Below are positions 1-64,000 of a DNA stretch of 64,000 bases, piece after piece. Position 1 is the stretch's first letter. Each line of letters begins with the position of its first letter. The DNA comes from Astropecten irregularis. Lineage: Eukaryota > Echinodermata > Asteroidea > Paxillosida > Astropectinidae. The notes under the pieces are model-generated. The model saw nothing but the letters and a program-made list of their open reading frames with translations, had not been told where the DNA came from and did no database searches. The stretch is taken from contig OZ020257.1 of the NCBI GenBank assembly GCA_963971285.1, positions 15,886,602 to 15,950,601 on the forward strand, written 5' to 3'. The translations under genes were made by a program, and so were the position numbers.

Positions 1-774
1 CACTGCCCAAAATTTGATTCAGTTTTTGTTCACAACCATTCACTAATACATGTAGCATTTGTATCAAAAACTCTTGCATCTAAAGGTAAAGCTTTCAGAT
101 AATGGGCACCTTTATGAAAATTAAAAAAATATAGGTAAAATCGATTGAAGCTGTTAAAAATATATTTTTTTAATTTTTTTTTTATAGATATTGGTATCTG
201 AATTGGCTACGATATAATTATGATATTTGTCTTAAGCTATAGAACTGTAAATTGCAAGTAATAGGCCCCCATGTAAATTACGTCACTAGAGTGCATGGGG
301 ATTCCACTTAAGCTTAAGCATGAAAAGTCATTCATGATCATACAGTATTACCTTTCGTATGTTCATGTAATGTTCACTGTTTTGGACTTGTATTCGGCCA
401 TTGTTTTTCTGAGCATAAACATTCACAAGGAGTTTTGACTGGCATACTGATTTTATTTACCAAGTTTATTTTGGTGCTTAAGCAGATTTTGGTGATTAGG
501 CAGCCTTATGAAATAGACCATATAGGAGGAGTTAGCTCACATGTTCGGTAAACATAAAGTTTGTTTTTTTCATCGTTTCAGTTTGCCTTCAAGATGGTGG
601 CCAGATATAAATTCAGAGCATATGATCTATGGGCATGCAATGTTGTCTTTAAAGGCGATATCATTATCTTTAATGATTCGTTCAATTAAACGATATAATC
701 TTACATTGTGAGCCCGATGAAATTAACTTAAAACATGCAAAGTGCTAGTGAGCAAGGTGAAGTGTATTGGATTA
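1..774. other. Gene-free flank downstream of collagen-like gene A
   Basis: No coding exon is supported here. The sequence is AT-rich. Around 440-530 it carries a fragment resembling the 'aatttcatagagctgcttaagcacc' class of foldback repeat seen more fully at 47.3 kb. The segment just before 775 must contain the 3' UTR of collagen-like gene A, which is transcribed leftward, but I cannot place the cleavage site. Confidence 0.5.
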
Positions 775-3700
775 TTAGATGCTACAGACTGTGCATGTTA
801 TCTCGCGACCATTGACGTATGGGGGACACAGAAGTGCACCACACTGCCCTTCAACGATGAAGAGAAGAGCTTGATTCACGCTGGTCTGACTGCCGGGGAT
901 CGCCTCTGGGGCCTCATCCACGCAGATGGCCGCAGATCGCTGCTCGGTGTTGTATTTACCGGACATGAGGAAGCCCCGGTACTCCTCCGTCCAGTTGCTG
1001 CTCGGGCAGCCGAGCGTTGCCGGCAGCAGTAGCTTGGTGCTGCGGTTAACCAGGCGGCACACCGCGCACGGCACGTCGCGGTCTTGGATGACCTCGGTAT
1101 TGTCGTGGGAGAAGGGATCGTAGGGGACCTCGTACTCCACCCCGTACAGATAGGACTGGGAGTTGGCGGTATCGCTGTAAGACGCTGCCCAGTCAGGCTC
1201 GGTCGGTAGGCACCAGAAGTCGGTAGAGCCACCTTTGTGGCCGGAATGCGACCCAGCTGCGATACCTGCACAGGAGAATGACTACCTATTAATCGGAGCA
1301 TGTATCTGTACTAGTATTTGAGTGAGTAAAGTTTCATTACTTGAGACTAGTATTCCTTGATAGTGTATCTCATAGTAGAGTTTCTTTCAACGCATGAGTT
1401 TCATCTTCAGAAAAAAATTGTAGCTCACGCACAGAATGTGTTATACAAGATGTTCTTCGCTACTTCTCTACGACCCATTCTTAAAACCAGGCCTCGGAAT
1501 AGGTTTTCATCGGACTTATAAGGCGGACAGAGCCCTCCTCAGAGCCCACCTCAGTAATTTGACCCTTGTTTAAAGCGAATAGTCACCTGCATACACGAGC
1601 TCTGTGTCTGGACTGTTTGGACAAGAAGTGCGCCCCCATCGGACATAGGTGTCTCCTCCTGATGATGTGGTGAAGTCGGGGTAGATATCTTGTGCACGAT
1701 GTAGCATCTTATCTGGAGAGGTATAGGAATGAATGATCGAATGAACAGCTAAGTCAAGCATCAAGGAAATAACACATGGGGCTCATGACAATACAGGCAC
1801 CACTCAATTGTGAGTTTGTGATTATTTCTCTTGATATTATGACAATAAGGGCGATCCCAAATAGTGCGCCCTCAAGAGTTTGCAACGCGTTGGCCAATCA
1901 CAATGCACGGAATCTATCCGCATTGGGTCGACAAATTCCGGGCATTGTGAATTGCCAACGCGTTGCAAACTCTTGAGGGCGCAATTTGTGGAATAGGTCT
2001 TATTGAATTGAAGAGTTCATTGTTATCTTTGGACTTTATTATTGAACATTGAATCAGTTTTATGTGAAGTCTCGGCTCTCTAAATAATACTGAGGTGAGC
2101 TCAGTGAAACTTTTCCAATGACTGCCAATGAATATTATGGTCGCACAGGGCTATCGTACGTCTTATCATAATTAAAACGGTTTATTTGACATTTTGTTTC
2201 CTTGCATGGTCTTAAGCAAAGGCCGATGTAAAGGTTCTGTCCCCCCATGTAAACTTCATCCGCCCGGACACATTTACACGGTTGTAGCCATGTACGAGGG
2301 GACATTATTACACGGCTCTGGTCATGGTTGTTCTGGGGACACTTACCTGGGTAATTCTGTTTCCCGGACACATTTAGAGGGGGGGGGGGGGCAAATTTGA
2401 CCTTTACACCGTACCATAAACTTGGATTCAAGTTATACAATGGCAATTCGTTGACGGGCCAAATAAAGTCAATTTTTGTTAAGAATCCTTTTCTTCAAAA
2501 GTCTATAAAAGTACTTAATTGGTACTCACCATTGGCTTCCTCGTCATCCGCGTCTCTCTTATGCCGTCGATGAGCGACCATTCCCGGTAGCCCTGACTCC
2601 TCATCGATGCCCATGTCTCCCTGCGAGGCATGAGACAAAAAACCGGCCGCATCAGAAATAGTGCATCATGTGGATTATTCTACAAAGCTGTTACCCACCT
2701 TGACTGGGTTTATAGACTTGACTGGCGACGTTCGTTTTGGTGATACTGGAAACGAATATAAAGTAGGGACCGCCGGGAACCAATTCTACTACGCCTGGTT
2801 CAAAACGAACCATTCGTTTTGAGCAGTGGTGTCTCCCGCCCTCTGTTGGCAATTCGGTGATTTTTACTCGGCATTAACGAAACGAACGACGCCATTGTAG
2901 TCAAGACTAACTCATACATGAAAATGTTCACTACCTTTTCACCCTTTAATCCTTGTAGGCCGGCCGGTCCAGGCGCTCCCTCTCGTCCGTCTTTACCGTC
3001 CCGCCCATCTCTCCCGTCTCGGCAGGAACAACTACCAGAATTCCCTGAAAAACGCCCAAAATAATACACGTTTTGTGTTGATTTTGTCATACATTCTTAA
3101 TGTCTCAAGCAAAATCAGTTTTTTCCTTTTAGCATTATTCTTACAACCAACAATTTGACTTACCAGGTTCCAAAATATTGGACAGGAATGTACCATTGGG
3201 CTTGCCGGCGCGGCCGGGAGACTCAGGGGCGTCTTGGTGCCGTCGGTTTCGTCGACCGGCGGAGTTCCAAGCTGGAGCAATCTTCACCGATCCGGATTCG
3301 GATAAGATGTCCTCCAACCACGACAGACGATCGTCGTAGATTTCCATCTTGTCCTGTGCCAAACATATCAGAATTAAACATTGCTTCATGACGAAAAACT
3401 ATAGTCCCATAATAGTGAGCTACAAATATGTAGAGCACTGAATCTACTGTACTCTTAGTGCTATAATTAAAGGGTTTCTGCAATAGGAATATTATGGCTG
3501 GCATATGTGTCAAAAAGCAACTGTTTTATGGGGCCTGTGATTTTACCCACTTCCTCGCACTGTTTCAGGGTTAACAACAGGTTGTTTTTTATGCTAATTA
3601 GAATGTCTATATTCATAAGCAAAACTGTGACGTCATCTGGGTATCTGAGAGCCAATTTGTGCACGAAAAGTTAGGGTTGTTTGACCTTTTCCTCCTCAAT

Positions 3701-4221
3701 GGATTTTATTGTGCCGAATAATTATGTTCCTTTCACTCAACTGGTGGTGTAAATTTTTTGCCAAACCATTTCTGTGGAGCGATTTTGCCTCTTAATTCTT
3801 TTTTTTTTTTCCATTACACTTTTGCTGTTGGTTCCCCACATGAGCGTGCATGAAAATTACCCATTTTGCAAAGCCATTCAAAAGAAAACGACTGCCAGCT
3901 TGAAACCAAAATAAGACTTGCCATTCATTATCTGTCAGTATATTCTCTGTATGAAGACAATGAAATAACCTGACTGAAAAAAGCACTGCGGGAACCCTTA
4001 AAGGCTACCCCAACACTCACCCTGACTGACTGCAACTCCTTGTTGACGTAGAAAACTGCCGCACCGATCACGAACAAGGTGAGGCAGAGGTTTGCCAGGC
4101 TTCCCAAGAAGAACCAACGCCACAGCTTTCTGCTCTTGGCGGACTGGCCATTCTCGTAAAGCACGGGCCCACCATCCTTACCAATTGATAACTCTGGAAG
4201 CTTGGGCAAAGGAGCCATCAT
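775..4221 (-). CDS. Type II transmembrane collagen-like protein, short-chain collagen C4-like (paralog A)
   Basis: Six coding exons, read right to left: 4021-4221, 3164-3353, 2935-3044, 2530-2620, 1587-1688 and 775-1265. They splice in phase to 394 aa; a start at the second Met (4218) is equally possible. Order of parts: short basic cytosolic N-terminus beginning MAPLPKL; one membrane segment at about residues 36-58; a linker with RRNRR (about 101-105); a short collagen rod (Gly-X-Y from about 139 to 173); a second basic site RRHKR (185-189); then a Cys-rich C-terminal domain of about 195 residues with YVRWGRTSCP, HKGGSTDFWCLP and a terminal CTVC. That C-terminal domain is the one annotated 'short-chain collagen C4-like' in cnidarians, echinoderms and amphioxus. 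I infer an extracellular or cell-surface matrix role. Its tandem neighbour B has the same exon structure. The first codon of exon 1 and the 5' edge of the 102-bp exon are the least certain points. Confidence 0.85.
1858..1995. mobile_element. Palindromic MITE-like element, family 1 copy 1
   Basis: The left arm reads gcgccctcaagagtttgcaa and continues acgcgttggc. The same arm returns inverted at about 1953-1985. Arms are roughly 45 bases around a short loop, so the single strand would fold into a long hairpin. A second, diverged copy lies at 13851-14018. It sits in the intron between the 102-bp exon and the 91-bp exon of collagen-like gene A. Confidence 0.75.
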
Positions 4222-5055
4222 CAAGGGACTTGTATAGAAACGCAGCCTTCTTAGTATAATGTCAGAGACCGAAATGACGGGTTTTCAGTCCTACCACCGT
4301 CGTCACTAGCCTTATTCGCGTATGAGGGATTTTCCCTTCTGGTTCCCTTCGTGTCTGAACCAGATGTTTTATTCAAACTTGAGGAAGTGCATGAACTTTA
4401 TGAGGAGAGTAACAGCCCTTGAAAAGGAAATGTACCAAGGTCCATGTTGATATGATCTCGAAATGTGGCTGACGTTTACAGATAACTTCTTAGCATTTAA
4501 GCTTAAACGTGCAGCGCGCACTGAGGCACAACATGAACATTGTATGTCCGATGTCGAACTTGATGCGTGCTGCAGATACAATTTTGAAAGATCTTCCAAG
4601 TGTAACGCGTTCCCAGTGCGTTCGGCGATTGCAAAAGTGTTGTAAAACGAAACTAATCTTTCTGTGAGAGACAAATTGAGGCAGAAAGGTTTATCAACTG
4701 GATTGAAATCAATGCCACCTCTTGCCGTGATGCTGTGCCTTTAAAACGTGAGACAAGGATGACAGGAAGGTGGATGTCACCAAGTTTAAATAACTGCAGG
4801 AAACGGGCACTAATAAACAAGGAAGTATAAACTCAATTAAGAGCAGGAAAAACCCAGGGAGATTGTGGAAAGGACTTGTTTTCTAGAATCATATTAAATA
4901 ATACAATGCTACATATGCACCAGTACATTTATAACTATAGTATATTGTGGAATCTTTATTGAAATATGTAGGTTTAACATACATTATTGTCATTATCGAA
5001 TAAATACAAGCTTCATTAATTGTAAGTCATTGAAACAAAAGACATTTCGTGGGAT

Positions 5056-5095
5056 GACTTGAGCGGGATTTGAACCAGCGACCTCCGAAACCTTT
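5056..5095. repeat. Half copy of the tRNA-like foldback repeat
   Basis: The segment gcgggatttgaaccagcgac, followed by ctccgaaacc, matches one arm of the fuller copies at 19.9 and 42.7 kb. Only one arm is present. Confidence 0.55.
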
Positions 5096-6103
5096 TGTTA
5101 GACTTTTTGTTTAAACAAATTTTAATATAGGATCATAATTCGTTCTCGACAAAATACAACACTATCTTGTACTAAAAAAAAATGTAATAATGTGTTAAGA
5201 AATTTCTGATTATCTGCTTTCGTCTGCTTGGCATTGCACTGATGGCTCTCCGTAATCTCTCCATTTTTGGTTGCCCATCAAACACGGAATGTCACATTGG
5301 AAAAGAAACAAAAGGCTTTTAAAAGCTTTACATTATAATAGTGGTTGCAAATATTAAAGATTACCATTCATAAAACTGCTTTTGCCGCATTGCAAGTGAG
5401 GCCTGATATTATAAAGTGTAAACATTTTGAACCTTTTAATCTTGTTTCCAAAAGCATTTGCGAATCCTTCCCTGATTTCTACCCGTACCACCCATGCCGA
5501 ACACTACAAGTGCATGTTGGAGCTTGCAAACAATTAATACATTTCAAGACAATAGAGTGGACGGTGCAGTCATTGTTTTTCATATTTGTTCTTATCGCCT
5601 TTTCAATAAACTGTAAAATAGGCCACTGTAATAACCCTCTGATATTTTCCGTAGTATTTGAATGAGAAAACAAGGCGAAAACACTGAATTTCACCACATC
5701 AATGGCCGTGATCATAGTTAAGTGATTGCTTGCTCCATCTGATAATAGGTGGGCGTGTTAATCAATGAGGTTTGGAACTATATGTTTATATTCATGCATT
5801 CTGATTACTATTAGCCTACAAGTTCAAATTCACATTTTTAATACTCGTTACAGAACTGCTGAGTTACGGATATCAAACTTAAGAAAACTACATTCTAAGA
5901 CAATATTATTTACAAAACTGCTTTTAAGAAATTCACCGCCCCATGTCTGATCTCGTTTCAAATTAACAATGTTAGACTAATGTCACACGAGTTCGAGGCA
6001 ATCATCAAGAGGAAATAATATACGTTTGAATTCTAAATTGCTTTCTCAAGAACATTATAGTGATCTACAGGAAATTGTTCCCAACTCACTGAAGCTTGAC
6101 TTT

Positions 6104-6275
6104 TTAAAGGTAACTTCATACTTTGTTTTATTTTTCGGTTTTTTGAACTTCGGTTCTAAAGAAATACAGCATTTCCCGCAGAACAATTTTCACGGTACGT
6201 TTCTAACATCACCATCTTTTATACCATGTAAGTTATTGTAATGCTGTGAAGATTTCTGTTTGGTATATACAAAAT
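6104..6275 (+). mobile_element. Truncated TTAA-flanked MITE, family 2
   Basis: It begins ttaaaggtaacttcatactt, the family-2 left end. It then shows the family interior: 'aaagaaatacag', 'acggtacgtttctaacatcacc' and 'gtaagtta'. The right terminus is not preserved, so this is a decayed copy. Confidence 0.6.
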
Positions 6276-6355
6276 AGGTAGTTCAAGTAGTTTATAGTAC
6301 AGTTTATGGGTGTTAAGTACTTCAAGATGCCATTCTAGTGAACGATTGTGAACTG

Positions 6356-9300
6356 TTAGATACTACACACGGTGCATGTTATTTCGCGGCCTGTGACATA
6401 CGGGGGACACAGAAGTGCACCGCACTGCCCTTCAACGATGTAGAGCAAAGCGCCATCCGCATTAGCCTGACTGCCGGGGATCGCTTCTGGGGCCTCGTCC
6501 ACGCAGATGGCCGCTGATCGCTGCTCGTGGCCGTGGTGCCCGGACATTAGGAAGCCCCTGTACTCCTCCGTCCAGTTGCTGCTCGGGCAGCCGAGTGTTG
6601 CCGGCAGCAGCAGCTTGGTGCTACGGTGCACCAGGCGGCACACCGCGCACGGCACGTCGCGCTGGTTGATGATGTCCACATTAGAGTGGATGAATGGATC
6701 AAAGGAGACCTCGTACTCCACCCCGTATAGATAGGACCCGGAGTTGGCGCCATCATTGTAAGATGCTGCCCAGTCAGGCACAGACGGAAGGCAGAAGAAG
6801 TCAGTAGAGCCACCTTTGTGGGTGTAATGCGAGCCAGCTGCAATACCTATGAAACACACAATAAATACATCACTTTTAAGATCCAAACTTGTTTACATCA
6901 ATTTAAAATGCTCGTTTCTTCCTCCAATTGCATGCGGACACAATTTACATTAATTGGAACATTTGGGGTTTTTGTCTCGTTGCCATGGGGCAACCGGGAT
7001 CATGGATTTTTTTATTTAAGTTCCCTTGATCGTTCGGGTTATGGTTTAGCACAATATCACACCTGCATACACCAGCTCCGCATCATTTGGACAAGAAGTG
7101 CGCCCCCATCGGACGTACGTGTCTCCTCCCGAAGGCCTGTTGCCGTCCTGTGTAGGCGAGTCTACAGTAGGTGCAAAAACGAAATCAAAGTAATCGAATA
7201 AGACGGTATCGACATCATGGTATCGAAATGTACATGTTCACACTGGAAAATGCGAGGATCGTGTCATGATGTTATTGGAAGCAGAACCTACCTATAGGGA
7301 GGTCGTCGTCCACGTCTCTTCTTTGTCGTCTGGGTCCAACGATTCCTGGTAAACCAGACTCTTCGATGATGCCAGTGTCCCCCTGCAGGCGGGGAAGCCA
7401 AACAAAAAACAATCAACTGAGCTCCCGCCTGAACATTTTCTTTCACCCATTTTGTAAGTAACTGGCGCCGAAATATACGCCTTCGGCTGAGGGATTCAAA
7501 GCCTTGTCATTCTCTCTATATCATTAAGGCAAACATGCTTCAAGAAAAGCCACTGAGCCTGTGTTTTCAGCTTTTGGACGATGGAGACGAAGCCAGTGTC
7601 AAAGCCAGCTCCTGTATCAAAGCCTTAGCCATGCAGAGTCTAAACCGAATGTTCCATGAAGGGTCAGAATTGATGTAATTCAAACTTGTGAGCGTCACAA
7701 TCGTATTAAACCAATCAAAATTTAGGGAATGGTCACTGGCAGGCTGTGCGTGGATATTGAACTGAGAGCCGCAGACTAACATATTGCTGTCACGCTACCC
7801 GATATTTATATAAACAAAATTTCGGGATGATACATGTACGTACCTTTACACCCTTTTCTCCTTGTGGGCCGGCCGGTCCCCGAGGTCCAGCTCGTCCGTC
7901 ATTACCATCTCGCCCGTCTCGACAGGAACAACTCGACTTCCCTGCAATTATCGGGCGAGTTTGAGAAGAGAATAGTACGTAGTGATGGAAATTGTATCAC
8001 TGTGTATAAAAGGCCAACGTACTTTTGAAGGAAACAATCGTCTTTCAAACCGTCTTAATTTGTGCGTTGATTTCTTTCTTTTCTTCAGACGTTTCATTTT
8101 ATATCTGCCCCTAAATTTACAATATTGGAAAAAAAATTATAATCCATACCATGTTCGAAAATACCGGACAAGAATGGTGTGGCTCGGCCGGGTGTCTCAG
8201 GGACGTCTTGGTGCCGTCGGTGTCGCCGACCGGTGATCTTCCAAGCTGGAACATCAATCTTCACCGATCCGGATTTGGAGGACATGTCCTCCAACCGCGC
8301 CAGACGATCGTCAAAGATTTTTACCTTGTCCTGAAAATCCCCCCAAAGATGAGAAGTTTTCATATCAGAATTACTCGAGACGAATCAGAGTTCGCCGGGT
8401 ACGAACCGTCAACTTGAATCCCGGTGTCACGATCTGAACTGTCTGGCATGCCGAGCTGACCGCATGACGAAACCGGCCAGCTAGGCATGCAACGAACACG
8501 AGCTCAACTGTCTGGCATGCTGAGCTGACCACATGACGAAACTGGTCAGCTAGGCACGCAACGAACACAAGCTCAACTGTCTGGCATGCCGAGCTGACCG
8601 CATGACGAAACCGGCCAGCTAGGCACGCAACGAACACAAGCTCAACTGTCTGGCATGCCGAGCTGACCGCATGACGAAACCGGCCAGCTAGGCACGCAAC
8701 GAACACAAGCTCAACTGTCTGGCATGCCGAGCTGACCGCATGACGAAACCGGCCAGCTAGGCACGCAACGAACACAAGCTCAACTGTCTGGCATGCCGAG
8801 CCGACCGGATGACGAAACCGGCCAACTAGGCATGCAACGAACATGGGCTCATCTGTTTAGCGTGCCGAGCTGACCGGATGACGAAACCAGTCAGCTAGGC
8901 ACGCAACTCACCGTAACCGTTACTATCGCTCGTATGATTTAAGACGCATAAGAGCCCCTGATAGCCTTCGTAATTCTAGTTACGATCGATCTATAGGGCA
9001 GTCGTGTAACAAAATAAGATCTGTCATACACTGTCAAAGAAATCTTGTAATTTTTACAGCCAGACTGGCAGCGGATCTGCCAACAAACCCCTTTAAAAAG
9101 TACAGTCTGCATTTCAAATATTGCAAAATCGTTCACAGTATTATTATTGTAAAATTTACATTTCACTGCGCTGGTGTCGATTTCTGTTCATGATTGGGTG
9201 GGGATGATTGGTGATTTGGTGTCCTATGTGAGGGAGCGAAACGACCGAGCGGGTGGAGGCTGTGGGAGGTGGGATACCCCCTCCCAAACCAAGGACTTTT

Positions 9301-10530
9301 TAATGAAAACAGAGTCGAAAAGTCGCATTTTAGAGCATTTAAAAACAATATTCAGAAGAATTAAACGGTATAAATTCATTGCGAAGACTAACAAAACAAC
9401 AAGGATCATGTAATATTTCTATACAATAAAATTAAATGACATTCAACCTCAAAATAATTTGGGGGGGGGGGGGGGGGGGTGATAATACACGCCACACCAC
9501 CCCCCCCCCTCCTCAAATATTGGGGATGTATCCCCCCCCCCCCATCCCCCGGGATCGACACCCATGGTTCACTGTAAATATCGTTACAATTTCCTGTAAA
9601 ATAAAAACATCAAATTACTGTATTTTTTTTTTACAGTGGACTGTTCAGCATTGCAGTTAGCTGTAATGTGTTTTTAAAGCGGGTAAAATAGCAAATTACA
9701 AGGGTTTGTTGGCAGATCAGCTGCCAGTCTTTTTACTGTAAAATTTACAAACATTTTGTGGTTTTACAGTATATTGTAAAAAACAAATTACAATTTTCCT
9801 GCAAAATAACACATTTTTCGTCATTTTATAACCTAAAATAGTTAAAAAGACATATTAAAAATGAACGTTTTGTCATTAACTCGTCCATCACAGACATATA
9901 AAGAAGATGCACTTAAAATCTTGATTTTAAATTGCCAATTTTATTTGGCAATGATGCATGGGGAATGCTATGGAAATCAAAATATACAACGTTTGTGCAA
10001 AATAAAAGGCTTTTAAATATTGACAATTGAGATGTACACAAATTCATGCAACCTCCTTCCCTTCTTACAATTCAAATTATAAAGAGTAAGACATGAAAGA
10101 TGCCAAAAGGAGACTTTGCAGTTCTGTGTGGGGAGAAAAGGTCACATAACAGCTGACATAAATTTCTAAAATTCCGAGCAAATAATTATGCATTCCGTAC
10201 TTATATCCTACAAAAGATGTCTAAATTATGTACCGCCACTACCCACTAGTCAAGATAATATGGGGAGGCGCATACAGAAAACTAGTGAGATCTAAGAGGA
10301 ATTAAAACAGAGACCCACAATATACTCACCCTGACCGACTGTAACTCCTTGTTGACGTAAACTATCCCCGCACCAACCACTAACAAGGTGAGGCACAGGT
10401 TGGCCAGGATTCCCAACAAGAACCAGCGCCTGGAGTGAATCTTGACCGATCGCTCATGTCCGTGAAGCACTACCAGCCCACCATCCTTACCCGCTGCTGG
10501 TAACTCGTGAAGCTTGGGCAACGGAGCCAT
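6356..10530 (-). CDS. Type II transmembrane collagen-like protein, short-chain collagen C4-like (paralog B)
   Basis: Six coding exons, read right to left: 10330-10530, 8150-8330, 7844-7941, 7292-7382, 7063-7161 and 6356-6846. They splice in phase to 386 aa with a single clear start (MAPLPKLHEL). The layout matches paralog A: cytosolic tail; membrane segment about 36-58; linker with RRHRR (102-106); collagen rod of Gly-X-Y triplets (about 136-163); second basic site RRQRR (178-182); and a C4-like domain with YVRWGRTSCP, HKGGSTDFFCLP and a terminal CTVCSI. Exons 1, 4 and 6 have exactly the same length in A (longer start) and B (201, 91 and 491 bases), and all intron phases agree, so the pair arose by tandem duplication. 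Intron 1 has grown to about 2.0 kb and hosts a 69-bp minisatellite and long G and C runs. Extracellular function is inferred; no partner can be read from sequence. Confidence 0.87.
8434..8910. repeat. 69-bp minisatellite, about seven units
   Basis: Units start with ctcaactgtctggcatgc at 8503, 8572, 8641, 8710 and 8779, exactly 69 bases apart, with more diverged units on both sides. Middle units are nearly identical, which suggests recent homogenisation. Because 69 is 23 codons, the minus strand stays open over about 157 codons with a 23-residue repeat. It lies in intron 1 of collagen-like gene B, and no splice site supports including it as an exon. Confidence 0.9.
9458..9552. repeat. Poly-G tract followed by poly-C tracts
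   Basis: A run of about 19 G is followed within 90 bases by several C runs of 8 to 13. The two could pair as a hairpin or form a G-quadruplex. It lies in intron 1 of collagen-like gene B. Exact run lengths may be affected by sequencing. Confidence 0.7.
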
Positions 10531-10902
10531 TATCAGGAGACTTACTTGTTCAGAGAAGCGCTGCTCGGTGATATACGAACTAACTGACGCTGCCAAAACA
10601 AGCCTTCCAAACAAGCTCGGAGACACGAACTGACTGTTTATCTGTTCGGCCTCGGAGTATTATGGTAATCGGCTTCGTGTTTTCACAAATTTTGTTTTGC
10701 AGTACGAGTATTTTCTTTTTTTACAGTGAACTGTAAAGGATTATGGAACCAAACGCCGAGGTTGACACTGAGCTCCATCACCTGATGATACCAAGCTTTG
10801 CGAGGGAAAGTCCCGCGCGTGATAAATAAACAGGATTGTCCTCATTTTCTGAAACTCAAAAGTTTGACACCATAAAGTGTCTCTGATCTGGTTACTCTTC
10901 TC

Positions 10903-12277
10903 CTTCATGTGAAGGTGCTGTTTTGATAAAACTTCGGGAAGTAAACAGAGAAAACTGTAAGAAAATACTGTACATAACAAGAAATAATATACGGCGGTTA
11001 TGGTGTTATCTTCAGTAAACCGAAGCTTGAAGCAAGAGTTCTTTCACTCACAAACAACTCAATTTACAACTGGCATCCGCTCTCGCCTCTTGTGTAAAAA
11101 CAAATAAATAAGCAAACACCCCAAAAGACCAAATAACAAAATCGATCACCGATTTCCAAAATACACTGCAATGTTTTTACTAGTATAGGCTTATTGCCGT
11201 GATGAATAATTAACTGACGTTTGACGATTAAAAAAATCATTACATTGGTCCGTAGCCCAAGAAGGATATGTTTTTTAATGCATGATTCACTCATTTATTA
11301 AATGGCTTCGGTTGATGATAGGAACTCAGTAAAACTGAGTTGTAACCAGGAGCGGATCCAGATTTGTTCAAAAAGGGTGGTGGCGTGGGCGAACAAAGCT
11401 AGCAGGTTACGGTGGGCGGTGAGCCTGAGGTAGTGAACCAGCCAATTAACTTTGTCCCTAATTCTTGTTCTTCTCCTTTTGAGATACTCCCTCTCTATAT
11501 GCTGGTTTTTCTGTCTTTTTATTCTTTGCTGAAAGGAAAGGGGGCGTACGTGTGCCCCCACTGGATCCTCCGAGACCTTCTCCTTCTCCTTCCTGTGAAG
11601 GTGCTGTTTTGATGAAACTTCGGGAAGTAAACAGAGAAAACTGTAAGAAAATATTGTACATAACAAGAAATAATATACGGCGGTTATGGTGTTATCTTCA
11701 GTAAACCGAAGCTTGAAGCAAGAGTTCTTTCACTCACAAACAACTCAATTTACAACTGGCATCCGCTCTCGGCTCTCGTGTAAAAACAAACAAGCAGACA
11801 CCCCAAAAGACCAAATAACAAAATCGATCACCGATTTCCAAAATACACTGTAATGTTTTTACTAGTATAGGCTTATTGCCGTGATGAATAATTAACTGAC
11901 GTTTGACGATTAAAAAACAAATCATTACATTGGTCCGTAGCCCAAGAAGGATATGTTTTTTAATGCATGATTCACTCATTTATTAAATGGCTTCGGTTGA
12001 TGATAGGAACTCAGTAAAACTGAGTTGTAACCAGGAGCGCCGCTCCAGATCCAGATTTGTTCAAAAAGGGTGGTGGCGTGGGCGAACAAAGCTAGCAGGT
12101 TACGGTGGGCGGCGAGCCTGAGGTAGTGAACCAGCCAATTAACTTTGTCCCTAATTCTTGTTCTTCTCCTTTTGAGATACTCCCTCTCTATATGCTGTTT
12201 TTTCTGTCTTTTTATTCTTTGCTGAAAGGAAAGGGGGCGTACGTGTGCCCCCACTGGATCCTCCGAGACCTTCTCCA
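10903..12277. repeat. 685-bp tandem duplication, two copies
   Basis: The block beginning gtgaaggtgctgttttgat at about 10908 recurs at about 11593. The copies run to about 11587 and 12277. They match over nearly their whole length, including 'atacggcggttatggtg' and 'cactggatcctccgag', with small indels such as an insert near 12040. The right copy abuts a GC-rich foldback element. Confidence 0.85.
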
Positions 12278-12280
12278 AAT

Positions 12281-12505
12281 CTCGGCTCCGGCTTCGTCTG
12301 CGTCATCCATATATTATGCTGAAAATACAGGTTGTGATTTTTCAATGAAGTTAAAGCTCTGTTTTCTTATTAGAACGTGACCAGAAAATCTACTTCCAAA
12401 CCGCAGCCGAAAGCCTCTATTTTGATACCCGTTATCTTACTCATTGGACTCACGAAATAAAACCAGAGCCTGAGCCAGAGCCGGAGCCGAGGTTCGGGAA
12501 AAAGG
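12281..12505. mobile_element. GC-rich foldback element, family 4 copy 1
   Basis: It starts with ctcggctccggcttcg and ends with gagccggagccgaggttcg, which are inverted terminal arms. The interior ('cctctattttgata', 'aatgaagttaaagctctgtt') is in reverse orientation relative to the copies at 22.77, 59.9 and 61.06 kb. Confidence 0.75.
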
Positions 12506-13850
12506 CCAGGGTATAATAACCCAATGTAATGTACACTAAGCATGTATATGATGTGTGAAACCAATACAAGGTTACATTAATCAGGACAAGAGATGAATGA
12601 GGTGGCATAGAAAACAAACGCAGGATGCACCGGACAGGAAATACGAGGTAACACAAGTATTTAGCACACTTCAAGCCAAACATAATCTTCCCCTTAGGAT
12701 GGTCGGTCTATTCGATCCCATAGCCTACTGGCTTAAGAAGAATCTTTCTCAAAGCCTGCTGCATGTAATATTGACTACCAGGGGCAGATCTAGCTTTCGG
12801 GAAACAGGGGAATTGAAAATCAAAAAGTGCAATTTCTATTAAATCAAGTCCTGATAAACTGCTGAGTCGCACTCATGCATAAGCCGGGCCTGACATAAAC
12901 GTGTAATGGCTTGTATGAATTTGGCCGGGCACGACCTCCCTTTTTCGTTTGCAAACAGAAGATTTTTTGTCGAGATTTTTCTCAAGGGCCAAGGAGTCCC
13001 CCTAATTAGACACATTATAGGAACCGTTTAGAAATTGACCTATTTTAAACTAAGCTAACAGCTTTGGAACATAATGTCCTGCGCGTGCGGCCGAGTAGCT
13101 CTTCGAAATAGGCAAGTTCCCCATACATGTAGGTAGCCATGCAAAATGGGCTAGCAAACAAATTATTGAAATTACTCGCAACTTACTAACGTATTAATCA
13201 AACTACAAAATCTTCAATCTTGGTTATCTGACGAATACAGTATTTTGGTTTTAATGTGTAAAATCAAACTGTACACATTTGATAACACTTATGCACTTAA
13301 ACGCAAAATTCGACGCATAATAAATATGTACAGCAGTGTCTCATTATTTAGTACAATTATGGCAAAGTGGAATAATTTACAATATGCCAGTGTTATCAAC
13401 TTTAGGAATGAACAAATTAGACCTGTCATATCATCACAGATCCCTCTTTACAATAAAGACATCTAAACAACAACAAAAACAAACTGAAACAAAAACTCTG
13501 AAGTTATGTATTTGGAAATGAAACAAACGAGTACAAATTGTTTTCTAAGAAGGAAGAGCCGATATAAATAACCCAAAACTGGAGAACAAATTTGTATTCT
13601 ATAGCCACTAACCAATTTTGTTAGTCAGTGAAAACTTTTTGAATATACATTAAATTTAGTATTTTTTTTTTATAACGGCGAATATTTCCTCTGTTTTCAA
13701 GACAAATGTGTACATGTACAGCCCATGGCACAATGAAAGTTTTTCGTGTGGTCAGTACATGTACAGTATTTGTATCATTGAAAGTTACAGTGAAATAAAC
13801 AGGATGAATCCAAATAATTGCTCCAATCTCATTTTAAATTAAACAAATAT

Positions 13851-14018
13851 GGGCGAATCACAGTAAAGTGTGCCTCCAAGAGTTTGCAATGCGTTGGCCA
13901 ATCACAATACACAGAATCGGTGGACTTTCCACGATGCGCATTGGGTTAAAACAAATTCTGTGCATTGTGATTGGCCAACACATTGCAAACTCTTGGAGAT
14001 GCACTATTGTGAATCACC
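13851..14018. mobile_element. Palindromic MITE-like element, family 1 copy 2
   Basis: Arm ccaagagtttgcaatgcgtt, followed by ggccaatcacaat, returns inverted at about 13960-14000. Same family as 1858-1995; the loop here is somewhat longer. Confidence 0.75.
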
Positions 14019-14251
14019 TTTATTGTTCGTTTGTATTTTTAGTGCTCTATTCTACACGTGAAATTAATAAATGAAATCAAATGACTTCAAAGTGATTGTA
14101 AAACCGCAGTCAATAATGTACAACGTCCAATTATTTTTCAAGTATTGCACGACCCTGCACAGCATATAAAACAGTCCCTAAATCTAACAACCTAACTACA
14201 ATACTGGGACACAGAGTATATCCAAGATTCAAACTTTAGACCTACTTCCAT

Positions 14252-14614
14252 TTAAAGGTAATATCATACTTTGGATTTTGTCAAAGAAATACAGATTCGT
14301 AGGCAAACATATCAAGGAAGATACAGTAAAAGTAATCTGTGAAAATTTCAGTCCCATACGGGGCCCACTTTTTGAGAAAACTTAGTGAAAAACGGCCACG
14401 GTATTTCTTAAGTCTTTTCTCTTTTATTTTTGATCTTTTAAAAGATCAAAAAGATTTTTGGTCGTTGTTTTACTCTTTTCTGGATAAATACATTTCAGGC
14501 GGAACATTTTAACGGTATGTTTCTACCACCACAATCTTCATACCCTGTAAGTTATACGTAAATCTGTGAACATTTCTGTTTTGGCTTCTTACCAAAGTAT
14601 GATACTACCTTTAA
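14252..14614 (+). mobile_element. Complete TTAA-flanked MITE, family 2
   Basis: TTAA then aggtaatatcatactttgg at the left, and ccaaagtatgatactacct then TTAA at the right. Length about 363 bases with no ORF. The TTAA duplication and the terminal inverted repeat suggest mobilisation by a piggyBac-type transposase. That is an inference from the duplication only. Confidence 0.8.
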
Positions 14615-15704
14615 TCTAACAAATAACCTAAAATTACATTAAGGCACACCACACAGAGTATATCCAGGAATCCAACTTTAGACCTACTTCCATTTCAATA
14701 CACCTGTGTATATTGCTTGGCAATGTATTCCTCTGATTTCTGCATTAGGACAACGGTCCTGTAGGCTTAAGCACCAAAATACACCAAAAATAAATCATTC
14801 TGTTTTTCACTTGTTAGGAAACCAACCTGAACCAAACTTTATAGAAAAAGGTTTTAGATTATAAGGATTAAAAAAAAATTAAAAATTCGGATAAATATTT
14901 TTGTTAGTTTTCAAGAAAAAAAATATTAGGATGCCACAAATTTGTCGCCCTAATTTAGTCTAATTTGGTCTGTTGCACCAACAGCTTTTTCTGTGAAAAT
15001 TGTCGCTCTATTGCAGAATTAAACAACCATTTTGGAGGCAAATTATTCTTATTTGCAGCAGAATTGCTAAAGTGTGATGGCTGTGGCTACAACGGGACTG
15101 CGTTGCTGGCATTCATGGGCGCCCTTTGGCTGCCAGCCGCATCAACCCATATAATGACCAAAGAGCACAGCCTGAAATTTTAAGTGAATGATTTTCGTTG
15201 AAGGAGGAAAACCGGAAAACCGAAAACCAAATTGGATGCATAGAGTTGGTAGTGGCACACACAAAACAAGTTCTCCTCTTTATATACCGGTAATATACAT
15301 GTATGACACGCTTCAAACAGTTTGCAAGGCCAGCTTTCAACACAGCACACTGAGGCTTGCTGCATACTCGTTTTCCATCTTCCTTTGGAACTTGACAATG
15401 GGGTGTTCCAGAATTTGTGTTGTCTTGAAAAGGACGCTGTTTATGTGTTCAATCTGCAATGTCTTATAAATCATGTTCATTTGCAGATGAAACATTGTTT
15501 CCAACAGACATCCAGACTCACACTCCTCAGGCTCAACGGACGGGTCAATCTCGTAAGGCAATAAACAAGCCCTCTCTCAAGTTGTGCCCTGGAAGGAAGT
15601 CAGAGAGGAAGAGGGGGCTATATCTCCCCCATCCCCCACCCTTAAAGGGTTTCGTTGGTTCCCAGATGACACAAACATCCTCTGGATCTCATGATGTCGT
15701 CGGA

Positions 15705-16960
15705 CTAGAAGGAGAACCTATCGTTCCACTCAGGTCTCTGTTTAGACTCGGCCGACTGTGTTCCCCTCTTCCTGGGCTGTCCGGTTGACGACGACGGTCG
15801 CTGATCAACCTAGACCCGATCAAAAACAGAAACGGAGAGTAATCAAAGTTCACTCAACCCAAATGGTGTTCTAAAGGTTTTCATTGATTCATATTGTTCT
15901 GGATTATTGATCTATTTCTTATTATTATTAAATTATTAATTTCTGTTTTGTTTTTGTTCTGCTTTTCCCGCATAAGAAATTGTAAGGACAACACTATTAG
16001 GGAAGCAAGGCCTGTTACCTTGACTGGCCAAAGATGTAATTAATTTGTCTGAGTGAAAGTAAACTAGGCTGACATGTATACAGAGAAATTTAAAATTTCA
16101 TTTAATTACAATTTTACTGTAAGGCCGAACATTTGTGTGGGTTTAAAGTTCAATGATAAAATTGATAAATCCAAACAAATATGGCTATGAAAAAAAACCT
16201 TTCATATGACAAACTGCACAAATCTTGATCAAAAACCTTAGAAATTTCAGCCAACTTTTCAGTAAGCTTTTATCATCTGAAACTCATACACTTTGCATAG
16301 GTCTATATATACTGTCTAGTGTTACCTTCACTGAGCTTACTGCTGTTACACTGTACACTGTATTTCTAACAAAAGTCTTGTTAGGACCCAATATTATGTC
16401 CACTGACATGACTCACTACATAACCTTGAAAAATCAACTTCAACAGTGCAGTGTGCATACACACTAGGCTCTTAAATAACAAGACTACAATACAGTATGT
16501 GCATACATACATGTCCATCAGCACTATGGGTCATCCTCTGCATTGAGTAGTTTGCACCACCTGGTTTAACATTCTTCCTTGTCTTTTGATGACCTCCTCT
16601 TCCAGGACTTCCAGCCTCTGCAGAATGAAAGATGCGACGCTGATTGACGGACAGGCCCTTCTTTGGATTGATGGGTGGTAAGGATGCACTGGTAGAAGCA
16701 TTCCCCCTTCTGCCCGTACCTCCGCCCGGAGACCCCTGTTTGTTCCCGTTTCGTTTGTCTCTGTCCTCTTGCTCTTGCCGTCTCAGCTCCTCTTTGAGTC
16801 GTCTGTTCAACGCCAGGGCGTCGTTGAGCAAGGAGGCTGTCTGTTCTTCCGTCAGCTCAACATGCTCTAACTCGCTGCATATGGACTCCACCTCGTCATC
16901 ATCAAAATGGTGTACAGGTGATGAAGGGTCAAGGGGTTCTTGAGCTGGGTGTGGATCCAT
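15705..16960 (-). CDS. Unrecognised small coiled-coil protein
   Basis: Two coding exons, 16511-16960 and 15705-15809, join in phase 0 (donor GTATGT, acceptor CTAG) to 184 aa. I do not recognise the family. What can be seen: an acidic start (DDDEVESICSELEHVELTEE); an amphipathic helix with ALALNRRLKEELRRQEQ at about 50-70 that would form a short coiled coil; a long Gly/Ser/Lys-rich middle with LPPINPKKGLSVNQRR; and a basic C-terminus ending PEWNDRFSF. If the first exon's donor were not used it would read on only 12 more codons. The gene lies head to head with CACTIN, 1.1 kb apart. The start chosen is the first ATG after an in-frame TTG. A further non-coding 5' exon is likely but not placed. 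Confidence 0.6.
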
Positions 16961-18056
16961 CTTGCTCTTCAATGCTGGGTTACATGTTCCTATGGATCAA
17001 AAATATTCAATCGGCTACTTTCATGTATACAGTAGATCTACTAAAGAGCGTGATCCAAATCCGTCCCTCACCTGCTCAGTCACGTGAGGGAAAGACATCA
17101 ATGCATTATTTAATTGCTTCACCAAAGATTTCTTGAATACTTATTGTCAGTAAAAAGACATGTGAATGTTTAGCCCCGACACCAGTGCAAGTTGGCCACA
17201 TGCAATTTTCAATTTGTCTATTTTGGGTTTTTTTTTTTTAAAGAAGATTTTAGGGCGTGAGGGATAGACATCTGTAAAAATGACTACATGTATGTACCTT
17301 CACCTGAGTCTATGGATTTGTTTTTATTGTTAAAACTTGGAAATATTTTCAACTTTGGTTAATTAAATAAATAGGGCCTAGTGTAAGAAATTTCTTTTAT
17401 ATTAAAAAAATATTGTCCTTTCTTAGTGAAAAGAAGTAATTTTTAAGGGTGTTGAAGGAATTTTAATTTATGTTTTTGAATGTTACCTAATTTTGGATCA
17501 CGCTCAAAATGCAAACCTTAACTTCACTTAAAGCACTTGGGTCTTAACACTGGATATAGGCCCTACAAAGTACAATGTAAGTAAGTGTACTAAAACTAAA
17601 AGTAGAAACGGTACTAGTGTAGCGTTTCATTTAATAGGCCTAATACAACAAAACAATGCGTTCGTTGTATTCACGAAGACATGGTGTTTTAATCCACTTA
17701 TCAATAAACTAATGGAATTAAATCTAGATCGCTAAACTTACATCGTGAATTATGACCGTTCACGTACAGTACGTTTGTCCGCGTCCTTCCCTTCGCAACA
17801 ACAACTTGAAATTTAAACGTTGCCCTATTGACATTGTGTTTTCAGGCTACCAGACCTGGTAAATCTGACTATTCCTGTGTCTAATTCACAGGTAGACGTC
17901 AGGGAATCTTCCAATAAGAGAACCAGACTACATCGTGCTGGCTGAATGCGCATTTCTTTTTGTAATTTTGTGCGTAATAAAAACGATTCAAGTTCACAAT
18001 CACAGCCATAAAGAGGACCATCGTTGGGATCTAGTTGTGCATAACTGCCATTAGAC
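16961..18056. promoter_or_regulatory. Shared upstream interval of the small coiled-coil gene and CACTIN
   Basis: The two start codons face away from each other across 1,096 bases with no exon between them, so any promoter elements are probably shared or overlapping. A TAGGCC-type cluster lies at 17565-17640. I see no clear TATA box for either gene. Confidence 0.45.
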
Positions 18057-21000
18057 ATGGGAGGATCGAATAAAAGAAAGAGGGAATCCCGATCCAGATC
18101 GAGAGAAAGACGGAGAGATCGGTATAAAGGCCGGAAAAGACACGGGTAAAAACACTGACTGGCACTACTGTGGCATGGCAGTGACATGCACACTATGCAC
18201 ATCTCAATGCCTTGACATTTTTGGTTCACTTTTTCTACAGTTGTGTAAATTTTATTAGCCTTAGGTCCCCTAAGGCCTAGGCTATGTCACTGTGTAAAAA
18301 ACAACAAACATTTGAATTAGGGGTAGGTGCCAGATGAACGATAGATTTAGTCCTGATTAATGATAATGTGGCGATTGTATTTGTAATTAAGTTCGGGACC
18401 CTCCTGTGCATGCTGTGTGTTTTAATCATTGTCATTATGCACAGCAACAGAACGTATTCACAGTCGTTCCGGCATATGAGAAAAACGAAGGAGGGTCCCG
18501 AAGGACCCAAACTTTACAATTGCCGATAATGTCGTATTTTGGATGGTGGCAGTCGAGATCAGACATCTTGTTTTCAGGCAAAGGGTGCTGATCATGAACG
18601 AGAATTGTTTTTGCAATGCAAATTTAATTTGAAATTAGTTGCTAATTACATCATGGCATGAAATTTTGCTTGGATAACAGCAGCAGATGAATCTGTTATT
18701 GGCTCAGTCAGTATAAGCTACAACATAATGTTTATTTAGCCTACTGAATGAAAATTTTGCTGGCTTGGACTTAATAATTGACGGCATGCTGATATTTTCT
18801 TTCTTTGAATTTGCAGATCAAGCTCTGAATCATACAGTAGTGATGACAGCAGCGACAGACGTCAACGTCACGCAAGGAAAAGATCGCGATCCGTGTCGCG
18901 CTCCAGATCGCGCTCCAGGTCAAGGTCTGAACACCGGGAAAGACGTCATAAGCACAAGCGCAGACAAAGATCCCATTCTCAGTCCAGATCCCCGGATCGT
19001 CAGAGGAAAGACAAGAGACAGGACAGAGAAGCCGAGGAGCCAAGACTCGTACCGCTGACAAAAGAAGAGAAAAAGTGAGAGTCTGTTCTCTAATAGCGCC
19101 CTCTAGTGGCCAGGATACTTGCTACAGGTGCAAGTTCTATTTGCCACTGGTGGAGCTAGTCAAGTAGTCATTCGTGTGATCTGTACTTGTGTGGTTTCCT
19201 GATTTCATGTGTCTCGGTTTGCGGTCCTTCTTTAAAAGCTCCTTAACTGTGTTTCCTTGTTTCGCTTAAACTCCTATATAACAACGGGAATTTGTTTATT
19301 ATTTAATCCCCTAGGCAACAGAAAGAGCTGCTGAAAATGACGGAGACTGTTGAGCAGAAGCGAGCACGGAGATTGGGCAAGAAACTGGCTAAAGATCGCA
19401 AACGCAAGGAGGAGATGGGCTGGGACGAGGAAATGATGGTATTCAATCATTTAGTCATATTTAATCTATGGCCACTTCATTGGATACACCTTCCTTGTAT
19501 TTGAACTGTATGACCATAACACGCATTTGTCATCTAAGGATCCATTCAGTCCATGTTGTGACATATTAATATTTATTCCGTCTTTTCAACTTGTTTTTTA
19601 AACCAGGGATACACCAATGCTGACAACCCCTTTGGGGATCCCAATCTGCTCGATACCTTCGTCTGGCACAAAGTAAGTCAATGAAATCTTCATCTGAGTC
19701 TCTGTTTGCATTGATCTAGAGCCACTGTTTGCCCTCAATTATCTGCATTATGCTTTTGCTGACCACTCTGAAATAAGACCACTGCTAAATGTACACCCTG
19801 GAAGTGGCATGATAACTGTAACTTAACTTGTGGCAACTTGTTACCTAGTGGGACTTAATACCGGAATATTATCATCAAGAAACCACAAGGGGAAACAAAC
19901 TGGATTTGAAGTCATTGAAAAGTGAACAAAAACAAATTGACATGAACGGAATTCGAACCAGTGACCTACCAGTACGGTTTTCCGGAGGTCACTGGTTCGA
20001 ATCCCGCTCCAGTCAATTTTTCTTTGTTAAATTTTCAATGACTTAATTCCGGAGTGTGAGAGTTTCTATCTTTGGTCCTGCTATCGTGTTGAATTAACAG
20101 CATTTGTGGTATAATTTGCTTGAACTTTGAAGAAAAATGACTCTACTGGACTCGGAAACCTCGAGCACGAGCACCTGAAAGGGATGATGAAGAGCAAGCA
20201 AGTTGAAAACAGGGTAAGCAAGTTTGAACTTAAAAACAAACAAAACACCAAAAGACCAGAAATTGTAAAGTTATAATTGCATGTTCGTTAATAAGACAGT
20301 GTTATAATTCAAGCTCATACATGTCACATGGGCATTATCAAACTGTGATGATTGGTTTTTATTTATTCACCGGTATTTAGCTGGAACTGCAAAAAGTGAA
20401 GCAGAGGAGAATTGAGAGGGAGAAGGAGAGAGAGCAAAGGGAAAAGGAACTGGTAAGAACATAATATGTACATGTATTAGATTAGTTTATGTTGCATCTG
20501 TCTAGATGGTAAGTTGTTTACTGGTTTAAAGGTAATATCATACTTTGGTTTTTATCAAAGAAATACAGATTCATGGGCAAAAATATCAAGACAGATAAAG
20601 TAACAGTCATCTGTGAAAATTTCAGTCCCATACGGTGCCCACTTTTTGAGAAAACAGTAAAAAAAACAGCCACAAGTCTTTTCTCTTTTATTTTTGATCT
20701 TTTAAAAGATCAAAAAGATTTTTGGTCGTTGTTTTACTAATTTCTAGATAAATACATTGATTTCAGGGAGCAACATTTTAACGGTAGGTTTCTACTAGCA
20801 TCATCTTCATACCCTGTAAGTTATACGTAAATCTGTGAACATTTCTGTTTCTGTCTCTTACCAAAGTATGATACAACCTTTAATTACCGGTAAACGAAAC
20901 CAGCTCATTATTGCCACTTCTAACCTGGTTACTACCAGTTTGCCGTACTACCATACCAGTTTATCCAATTAAAGGAGAAGGCTGTTTTCATATTGTAATT

Positions 21001-24000
21001 GCTCGTGTTATTATCAGTAAATATAGTATGGCAACTAGTTGGCTTACTCATAATGCTTGCTTTATCAGGTAACTAGTAATGGTAATACAGGTTGTAACTA
21101 GTACTGGTAATACAGGTTGTATCTAGTAACTAGTACTGGTAACACCAGTTTTATCCGGTAACTGGTCCTGGTAACACTGGTTTTATCTGGTAACTACCGA
21201 CTACTGCTAGCAAAGCTGGTTTTGTTTTAGCAAGTAGCACTGCATACTGGTAAAGTTGGTTTGATTTGTCAATTAGTGATAAGGTGGCCAGTTCTGCAAC
21301 AACTTGTAACCAGTAACCAGTCTTTCCAGGGGGTTGTACCTCGGAATTAATCCCAGTGAAACTCTTTTCGTATTTTCAGGAGGAACTGCAAAGAATGAGA
21401 GAAGCCGAATCATTCAAAGAATGGGAAAAACAAGAGGACAGTGTAAGTGGGTTAAACATGACACAATTCTCAAATTTCAGAAATAATAAGATTGTTAATT
21501 GAATCAACTTGAATTTTTATAAAAAGTGTGATTTTTAAAAATGTATTTTTTGGCACTCTGTGCTGTACCATTTTGTGAAATAAAAAGATGTGTAGAAGGA
21601 AATTGTGCAATTACTACTTAATACACAATTGCGATCTTGCAGTTTGCGATGTTTGGATAAATTGAGTGTGATTTTGAATATCGGATTCTCAAATAATTTG
21701 TCCGGTATTTTTCCCGCTTTTAGTTCCATTTGCATCAGGCCAAGCTGAGATCCAAGATACGAATCCAAGATGGCCGAGGTGAGTGCACTTTTCCCCATTG
21801 AAGACTGGCAAAATCTAGAAATAGTGAATTTCATATAATACCTGTGATATTGTGTGATATTGAGAGTGTTGATTTATTCTAAAGTATTAACTATCTAAGG
21901 CCACGTAACAGCTTTGCAAACAGTTACGGTAACATGGGTAATGTCCAACGAAAGTACATCCATCATGTTGTAGTAGCAACACAAATTGAAACTACACCAT
22001 AGGTCTTAGGTTCATTTCGGTTTTGATATCAAATGTCTTAATTTGGGGCAGAATCTCTCGTCAAATGTTGTTTTGCTAGGCTGTGATTAATCCTCGGATC
22101 AGCTGATTTCCTTTTTTTTTCACTTCATTCCTATGCTATTGAACATGTTGAGAAGTGAAAAACACTGTACAAAGTATGGTATAGATTGGAATTGCCTCGC
22201 TTTTCTGTCAAGTTCAAGTTGCATGGCTGTAACCCCCGGATTACCGTACCATTGTGGATTATGTTGGCTGTGGTTTGTCCAAGGGTTGATTGCATTTGGC
22301 AGCCGGCCCCCTAATGTGGGTTCCTGACTTCCGTGTATGTCCGGTAGCTTTGTGACTGTCATTACTCTTTGTTTTATTTTCAGCCAAGCCCATTGACTTA
22401 CTGGCCCAGTATGTGACAGCCGGAGCAGACGATGACCTGTCTGTTGAGATGCAAGAACCGTACAATGTACTCCGGGTAAGTTGCAGAAGAAAATCCCTTG
22501 ATCTTTTAAAAACTTCATACCTCTTTCAAAGTTTTGTTGTTTTTTTCCAATTATTGCAAAGAGTAACAAGTTCTTGTGATAAGGTCTTTAAACGTTTTAT
22601 TATTCCCTTGAAAATGTTCCAGATAGCTCTTATACCAATGACTTGTTTTGAATTCTGTTGGAAGTGTGCAGTGAGAGTATATGAGAAACGCATTGTTGGA
22701 CGGTTTGCTCTAAAACTTATAGGCACAAAATCCCAATGGCCAGCTATCCGGGAAAAGGGGGTTTACAAAATGGAGTCTCAGGCTCCGGCTCCGGCTCCAT
22801 TTCATGCATCCATACTAAAATAATCAAAATAGAGACTTTTGGCTGCGGGTTGGATGTAGATTGGTTTGAAAATGAGGAAAACAGAGCTTCAGCTTCAATG
22901 AAAAACCACAACGTATATTTTTAGCACATGAATGATAGCCAGAGCCAGAGCCTAAACCGAGGTTTCGTAAAGATCCTATAAGTTGTTTGTCACTCCTGAA
23001 GCAAGCCCAACCTCACTCCTGGGGTAATGTAGAATCGGTGGTCAGTTAGTACCACGAGGTTCCCTCTGACCTTGTTCCTTGCACGTCTTCTCTATCCAGG
23101 GTCTGACCATATCCGACCTGGAGGATCTGCTGGAGGACATCATAGTGTACAAAGAGCTGGAGAATGACAGCAACCTGGAGTTCTGGAAGGATATGACGGT
23201 CATCGCGGAGGATGAACTAGCAAAGCTCAAGAAAATCACTCCGGAGGGCCAAGGTAAAGAATCCAATCCGCGAAGACTTGATGTCTCTTGACGTCATCAC
23301 AAATGTAGTACAAATCACTTTGAAGTAATGACTGAACAACATTCTAACGTTGAAATAGTGCTTCCGTAGAGGACTTTTTGTCTGGAGATTTTGTTGGTAT
23401 TTGAAAAAACTCTTTTCAGCGTTATTTTTTGTCTTCCAAAGATCAAAATTATTTTTTGGTCATTGGTTTTACTCTTTTCTGGATAATTACAGCATTTCCG
23501 GCAGAACTTTTTGAACGGTATGTTTCTACCATCACCATCTTTATACCCTGTAAGTTATAGGTAAATCTGTGAAGATTTCTGTTTTGATATGCTACTAAAG
23601 TATGATAGTATCTTTAAACAGCAGAATACTCTCTCTGTGTCTCTCACAGATGCTGCTGACCGACGGGAAGGGATTAACGCCTCCGTGAGCAGCGAGGTGG
23701 CAGGAGTGTTCCGAGGGAAGAAACACAGTCAGCTGCTGGCCCTGAAAGAGCAGATTATGCGCAGGATCAAGAGCGGCAGTGCCGGCGTGGACATAGGTGA
23801 GGCACGATCAAAAACATCCGCTTTCTCCTCTAGCTTCGGAGGAGAACTGTTGTTCTTCATTCATTCACTCAAATTGCAAGACCTGTATTTCCATAGACCT
23901 GTACCTTAACCCTAACCCTCAAGACAAGAGCTGTTTACCACACATCACCACAGTCTCCACAGGGGACTCTACAAACCAGGTGTAATGTGATGTTCAGGAT

Positions 24001-27000
24001 ACAAAACTTACCACAGAAAAAAATAATGTCTGGTAAATTGTAGTATGGAGATGGATTAAGGTTCAATTGTTTTTTTCCAGCTTTTACCTTGACCTGTCAC
24101 GATGTGAATCTCTTTCCTGCTTTCTAGTTATGACTAATCATTTTTAAAAGTGATGTCTAGCAATTCTTTCTCTTGCTTGGAATCACTCCATGTTTTTAAC
24201 GTGACAATTTGTGCTGCTGAAGTTGCAGCATCTTGGGTTTTATTCTCTTCAGTCTTCAGATAGAACTGAGCTTGACCAAGGGACATTGGACCTGGGTCAA
24301 GAACATATAGGGCCCGTTTGTTTAACGCAGAGGATCACGAATCCTGCTCATCCGGATCCTATTTTAGCGTACCCTGCATAAGATGTGGATCCCCAGATCT
24401 GGGATCCCGTGTGTTAAACAAACAGGCCCCATGTGACATGATGATGTCTAGATTTGATGAATATTTGTGCTTTGGAAGCCCATGTTTTTATACCATAACT
24501 GCAATTTACCCCAGACAACATCCAATCGTTGTCGCTGCCAAGATCTAAAAGTTAACGTATACACATTTTTCGCTTCTTACCCATTCCACACCCATGCACA
24601 GGTTACTGGGAGTCACTGCTTCAGCAGTTGAATGCCCACATGGCGAGAGCCCGCTTAAAGGAGCAGCATCAGGAAAAACTCAAGAGCAAACTGATGGCAC
24701 TCAGACAACAGGTGCAGTGGATATAGCTTGCTCCTTTAAATGATTCAAACTCACATATTGACCTAGTGTTGCTCATGATTAGAAACTCTTAGTTGTTAAA
24801 GGTTTCTTATGCCATGGTAGAGTTCAATGCTTGTTTGCCCTGAGAAGTCTGTCGATGACAGTCTATCCATTGTCCTCATTGATTTCTTATGAAGCAGCAA
24901 GGAGTGTCAAACGATCCCGGCGATGCCTCCCCAGAAGGCTCTCCCCAGAAGGCTCGTAACCCCAACGAGATCCAGCTCCAGTCCGATTCGGATGGTGAAG
25001 ACCACGAGATCCGGAAACGAGTCAAGAAGGAACCGGAGGAGCCAGGAACGAGCGGCGCGGGCGGGGACGGCCCAACAAGCCAGGCAGCCGATGGTGAGAC
25101 AGGCAAAGAGTAAGTCAGACACAAGTCTCTGCATCTGATTGTCGGTTCACGATGACCAACGGGGAGTAGAAGCTCTTTCTTGGCCTTGGAACCTCGAGGG
25201 TCCACCTTTTTTAATCCCACCAATCGCATTATGTGAGATTTGTGTAGTCAGTCCCGAGCTGACAACTCAATATTATACATCCTCCAAAAAGACTAAGGGA
25301 AGCCATTTTTGATTCTATATTTCATTCTTTATTCAGAACATCTTCAGGAATGAAGATCTTCAGGTCCGTTCTCTGTGGATAATGGGTGTTCGTTCCTCCC
25401 ACAAACCATGATTTCCTTGTCTTGGCAGGTATCTTGCCTCAAGTGGTGATTCAGTGGCAAGAAATGTTCCCTAATGCTTCTAAGATTCCTCAAGCACCTG
25501 ACAATTTCTCTGTTGCACTCTCCACAGACAGGAATCAGTCCTGACCCAAGCTGACCTAGAAGAAGAGTGCGTCTTGGAGTTTGAGAAGGGAGGGTACAGT
25601 CCGAAGCTGATCGAGACCAAGGCACTCCCACCGGAAGTCTTCATCTTTGACCCTGAGGAGGACAAGGTCAAACTCCAGCGAATACGACAGCAGCTGATTG
25701 CAACAGGAACTGTGGAGGTAGGTTTAATGGCTTGTGACTTTAGACTCAGCTCTTTATCTCTTTCTAGGGGCCTTTACGAAATGAGGCTTGAGGCTAGGAT
25801 TGGGATTTTGCCACCACCATTTTGTGTCATAAAAGCAACAAAGGGATTGAGATACATGACGAAGCTGGAGCCATTCTTCGGCTTCATCATGTGGCCCAAT
25901 CCTTTTCGTTTTGCGGGCCTCAAATTGGGGTATGGAAATAAGTCCCAAGCCTAGCCTCAAGCCAGATTTCATAAAGGTCCTAGGATGTCTCCCCTAATAA
26001 GCTTCCAAATAAGATAATCTGCCGACACCATTTAATCAAAACATTTTCTCCAAATAATAAATTATTCTTTCCATTTTTCAAAAATGATAAGTTTTTCTTC
26101 AATGATCCTCAGTTTAGGTGCTTTTTTTTTTCGGTTTTCTTCAACCTATTTATGTTCAGCAATGATAATGTATAAAAATCAATAAATTGTTGACTGATTT
26201 CCTTAATGTCCACAGAACACGGTGGAATCGGAGTTCATCAAGAAGGCTCGGGCGGGGATGGACTCGGACGAAGCAACGTTTGCCGTGGAGGTGGACGTCC
26301 AGAATAAACCCTACCTGTGGTCAGACAAGTACCGTCCTCGCAAGCCACGCTTTTTCAACCGAGTCCACACGGTAAGTGAATCCAGGAAATGAATAGGTTT
26401 TTTTTTATAAAAATGATTTTCTTGGATAAAAACTTAAAGGCATTGTCGTCATATTTCCTTGGTTCACCCCATCATAATCTCTTAAAGGTGCAAACTGTAC
26501 AAAGTATTTTTCAAAAATGGGCAGTGCCAGATGCCTTCTTTTGTGTCAGTCATAATCTAGTTAGATTACATTGAGTCTTTCATTCAGTTTCTTTGAACGA
26601 CTTCCTCTTGATTTTCTTCTTTTGCTGATCGAATGATTCTTGTTTTTTTATATTTCAGGGTTTTGAGTGGAACAAGTACAACCAGACACATTATGACATG
26701 GACAACCCACCGCCCAAAGTGGTCCAAGGCTACAAGTTCAATGTAAGTAGGAATCAACTTAAGTTTAAGTTGTGTTACAATTATAATCTTTTGAGTAGCA
26801 CTGTTATGTTCTGAATGTATCGTTTTCTTTTTCCTTGATAGATTTTTTGTTCATTAAATCAATTTTAAAACGTTAATACTTTTAGACAATCCTTGAAGGT
26901 CTTACAGTTATCAATTTCATTTGTTTTCCATCCCACATTTTGAAAAAGGTTGAATCGTTCTGATGCATTGTGCTTCTGTTTGTGTTACAGATATTCTTCC

Positions 27001-27371
27001 CGGATCTCATTGACAAGAGGAAAACACCGGAGTACGTCTTGACTCCATCCTCGGAGAACGAGGACTTTGCCGTCCTCCGATTCCACGCAGGTCCTCCGTA
27101 CGAGGTAAATGAAGCCTAGCCAATCCAACGCTTCTCTGTGATGCAACTCCTCCAAGTCCCTGACTCTCTGTGTCTGTCATGTCCTGAAACCAGCCTCAAA
27201 AGTTTCTCCTCATCTCATTCTCCCCATGTTTTTGTCTCTCTCCAGGACATTGCCTTTAAGATCGTCAACCGAGAGTGGGAGTACTCGCACCGTCACGGCT
27301 TCAGATGTCAGTTCAACAACAGCATCTTCCAGTTGTGGTTCCGCTTCAAACGTTACCGCTACCGCAGATGA
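18057..27371 (+). CDS. CACTIN: Cactin, spliceosome-associated protein
   Basis: Eighteen exons: 18057-18145, 18817-19074, 19315-19438, 19607-19672, 20133-20213, 20381-20452, 21380-21442, 21724-21778, 22384-22475, 23100-23253, 23650-23796, 24602-24711, 24898-25109, 25528-25717, 26216-26371, 26659-26742, 26991-27104 and 27246-27371. They give exactly 731 codons (730 aa; human is about 758). Residues 1-130 are Arg/Ser-rich, typical of splicing factors. Next comes the conserved middle region with MGWDEEMMGYTNADNPFGDP and a charged helical stretch (about 200-250). An acidic, variable linker follows at about 440-510. The C-terminal Cactin domain (about 606-730) has PYLWSDKYRPRKPRFFNRV, FEWNKYNQTHYD and the hallmark ending WFRFKRYRYRR. 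In other animals cactin binds the spliceosome and modulates NF-kB/Toll signalling. All junctions are GT-AG. Confidence 0.97.
19917..20050. repeat. tRNA-like foldback repeat in a CACTIN intron
   Basis: The arm gaattcgaaccagtgacct faces aggtcactggttcgaatccc. Both arms carry a GGTTCGAATCC-like pol III B box, one on each strand. The repeat ends 'gctccagtcaatttttctttgtt'. Related copies are at 42.7 kb and, partially, at 5.06 and 54.7 kb. Confidence 0.7.
20526..20883 (+). mobile_element. Complete TTAA-flanked MITE, family 2, in a CACTIN intron
   Basis: TTAA then aggtaatatcatactttgg opens it, and accaaagtatgatacaacct then TTAA closes it. The interior closely matches the 14.25 kb copy, including 'gatcttttaaaagatcaaaaag'. 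It lies in the same orientation as CACTIN, between exons 6 and 7. Confidence 0.8.
20915..21320. repeat. Irregular tandem repeat of CTGGTAAC-type units
   Basis: Repeated variants of 'taactagtactggtaatacagg' and 'ggtaactggtcctggtaacac' fill about 400 bases of a CACTIN intron. Units are diverged, with a period of roughly 22 to 35. Confidence 0.6.
22766..22975. mobile_element. GC-rich foldback element, family 4 copy 2
   Basis: Begins with tctcaggctccggctccgg and ends with agccagagcctaaaccgagg. The interior has 'aaaatagagacttttggctgc' split around family-typical text. It lies in the CACTIN intron before exon 10. Confidence 0.65.
23400..23617 (+). mobile_element. Left-truncated TTAA-flanked MITE, family 2
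   Basis: The right end is preserved ('actaaagtatgatagtatct' then TTAA at 23614-23617). The interior, 'gaacggtatgtttctaccatc', is family-typical. The left terminus is not recognisable. It lies immediately upstream of CACTIN exon 11. Confidence 0.65.
24309..24430. mobile_element. Short inverted-repeat element, family 3 copy 1
   Basis: Termini agggcccgtttgtttaac and gttaaacaaacaggccc are inverted. The interior is rich in GGATCC/GATCC. Other copies are at 42031-42143 and 50320-50395. It lies in a CACTIN intron. Confidence 0.75.
25768..25983. mobile_element. Long-arm foldback element in a CACTIN intron
   Basis: The left arm ggggcctttacgaaatgagg, followed by cttgaggctaggattggg, is mirrored by cccaagcctagcctcaagcc and then atttcataaaggtcct. 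Arms are about 38 bases with few mismatches. I see one copy only. The end motif resembles families with 'atttcataaa' termini. Confidence 0.7.
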
Positions 27372-28409
27372 GAGTCGGTTTTGAAAAGAACCGGGACAGT
27401 GTTTGCAGTTTGTCTACTGTACTGTTATTGAGTTGAGAGAGGGAGGGCTTCACTGCTCTGTGATTAAGTTTAAGAGACAACAAGAGTTGAATTGTCATGA
27501 TTCTAGGACAATTTTGTACAAAGGGGGAAGTGGGTTTTTACTCCTTCCCAAGCAAGAACACTATTGATGAACTACCTGTGCTTATTTTAAACAGTTTCTC
27601 ATTGTTCAGGATGGTAGAGATCAAAGCTTTTTTTTTTGATTGATGGAAACCATTTTTTTTTTATTGGCTACATGATTATTTCTTATCCTCCTATTATTTC
27701 CTCATGAGGAGTTTGGCATCAAGTACAGAGATGCTGTTGTTTCCCGCTCATCTTTGTCATCGGAGAATATTAGATGACATAGTTTTATCATGATTTCATC
27801 GGTAAGATGATAGATCATTGTCCACATCCATAGAGGCCGGAGTAGATAAATGAAACTTGATTTAATACTTTGGTGAATTACATATTTTGTAATATCACTC
27901 AATCAATCAATCAGTTGGAATATGCACCTCGGCAGCGGGTTGCCGCATCTAGCTTCGAGCTGTTCTCCTTTGGTAATATGAAGACCTTTTATTAAATGTA
28001 TGTAACACTAAACACCTCCATCAAACAATTTGTACATAAGTCCATTTTTGCTCTTCTTTCCTTTGTTTTAAGTAATAAAAACAGTCATAAGTTAAGGCAT
28101 CACAACATTTTACTGTGTTAATCCAATTTGTGTTCTTATTATGTAACGTCTGTGGGATGTGCACTGTTGTGCAATTCAACAACAAAAACTTTGCATTTGA
28201 CACACGATTATGTAATACACTTGATGCCTCTGGCATTGGGCATGTTGGGACTGGAAAAATGCCCATACATTTTTAACAAATTCGTAGAGGACAGCAAAAC
28301 AGACACTGCAATAGAAAGAAGCAATTCGTTAGCTTCAACTGCCTTTTTTAATGATCGGTTGCTCACTTTATTGAGACAGCATCCCGTAGGATCTGAAACT
28401 GTCCTCTGT
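27372..28409. other. Convergent 3' UTR interval between CACTIN and LINS1
   Basis: The two stop codons are 1.0 kb apart, tail to tail. A polyadenylation signal for LINS1 on the minus strand (AATAAA at 28367-28372) lies only about 40 bases past its stop. For CACTIN the best candidate is ATTAAA near 27991. No other gene is visible. Confidence 0.55.
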
Positions 28410-31400
28410 TTATGCCATGCTGTCGTACATGTCCTCAACCCTTTTGAGTAGCCTCAGCAGTGGCGTGACTGGGTATGGGAACAGATCGCTGTCGCTGATC
28501 CTCTCAATCAGGAAGCGAAGTCGGATCAATGTGGTCATCGCTTCTTCCAGGGACCGAGACATAAATGTGTGGCTCGTCAACTCCTGGATGTCCCCGGCCG
28601 TCGAGGAATGAGATGATTCTGTACTGGCAGCTGTGTCTCCCCGTGAAAGAGTGGCATCAGGATTGTCTGATGGAGGAACAGTTCTTGATGTGCTGAAGAC
28701 GCCGCCTCTCACTTCAGTCGTCTTCCCTGTCATAGTTTGGTTGGTTCCACCTGTACTTATTAAACTAGTGGATGCGTGCGTTTCTACTGATAAGTCATCT
28801 TCTGATTCATCACCTTGTGATGGCATGTTGGACTGCGACGGAGGACTGTTCCATCCAGCCTCCTGCAAGTCAGAGGTTTGTAAGTCTGAACTTCCCTCTA
28901 TTTTCCTCCTTTTTGATGTTGGGGAATTCTCTCCTAGAGTCTCCTTGTGCTGATCACGATTCTGGCCGATATCGACACCAGCAAGAGTTGGGCTGTCCAC
29001 GACCGAAACGTCATCCGAAGAGGCATTTTCATCGTCTTCACTACTTTCCTCATCGAGCACATCATCAGGAGATTCGTTGGAACGTGCCTTTGCACCCATT
29101 GAGCTCATGCTCAGGTGAGAATGGCAAAACCACTTCCAGTCGCCGATGACAGCGTGCAGGTACTGCACGAAGTACTCCAGGTACGGAGTCTCGGTCGATA
29201 TCAGCAAGTCGAGGAGCACACTCGGATCGTGGACGACGGTGTCCAGGAATGTAGCGAATATTCTGTGGGGATTGAGATGGATCTCAAGCAGTTGACTGGG
29301 AGGTAGTGACCGGACGGCTTTCTGGAGGTCTAAACAGCAGTGCATAGCCCACACGAGGCTGTCGTCCTGGTCGGCAAACACCTTGAAAAGCCACAGGGGA
29401 AGGTCGGACGACACATCCAGGCCAACCTTTGAGCCGACGTAACTGGACAGGACATGCAGACATTTCTCAACACCTGTTTATTGTGAAAAACAGCAAAAGT
29501 TTTAGTACCAAATGAAAATTTGTAAATTCTACACTTACTATATTGTGAGTTCACCAAATTATCACGACTGAATTGAAAAAGAGATAAGAGCATGAGCAAC
29601 AAGGAAATGGGTAGTGATATCGAACACAGCATATTCCCGTGCCTTACCTTCTTCTGTGAGGCTGCTCTTGCAGTTACCATCGCAGAGGAGTATCCTCATT
29701 GCGGAAAACGTTACCCGGCAAAGTTTCCGTAGTAACGTCCGATCCCCCAATTCAACATCATCATCTCCTGCATCTGGAGTCCCACAGTTGAGAAAATGTC
29801 CTCCCCCAAACCCAAGAGGACCATTCTCATATGGGATGCCGTCAAAAAGGTTTCCATTGACAACCAAGTCAAGAAAACTATTTGCCACGTTGACTGAATG
29901 AAGATGATGGGTAGGGCTGGAGTGTGTTTCAGTTCCAGTTGTTTGGTTTGTGAGTAAAAGGAAGATATCAAGGGTTCTCTTTAGAATAATGACATCATGG
30001 CAATATTCCTGGAAGAGTCTCATGAGAGGAGTGGTCAGGTTTGCCGTGAAGGTTGTCCAGTTTTGGTCTCTGGTACCGTCCTGTTTCAGCAAAGCGAATG
30101 CAAGATCCAGGAGTGATCCCAGGAGAAGGGTGATGTGGGGGATGTTATCCACTCTCCATCTCGGTGGTCGTTGGGCAGATGCTGGTTGAGCAAAGACATG
30201 AAGCATTTCGGGGAGGTTGATGTACAGGAGATGCGTCAACTCTGACTGCTGACCTGGAAGAATTAAATAAACAACTTTGGAAACAAATTGTTCTAAATAC
30301 TTGTACAGTATACACTACGGCAGTTTATGATCCTGTTCTTATCAGGTGAGGTGTAATTCTTACTGATGAAACAGCTGACTTAATGCATTTCCTAGATTGA
30401 TACCCATCATTTACCAGGGTGTTTACCTTGGAGTTTTTCACAGCCTTCTTCATCAGTCAGCATGCTAGCTATCCTTGTGCATATTTCCCTTCCTTTCGTC
30501 CTTTCGCATCGCCCCTTTAGCTCTCTGCTTGTCTTCTTGTCACTGAGCTTCCTCAGAAGATGCCGGCAAAGGTCAAAGGTGAAGATCACGTGGTTGATCT
30601 GACCCGTGCTGACGCTGCTGGGACTCGGGTCATCCGATGGTGGCTGGATTGTCCTGGCATGGCTCTCATCGTCCTGGCTACCATTTACTCCGCTTCGACT
30701 CGTCCGACCTCGGTTCAACTGACCCATGCTGTCCCAATCCCGACAGACCCGTCTCGAATTGCCGCGATCAGTCTGACCTTGAACTGCCTCCCCGTGATCA
30801 GGATGACCCTTCTGTGATTGATTGATCTGACATGGGTCAGTCCTAGACTTGATGATCTCCCCTGAATAAGCGGTACTATCCACATCGACCTGGTTAGGGT
30901 CAGTGCTTGGCAGATGACTTGCTGTCACTAACTGTTGACATGTAACAGACATAAATGCCTTGATAGTCGCCAAACTTCTACGAAGGTGATGTTGGAGGAA
31001 TGATGCAGACTTCACCTGTATAAAGTGCAGTAATCACAAAAAAATACACATTACTTTAATGATAAGGAGAATAATTTAGATTTAAAACAGTGCAAGCATG
31101 GTTCAGTAATCAGGAAAGCTCGGCTTCTAAATAATGTGTGTGCATTATGAAACCTATTCCACTGGGTTCTTAAGTCACAGTCGGCACTCTGATACTAGAA
31201 ATTCATCTCTTTAGATCAATAGCCATCAATTTCAATGAATGATTCTGACTGGACTATCCAGACCGTAAACACTGATAAATTTTATGAAAACAGGACGAGT
31301 GGCAGCTCATTAGGCACTACCTATTTAAAATGATCAACACAAGTAATAAACTGCTACAAACTGTTCATCAGCCAAAATTACCTGAAATATATCAAATGCT

Positions 31401-32801
31401 TGGAGTTGTGAGGGCTGAAGCGTTTCGATCCTAGCAGGATCTTTCTAAAAGGCTAAATGAGAAGGGACAAGAACAAGCATGTCATTAAGCCTCTGAGAAA
31501 GATCTTGCTAGGATCGAAACGCATCAGGCCCTCCCATCTCCAAGTATTTGAAATGATAACACACTCCTCAAAAAAAAAAAAAAATTCTTTCCAGAGCGTG
31601 AAACAAATGCCATCAGACAGGAATTGCATGCCGAGTATTAAGGATACCGGGTACTCAGCAAGCTCAATCTTTAAAGGAATTGATAATTTTACCTTGTCAA
31701 TGACAACTGATGACAGTACAGCAGTTGCCATTTGACATGCTAGGAATGCAACAAGTCTATCCTCCGATGCCAAGAGCCTGCCCTGTGCAATTTAGACAAA
31801 AGAATTATGGTAAGGAAATCACTTCAAGACAATCAAGTCATTAACGATCTAGCAATTACTAGAAAGGTCGCTGACAAGCCAGCTCTATTCAAAGATGACA
31901 AGAAGTGATAAAAGCAAAATATGAATCAACAGAGCCAAGATTGGCAGAGGAATTCCATACATTTTGTCTCATAAACCTCTGTGTGTGGATCAGATTGATT
32001 GAAGTGTATAAACATTTTGTTATTATTATTAGAACTTTGTAAAATTCTATTTCCCAATTCATGCCACCTTTTTGGAAATATACAAAATGTTGATGCATAC
32101 CGGACAATCTTCACCAACACATACCTGCAAATTTTGCAAAATGGCATCATTTATTATGTTTATGAGACAAGATTTATTTAGAACATGTTAGGCCCTATTA
32201 CAAAGAGCAAATCATTTTGAAGCCTGATTTGTAGAATTACCAATTCTTCAAGAAGTAACCCTGGGCCTGTCATAGCAAGCTGCAAGTGTTGTAACCGTTC
32301 ACAGTGTGTGGACTCAAACAATTCTTTGCCAACTGTCAGACAAAGCAGCGTCCTGCCTCGGAGAGCATCGAACTGATGTTCCTCCTCCATCCCACATGAT
32401 TTGCCTCCATCATGCTCGCATCCAGTGACATCACCTCCAGTCTTATTATCCAGTTGCTTCTGACAACCAGATGTCTGCATTAGGGGTTGCTCCGAGAAAA
32501 CCTCATTACGTGGCATCTGAAATTTTGAAGAAGAATCTTTCCCAGTGTCACTTTCCTGCTCAAGATCTTTCAGATCCCTTTCATCTAAAGCAGTCTTAGC
32601 ATGCTTAGCAGCAATGTCTTGCTTATTAACACTTCTCGCTGCAGGATTATTAGCTGTGTGCCTGTCATCAGGTAGCCTCTGTATCCAGCCTGAAAATGAA
32701 GACATCCGCTGCAAGTCAAGTTCCTCATTGATAGAGCAGAGGCATGTCTTATCACAGAGATGTCTGTGCAGAATTTCGACTCTGGTTTCCTTTGTAGCCA
32801 T
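28410..32801 (-). CDS. LINS1: Protein Lines homolog
   Basis: Five coding exons, read right to left: 32241-32801, 31693-31782, 30427-31015, 29648-30253 and 28410-29473. They splice in phase to 969 aa. The start chosen is the ATG beginning MATKETRVEIL. Upstream in-frame codons are open, so a longer start is possible. Lines-family signatures are in the last two exons: ELTHLLYINLPEML; the block LWLFKVFADQDDSL; LNPHRIFATFL; LLDLLISTETPYLEYFVQYL; and the C-terminal FPYPVTPLLRLLKRVE. Between them sit long Ser/Asp-rich low-complexity stretches, which explain why it is longer than human LINS1 (757 aa). In Drosophila, Lines is a segment-polarity regulator that moves between nucleus and cytoplasm. Human LINS1 is linked to cognitive development, mechanism unclear. 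The gene runs tail to tail with CACTIN and head to head with OTUD7. A possible non-coding first exon ends near 33345. Confidence 0.85.
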
Positions 32802-33039
32802 GATAAAACCTGCCGATGCAAAATTATCATCAATCTGAAAAGGAAAGATCAAAAGAGAGAAAGGAAATTTCTGTCTCATGTTTAAACTTGCCAATTGTAA
32901 AGTTTGGGACCCGCCTCTGTTTTGTATCACATGCCAGAAAAATATGTTCCGTTGCGCATGCTGGGCAAGTCTTATGATAAAAACACACCAAAGTCGATAA
33001 TTTAAATTTTCGATAAACCTGACTTTTTTCAAGTAGGCC

Positions 33040-33190
33040 TAGGCTAGGCCCCCTACTAGGCCCTAGTACTCTAGCCTAATTGTCAATAGGCCTACAACTA
33101 TAGGCCCTACTAGTTACAAGTACACTGGTACATGTAGGCCCCTACAACTGACAACCATCCAAGTAGGGGCCTACAATTTTACAAAACTTT
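33040..33190. repeat. TAGGCC-rich block upstream of LINS1
   Basis: Dense repeats of taggcc, ggccta and ctaggcc without a fixed period. Similar clusters occur upstream of COX5A (52120-52260) and upstream of the small coiled-coil gene (17565-17640). Confidence 0.5.
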
Positions 33191-34098
33191 AAACTGTTAT
33201 TGAGTGTTAAAACGATTTACATGATTTAAATTAAATAGGCTAGCTGCAGAACAATGTAGGCATAAAAGATACATTTTCCTGTAAAGTGTAAGGGCATAGG
33301 GGCAGGAAGAATCAGTATAAACGTCAGCGGTAATGTAAACACGTACCTCCTTAGAGAAAAACAAGCATTTTACTTGAACTTTGAAGCAGACGATTGTCAC
33401 TATTTTTAGACACCGAATGTTGACGGGCGCCACCACGTGGCAGCGATGTTGTGATAATGCTGTTTTTATTCCTATCTGGGTTTTCATTTGTATTTGGTCT
33501 GAATCATTCAACATTGCTGTTTCAACCTCGTTTTTATTTTACGTGATTTTCAAAATCAGCTGTAGTGCTAGAAGCACACTGCAAAATACGGTGGACAGTC
33601 ACGGGGATGAGGATAGACTCACGTAGACTGACCCAATTACAAACCAAATCGACAACATTCACAAGTACACGAAGTTGAAGAGTTCTGACATGTCGTGTAG
33701 GTTTCAAGTTGAAAAAGTCAAGAAAAGTCACCGAAAGTGACGATCGTCAGTTTGTGTACATGCACCAGATATACTGCAACGGACTTCAGACTATACCGAA
33801 GGTAGGAAAGCACGAAATGTCGTATTTCTCCGTTCTCGTAAGCCTGGTTGCGACTGACTGTGGTCTGTGCACTATCAAAATGATTTGAGGATCTTCAATC
33901 ATCTTCAACACTCAACGAACCTCGCTTTATTTGTTAGAACTATAATCATTAAATTACTTGACATGAGAAAAAAAATTTATCTCACACTGAACACAGAAAG
34001 AGAGTCTTTTTGATGATTTTTCTCTCCACATGCTCAACCCGCAAGCTAACCCAAAATTGAAACTGTCTGAATTTCGTCAATGGGGGCAGCAGATATTT

Positions 34099-34181
34099 CA
34101 TGAAAAGGCTCCGTAATATGACGTCATGAGCTTTTCATTAAATGAATAGCTCATGACGTCATATTACGGAGCCTTTTCATG
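34099..34181. repeat. Near-perfect 83-bp palindrome
   Basis: A 34-base arm (34099-34132, starting catgaaaaggctccgtaat) returns as its exact inverse at 34148-34181. The 15-base centre is itself close to palindromic (ttcatt-a-aatgaa). An extra copy of the arm's outer end overlaps at 34178-34194. Both arms contain TGACGTCA, the classic CREB/ATF site. The palindrome lies 20 bases from the edge of the inverted duplication starting at 34202. Confidence 0.85.
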
Positions 34182-34201
34182 AAAAGGCTCCGTAGTAGTT
34201 T

Positions 34202-34913
34202 TTGTAGTTTTTGCCAAGGTATTTTTATTGAGGGAGCTTTGGGTTTGAATGTGCAGTATGTCATATAATCCGAGCGCATTATTTATCCTATTTGTCACTG
34301 AAAGTCTGAATGTACATGTACAAACTACTGTACAGTCAACAATGTACACTTGACACTTGAAGATCTGAGTTTGTTGAAGGAGAGGTTTCCCATCATGGAG
34401 GTCCCATAACTGACGGGTATGCCAGTTATGTCAAGTTCATTGTGCACACATTCCACTTGATGAATAATATTCTAGCATGTTTTCATTAGACTTCTTCATA
34501 CCCGCTGTGCTGAGTGTGAGTGCAACAATGAATAGGCCTAAAACATTTAACAAAATACACAGCCCTCTGAATACATGTAGTTCTTATAGGAGAAACAAAA
34601 TATGTAGTTGTACGTATAAAAGTCCATAGCTCTGAAAGCTTAAAATTTATACACTTAAGTTTACAAAATTGAATCACAGCGCAATACACTTTGCATGCAA
34701 ACTATGGGCAATGGACCGCAAGTAACACTCACAAATTCCTGTAAATAGCGGTTCAACGGACCCACACAAAGCCAGTCAGCCAGTGGCATGTAACATGTAT
34801 ACATATGTACATGAAATACTAGTTTATATGGGACCACTGAACCAATATTTAGGCCTATGGGTGTGAACTCATTGGAAAACTCAAAAATATTAGAATTTAT
34901 GAGTAAGAATACA
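34202..34913 (-). repeat. Left arm of a permuted inverted duplication (A'-B')
   Basis: Read on the minus strand this is block A' (34913-34662) directly followed by block B' (34662-34202). Both blocks recur on the plus strand at 37694-37945 and 36787-37245 with nearly identical sequence, but in swapped order. The join between A' and B' falls on a 2-3 base overlap (ta/gta). ORFs in it are shared between the two places but have no gene features. Confidence 0.88.
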
Positions 34914-36189
34914 TACAACTTTTCACGGCAGCATAGACGGACGGCTGCAGACAATAATATAGTAAAAATTTGTTAACTCAAACCTCAGGGGAATGGACAA
35001 AAATTACGAGTTATCCGAATTTCTAGCTAAAATTAATGGATTTTGCCGACTTGCGAACAGAAACATCATTATTTGTACTCCGACATACACAACATTACAG
35101 TACACATGATACCGTGTATGTCCGTGGTTGTCATTTTAATTGGAGTACGTACACTAAAATATTTATATTTTGCAGTGTACATTTGTTGTCCCAAATCTTC
35201 ATTAGAGAAAGATAAAGTTTATAAAAGTTATTTTTACCTAAAAGTTTTATTTCTACTAAAAAATAAACCATAGTCAGATAGCCAAAGTTTTGTTTGTGAG
35301 GCAAATTTTTCATGTTGTTCGTTTTTGTGTGTTGTATACGTATACTTTCGCTGTAATACATGTAATAGTCTTTGTCCAAGATGTTAGTGGATCGATCGCT
35401 GTAATTTTGTAGTGCGCCCTCACACGACTGATTCAGACCAGCACAACCCACAGTTCTTTGATTGTCAGGGATGAAATGCAGCTTATTATTTGTACTCACG
35501 ATCATTCCGTTTGATGAAAATCTATGTTTTCTGACCAAAACTTACCCCAAAAATGTACTTGCGTAAAAAATTCCCCAAGGCCCAAATGACAACAAGGACA
35601 TCCCAAATTGGCTTGAAAATCACTCTGGACATGTATTTTTCTCCGAGTGTGAGGGATGAAATGCAGAATATTTTTTGTGCTGGTGATCATCCCGTGTGAA
35701 TGAAAATCGATGTTTTTCCGATGAAAAACCAGACAATAATTTTGAGTCATTTTGGAGCGTCCGCCATCTTGGTGTGGCTCTCCGCCAATTAGAAACAAGC
35801 TTGCGGACACGTGTGTGTGTGTTGTAAATTAAAACTAAATTCTGTTTCACTACTGTTGGAATGATCAGACATCATGTTTTAATTTATACTACTCCTACGT
35901 CAAACTTTCAGATACAAACATGTCATGTAATTTGTATCTTTCAGATTCAGCACATCGTCAGAATGAAGTAGTGTAAGAGTTTGGAGCGTCAAGCGCCACC
36001 ACTGTGCCTTACAAACCATCTACCTTTGCAACGTGCACCGTGAGAACAGATCTAGACAGCATTTATCTGGGAAGTGAAGGATAGCCAGCCGGCGGTCCAG
36101 GGCACACCATTTATGACTGTTCCAACTGCCACGTCGGAATAATACATTGCAGATTGTGTACAGGGCTGCGGGTTCAAGAACCAGGAGCC

Positions 36190-39100
36190 ATGGATCGTAG
36201 TGCTGTACTTGCAAGATTCGTGGAAGTTACAGGCATCGATGCAGGACTGGCCAGAGATCTTCTTGCAGGTAAAACACAAATTGTATTGAATAGCCTGAAT
36301 GACATGAATGGTTGTAGGCTGTATTCAAGTAATGGACCATGAATTCACATCGTTTTCTATCACTGTAAGTTGTATTTTAAAGTTTTTAAATAGTGCATTC
36401 TTCAAGTTTGCGATGGATTGCCCAGTTTCCAACATACACCTGTTATGCCTGTACATACGTCCGAGTGCAAAATAAACATAATGATAGACAGGTGCATTAC
36501 ATGTACATGTACAGTGTGACAACATTTTAAATGTATACATGTGTACATGTCATGTAGTATTATGAGACTATGAAGCTATGATAAAATGCCGGTCTCCAAT
36601 CATGCCAATAACAAAATAGATTTGGTTTTTAATTACAATGTGCATGTTGTACATGTACTCTAGTGTAAGTCCTACGTTTCTACATGGTATTATTTATAAT
36701 ACATGTTGCTGTTGTTGCACATAATATATACACTGAACTTTTAAAGTTTTACCAAGTTATTTGAACATTGATTTTTGTTAAATTACTAAACTTAAGTGTA
36801 TAAATTTTAAGCTTTCAGAGCTATGGACTTTTATACGTACAACTACATATTTTGTTTCTCCTATAAGAACTACATGTATTCAGAGGGCTGTGTATTTTGT
36901 TAAATGTTTTAGGCCTATTCATTGCTGCACTCACACTCAGCACAGCGGGTATAAAGAAGTCTAATGAAAACATACTAGAATATTATTCATCAGTTGGAAT
37001 GTGTGCACAATGAACTTGACATAACTGGCATACCAGTCAGTTATGGGACCTCCATGGGAAACATCTCCTTCAACAAACTCAGATCTTCAAGTGTCAAGTG
37101 TACATTGTTGACTGTACAGTAGTTTGTACATGTACATTCAGACTTTCAGTGACAAATAGGATAAATAATGCGCTCGGATTATATGACATACTGCACATTC
37201 AAACCCAAAGCTCCCTCAATAAAAATACCTTGGCAAAAACTACAATTGAAATGCCAGAAATGCATGCGTACAAGTATCAAAGTTGCTGAAAAAGACTGTT
37301 CGATTTTCCACTAGTGTTCATTTTTTTCTAAATAAAAAAATGTAATTATAAGTTTTTAAGAATTTGTAATTTTTAATCAGGCCCACACACCTGCCTACTA
37401 AATTTTTTAATTTCTAGTGTACTTAAAGGTGTGCCAGCACATTGTGTTACAAAAGTTACATAAATAGTCAAATTTAAGGAAACTCTTCATTAGAGCAAAC
37501 TGACGAGAAACTTTTATTCCTACATGTTAGAAACCTTTTGGAAGTTTGTTTTAGCCAAACATTCAATGGAATCAATGGATTTCATTTGCAAGATTACCAG
37601 ATTACATGTACATGGAAGTTCTTTATTTAATTACTGCACTCATGATACAAATACACGTATACATGTAATTTATACCAGTGATTCCACTGATTTTGTATTC
37701 TTACTCATAAATTCTAATATTTTTGAGTTTTCCAATGAGTTCACACCCATAGGCCTAAATATTGGTTCAGTGGTCCCATATAAACTAGTATTTCATGTAC
37801 ATATGTATACATGTTACATGCCACTGGCTGACTGGCTTTGTGTGGGTCCGTTGAACCGCTATTTACAGGAATTTGTTAGTGTTACTTGCGGTCCATTGCC
37901 CATAGTTTGCATGCAAAGTGTATTGCGCTGTGATTCAATTTTGTATTGATTGTGTTGGAAATTACGTGTTTATATTCACTCAAGGTTGACACAAAAATAG
38001 TATGGTTCAATGCTTGTTGTACATGTACATGTACATGTACATGTACATCTAATGCTACATCATAGAGTTAAATAAAAAACTAGAGTGTGCACTCTGCGCG
38101 TGTTGCTCGAACCATGGCCAGCGCCATTGCATTGAGGAAACAAGGGAAAACGCGCGCGTCCCGTTTCAAATTATGCGTACATATTCTTACCCCGGTTCGT
38201 GCGCGCAGCACTGTGCATAAAATATACGTCGCGTCACGCACAGTGCGCGCAGTTCTTCGAGCAACATCCGGGTACCGTTTTTTGGACTCTACTGCGGTTG
38301 CTCAGTCACCCCAACTAAAATGGCGTCTGCGCGTCCATGCCAGAGTGCCAAGAGCACGCACATTGAATACGAAGCGCGCACTCTAGTTTTTTATTTAACT
38401 CTATGTGCTACCTACACTGCATACATACATGTAGGCCTATAGTCCTGATTATTTTGTTACAATTTACATGGTGATGAAGTGTAGACAAAAGTTACACAAT
38501 TTAGGCCTATACTGCTATTATGATGATTCAAGAAACATGCTCAGACTTACACAAATTTGAAATTTTTTGATACATTTTTTCCCGTTCTTTTCAACTTTGT
38601 TTTCTTTTTCCCCACCCATTTTTAGGAAGTAGGCCTTTGCTTTGAACCTAGGCCATTCACATTCACATGTTGTGAAACTGTACAGTTATGTGCATTGACA
38701 TGTACATTGATACAAACTGTACATGTACGTACATATGTATACACCTGTACATGAAAGACTTAAATTTTTACATTAACTGTTCACAAGTTTAATAGTGTAT
38801 GCTTGTACACATACATGTAGGCCTACATGTACACAGGCTGACACTGACAGGTGACTGTAGTGTGCACATTTTATACTACAGGTACAAAGTGTACATACTG
38901 TACACTGTACATTATGTATGTATGTATGCATGCATTAAAAACATGTACAAAATACATTTGTGCATTGTAACAAATCAGTCCTGTGCCCTTTAAAATAATC
39001 CCATGTGTACAGACAAGGAACGATGTAATTTCTCTTTGGGAAATGGTCATTAATTTGAGGAAGGCAAAATAATCTACATACATTTCCAAGGGTATTAACT

Positions 39101-42100
39101 ATTACCTGGGCAGGATCACCATGTACATGTACAGTACTGCCTCTAGTGCATGTACCCATGATGTACAGTATGTTGACAATATCGCTGTCAAAAGGAAACT
39201 TGTGCCTTTTGCCAATTAACTTGAGTACATGTACCACCTAACCATTACACAGGTTTGTTACATGCATGTACCTGCACTGTACAAAACATTGTGAATGTAC
39301 CTGGGTAGCAAAAGTGATAGAAAGGAAATACTGAATGTAGGTACTGCTGTGAAACAAGACCAAGCATGCCAAAACACACAGTACATACTGCACATCAGTT
39401 GTCAGGTTGTGGTACAGTACAGTGTAAGTCATTTCTGATCGAAATAAAGTCTAATTTGTACAATCCAGAGTTTTTCAGCACTATTAAATCGATCAAATAG
39501 CTTGCGACATATTCTTGTTGCGCGTAATATATACATATTTGTACATGTATTTAGTAATATGTAATACAATCCGTATTCAGATTGTTCAGATTTGTTTGTT
39601 GCATTGCTCTAGATGGGCTATATCTAGATTAATGTACAGTGAAGTCTCGGTTGGAATTTGTTTTTCAATCATGTCAGTTGAGGATTGTAAAACAAATAAT
39701 ACTGGCAGCAACTTTGGTTATTGTCCATTGTATTCTTGCCACACCCCTCATACAGTCCTATAAGTATCTCACAGAACAGTACAATGTCACATACATTTTT
39801 GTTTAAATTTGAAACATTTTTTGAGATTCCTGTATCATATCCAGTAGGCCTAACAGAGGGTTTTTGTGATCATTATTTTCAGGGAAGCAATGGAATTGGG
39901 ATTTAGCAATAGATGATTACATTCAGCTAAGCGGTAACCTGTCCAGCAGCAACAGTACACCTGCAGTCCCATCATCTACAGGTACCTCTCACACCCAGCA
40001 TGCTGTGCCATCCTCCTCACAGACTACAGCCCCTAAGTCAGCACCGGTACTTGCCCGTCAGTCGGCAATAAACACCAAAGTCGTCAGGCAACCGGTGCCC
40101 GGCCAGAAGCTTATCGCACCGGGCCTCCAACAAGAGAGGGTCTATCCGGGGCGGCAACCTCAGCAGGCCCTCCCCGAGCGCCAAATGGTACAGCCCACTT
40201 CCTCCATGAGTAATCCTGGTTCGGCTAACATAGGGGGCTCAGCATCGTCATCCTCGGCCTTACCGTCATCTGGGGGAAGGGAGAGGGAAGTGCGACCACA
40301 TCAGGCTCCACAACTCACACTTTTCATTCCTAAACCAGAGGAGAAGGAACGGAATGCCCAAAGGTCTCCGGCACGTAAGTGTACTAACTAATCAGCAGCT
40401 CTTTCAGTGTCTTAAACTTGCATCGTACACATTGTAAATTCACAATTATAGAGACCTATCATACACAATTTGAGCTACACAGTCAGCTAGCTGTAAAACT
40501 TGTTAGGACCAGAGCTTTTATGGTCTAGCATTAAAAACTTATTTCACCATGCATTCATCAGCATAATTATGTGAACCACTCTGCTTAGTTAAGATTTGGT
40601 TGGTAGGACAGTTGGTCACACATTCATGATGTGTGGATGTCCAAGTTGCAGGGAGTTGTATTTCAAGTTCCGTTGATTAAGACGCTAGAATGTTGGAAAG
40701 TGACAAAAACAAACTTCAGGACTTTGCAGATTTCCAAAATTGTAAGATTAGTTCCTTCAAGCTTTACGTACACTTCAGGACATTGCACTTGTACTATGAT
40801 GCACAATGCTGATCTTCTATCAATCTTGTTTAATATGTCTCACACTGCACAGGATATGCTAAATCAGATGCAATTGAAGAATATTTATATAAGCTAAATA
40901 TTGCTATTGAGTCATTGATAAAAAGCCTGCACGTCGGGTCAACATGTACAGCTCGGGGATGTTGGTTGGGTGATATTTTTGTAAACGTGGAAACTGTGCA
41001 TATTTAGTCACAGAATCTGTTCCTTGATCCAAATGCTTGTGGTTTTTTACTGACTATGTGTACACATGTGTGCATATGTGTGCATGTACACGTATACATG
41101 TACATGTATGTGAGACCCAAAAGTAGTTCAACATTATCACTATTACACATACAATGTATACATGTAATAAAGTGTTGAGGGTAGAATTGTCATAGTGCGA
41201 TGTATACATGAACATGTACATACTGTAGTTCATTTAAGTTTTATTTAATATTTTTAAATTTTTAATAATAGGTCTCTGCGCTTGTGACGTCACATTCAGA
41301 TGTTCGGACAAACAAGTCACACGTGGCCCCATTAACTTACACGTAAATGTTGTGAAGTTTGTCCGAACATCCGGTTAACTATAGCTGTCGATATAAAAGG
41401 CGTATTCTATAAATAGCTCGAGCGCAGAGCCTTATTGCTTGCAAAATAAGTTTGAACAAGGACTAGATAATCTATTCATATCCTGTATCATTCACATTTG
41501 AGTCTATTAATTTGCTGGTGGTTGTAGGCTTATCGGTAGAACTTTGGAGTAACAATAATTGAGGGCATTTTTGTAAATTCCGTCTTTTGATCAGCTGTCA
41601 AAAAGCTCCAGCGTGGCATCTCAAAGGCAAACTGCGCCCTGGTGGATTTCAGTCGGCAGAAAGTAACCGAAGACGAACAGGACCACAACCACTACCTGGT
41701 GGATACACCCATGTATACCTTCATCCTACCCGACCTGGCCCTGTTCCCTGCCGAGTTCAGGGCCTTCGTGGAGAAGGATCTACTCGAGATGACAACCATG
41801 GCCAATCTGGAGAAGGCAGGTAAGGAATGAGAAGTAAACAACAACAATAAACAACAATAACAACAAAGTTTGGGACACAGTTTACCTGCAAAGGCATCAT
41901 GCATGTACATGATTCTTGAGACACAAATTGCATCTGATTATGCGTGAAACGGGAGCTACTAATCAGTAGGATCTCAAAGTTGTTCAGATCTTAGCAGCAT
42001 TCAACATTTGCAAGTATGGAAACTATATGGGCCTGTTTGTTTTGCGCACGGGATACCAGATCCGCGTCCTATGCAGGATACGCTTAAATGGGATCCGGGT

Positions 42101-45100
42101 CAGCAGGATCCGTGATCTTTGGCTCGAAACAGACAGGCCCTATGTTTGTGTCTAGCCATTGCTCTTTAGATTCTTTATTGGTTATTGAAGAAGTTTGAAA
42201 CGATTCACACATGAATGACTAAGAACGGCAAGGTCCGTGTTACATGTACGGGTACATGAGCATTGTGTGGCCAGGGTCACCAAGGCAGTGACAAGATGCA
42301 TGGAGATAGATGCCTCTGTGAAGTCCATACCACCCTGATTGGATCTAACCGATTTCCTCATCGACAGGTCGTCTGAACTGGTGGGCAGCGAATAAAGTAT
42401 GCAGTCGCCTCTGGCCGATGGCAACGTCTGGGGATGGTAACTGCCTTCTTCATGCTGCTTCCCTTGGTAGGTTTAAGTAGATTTCAGATGAACAATTCAT
42501 TTTAATTATCATCAAATAACCACAAAAGGACCTGAGGTTGATCTCACGAAGCCCTACGATCGATCGTAACTCGAGTTACAAAGGATAACTCATTGTATCC
42601 TACGTAGGGTTGCAATGCATCATAAGTCCTACGATTTATAGTAAGTTACGATGAGTTTGGTGAAATCGAACCCTGGCTGGATAAATTTTTATATTAATGA
42701 ACAAAGAAAACATGAGCGGGATTCGAACCAGCGACCTCTGATACGGTGTTCCGAAGGTCGCTGGTTCAAATCCCACTCCAGTCAATTTGTCTTTGTTCAC
42801 TTTTCAATGACTATTAATTTTAATTTGGATTATAAATGTAATATTAACAAATCTTTTTTGAACAGGTTCTTGCCTACATCTCAAATTTTGTAGTTGTGAT
42901 GAAGATTTAAACCACTTACTCAAATGCCTATAAATCCTAGAGCTTTGATTTGATGCAAATTTATACAGGTATGTGGGGCTTCCACGATCGACAGTTAACA
43001 CTACGCAAGGCCCTGTACCATGCGCTGACAGAAAACCCACGCTCACAGCGCATGCAGAAATTGAAAAGACGATGGCGTTGGCAACAAACTGAAATCAATC
43101 AAAAGGTTTGTATATTGATAAATTTCAGGATGGCTGATACAATATGTCTTTTTTCTAGCAAAGTTGTGCCAAATACCTAGTAGTGGATTAAAGGTAGTAT
43201 CATACTTTGGTAGCACACTGAAATAGAAATCTTCACAGATTTAACTATAACTTACAGGGTATAAAAATGGTGATGGTAGAAACATACCGTTAAAATGTTT
43301 CTGCCTGAAATGCTGTAATAATCCACCAAAAATATGTTTGATCTTTTAACAGTGTTTAAAGATCAAAAATTGAAGAGAAAAGGCTTAAGAAATATTGTAG
43401 ACGTTTTTCACTATTTCTCAAAAAGTGGGCACCGTATGGGACAGATGACTGTTACTGTATCTTCCTTGATATTTTTGCCCATGAATCTGTATTTCTTTGA
43501 CAAAAACCAAAGTATGGTATTACCTTTAAATATTGAATTTGTTTGTAAGCCTCAAAGTTTCTTGGACATTAGGGTATGAATAAATCCTTTTAATCAGCCT
43601 TTGCCATTTTGCACACTCCCTTTTTCCTGTGCCTCATCTTGTTAAGGTGAAATGGTACAAACTTATTATGATTTTTGATCTTGGTCTGCAGTCTGGCCTG
43701 ATGTACTCTGAAAAGGAATGGGAGGAGGAATGGAGAGGTTCACTACGTCTTGCTTCAGCCGAACCGAGAACGCCCATTTCAGCAGGTTCAAAGTAATAAT
43801 TTTACAAAATCTGTGTTGTTACGCAATTGCCTGAAGATACAGTGTACGCTCTTTTGGCAAGTTTCACGGTGAAACAAATGTAATTTATGGGAGTTAGAAG
43901 GGCCTGACATGTTTTGATCCTACATGTCCTAGCAGAATCTTTATCGAAGATGTAAATTTTGATAAATTGATGAAGGTTGCATATTTGCATAATTGGAAGA
44001 CCATTATGTGTTGATTTTGAACTTTTTTTTCACAAAGTTAAGATGATAATGTCTAGTTCCAGATGAGATGGAACTCTTGTCTTTTACACTGTATTGAAAT
44101 TGGAGTAATTGACATTCCTTCATTTATTACAGGGGTTCCCTTCCAACGTTATCTGAGGAGAAGTCCCCTACACTCACTGACAGTAGAGAAGAGCTGACCT
44201 ACCAAAGCCTCGAGGAGTTCCATGTCTTTGTTCTGGCTCACATCCTCCGCCGTCCCATCATTGTGGTCTCCGACACCATGCTGAGGGATGCAGAGGGGGA
44301 AGCCTTCGCGCCCATCTTCTTCGGGGGGATCTACCTCCCTCTAGAGGTGCCCTACAGACATTGCGAGGCCGCCCCGTTGGTCCTGACCTATGACACGGCC
44401 CATTTCTCGGCCCTGGTACCCATGGAGCAGGATATGGTCGATTACAACCACGATGGAAGCACGGTTTTACCAGGTAAGTGAGATTTGTCCGTTGTCATCT
44501 CATTGTTAATAGAGTATGGCCAACAATATTTTTAATTTTCTATAAAAAATATCTGGAAATTTGATCCATCCAGGCTACCTGTAAGTCCATCTGGCCTCCC
44601 ATCTCGTTGTGAATAATAACAGAATCGATATTGTGTTTTTCGTCTTCTAGTTGTCATTCCTGTTACGGATTGCGACCACAGACTTCTCCCCGTGCACTTC
44701 GCTGTTGACCCTGGCCCATCTTTCCAATGGAGCATCAATGGCAAACCCAATTCACAAGATAAGAGTCTAAGTACCACGGACAAGGTCAAACTTCTACACC
44801 AGTATATGAATCTGGTGAAGATACCGAGCAGTTCCGGAGCGAAGAGAGACAATTCATCGCAGCCTCCGGCAAGGACCTCAAATGGAGACTCAAACGGGTC
44901 TGGATCTCCGACTGATCAACTATCGTTCAGCAAGAAACTGAAATACTTTGCCAAGCTTGAGAAGAATAAAAACGGGGGCTCTTCCTCGGGCAATAAGAAT
45001 TTACCTCTATCGGAGAGGAAGATCGGACCAATAACTGTGGCTGATTTGGATGATCCTACCATCATCGTTGGGTCGAGGATGAGTGAGAAACGCCACCAGC

Positions 45101-46077
45101 TCCAAGAGGAGATGATCAAGAATTACATCGATAAGGCGAAGGAGAGATTCGAAGAGGAACGTCAACTGAAAAGGCTTCTGAAAGAGGAGAACCGTCAGCG
45201 TCAACAGCAAGTGACAAACTCCCGCTTGTCACCCAGAAACTATGATGATTCTCATGACAGGGGGAGTGAGGTTTACCACGAGGAGCCCAGAGCCCATGCC
45301 TACAACCGGCAAGAACCAACGCACCCCAACAGACGGCCTAGTCCTGAAGTCCAGCAGCACGGACCCAGCCCGAAGCTGATGACACCCTCAAGTGTCTACC
45401 AAGCTCCTCTGACCCAAACAAAGAGCAATCCGATGCCGCAGTCTGCCGTGGTTCAGTCTCGGTACCACACCCCGGTAGTCAGTTCTTATACCGGTCCAAG
45501 ACCTACCAGTTATCAGCACGGTTACCAGCTTGATGCCCCGGCTGAGGTGACGGTGTTAGTCAATCAAACCAATGTCAAGCCTCATCAGCATCAAGCCACC
45601 AGACAGCAGCCGCGCTTGGACCAGTCCGGGGCAATCGGTCAGCTAGTTCAGGGAGTACATCAATTACAGCCAATGAGTGTGTACCAGCAGACACCGTCTT
45701 CACATCCAGTACAGCAGCCTCCTAGATCTCCACAGTTAGCAAGGTCTGCTAAGGTGTTGTCGCAGACACCACAGCAACCGGCATTAGGAGCCCCCTCATC
45801 CAAGGCACCGTCCCAGGCACCTGGATCCAGATCACCTCAGATGCCTCGGCCCTCCCAAGTACCTCCCTCTCCTCAGCCTTCAAAGGCATCGTCACTAGCT
45901 GCCAAACTCACCAAGTCCAAGGATTCAAAGGGCGCCAAGAATAAATATGGCGACATGGGCAGCAGGCCATGCATGTCAAGAGACTGCGACTTCTACGGCA
46001 CGGAAAACACTGACTTTCTTTGCTCTCGATGTTACGAGGCAAAGATTATCAAGAATCCCAAATTTGGTCGGAAGTAG
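36190..46077 (+). CDS. OTUD7: Cezanne-type OTU deubiquitinase
   Basis: Eight coding exons: 36190-36268, 39883-40374, 41595-41819, 42368-42466, 42969-43105, 43692-43792, 44133-44473 and 44651-46077. They splice in phase to 966 aa. The N-terminus ([19 protein letters not shown]) is the UBA-like helix bundle of Cezanne, followed by [18 protein letters not shown]. The OTU domain spans about 215-520. Its catalytic Cys291 is in [14 protein letters not shown] and its His468 in [10 protein letters not shown], both intact. A proline/glutamine-rich tail leads to a C-terminal A20-type zinc finger (C-x4-C-x11-C-x2-C, in CMSRDC...CSRC). Vertebrates have two co-orthologs, OTUD7A and OTUD7B; one gene here fits a pre-duplication animal. 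The family cleaves mainly Lys11-linked ubiquitin chains; that specificity is inferred from family. Intron 1 (3.6 kb) holds the right arm of the inverted duplication. Confidence 0.95.
36787..37245 (+). repeat. Block B of the permuted inverted duplication
   Basis: Runs from ctaaacttaagtgtataaat to ggcaaaaactacaa and matches the inverse of 34202-34662 with few substitutions (roughly 97% by eye). It lies in OTUD7 intron 1. Confidence 0.88.
37246..37693. other. Unique 448-bp segment between blocks B and A
   Basis: This segment has no counterpart next to the left arm, where A' and B' are joined directly. It contains no exon. Confidence 0.7.
37694..37945 (+). repeat. Block A of the permuted inverted duplication
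   Basis: Runs from tgtattcttactcataaatt to gattcaattttgta and matches the inverse of 34662-34913, the same 252-base length in both places. Confidence 0.88.
38012..38050. repeat. TACATG microsatellite
   Basis: About five perfect units of the self-complementary hexamer tacatg, the longest pure run of this motif in the window. Interrupted units are frequent through 36.5-41.2 kb. Confidence 0.8.
38061..38405. mobile_element. MITE with 27-bp perfect terminal inverted repeats, hAT-like duplication
   Basis: The left end, catagagttaaataaaaaac then tagagtg (38061-38087), is the exact inverse of 38379-38405. The flanking 8-mers tgctacat (38053-38060) and tgctacct (38406-38413) agree at 7 of 8 positions, consistent with an 8-bp target-site duplication as made by hAT transposases. 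The 345-bp element is CG-rich inside (repeated gcgcgc) and sits in AT-rich OTUD7 intron 1. Confidence 0.8.
41267..41437. mobile_element. Foldback element upstream of OTUD7 exon 3
   Basis: Outer ends aataggtctctgcgct and agcgcagagccttatt are inverted. An inner stem pairs atgttcggacaaac with gtttgtccgaacat. It contains gacgtcac. Single copy in this window. Confidence 0.65.
42031..42143. mobile_element. Short inverted-repeat element, family 3 copy 2
   Basis: Termini gggcctgtttgttttg and cgaaacagacaggccct are inverted. The interior is again GGATCC-rich. It lies in an OTUD7 intron. Confidence 0.7.
42655..42815. repeat. tRNA-like foldback repeat in an OTUD7 intron
   Basis: The arm gagcgggattcgaaccagcg, followed by acct, mirrors aggtcgctggttcaaatccc and then act. 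It ends 'gtcaatttgtctttgttcac', like the CACTIN-intron copy. B-box-like motifs lie on both strands. Confidence 0.7.
43188..43529 (-). mobile_element. Complete TTAA-flanked MITE, family 2, inverted
   Basis: TTAA then aggtagtatcatactttgg at the left, and accaaagtatggtattacct then TTAA at the right. The interior is in the opposite orientation to the 14.25 and 20.53 kb copies. It lies in an OTUD7 intron. Confidence 0.8.
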
Positions 46078-47276
46078 GCAGTATAAATTTAACAGGGTCT
46101 TCGACAATCGACATCAGTTTGTTCTTAATCGAAATCCATGCTAGTAAAAAATGTAACATATATAATAGACCTTGAAAATGTTTTTCTAATTCTAAAAGGT
46201 TTATAAATAATTTATCAGTTAATCAGCAAGTTAGGGAAGTGGAATTTTCCTCATTTTCCCATACATGTACAGTGTATGCACGAAGAATTATCAATTCTGT
46301 ATGATATCTTTAAAGCAACTAATTGTAAAAAAAATAATAATACAAAAAGTAACCCCAAAGATATTGATAGCTTATATGCATTTTGTTCAAGGTCATAGAA
46401 ATAATTGCAAATGGCCGATGCTTATTGAATAATCATTCTTAAATGCAAACAGTATTCATGGATCTTCCTTTGAACTTTGTGCTTAATTTGTACAAAATTA
46501 TGCAGTAATTTGCATTTTTGTAGAATTTAAGTTGAATTTATAACTTGCTAATTATTTGTATTCGCTTAAATTAACATTTGCATAGTTTTGTGCATATTTT
46601 TATCATTTTGAAGTTATATTTTTGAAGATAGCCTAGTTTATGTTACAAGGTTAATTGGTAAAGGGTCTTAAAAATTAAAAGGACCAAGCTTTAAATATTC
46701 ATATCAAATATATTTGTTTCTATTTAAACATCTCATTCTAAAAATATATGATTTAAACCCTTCAGATTTATTTATAAATTGCTTACAATTTGGGAATGTT
46801 TGAAATTATGCTAATTAAGTGGGAAAGACATTGCTTTTGTCATTTACGGTTGTTACTTGTCATTCAAATTATCTTAATTTGGGCACTTGGGAAATTAAAA
46901 ATTGTGCCTAGCTGCTAGAAAGGCTCTAGAGACTACTTAATATTTAAGGTCAGTTTTGGGGTTTCATTAAGGTCAGTTTTGGGGTTTCATTTTTTTGCAT
47001 TTCAAAGAGTCGGACCGTAATCTTCAAGACTGGTGCTTGTGTGTTTTCCTTCAAGAAGTTCTTGATTGAGGTTAATTAATTTCCCATATTCTACTATTAT
47101 TTATTATTTGTTTATCAGTTTGCTTATTATGATATTTTCTCCCAAAGTGCAGATGCACCAAAGAAAAAAGCTTTCTTTAATTGTTCATAAAGTGAGAACA
47201 TTCATCTAATGTTTGGGTTTTATATTCCATTCCATTTGTTTTGAAAAATATGTATTTTTTTTTCTCATGATGCACA

Positions 47277-47530
47277 CGTGGGACCAATTTCATAGAGCTG
47301 CTTAAGCACCAAAATGTGCTGAAGCATCAAAAACCTTGGTAAATAAAATCAGTATGCCAGCCAAAACTTCCTTGACTTGTGAATGTTATGCTCAGCAAAC
47401 AATGGCCGAATACAAGTCTTAAGTAGTAAACATCACACGAAAATTTGGTTGGTAATCCTGATTGACCAAGGAAGACTTTTCATGCTGAAGCTATTTTTGT
47501 GTGTTAAAACAGCTTTATGAAATTGCCCCT
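47277..47530. mobile_element. Foldback element, family 6, with 'atttcata' termini
   Basis: It begins gggaccaatttcatagagct and closes with aacagctttatgaaattgcc and then cctt. The interior repeats 'cttaagcaccaaaat'. Related ends occur at 49035-49272 and 55118-55252. Confidence 0.6.
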
Positions 47531-49034
47531 TGTGCCTACATTATTTGCCTGAATTCAAGTGCCTCGTAGTGCCCGCTTAGTGCCATTTTTTTTCAAATTG
47601 AAGGTAGTAAGAAACAATTATGCTGACAATGCACTTTTTCACCATGCGAAGCCTTATAACCCCATTGATTCCTATGTTTATCTGTATATAATTGATACTA
47701 TATTTTACAACACTGCACATTGATAAGCTTATTTTTTAACTTCAATTTGATGTTTTTTCTCAATCTTTTCTTAGAAAGTTTATATTTTGCCAATTTTTGT
47801 TTTTTGTGTAAGATTTTTGTAATTTCACAAGGGCTTTCATTATCTTGAGTTGCTTTTTTTGTATATTATACAAAGTAAATACATTATTACAAAATTCACA
47901 TTCTGACTTTCTGAAATACCCCAAACCAGGTTTTTTTTTTTCTTTTTTTTTTTCGTGTTTCATTTTATGGGGACAATATGCCAAAGTAGGCCATTAAACG
48001 GGTAACATAGAACAAGTGGGATACTTGGTGGCTGTGTGTGTAATTTCAATGCTAATTTCACTATCATCTTGACCACTGCTTATTTGCGATTCAGTAATAT
48101 GGCAATATTATATATTTTTCATTAGTTTAAGGAAGGACTTATACTTAAAACAGTCAGTTATAATAATATAGTGTTAAGAGGAATTTTTAATGTAATTAAT
48201 ATGGAGTGGTGTAAGTAGAGATTTCTTAACCGCATTTCTATTTTTGCTTAGCAAATTATGCAAATATTGATTTTCCCTGAGCTTTGATGGCATTTGGAAA
48301 TAAAGCAATATCAACAAGAAGAACTGATTTGTGAAATATGTCAAACTTATTGTTGGTAGTTTTCGAATTGTGATACATGTAGGATTTCATAACCCCCCTC
48401 CTCCTAGTACCTATGCCCAAAGTACAAAGTATAGTAAAGATTGGAATTTCCTTTTTTTGTCCAAGTCCAAGTTGCATGCCTGATAAATGGTCCACAGAGA
48501 CAAATTATACCAGTGATAGGCTATGTCAATTACTATTTGTTAACATGTTCGTCCTTTGTCCTTCACTGGAAAAATACACCCAAAAGACATTGCAATTCTG
48601 TCATCCAAATTCACAAATTTGACTGCATGCTTAAACATAATATACACCCTGTAGGTTTTAAGTTGGCTTTACAAAATCAAAAAATTTGGCCAAAGAAAAG
48701 ACAGACGGAAACCACAGATATCATTCAACTTCTCTGAAGATTTATTCTTCTACAGCAAACAAAGTTTTAACAATCGCTACAAATCAAGTGGAAATAACTG
48801 GGTTATCTCTGTAAATAAAGAAAGTGATAGGTATGCTAACCAAGAAGAAGGCTAAGTAGTTGTACGCATGCTTACCAGGAGGCTATTAAGCAGCTTTATG
48901 CTTACCGGTACCTAACCCAAACTTTGCATGAAAATGAAAGATCACATTGGAAATAATTTCTTATTTGTTTAATGTGCGGAAGTATGATTGTAGATTTCAT
49001 GAATGAATATTTTGGTTAATGAACACTCACTTGT

Positions 49035-49272
49035 CCTGGGCCCAATTTCATGGCTATGCTTACTGCAGTATTTAGCGCTTATGATTCTCATTCTATGCTT
49101 ACTGGGTAAGTATTGAATTTCTAGGCCACCAGAGTAAGCGAGAGATCCTTAGTTATGTGCCCAACTGAAAATTCCTTGCTAATCCACAAAATACAATCTG
49201 GTAAGCACAGAATTTCCTGCTTCCATAAGCCCAATTCTACGCTTAAGGTAAGTAGCCATGACAATGGGCCCT
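49035..49272. mobile_element. Foldback element, family 6, second copy
   Basis: Opens cctgggcccaatttcatgg and closes with gccatgacaatgggccctg, inverted. The interior has several 'tgcttactg' and 'gtaagca' motifs that pair internally. Confidence 0.6.
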
Positions 49273-50319
49273 GATCTAAAACACATATCAATCATACTAA
49301 CGGTCTGCAATTCTGTGAACGTTAAATTTTAATCATCTCCACAACTTAATATTATATTTATAACTGTTACAAGTAAAATCCTACACATGCACACAGATTT
49401 AAATTTAGACTGACGTCCCGAATATTCATATAACACACACGCATCAAGAAAATGTTTTTTATGTATTTCCCAGAAATAAATTAAGGTCACTCAGGCTTTT
49501 GGAAATGTGAGAAGCAGCTTCCCGTCAATTGAAAAACAAGAGAGATGGTGTGGACGAATTCCAGCAACATAGCTGTTACTTCTTAAATATTAAATGGAAC
49601 AACAAGTTAAGGCAAACAGTTACCATTGCCATTTGATAATACAACTCAAGTCCTTTCTTTATTTGGCATACAACACTTCATCTCATTCTTAGTTCTACAA
49701 GATTCCAAGCAGTGACATATGTACCCCTAACCAGGACTCGATCTACTTGTGTTCCTTTCTCTCAAGTTAAGGCTGAAGTGGCAGGTTCAGTATTTTAGCT
49801 AAAAAATCCCTTGCTTCATAAAAAAGGAAGATTTTTTTAGAAGAATTCCCTGGGATTTAATGTATATTTTATCCAAAATCTGAAGTCAGGTCGTAAAGGT
49901 CCGTCACCCGGGGAAAAAAATATAAACAAAGAGTGATTTGCATAAGAAAATGAGAATGACATTTTAATACATGGATTTGGAGGGTAAGATTCCATTTAAC
50001 TGGACATTGACAGGAAGGGTAATTTTTTTCTATGAAGAGTATTTACCTGTGACTATCCTAAAAGTCAGTGCGAACATTTTCAAGTGATCAGAGGGGGGAC
50101 CGACACCAAGTTGAGTGAGTCCATGACTTCTGTGACCTATGACCTACAGGTTTGCACTCTAAGTCTCTCTGTGACGGTGTGGGTTTTTGAAAACTCAGGA
50201 CATCTTGCATTGGTGCATGTAAGCTGAAAGAACAAGGCATGATTAATGTGGCATTAGTATTTTTTTTTTGCTTCGAAAATATTGCTCCCCCCATAAAAAT
50301 ATGGTATAAGGAGACCAGG

Positions 50320-50660
50320 GCCTGTTTGTTTCAGGCAAGTGGTCAGTGATCCTGCTGCTCCGGATCTCATTTTAGCGTATCCTGTAACATCAACAAACAG
50401 AAATGTTCACAGATTTACGTATAACTTTCAGCATGTTCAGGGTATGAAGATGGTGCTGGTAGAAACATACCGTTAATATATTTCCGCCTGAAATGGCACA
50501 TTTATCAAGAAATTAGTCAAACAAAGGCTGAAAACAGTTTTGATCTCGGGGTAAGATCAAAACCATTCTTTATGTTTTATAAGAAAAATTGAGTCGGTTT
50601 TTCGCTATTTCCTCGTGACTCACATGTCCGATTGAGCTCAAATTTTCACATGTGTGTTAT
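50320..50660. mobile_element. Nested repeats: family-3 fragment joined to a decayed family-2 element
   Basis: 50320-50395 starts agggcctgtttgtttcagg with a GATCC-rich interior but breaks off at 'caacaaacag'. From 50396 the text switches to family-2 interior ('aaatgttcacagatttacg', 'agaaacataccgttaatat'), without clear TTAA ends. This is either nested insertion or a deletion joining the two. Confidence 0.5.
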
Positions 50661-50938
50661 TTTCACATGTGTGTTATGTACATGTTGGAATAGACAAAGT
50701 GTGAGTCCTGGTCTGTGACCTTTACCAATCATGTATCATAACTTTCAGAATGATCTCAATCTCTACCCGTTCTGAGTCTGATACATTATCCTTACTGAGG
50801 AATAGCAATATTTTCCTGTGGAGAAAGCCTGGGAGAACCAGGATATCCATGGAATATGCTAAGAACACGAAGGCCCAGACTGAGGTACCGAATGCTGAGA
50901 CACTTATACCAAGAGGGCATCGCTTGCTTCCAGCTTAC

Positions 50939-52574
50939 CTATAAGATTTTTTCCTCTAATGGCTTGTCTAGTCCCAGCTCTTCTGGTGTGGTGATGCTGA
51001 GCTCATCCAGGGTCGGGCGAAGCTCTTGAAGCATGTAGGGGTAAATATTCTTGTGGCTTCCTGCTTTGTCCTGAAATAGATCGTTCAGATGAAGGAGTTA
51101 GTTGCAAAGCTTTGTTAAATTAAGAACATTTGAGTTTGGGAGTTCAGCGATGATCAGCGATGATCATCAGCGATGATCAAACTGATAAAAAGTCCCGATG
51201 ATCAAACTGGTCATGTACCATTCCACTCAAAATTACCCACAGCGATGATTTCACAACTTTCTCAAAATCTGACAAACACTTTGGGAAGGTTTTTTTTCTG
51301 GTTGCAAATGAAATCACACACAAACAAACAACAACAAAAGTACCTTTACTGCTTCCAAAACGCGAATGGCCATGGCACTGTCATTCAGACGTCGGCAAGC
51401 CTTCAGGGCGGCTGCGATGATCTTAGGTTCGGGGACCAGGTCATGACCGTGCAGCTCATTCAGACCTCTTCTCAGCTCCCAGTCATCAATCTCCGGACGG
51501 TTAAAGTAGGCCTCCCATCGGGCATCAAACTGCTCATCTGTCTCTTCCTTCTTTGAGGAGTAACTCCTTGCTTGCGACACAGCTGTGAAGAGAACATTGT
51601 CTGAACCAGTCAGCTGACCTACCATAACTGATGGCACATGCATTTGCACTGTTTAATGCATCTTAGCTCTTCAGATTTATAACGGACAATGTTGGGGTCA
51701 ACTTGGGGGAGAGTTCCATACAGGGAAGTTAATTATAAATTCACACTTTGTTTGATCATAACGACGAAAAAAAACATACAATCGTTACTGTTTAACTGTT
51801 AAATGCAAATTAAATGAGTTGGCGAAGGTACGAGTTGACGGAGGTACGAGTTGACGAAGGTACGAATTGACTCGAAAGCAAAAAAAAAAACGACCAAAAG
51901 GTTGAAGGAATGTAAAAATGTGTACGTTGTTGGTACCATTCAAAGTGGCAATGACTCGGCGTTGCCGAGTATGTGCACATGCGCGTAAGTTTAATTCATG
52001 AAAACTGCCATTTTTGGTCAGTGACAGTGTGATGACGTCACAAATATTGTCAATGAGATGATCGCAATGCCCTCTCATGGCCGCTTCATGCCAATTTGTG
52101 TAAGGAATTTTTCCCTGTGCGTACTAGGCCTAACTCATAAGTACTAAAGTAAACTAGGCCCCCTAGCCTACATTTAATTTATTTTAGTTTGGTAGGCCTA
52201 AGTCACGTTGTAAACTTGTAGTTGTACCATGATGTGTACATCATGTGGGCCTATGTAATGTTTGAAAGTGTTTGAAGTAAGACAGTGATTAGGTGAAGAG
52301 CAAGACTTAAGAGGGCCGGCCACAGACTGCACAACCAACCGCACACTGAGCTCAGTGATAGTGACTGAGTGACACTGCACTGGCACTGCACTGCATGCAC
52401 AACAACCACAGGCGCTAGCGCAGGCCTCAGCTCAGTGCGATTTTTCCAAACCAATTTTCTGGAGGTCTGACAAGTCTATCGTAAAAATTACTCACCAATA
52501 GGTCGGCTGCAAGCCTGAAGACTAATTGCTCTCCTTGTGCTACTCACAATTCCTGATGCTACTCGTCGAAGCAT
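50939..52574 (-). CDS. COX5A: Cytochrome c oxidase subunit 5A, mitochondrial
   Basis: Three exons, read right to left: 52496-52574, 51344-51582 and 50939-51070, giving 149 aa (human 150). Residues 1-40 form an Arg/Ser-rich presequence without acidic residues ([18 protein letters not shown]) for mitochondrial import, with processing probably near RSYSS. The mature part is the conserved helical subunit on the matrix side of complex [60 protein letters not shown] and TPEELGLDK. It begins head to head with ARIH1, 0.9 kb away. All introns are GT-AG in phases 1 and 0. Confidence 0.97.
51141..51200. repeat. Short GATGATCA tandem repeat
   Basis: Imperfect repeats of 'agcgatgatcatc' and 'gatgatcaaactg' in the intron between COX5A exons 2 and 3. 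Confidence 0.55.
51821..51875. repeat. 18-bp tandem repeat, three units
   Basis: Units of gagttgacgaaggtacga with single-base variants, in COX5A intron 1. Confidence 0.65.
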
Positions 52575-53470
52575 TTTACTTTTTCCGTTTGCAAAAATTA
52601 CGTGAAGAACGTGTGTAATCGCGAGTTCAACCGGCGAATTTAGAGAATGACCTTTGACCTACATCTACGCGAAGTATACACTGGCTCCCGATCCCAGTGC
52701 CTTTTTAGAATAGTAAAATAATTTGGGAACCAGTGATAAAATAAGTGCCATTCCCATTACAGGGGATTTCGCATGCACTTGAACTTTACAGAATTTCAGA
52801 ATTATAAAGTCACCGCAAAATGTGAAATTAACAATTTTCACCTTTTGAAATTATCAAGAATACTGTATACCACATTGACTGTACGATATTTAGATCCCTG
52901 AAGCACTATAATTTTAATCATAATGTTTTAATTTACTGAAACTGTTTCGAAAAAGTTAATTTCGGTTTCTGAGTTGTTGACATATAAATAAGACTTAAAT
53001 TTTGTTTACAAAGTTACATTAGCTATGTTTTGTTTCTCATGTTTACTTTTAAGGAGGTTGCGAAAGTTTTTCTGTAATTTTCCAATCATTGCTTTGAAAG
53101 GCGGTTGCATTTTGCGCCGAACTCGACATGCAACAGTCGTCACAGAACAGTAAGGAAATCCACCCTGACTCTAGTAATAATATTAATATAAATAAGAAAA
53201 TAATTAGTTTTTCATTTTTAGGTAAATTAAGAATTGTAAAAAACATTGAGTATGTAAAATTTATTTTTATCGTTAATAATCAAGACAGAAAAGTGCTAAA
53301 AATTTAATATTTCGGCCGGACAATTCTATCATAATCGTTCGTGGATAGTGACGTAATCATCATAACATTGCACCATTTTTATCATAAGAAAGACGATTTG
53401 GAATTTCTCAAATCTATGCGTCGGGATTTTGTGACTTCCCTAGTGTGTTGTTGCCTTAAACTACTCTGAA
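52575..53470. promoter_or_regulatory. Shared upstream interval of COX5A and ARIH1
   Basis: The divergent start codons are 896 bases apart. No exon is supported between them, so promoters are likely shared or closely spaced. No TATA box is obvious. Confidence 0.45.
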
Positions 53471-56400
53471 ATGGACGACGGGGACGAATACATTATGGGC
53501 GAGGAAGACGAAGAAGATGAAATGGGCTCAAGTGACTTTGACGGGCACTTTGAAATGGATGACGAAGAAGGTTCGTCACAGCGGGATCAAATTGAAGAAG
53601 ACGATTTTAATTACGAAGTGCTCACACCAGACGATAATGTACAGCTAATGGTGGATACAATACGAGAAGTTAATGTTGTTGTTCAAGTAAGTATGACCAC
53701 TGTATTTTGTATCATATGATCACTCATCTCCTGCTAAACTCCTGTTAAACTGTGGCTTTTTTTGTGTCAAAAACTGAGTAGACAGTTGTACTCAGTAGCC
53801 CCATGGCGTTTGTTTGGGCACTGGACAAGCATGACAAGTCGACCGTGGGACAACTCAACTTGAGACAACTCGACCGCAAAAATCCGAGACAGCTTGACTT
53901 CAAAAACAACTCAACTCCAAAACAAGTCGTCTCCATTTTATTTCTTCTATTAACGTGATATCATTCCGATGTTTGTTTGGACTGGGTTTCTTAATTAATG
54001 TTTCATTTCTGGACTGGGTTTCTTAATAATTAATGTTTCATTTCTTTATCTAGGATAATTCAGTTTTGACAAGGTTTTGTTTAGGACATATTTTGGGAAT
54101 GACTGGTGGTTAGAATTACACCGAATAAAAAATAACAGAATGATGAACCGCAAGAAATTTAAATGTATCCATGTTTGTGATGTATAATAATTATTTTCAC
54201 TGCCAAAAGAAAGATAATGTTCTTGTTACAATGTATGAGAGTATTGTTTTTTTCTGTACTTTAATGATCCTGGTACGTGTACTTCAAACTAGCCAGCTGC
54301 AGCGTGCCCGCTATGCTCATCTTGGCCATAGGCCACGGCACAACCTACAGCTGTGACCCATGATACGCTGCCCGGCCTTCTCGTGTAAAACTCCGCAAAT
54401 TGACACGGCCAACCTGACGCCGCGGCCTGCTGATAACTAGTCTGTTTTTTTATAGACCGGCGAGCAACCTTTCGCTTCCTATTTACTATCACTTACATGT
54501 ATATCAGAATAGTATTTTCGGTGTCAATTTTATTCACAACATTTTCGTTGACGTTTACATGATTATTGTTTCGTTGCCCCCACCAGCCAAGCATCGCAGT
54601 GTGGCATAGATGGAGTCCACTTGCCTCGGAGTCGAGTTGTCTTTAGAGTAAATTTGTCTTGAGTTGAGTTGTTTGGCTTCTGACTTCCAAACGAACAAAG
54701 ATAATTGACTATTTGGGTCACCACCAACATAGGGCTGGATGGCTCAGGAGGTCGCAGGTTTGAATCTCGCTCCAGTAAATTTTTATTTTGTTCACTTTTC
54801 AGTGACATAAAAAAATTCAGTCAGTTTCCCTTATTTGATGAGAATAACACTTCACGGTTACCAAACTCACATGAACTGTTTTGGCTTGGAAAGTGTTGGC
54901 AGCGGGACAGGGTTCAAATGAGGTTTTTAGGGAAAATAAAAATGGAGTCGGCGATATGAAGAACGACATGCAACACATGATGCAACAGAGAGTTTTGACT
55001 GATGCCTTTGAAATCCAGTGTTGTTTTTTTACCTTTCTTTACACATGTGAATGCTCTACATATTATTAGCATTATTTAGTAATAAATACATGACCTTAAG
55101 TAAAGTCAATGGTTGCAGGGGCCGATTTCATAAAACTTACGACGCGTCGCTGAGTTAAGACGCAACATTTCTCTATGGACTCACCGCATAGATGCGACGC
55201 GTCGCAAATTGAGTTGCGACGCGTCGCAGAGCTTTGTGAAATCAGCCCCTGGTAGCCCTACATTGCTGAGTCTGTGGTTTTCCAAAAAATATTAAAGACA
55301 GATTAATTCAAAATACATAGATGGAATTGCCCCTTACCCCTAACTCTAGACACTTTATATACCAAATAACCAAACAACATGAGAGATAAAAACAAACCTG
55401 TGCAACTTTTTTCACCATTTCTGTTTGGGTACATTACCAATCCTGTACTGTAAGACTTAAATCTTTAAAAGCAAAGGACGTAAACATTTGAATTTGTGTA
55501 TACTGAGGCACTTAAAGATGCATACATTTCCAAATTCCTGAACAGTTTTCCATGGTCTTATTCAATGGAGATGTTGGGCAGTTCATTAAATTAATACCAA
55601 GACCCTGATCAATGGCTGCTCATTAGTGCCAGTGACCTTTGAACATAAAATCCCAACAGATCAAAAGATGATAATTCACTGGCTAGCCTCTCAGGTGTTC
55701 AAGTCATAGCTCAGACTTACAGCTGTCCAGTTCCAAAATTTGTATGTAAAAATAACAAAAACGTTGAAGAAAAGGGTGTAAACTGGCTAAATGTCATTCT
55801 TGTTTGCTCAGAAGCGTATGTATACTATAGTTGCAACTTTGATGGGCATCATACTGAACATGAATGTTTATGTTATACACTTGATGTTTCAAATGTACAT
55901 TATTACACTGTCACAGTTTCAGTTGCATTTATATATAGAGGGGGGAGGAGCAAGAGGCGCCAATTTTTAGGAGGCGCAGAAAATGCAAATTATGCCCAGA
56001 AAAAAGGGTTGTCAGAAATCTAATCCAATGAACAAACAAAGAAACAGTACAATTTCAAATTTGTTTTCATTGCCATCAGAAGTTGAATTATTATTATGGG
56101 TGCAATTTTAGGACTTGCCCCGGGCGCCGTTTTCCCTAGATACACCCCTGTCATGCCTGTACACAGTACATACATGTAGGCCTACACGAGATGCAAAATA
56201 TAGGCCTACTGTAGGCCTTCTCGTTTTTACACATATAATAGTGTACAGAAATCTATAATGTACACACTGTACATGTACGTAGTGTGTACCCATTTACATG
56301 TACTACATGTATTCTATTTACTGGTAAATACATTTATTTGTTTTATGTAACACAAAGCACATGTAGTTTGTGTATTGCACCATATTGGCAGAATACATGT

Positions 56401-59400
56401 ACTACTCTACATGTACATGCTACGCAAGTACGTTATGGTATGATAAATGCATCATGTACAGTTGACTGTACACATGATGTGTATCATCCACTATACAGTA
56501 CATGTATGCCTAGTGTCATGTGTGTATAATATGATTACCGTATTTACAATACATGTTGAATGTAAAGTGATTAATAATGTAGAGTAGGCCTGCTGTACAT
56601 GTGTACATGTACAGTATGTCAGTATGTAAGCAAATTAGTATGTTTTGTATATATTGTCCTCAGTGCAGGTCACAGCCCAGTGATACAAACTACTATGCCG
56701 TGGTTTAAACGTGTTAAAGGGGGATCAGACGGGTTCAAGGATATGCCATTGTGACACCTTTAATGACACAGTGTCAGGATTCCTACAGTACATTCATGAG
56801 CATGTTGTTATCAATCTGTGCCCAATTTGGTCAAAGGACAAAGGAATTATTTCCTTTACTGACAACTTCAGAACAACTCATTCCATAATGTTGTCATGTG
56901 GAGTGCCCTTGAAGTATTGTCACACAGTAACATGCATTGCTCTAAATGCTCTAAATACGTAACAGTCCTGTGATCTTGTTCACCCTGTGGAGTAGGATTT
57001 CTAATCTCAATTATATGAACCATACATGAGGAATCTCAGATATTTCTGCTGGCAAGGATACAAGCAGGGGTCTACAGGGAATATAACAGGATTAGGGGGG
57101 ATCTGGTTGATGTGAGAAGCGTGTGTTGTACAACTTAGACCTCTGCAATTGTTTGAGGCACAGCTGATCTGAGTAAACCGTAATTATCCTGCCAGCACAG
57201 CAATGACAATGCACTTTGCACTGCAAGGCACGTTTGTTGCTGTTTGTGAGGAGAAACACCATGGTACGCATTGACAAGAAGACCTTGGGATATCCATTGC
57301 ACTGCGTTATTAATAATTACCGGTAGTGGCGGGGGTGACACCAGGCTTTTAATGAATTTAGTCAGCGTGATGATGTATGTGTACACATTAAATCCATGAA
57401 GCTGTAGATGGAATGTTATGTGATGTGACTAGACTGGGCATACAAATTTACACAATAGCTATAATGACATGCAATATGAATAGGCCTACCAGTACACATT
57501 GTAATTTGTATAGGACATGTTATGTACACATAAATAGGCAATGGCAAAATTGCATTAGGTGTAATTAGTAATTGTGTGTGAAGTGTACTACACACTGTGT
57601 TTGGATGTACACACACCATCATACATGTATATACTGACAATGACCAACATTATACATGTAAGCCTTCATGGACATGTGTACAGTGTACAATCCCCCCTCC
57701 CAACTGCAGTACATACGTGTATTATGTACACATTGTACACTATTGTGGATGTGTACAACTTGATGTGAACATTTTTACTTTCTGGTACACGTACATTTGT
57801 ACACGGTATACAACTTTATGATATGGTACATGTACAATTGTGTACACATTTATTGCAGATGGCATACATGCACATTATATATGTGAATAGACGACCTGCC
57901 ATGCCTGTGCTTGAGCCTTCACTATGCACAAAACACCCCAGGTTGCCCATTTGGTATGGACTTGGACTAGACTCACTGTATTTTTAACAAAATGCAGACC
58001 TGTCCATACCATATTTGGGCATACTGTTTGTGTTATAGGAAGTCCAAGTACATGTGTACATGTACACATGTGTCACTATACACATGTACGTGTGCATGTA
58101 TGATACATCAATGTACGTGTTGGCCTACACTTTACATGTACATGTGTACATTATGTGCATGTACAATATTATCCTACACCATGTCCATACATACATGTAC
58201 TTTATGTACAGTCAAGGTTGAACTTAAATTATACATGTACAGCACATTGGTATAGGCCTAATTTTTTAACATTTGATGGATACACATGTTGTCATTCATA
58301 ACATGTACATGTATGTATTGTATGCAGAGTACATGACTAAAATTTACTACTGGTATTACCGGTAATACATGTACAACATGTACAATGTACAGTAGGTCTA
58401 CCGTACAATGAACTGTGCCGGGTATATGTCGGAAAATGCAGTTGAATAAAGGATGACAAAGCTGATTTATGTGAACACTACTTAAGCCAAGGTCATGTAG
58501 TTTGACTCGCCATTTTCTATTTCAAATTCAAGTACAATTACTTTGCATTCCAAGGGCAAGTATTGTTTCTTGTCCATTTGTTCTGATAAAATTTAGGGCT
58601 TGGACATTGTTCTTAAAAAAAAAAGGCAGAAATTCTGGAAGGCGTTTTTGTCCCCTTGATTATGTGTGCTTTTAGAGAAAAAAATCAAATTTACATGATG
58701 CTTAGGTGCTCATGTCTGTATGGGAACGTGAAGTGGTTCAAGGGCAATGACCAGGGGCAAGCTTAGTTAGAGGCAGTTGACATCCCATTGCTTTTAACTG
58801 AGTGGCTGAAGTTCTGGAAGTGTGCAAATTGTGCATTGAATTGCATACATACACAACATACTGTACATTATCGTGAAGTTGAAATGAGTCATGGATCATG
58901 GTGACTCATTTCAAGTTTGAATTTTGCATGTAATTCAGAAATCTGTTCTCTCAAGAGATGGAAATTGGAACAGAGACTTGTTGGCCTATGTCTGTACGTA
59001 TGTATACACTGTACAGTAGGCCTACATATTATAGGGTTTACATACAGTACATGTATCTACATGTACATGTTGGACCCTGTCATGTGTGCACCAGTTAAAC
59101 ATATTGTTCATGGTCATGGTCAGGTATGTACATATACAATGTACAGTAGGGCCTACATGTACATAATATACTGGTATGTATTTGTGTGAGTATTACCTGT
59201 ACGCGATACATGTACAATGCACACTACCTTTGTTGGCATGGTTGGGTGCATGGTTGGAGGCATTTTGCAATTTGTACAAATGTACATGAACTGTATATAG
59301 GCCTACATGTACAAGCAAGTGCATGGATTCTAAATGCTCACAGTCACATGCACAGTGTAGTGTGCAATAGTGTGAACGTACATGTACATGTATAGACCTG

Positions 59401-62400
59401 TACATACAGTACATGCATAGCCAACTACTGAGTACTGTACGTGTACGTGTATGTGGATGTACACTACAGGTACTGGTACATGTGTACTGATGCATGCATG
59501 CATGTAAAAAAATGGGTCTTAATAAAAATGATAATAATTTAATCACTGGTTTAAATTTTTTAAAATCAATATTTGAAATTTATTTCCCTACATTAAAATT
59601 CTGACGTTACAGTTTATTCTTCTTGATTGTGTCCAGATTCCTGCCACCGTCACACGGATTCTCCTGAATCACTTCAAATGGGACAAGGAAAAGTTGATGG
59701 AACGATTCTACAGTGAGGACCAAGACAAGCTGTTCAGCGAAGCCCACGTGGTCAGTCCCTACAAGAAGACACAAGCCAGGCACACGACTAGGGTAAGGCA
59801 GCCGATTGTGATGTGATATGACCAGCAGAATGAAGAAGTCAAAGGCTTAAATTTGTTGTCTTCTTATATCATGTCCCCCCACATTAGGGGCCTTCCTCAA
59901 AGCTCGGCTCCGGCTCAGGCTCCGGCTCTGCCTCCATTTCGTGAATCCATTTCAAAATTACAGGTATCAAAATAGAGGCTTTTTGCTGCAGTTAGGAAGT
60001 AGATTCTCTGGTTTGAAAAGGACAACAGAGCTTCAGCTTCAATGGCAAACCACAACCTACAATATATATTTTCAGCATATGAAAACAGAGACAAGCCAGA
60101 GCCGGAGCCGAGCTTTGAGAAAAGCCCCAGATGTTGTGTTTCAGCCAAAGCTGGATGCAGCAGCTGCTGTCAACGTCTTTGTACTCTGCAAGATCCTTAG
60201 CATTGCATTTATTCTCCAGTTAGGGACACTTCAAGAGGTGCTCCATAGTTTGTGGCTCAGTGCCACATTTACAAGTCACATCATCTATGTGTTGGAAGTA
60301 CCACTTTCCCAACTGCTTGTTAAGAACCAGAGAATACTGTTCTCTGGTTCTTGACAACTCTTGTGTATCAGGGGTCGATTTCACCAAACAATGAGATGAA
60401 TTTGAACTTTGAGTTGGCAGTTTTTAATTTGTATTGCACTTAAAAGATTGATTCATGATTCAAGTCTTTCAAGAAAAATGTTAGTACCTGTTCTTCGCAG
60501 TATCAACCATTGATCTTGTTCACCGTTTTTCTGTTGAATATCTCATAATCAGAGTCAACGTCTTTTTCCCCTTTTACTTTTGAACCCTGCTGCAGGTGAC
60601 GACGAGATCATCAGGCCCTGTTCTGGAACCCTGCGACATTTGCTGCAGGAACGTACTAAGCACTGTAAGTATGTTCTCTGCCATTGCAAGCACTCCCAAT
60701 CCAGGCTGACTGCAGATAATAGCACCGCGAAGCCTTGTCGGCAGTGGAACGTCTTCGGTAAAATGCACCGAGTCGAGGAGAGTCCTTCTTACAAGTTTTT
60801 TCATTTAGAATTTGCATGTGAATTTGCAGGAAATGATCTTTGATGACGATGGCAAAGAATTTCAGTCTGTCATTGCCATAGAGAGAGAGTGGACTCTTTT
60901 TAAATGATGTTTTTCAAGAGACCAAACACAAATTGGATTATCGTCGAAAAGATACACGTAGAGCAGCTACCTTGTATCAGCTGATTATCTACTCATTCAG
61001 ACTGCCACCCCTTCTCATAATGAAATGCTTTGCCCTAGGTTGGACAACTAATAAGGGGTTTACTAAGCTGAGGATCAGGCTTAGGCTCAGGCTCCGGTTC
61101 CGTTTCGTGAATCCATTCTAAAATAACAGGTATCAAAATAGAGGCTTTTGGATGCAGTTTGGAAGTAGATTCTCGATCTGGTTTGAAAAGGAAACCAGAG
61201 CTTCAGCTTCAATGAAAAACCACAACCTATATTTTCAGCATATACGGACGACAAAGTCGGAGCCTGAGCTTCGGTTTCGTTTGATGCCTTTGGGTACTAA
61301 TGGTCACTGCTGAAGTTTGATCTAGGCGGCTTTCTATTACCAGATTTCAACTCAAAATTTATTTGTTTACCACCTCAGATGATGACGGGCTTAGAATGTG
61401 GCCATAGATTCTGCATGGACTGCTGGACCGAGTACTTGACCACGAAGATCATGGAAGAAGGGATGGGACAGGTAAAGAGAAATTCAGGAAGAAGCTGTGG
61501 GACATCAGAGCTTCTGAAATCTAGATCTTCCATGTTTGATTAACGTGCTGGGATAGTTTTGAAGGTGTTGGGGGAGGGGATGATCTGAAGCGAAGGAGGC
61601 TTAACGTGTTCAATGGGCTCTCTTTGAGTATGGTGTCCCTGTGTATTTTAAGGAGAGCGTGGTCTTGTGGTCTTCGTACATGACTGCCCTGAAGAACGAT
61701 GGCCCGCAACCCCAAGATTTTAGCCACATGAGAACCTGACTCCAGTTTTCATCACTAGTTTGTATGTGATAAAGACCATGTTTAAGACCAAAAAATTTGT
61801 TCATGTTTTTGTTTTTTGTTTTTTTTGCAGACGATATCCTGTGCAGCTCATAGTTGTGATATTCTTGTAGATGACTATACAGTAATGTAAGTACTGATTA
61901 CAGCTGCATTTGCCTTGATAATGTAATAACCCGGGACCATAAGTCATAGAGCCGCTTTTAGCACATGATGTACTCAATGATCGTTATTCATTTCATATCA
62001 CTGCTTATTAAACATGCTTAGCAGTAAGCATGGAGGTATTGTGCTTTACTCAACAACACCAATTGCTGGAATTTTAAAGTAACGGAACAAATCACAGGGC
62101 ACATGCGAACAAGCCAGTGCCAAATTTCACGGCTCTGCTTACCTACACTGCAGACTTTGGTGCTTATGATCCTCATTCTTAGCTTACAGAGCTAGCGTCA
62201 AATTTCAACGCAAGCAAATCAAGTGAGAAATTCTTATGCTGATTAATAATTTTGTTCTTTATTTCCCTCGTAAAATGCAGGAAACTAGTAAAAGATGCCA
62301 AGGTCAAATTAAAGTATCAGCATCTGATCACCAACAGCTTCGTAGAGTGCAATCGTCTCATGCGCTGGTGTCCGGCACCAGACTGTCCCAATGCATTCAG

Positions 62401-63767
62401 AGCCAGTCACCTGGAGGTCCGGCCGGTAACCTGCAAGTGTGGCCACATATGCTGGTAGGTGGACGTAGACGTTGGACAACTGCTTAAAAAGTGGGGTGCA
62501 GCGTGATCTCACAAACTTTTGGCTGCCTCCAGACTCCTGACATTAAAACCCAGGAGATGCTAAGGCACTTCCTACTCATTGGTGAATATCCAACATGTTC
62601 ACAGATTCTCTGATGCCTGTTTTTTGTTGTTTTCTTTTCTTTTCCCCTCTTTGGTTGTCCTATCCTGCAGCTTTTTGTGTGGAGAAAATTGGCACGACCC
62701 GGTCAAATGCAAGGTGAGTGTTGAATGATCGGCCAACCTGCGTGGGCTTGTTGGCTCATTGTGGACCCCATGCCTGTCCAATTGGTCATGATTAGAGACC
62801 ATCTGTCCTGTTCCATTGTGAGGGACTGGCTTTCCCACGCTAAAAGGGCGGAAGCATTAATCGGTGCCTTGCTGTGGACTAGGACTAGGTACCCTGTCCA
62901 GCTCTGTCTCTCTGAAGACACCATCAGTCTTGTTTCAGTTCTTAAGGACTGGTTCCCCTATAGTGTGGAAGTATTAATTACTGCCTTGCTGTGGACAAGC
63001 CGCCCCATCCAATCCTATTTATACTATGAAGACATTGTTTTAAGTACTGATGTCTCCATACTGCATATATTCTGCGTTTTTCCTTATTTTGTTTACCCCG
63101 AATTGGAATTCATTGCAAAATGCACTTTGTTAGGCTCTGTTTTTTTAAATAATTCCCGACAACTTCCATTCCAGTGGCTGAGGAAATGGATAAAAAAATG
63201 CGACGATGACAGCGAGACGTCCAATTGGATCTCAGCAAACACCAAAGAGTGTCCGAAGTGTCATGTGACCATCGAGAAGGACGGGGGATGCAACCACATG
63301 GTCTGCCGCAACCAAAACTGCAAGGTGAGGTTTCAAATCAGTCTCCATTGTCCAAATTTTCCTCAAAAGTCACGCGGTGTAGCAACAGTGTCTTTTAGTC
63401 TGGGGAATTCATATCTTGACTATACATGTAACATTGGTTGAAGTCGGTGGTATCAGACCATTGGTTAATTTGGCTAAATTGGTTAAACAGTCTGTTGTTA
63501 ATTTTCCATATTAAGTTTGTAAACTGCAGCTTTTTATCATTGTTGCAATCTCGGTTGCCTTTTTTTTTTGTTCTTTGCAAACAGTTAAAACAAAAAAAAT
63601 ATCTTGTAATTTTAATGAAATAATTTTAAAAAAAGATAATTGATCATCAAATTCACAATCTAGTTGTTTCTGTTGACTTCTTGATGCTAGTGTCTACAAT
63701 TTTATTTCTTTCAGGCTGATTTCTGTTGGGTTTGTTTGGGACCGTGGGAGCCACACGGGTCGTCATG
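53471..63767 (+). CDS. ARIH1: Ariadne-1 RBR E3 ubiquitin ligase, 3' end outside window
   Basis: Nine exons visible: 53471-53686, 59637-59792, 60596-60664, 61379-61471, 61831-61886, 62281-62454, 62671-62713, 63175-63324 and 63715-63767, in phase for 336 codons plus two bases. The N-terminus is acidic ([16 protein letters not shown]), as in Ariadne proteins, then [14 protein letters not shown] and the UBA-like domain (about 70-124: [19 protein letters not shown]). RING1 follows (CDICCRN...[10 protein letters not shown]), then the in-between-RING with [11 protein letters not shown] and [18 protein letters not shown], then RING2 with ECPKC. The catalytic Cys308 is in [10 protein letters not shown], then [16 protein letters not shown]. 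The Ariadne domain must lie beyond the window. The enzyme takes ubiquitin from an E2 onto the RING2 cysteine and works with neddylated cullin ligases; this is family knowledge. Intron 1 is 5.95 kb. Confidence 0.97.
54700..54810. repeat. tRNA-like repeat with A-box and B-box motifs
   Basis: Contains 'ggatggctcaggaggtcgc' followed by 'aggtttgaatctcgctccag', resembling pol III A and B boxes placed almost next to each other. It ends 'attttgttcacttttcagtgac', like the other tRNA-like copies. It lies in ARIH1 intron 1. Confidence 0.55.
55118..55252. mobile_element. Foldback element with internal GACGCGTCGC repeats
   Basis: Ends ggggccgatttcataaaac and gctttgtgaaatcagcccct are inverted. The interior carries four copies of the palindrome gcgacgcgtcgc or its core. 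It lies in ARIH1 intron 1. Confidence 0.7.
56150..59480. repeat. TACATG/GTACAC-rich low-complexity stretch in ARIH1 intron 1
   Basis: Dense, interspersed tacatgta, gtacatgtac, tgtacac and taggcctac motifs across about 3.3 kb, with plainer sequence between. There is no fixed period. Many short ORFs here are low-complexity (YMYMC-type) and are not genes. Confidence 0.7.
59886..60125. mobile_element. GC-rich foldback element, family 4 copy 3
   Basis: The best-preserved ends of this family: aagctcggctccggctcagg at the left and gagccggagccgagctttga at the right. The interior reads 'aaaatagaggctttttgctgc' and 'cagagcttcagcttcaatgg'. It lies in ARIH1 intron 2. Confidence 0.8.
60115..60355 (-). pseudogene. 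Relic of a LINE reverse-transcriptase C-terminus
   Basis: The minus strand reads [20 protein letters not shown], then [21 protein letters not shown], a stop, then [16 protein letters not shown]. The C-x-C-G-x-(E/P)QT-x-EHLL-x-CP pattern is the zinc-ribbon-like tail found at the end of many non-LTR retrotransposon ORF2 proteins. The in-frame stop and lack of upstream reverse-transcriptase motifs show a dead fragment. Its left end touches the family-4 element in ARIH1 intron 2. Confidence 0.7.
61060..61285. mobile_element. GC-rich foldback element, family 4 copy 4
   Basis: Left end ctgaggatcaggcttaggct, then caggctccgg; right end cggagcctgagcttcgg. The interior matches the 59.9 kb copy closely ('gtatcaaaatagaggctttt'). 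It lies in ARIH1 intron 3. Confidence 0.75.
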
Positions 63768-64000
63768 GTAATATTTTGTTTCATTCTTAATTTTTTTATT
63801 TTGTTTTAAAATTTTTGGGAGCAATATTAAAACCTAAATTTACAGTTGTAGATAATTAACAGAGGGCTTTTCTCCTATCGAAAAAAAAATTTCCATCTCA
63901 AAATCTTGAATTCTGTTTCAGTCATTCAACCATTAACCCAATGGACTGACAAATAATGAATTAATATAAGTAATATACATACTGCTGCAAACTGCTCATC
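63768..64000. other. ARIH1 intron, to window end
   Basis: AT-rich intron sequence after donor gtaata. The next ARIH1 exon lies outside the window. Confidence 0.7.

What the first reader, a model, noticed from the sequence alone, without database searches (positions are those of the whole stretch)
775..10530. Tandem membrane-anchored collagens with two furin-type sites bracketing the collagen rod
Both paralogs encode R-X-(K/R)-R motifs at two matching positions: before the rod (RNRR in A, RHRR in B) and after it (RHKR in A, RQRR in B). The bases in between have diverged, yet the basic sites are kept. Proprotein convertases cut this consensus in other type II collagenous proteins such as ectodysplasin and collagens XIII/XXIII/XXV. 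Two sites would allow alternative products: a shed rod plus head, or a free C4-like head released from its trimerising rod. I know of no description of such a dual-cut design in C4-like proteins; novelty is inference.
Basis: partly seen in the sequence, partly recalled or inferred. Interest (0 to 1): 0.72.

Follow-up and report, generated by a model that had tools for sequence, protein, structure and literature searches.

The report
Twin membrane-anchored collagens with paired cut-sites
A likely echinoderm carries two neighbouring genes for small collagens that appear to be anchored in the cell membrane and have a likely protease cutting site on each side of the collagen stalk; the layout is real, but cutting is unproven and similar two-site designs are already known in other membrane collagens.

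Summary
Two tandem minus-strand genes, six exons each with the same intron phases, encode 401 aa (A) and 386 aa (B). Each reads: short cytosolic tail, membrane anchor (type II by charge), coiled-coil stretch, R-X-(K/R)-R, Cys-Ser-Cys, collagen rod of 11 (A) or 10 (B) triplets, R-X-(K/R)-R, acidic linker, and a 10-cysteine head of two internal repeats that resembles spongin-type ("short-chain collagen C4") heads. Both motifs sit in matching places. Site 2 is kept although its exon is saturated with silent changes; site 1 lies in DNA that hardly changed, so its retention says little. All eight motif positions are kept against 61 of 98 others in the stalk (p=0.028), which is modest with two sequences. 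The dual-cut idea is not new in kind: C. elegans COL-99 has predicted furin sites before and after its rods, and gliomedin is processed by furin and BMP-1. What my capped literature searches did not show is a membrane-anchored spongin-type collagen. Whether either site is cut is untested; the structure server accepted no job.

The parts
775..4218 (-). Gene A, six coding exons, 401 aa
6356..10530 (-). Gene B, six coding exons, 386 aa
4045..4110 (-). A membrane anchor, about aa 37-58 (exon 1; limits are my estimate); basic KSRKLWR on the N side, so type II
   Evidence: best 19-residue Kyte-Doolittle mean 2.08 (printed before that script failed); charges
10354..10419 (-). B membrane anchor, about aa 38-59 (exon 1; limits are my estimate); basic KIHSRR on the N side
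   Evidence: best mean 2.37; charges
3303..3353 (-). A coiled-coil-like stretch outside the membrane (aa 62-83; its first residues are in exon 1)
   Evidence: best of 7 registers over 26 residues that I chose; a/d positions LVMYLLL, 7 of 7 hydrophobic (B LVVFLLS, 6 of 7)
3240..3251 (-). A site 1, RNRR (aa 101-104) followed by HQD
2609..3021 (-). A collagen rod, aa 138-170, 11 triplets across exons 3-4, preceded by Cys-Ser-Cys (aa 135-137)
2555..2566 (-). A site 2, RHKR (aa 185-188) followed by DADDEE
775..1265 (-). A head, exon 6 (its N-terminal edge, YVRWGRTSCP, is in exon 5, 1712-1587)
8214..8225 (-). B site 1, RHRR (aa 103-106) followed by HQD
7371..7921 (-). B collagen rod, aa 135-164, 10 triplets across exons 3-4, preceded by Cys-Ser-Cys (aa 132-134)
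7317..7328 (-). B site 2, RQRR (aa 179-182) followed by DVDDD
6356..6846 (-). B head, exon 6 (N-terminal edge in exon 5, 7161-7063)

Best explanation
A and B are an old tandem pair of type II, cell-surface short-chain collagens with a spongin-type (collagen-IV-NC1-like) head. They trimerise through the juxtamembrane coil, the Cys-Ser-Cys knot, the short rod and probably the head. A furin-type convertase in the late secretory pathway cuts site 1, which sheds rod plus head into the matrix, as in collagens XIII/XXIII/XXV. Site 2 is a second convertase site that can free the head. Shown: gene structure by splice signals, motifs, order of parts, retention in both copies. Inferred: membrane insertion, trimerisation, cutting at site 1 (about 0.7), cutting at site 2 (about 0.5).
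For: Same six-exon, same-phase genes with the same order of parts. Overall dN 0.19 against dS 0.48, head exon dN 0.13 against dS 0.37, so both look like maintained coding genes. Motif positions kept 8 of 8 against 61 of 98, and 4 of 4 against 12 of 49 among changed codons. Site 1 lies between coil and rod, like the confirmed site of collagen XIII and the N-terminal sites of COL-99 (PMC4678570 sections 6 and 10; PMC7848082 passages). The head has 10 cysteines in each protein, the number that Fidler et al. give for spongins (seven shared with collagen IV plus three), and no HSQ, as they state (PMC5395295 passages); it is built of two repeats ending CAVC and CTVC.
Against: Only two sequences, both from one genome; site 1 sits in almost unchanged DNA and site 2 alone is p=0.095 against its neighbours. 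P1' is His at site 1 and Asp at site 2, neither the best residue for furin (recalled). No predictor such as ProP or TMHMM was available. Nothing here shows expression. The head matches no Pfam model and no solved sequence at a meaningful score and does not align with the genome's own collagen IV C4 repeats by profile (probability 0.6% and 2.2%); in the shuffle test 1 of 12 pairings reached p=0.008, the other 11 had p>0.25.
Confidence: 0.55

Rival explanations
1. Only site 1 is cut (MACIT-like shedding). Site 2 is a basic patch at the end of the rod that binds glycosaminoglycans or caps the helix and is not processed.
For: In human collagen XIII there is a single furin site, before the rod, and use of COL-99's C-terminal site 'remains to be proven' (PMC4678570 section 10). 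Short basic clusters also bind heparan sulphate (recalled). An acidic run follows site 2 at once.
Against: Site 2 keeps the exact P4, P2 and P1 pattern through two silent Arg changes and a K/R swap at P2 while its neighbours vary, though only at p=0.095; a binding patch would tolerate shifts.
Confidence: 0.3
2. The motifs are incidental basic clusters kept by short divergence or gene conversion and are not processed; the proteins stay on the membrane.
For: Site 1 DNA is nearly identical in the two genes (exon 2 dS 0.21), and both motifs occur by chance in 0.25 to 0.97% of shuffles; two sequences give weak tests.
Against: The same two places in both genes, an extra Arg at P5 in all four, exon 4 saturated with silent changes yet motif kept.
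Confidence: 0.12

Closest known systems
[quoted passage not shown] Aouacheria et al. 2006, not held; seen only as a citation)
   Same: Short rod followed by a C-terminal head with 10 cysteines, no HSQ motif (criterion from PMC5395295 passages; counts)
   Different: Here a probable type II anchor, a coiled-coil stretch and two convertase motifs; the words 'furin' and 'transmembrane' occur 0 times in the main text of PMC5395295
MACITs: collagens XIII, XXIII, XXV and C. elegans COL-99
   Same: Type II anchor, juxtamembrane coil, furin site before the rod; COL-99 and other non-vertebrate members also have a predicted site after the rods
   Different: One short rod instead of three (mammals) or seven (COL-99) collagen domains, and a Cys-rich head instead of the conserved MACIT C-terminus
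Gliomedin and other colmedins
   Same: Type II membrane protein with collagen and a globular head (PMC7848082 passages); secreted form made by furin and BMP-1, release of the head favours oligomerisation (PMC3810605 passage)
   Different: Olfactomedin head; the second protease is BMP-1, not a convertase
C. elegans cuticle collagen SQT-3
   Same: N-terminal convertase site (BLI-4) and an astacin (DPY-31) implicated at the C-terminus (PMC11304992 and PMC10538796 passages)
   Different: C-terminal processing by an astacin; no globular head of this kind (recalled)

Membership tests
Spongin short-chain collagen-related | Short collagenous stretch joined to a C-terminal head | tested here: met
   11 or 10 triplets, then a head of about 185 aa
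Spongin short-chain collagen-related | Ten head cysteines (seven shared with collagen IV, three own), no HSQ | tested here: met
   10 in A and 10 in B, no HSQ in the sequences; criterion from PMC5395295 passages. Only the number was tested, not a residue-by-residue alignment to spongin.
Spongin short-chain collagen-related | Head homologous to collagen IV NC1 | tested here: inconclusive
   Two internal repeats, shuffle z 3.8 to 7.4 in four pairings, the weakest aligning only 11 residues, but no Pfam C4 hit and no profile match to the genome's own C4 repeats. Structure prediction was never accepted.
MACIT | Type II anchor with coil and furin-type site before the rod | tested here: met
   by sequence and simple scores only
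MACIT | Several interrupted collagen domains and the conserved C-terminal region | tested here: not met
   One rod; the C-terminus is the Cys-rich head ending CTVCSI (criterion)
Colmedin (gliomedin) | Olfactomedin head | tested here: not met
   Pfam finds no olfactomedin or other family above cut-off in the heads
Collagen IV | Pfam C4 repeats | tested here: not met
   The C4 model's 12 matches in the genome are on C27 and C98, none in A or B on C21
Convertase substrates | Cut at the motif | not testable with these tools
   Motif present at four places; no cleavage data

The most novel reading that the evidence does not exclude
A collagen-IV-like head is carried on a membrane tether as a proform and set free by two convertase cuts, giving echinoderms a choice between a tethered collagen, a shed rod plus head, and a free head that acts as a diffusible or network-forming ligand.
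Probability: 0.3. Interest if true: 0.5.

Novelty: new variant of a known kind. Interest (0 to 1): 0.36.

Why it matters
Spongin-type collagens are described as matrix proteins and variants of collagen IV (PMC5395295 passages). A membrane-anchored, convertase-processed form would join that family to the way MACITs and gliomedin work, and would give a testable route by which a matrix head becomes a shed signal or a timed matrix building block in echinoderms.

Tried and rejected
Looking for more copies: the head protein against the whole genome gave only A and B (3 candidates scored, so a lower bound). The full B protein gave 19 matches at E up to 10: 12 are exons of A and B, 7 are rod-only matches elsewhere with E from 4e-4 to 7. 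Of these 7 I translated L022, L023 and L025, which read as other multi-exon collagens; L024, L027, L028 and L029 were only compared by tblastn, where nearly all matches fall in and around the rod. A pattern for WGRT-x-CP gave four places: A, B and two, on C18 and C19, that showed no head-like sequence in the 19.8 kb fetched around each. A more diverged head would be missed by all of these. Looking for relatives outside: nothing in GTDB species contigs (18 pattern matches, none confirmed) or phages. These collections hold no animal genomes, so this does not count against conservation. Viral contigs, plasmids and E. coli genomes were not searched; metagenome contigs were capped at 0 scans.

Collagen IV homology of the head by sequence or profile was tried and not found (the two PDB matches, E about 1, are to an inositol phosphatase and look like chance). 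In the shuffle test 1 of 12 head-half/C4-repeat pairs had p=0.008 and the other 11 p>0.25, which I treat as nothing. Reading the anchor as a cleaved signal peptide was considered and put aside because about 37 residues precede it. Alternative splicing: exons 3 and 4 together could be skipped in frame (phase 1 to 1), which would remove the rod and site 2; no RNA data here.
Full report
What is there. On the minus strand of the first 10.5 kb lie two complete six-exon genes. All ten introns are GT-AG and both genes have intron phases 0,1,0,1,1. A runs 4218 to 775 (401 aa) and B 10530 to 6356 (386 aa); in A a second ATG lies one codon upstream of the shared start MAPLPKL. A blastn of the two gene regions at E up to 1e-3 gave six matches, one for each exon with at most a few bases of flank, so the introns are no longer alignable. 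Silent divergence is dS 0.48 overall, so the duplication is not recent.

Order of parts. Both proteins have a cytosolic tail, a hydrophobic anchor of about 20 residues with basic residues on its N side, and a heptad-like stretch (A: 7 of 7 a/d positions hydrophobic, B: 6 of 7, best of seven registers). Then come RRNRR or RRHRR, Cys-Ser-Cys, a rod of 11 (A) or 10 (B) triplets, RRHKR or RRQRR, an acidic linker and a head. Calling it type II rests on hydropathy and charge, not on a trained predictor.

Are the sites more than chance? Shuffling the segments on each side of the rod gives a motif on both sides in 0.25% (A) and 0.97% (B) of 20,000 shuffles. Between the genes 8 of 8 motif positions are kept against 61 of 98 other ungapped stalk positions outside the rod (p=0.028). 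Of codons with any DNA change 4 of 4 motif codons keep the residue class against 12 of 49 (p=0.006). K/R swaps were counted as kept. The two sites differ in weight. Site 2 is in exon 4, where silent sites are saturated, and is kept through CGA/AGA, CGG/CGA and AAG/AGA changes; against its own neighbourhood alone it is 4 of 4 versus 20 of 38, p=0.095. Site 1 is in exon 2, whose dN (0.22) about equals its dS (0.21), but the block around the motif has hardly changed in DNA, so constraint and lack of time cannot be told apart.

What the head is. It has 10 cysteines in both proteins, no HSQ, and consists of two repeats that end CAVC and CTVC (repeat against repeat, shuffle z 3.8 to 7.4 in four pairings, the weakest aligning only 11 residues). 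Fidler et al. give seven cysteines shared with collagen IV plus three spongin-only ones and no HSQ in spongins (PMC5395295, passages). The name 'short-chain collagen C4' for this type of head, and the WGRTSCP signature, I recall; no tool here returned a named relative. Pfam, the PDB sequences and profile comparison with the genome's own collagen IV repeats gave no meaningful match. 'C4-like' is therefore likely but not shown here. The structure prediction that could have tested it was never accepted (13 tries, last).

Whose genome. The COX1 on contig C168 has in-frame TGA 13 times. Its five AAA codons all align to Asn in the best-matching mitochondrial COX1 of a solved structure (8ugh_4A, residues 4-509 of the query), and its seven AGA codons align to Ser (2), Asn (1), Ala (2) and Gly (2), never to Arg (read off the alignment by eye). 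AAA as Asn with AGA as Ser is the echinoderm and flatworm mitochondrial code, table 9.

How many copies. The head protein finds only A and B, the full protein adds 7 rod matches elsewhere, and the WGRT-x-CP pattern adds two places that look like chance. So conservation could be tested on two sequences only. The collections that I could search are of bacteria, archaea, viruses, phages and plasmids.

What is known. Mammalian MACITs are cut by furin-like convertases just before the first collagen domain (PMC7848082, passages). Tu et al. predict furin sites at both ends of C. elegans COL-99, show furin-dependent N-terminal cutting, and state that use of the C-terminal site, 'present in C. [quoted passage not shown] section 6 reports extra predicted ectodomain sites in many invertebrate MACITs. 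Gliomedin's secreted form arises by furin and BMP-1, and release of its olfactomedin head favours oligomerisation (PMC3810605, one passage). For SQT-3, BLI-4 acts at the N-terminus and DPY-31 is implicated at the C-terminus (PMC11304992 and PMC10538796, passages). So a bracketed rod is a known kind of design. Spongin-type collagens are reported in Nematostella (four; PMC12549020, passages), and a short-chain C4-like collagen rises during ambulacrum regeneration in a sea cucumber (PMC9785333, passages), which is a lead for function in echinoderms.

Is it in print? Searches for spongin or short-chain collagen C4 with furin or transmembrane terms listed no paper that, by title and listed start of abstract, describes this combination. 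The lists were complete for (2 papers; 9 papers) and capped for (15 of 980; 20 of 8,298; 10 of 44, mostly 'sponging' RNA papers; 15 of 345). I opened only some of the listed papers, and most subscription papers are not held.

Verdict. Observation confirmed; interpretation partly supported; a new variant of a known kind (a spongin-type collagen on a probable membrane tether with MACIT-like processing motifs). Interest 0.36.

Noticed in passing
window 8437-8907: Minisatellite in intron 1 of gene B: 69-bp unit, 6.8 copies, 93% match.
   Followed up: no
window 10741-11043 and 11298-11729: Two minus-strand open frames share the start KNSCFKLRFTEDNTITAVYYFLLC, apart from single residues further on, so a stretch just upstream of gene B is repeated.
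   Followed up: no
window 28410-29477, 44113-46077, 62725-63441: Neighbouring genes by Pfam: a Lines homologue, an OTU exon followed by an A20-zinc-finger exon (probably one deubiquitinase gene), and an IBR-domain fragment.
   Followed up: partly
own genome G000:C131:32162-33484 (L030): A COX1 with no internal TGA, open for 552 aa and scoring above the mitochondrial copy (501 against 460 bits); may be a bacterial contig (symbiont or contaminant) in the assembly.
   Followed up: no
own genome G000:C25:9951047-9952018 (L032): A COX1 piece with 7 TGA at position 9.95 Mb of a contig, probably a nuclear copy of mitochondrial DNA.
   Followed up: no
window 3164-3353 and 8150-8330: Exon 2 has low silent divergence (dS 0.21) against 0.37 to saturation in the other five exons; chance or partial gene conversion.
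   Followed up: partly
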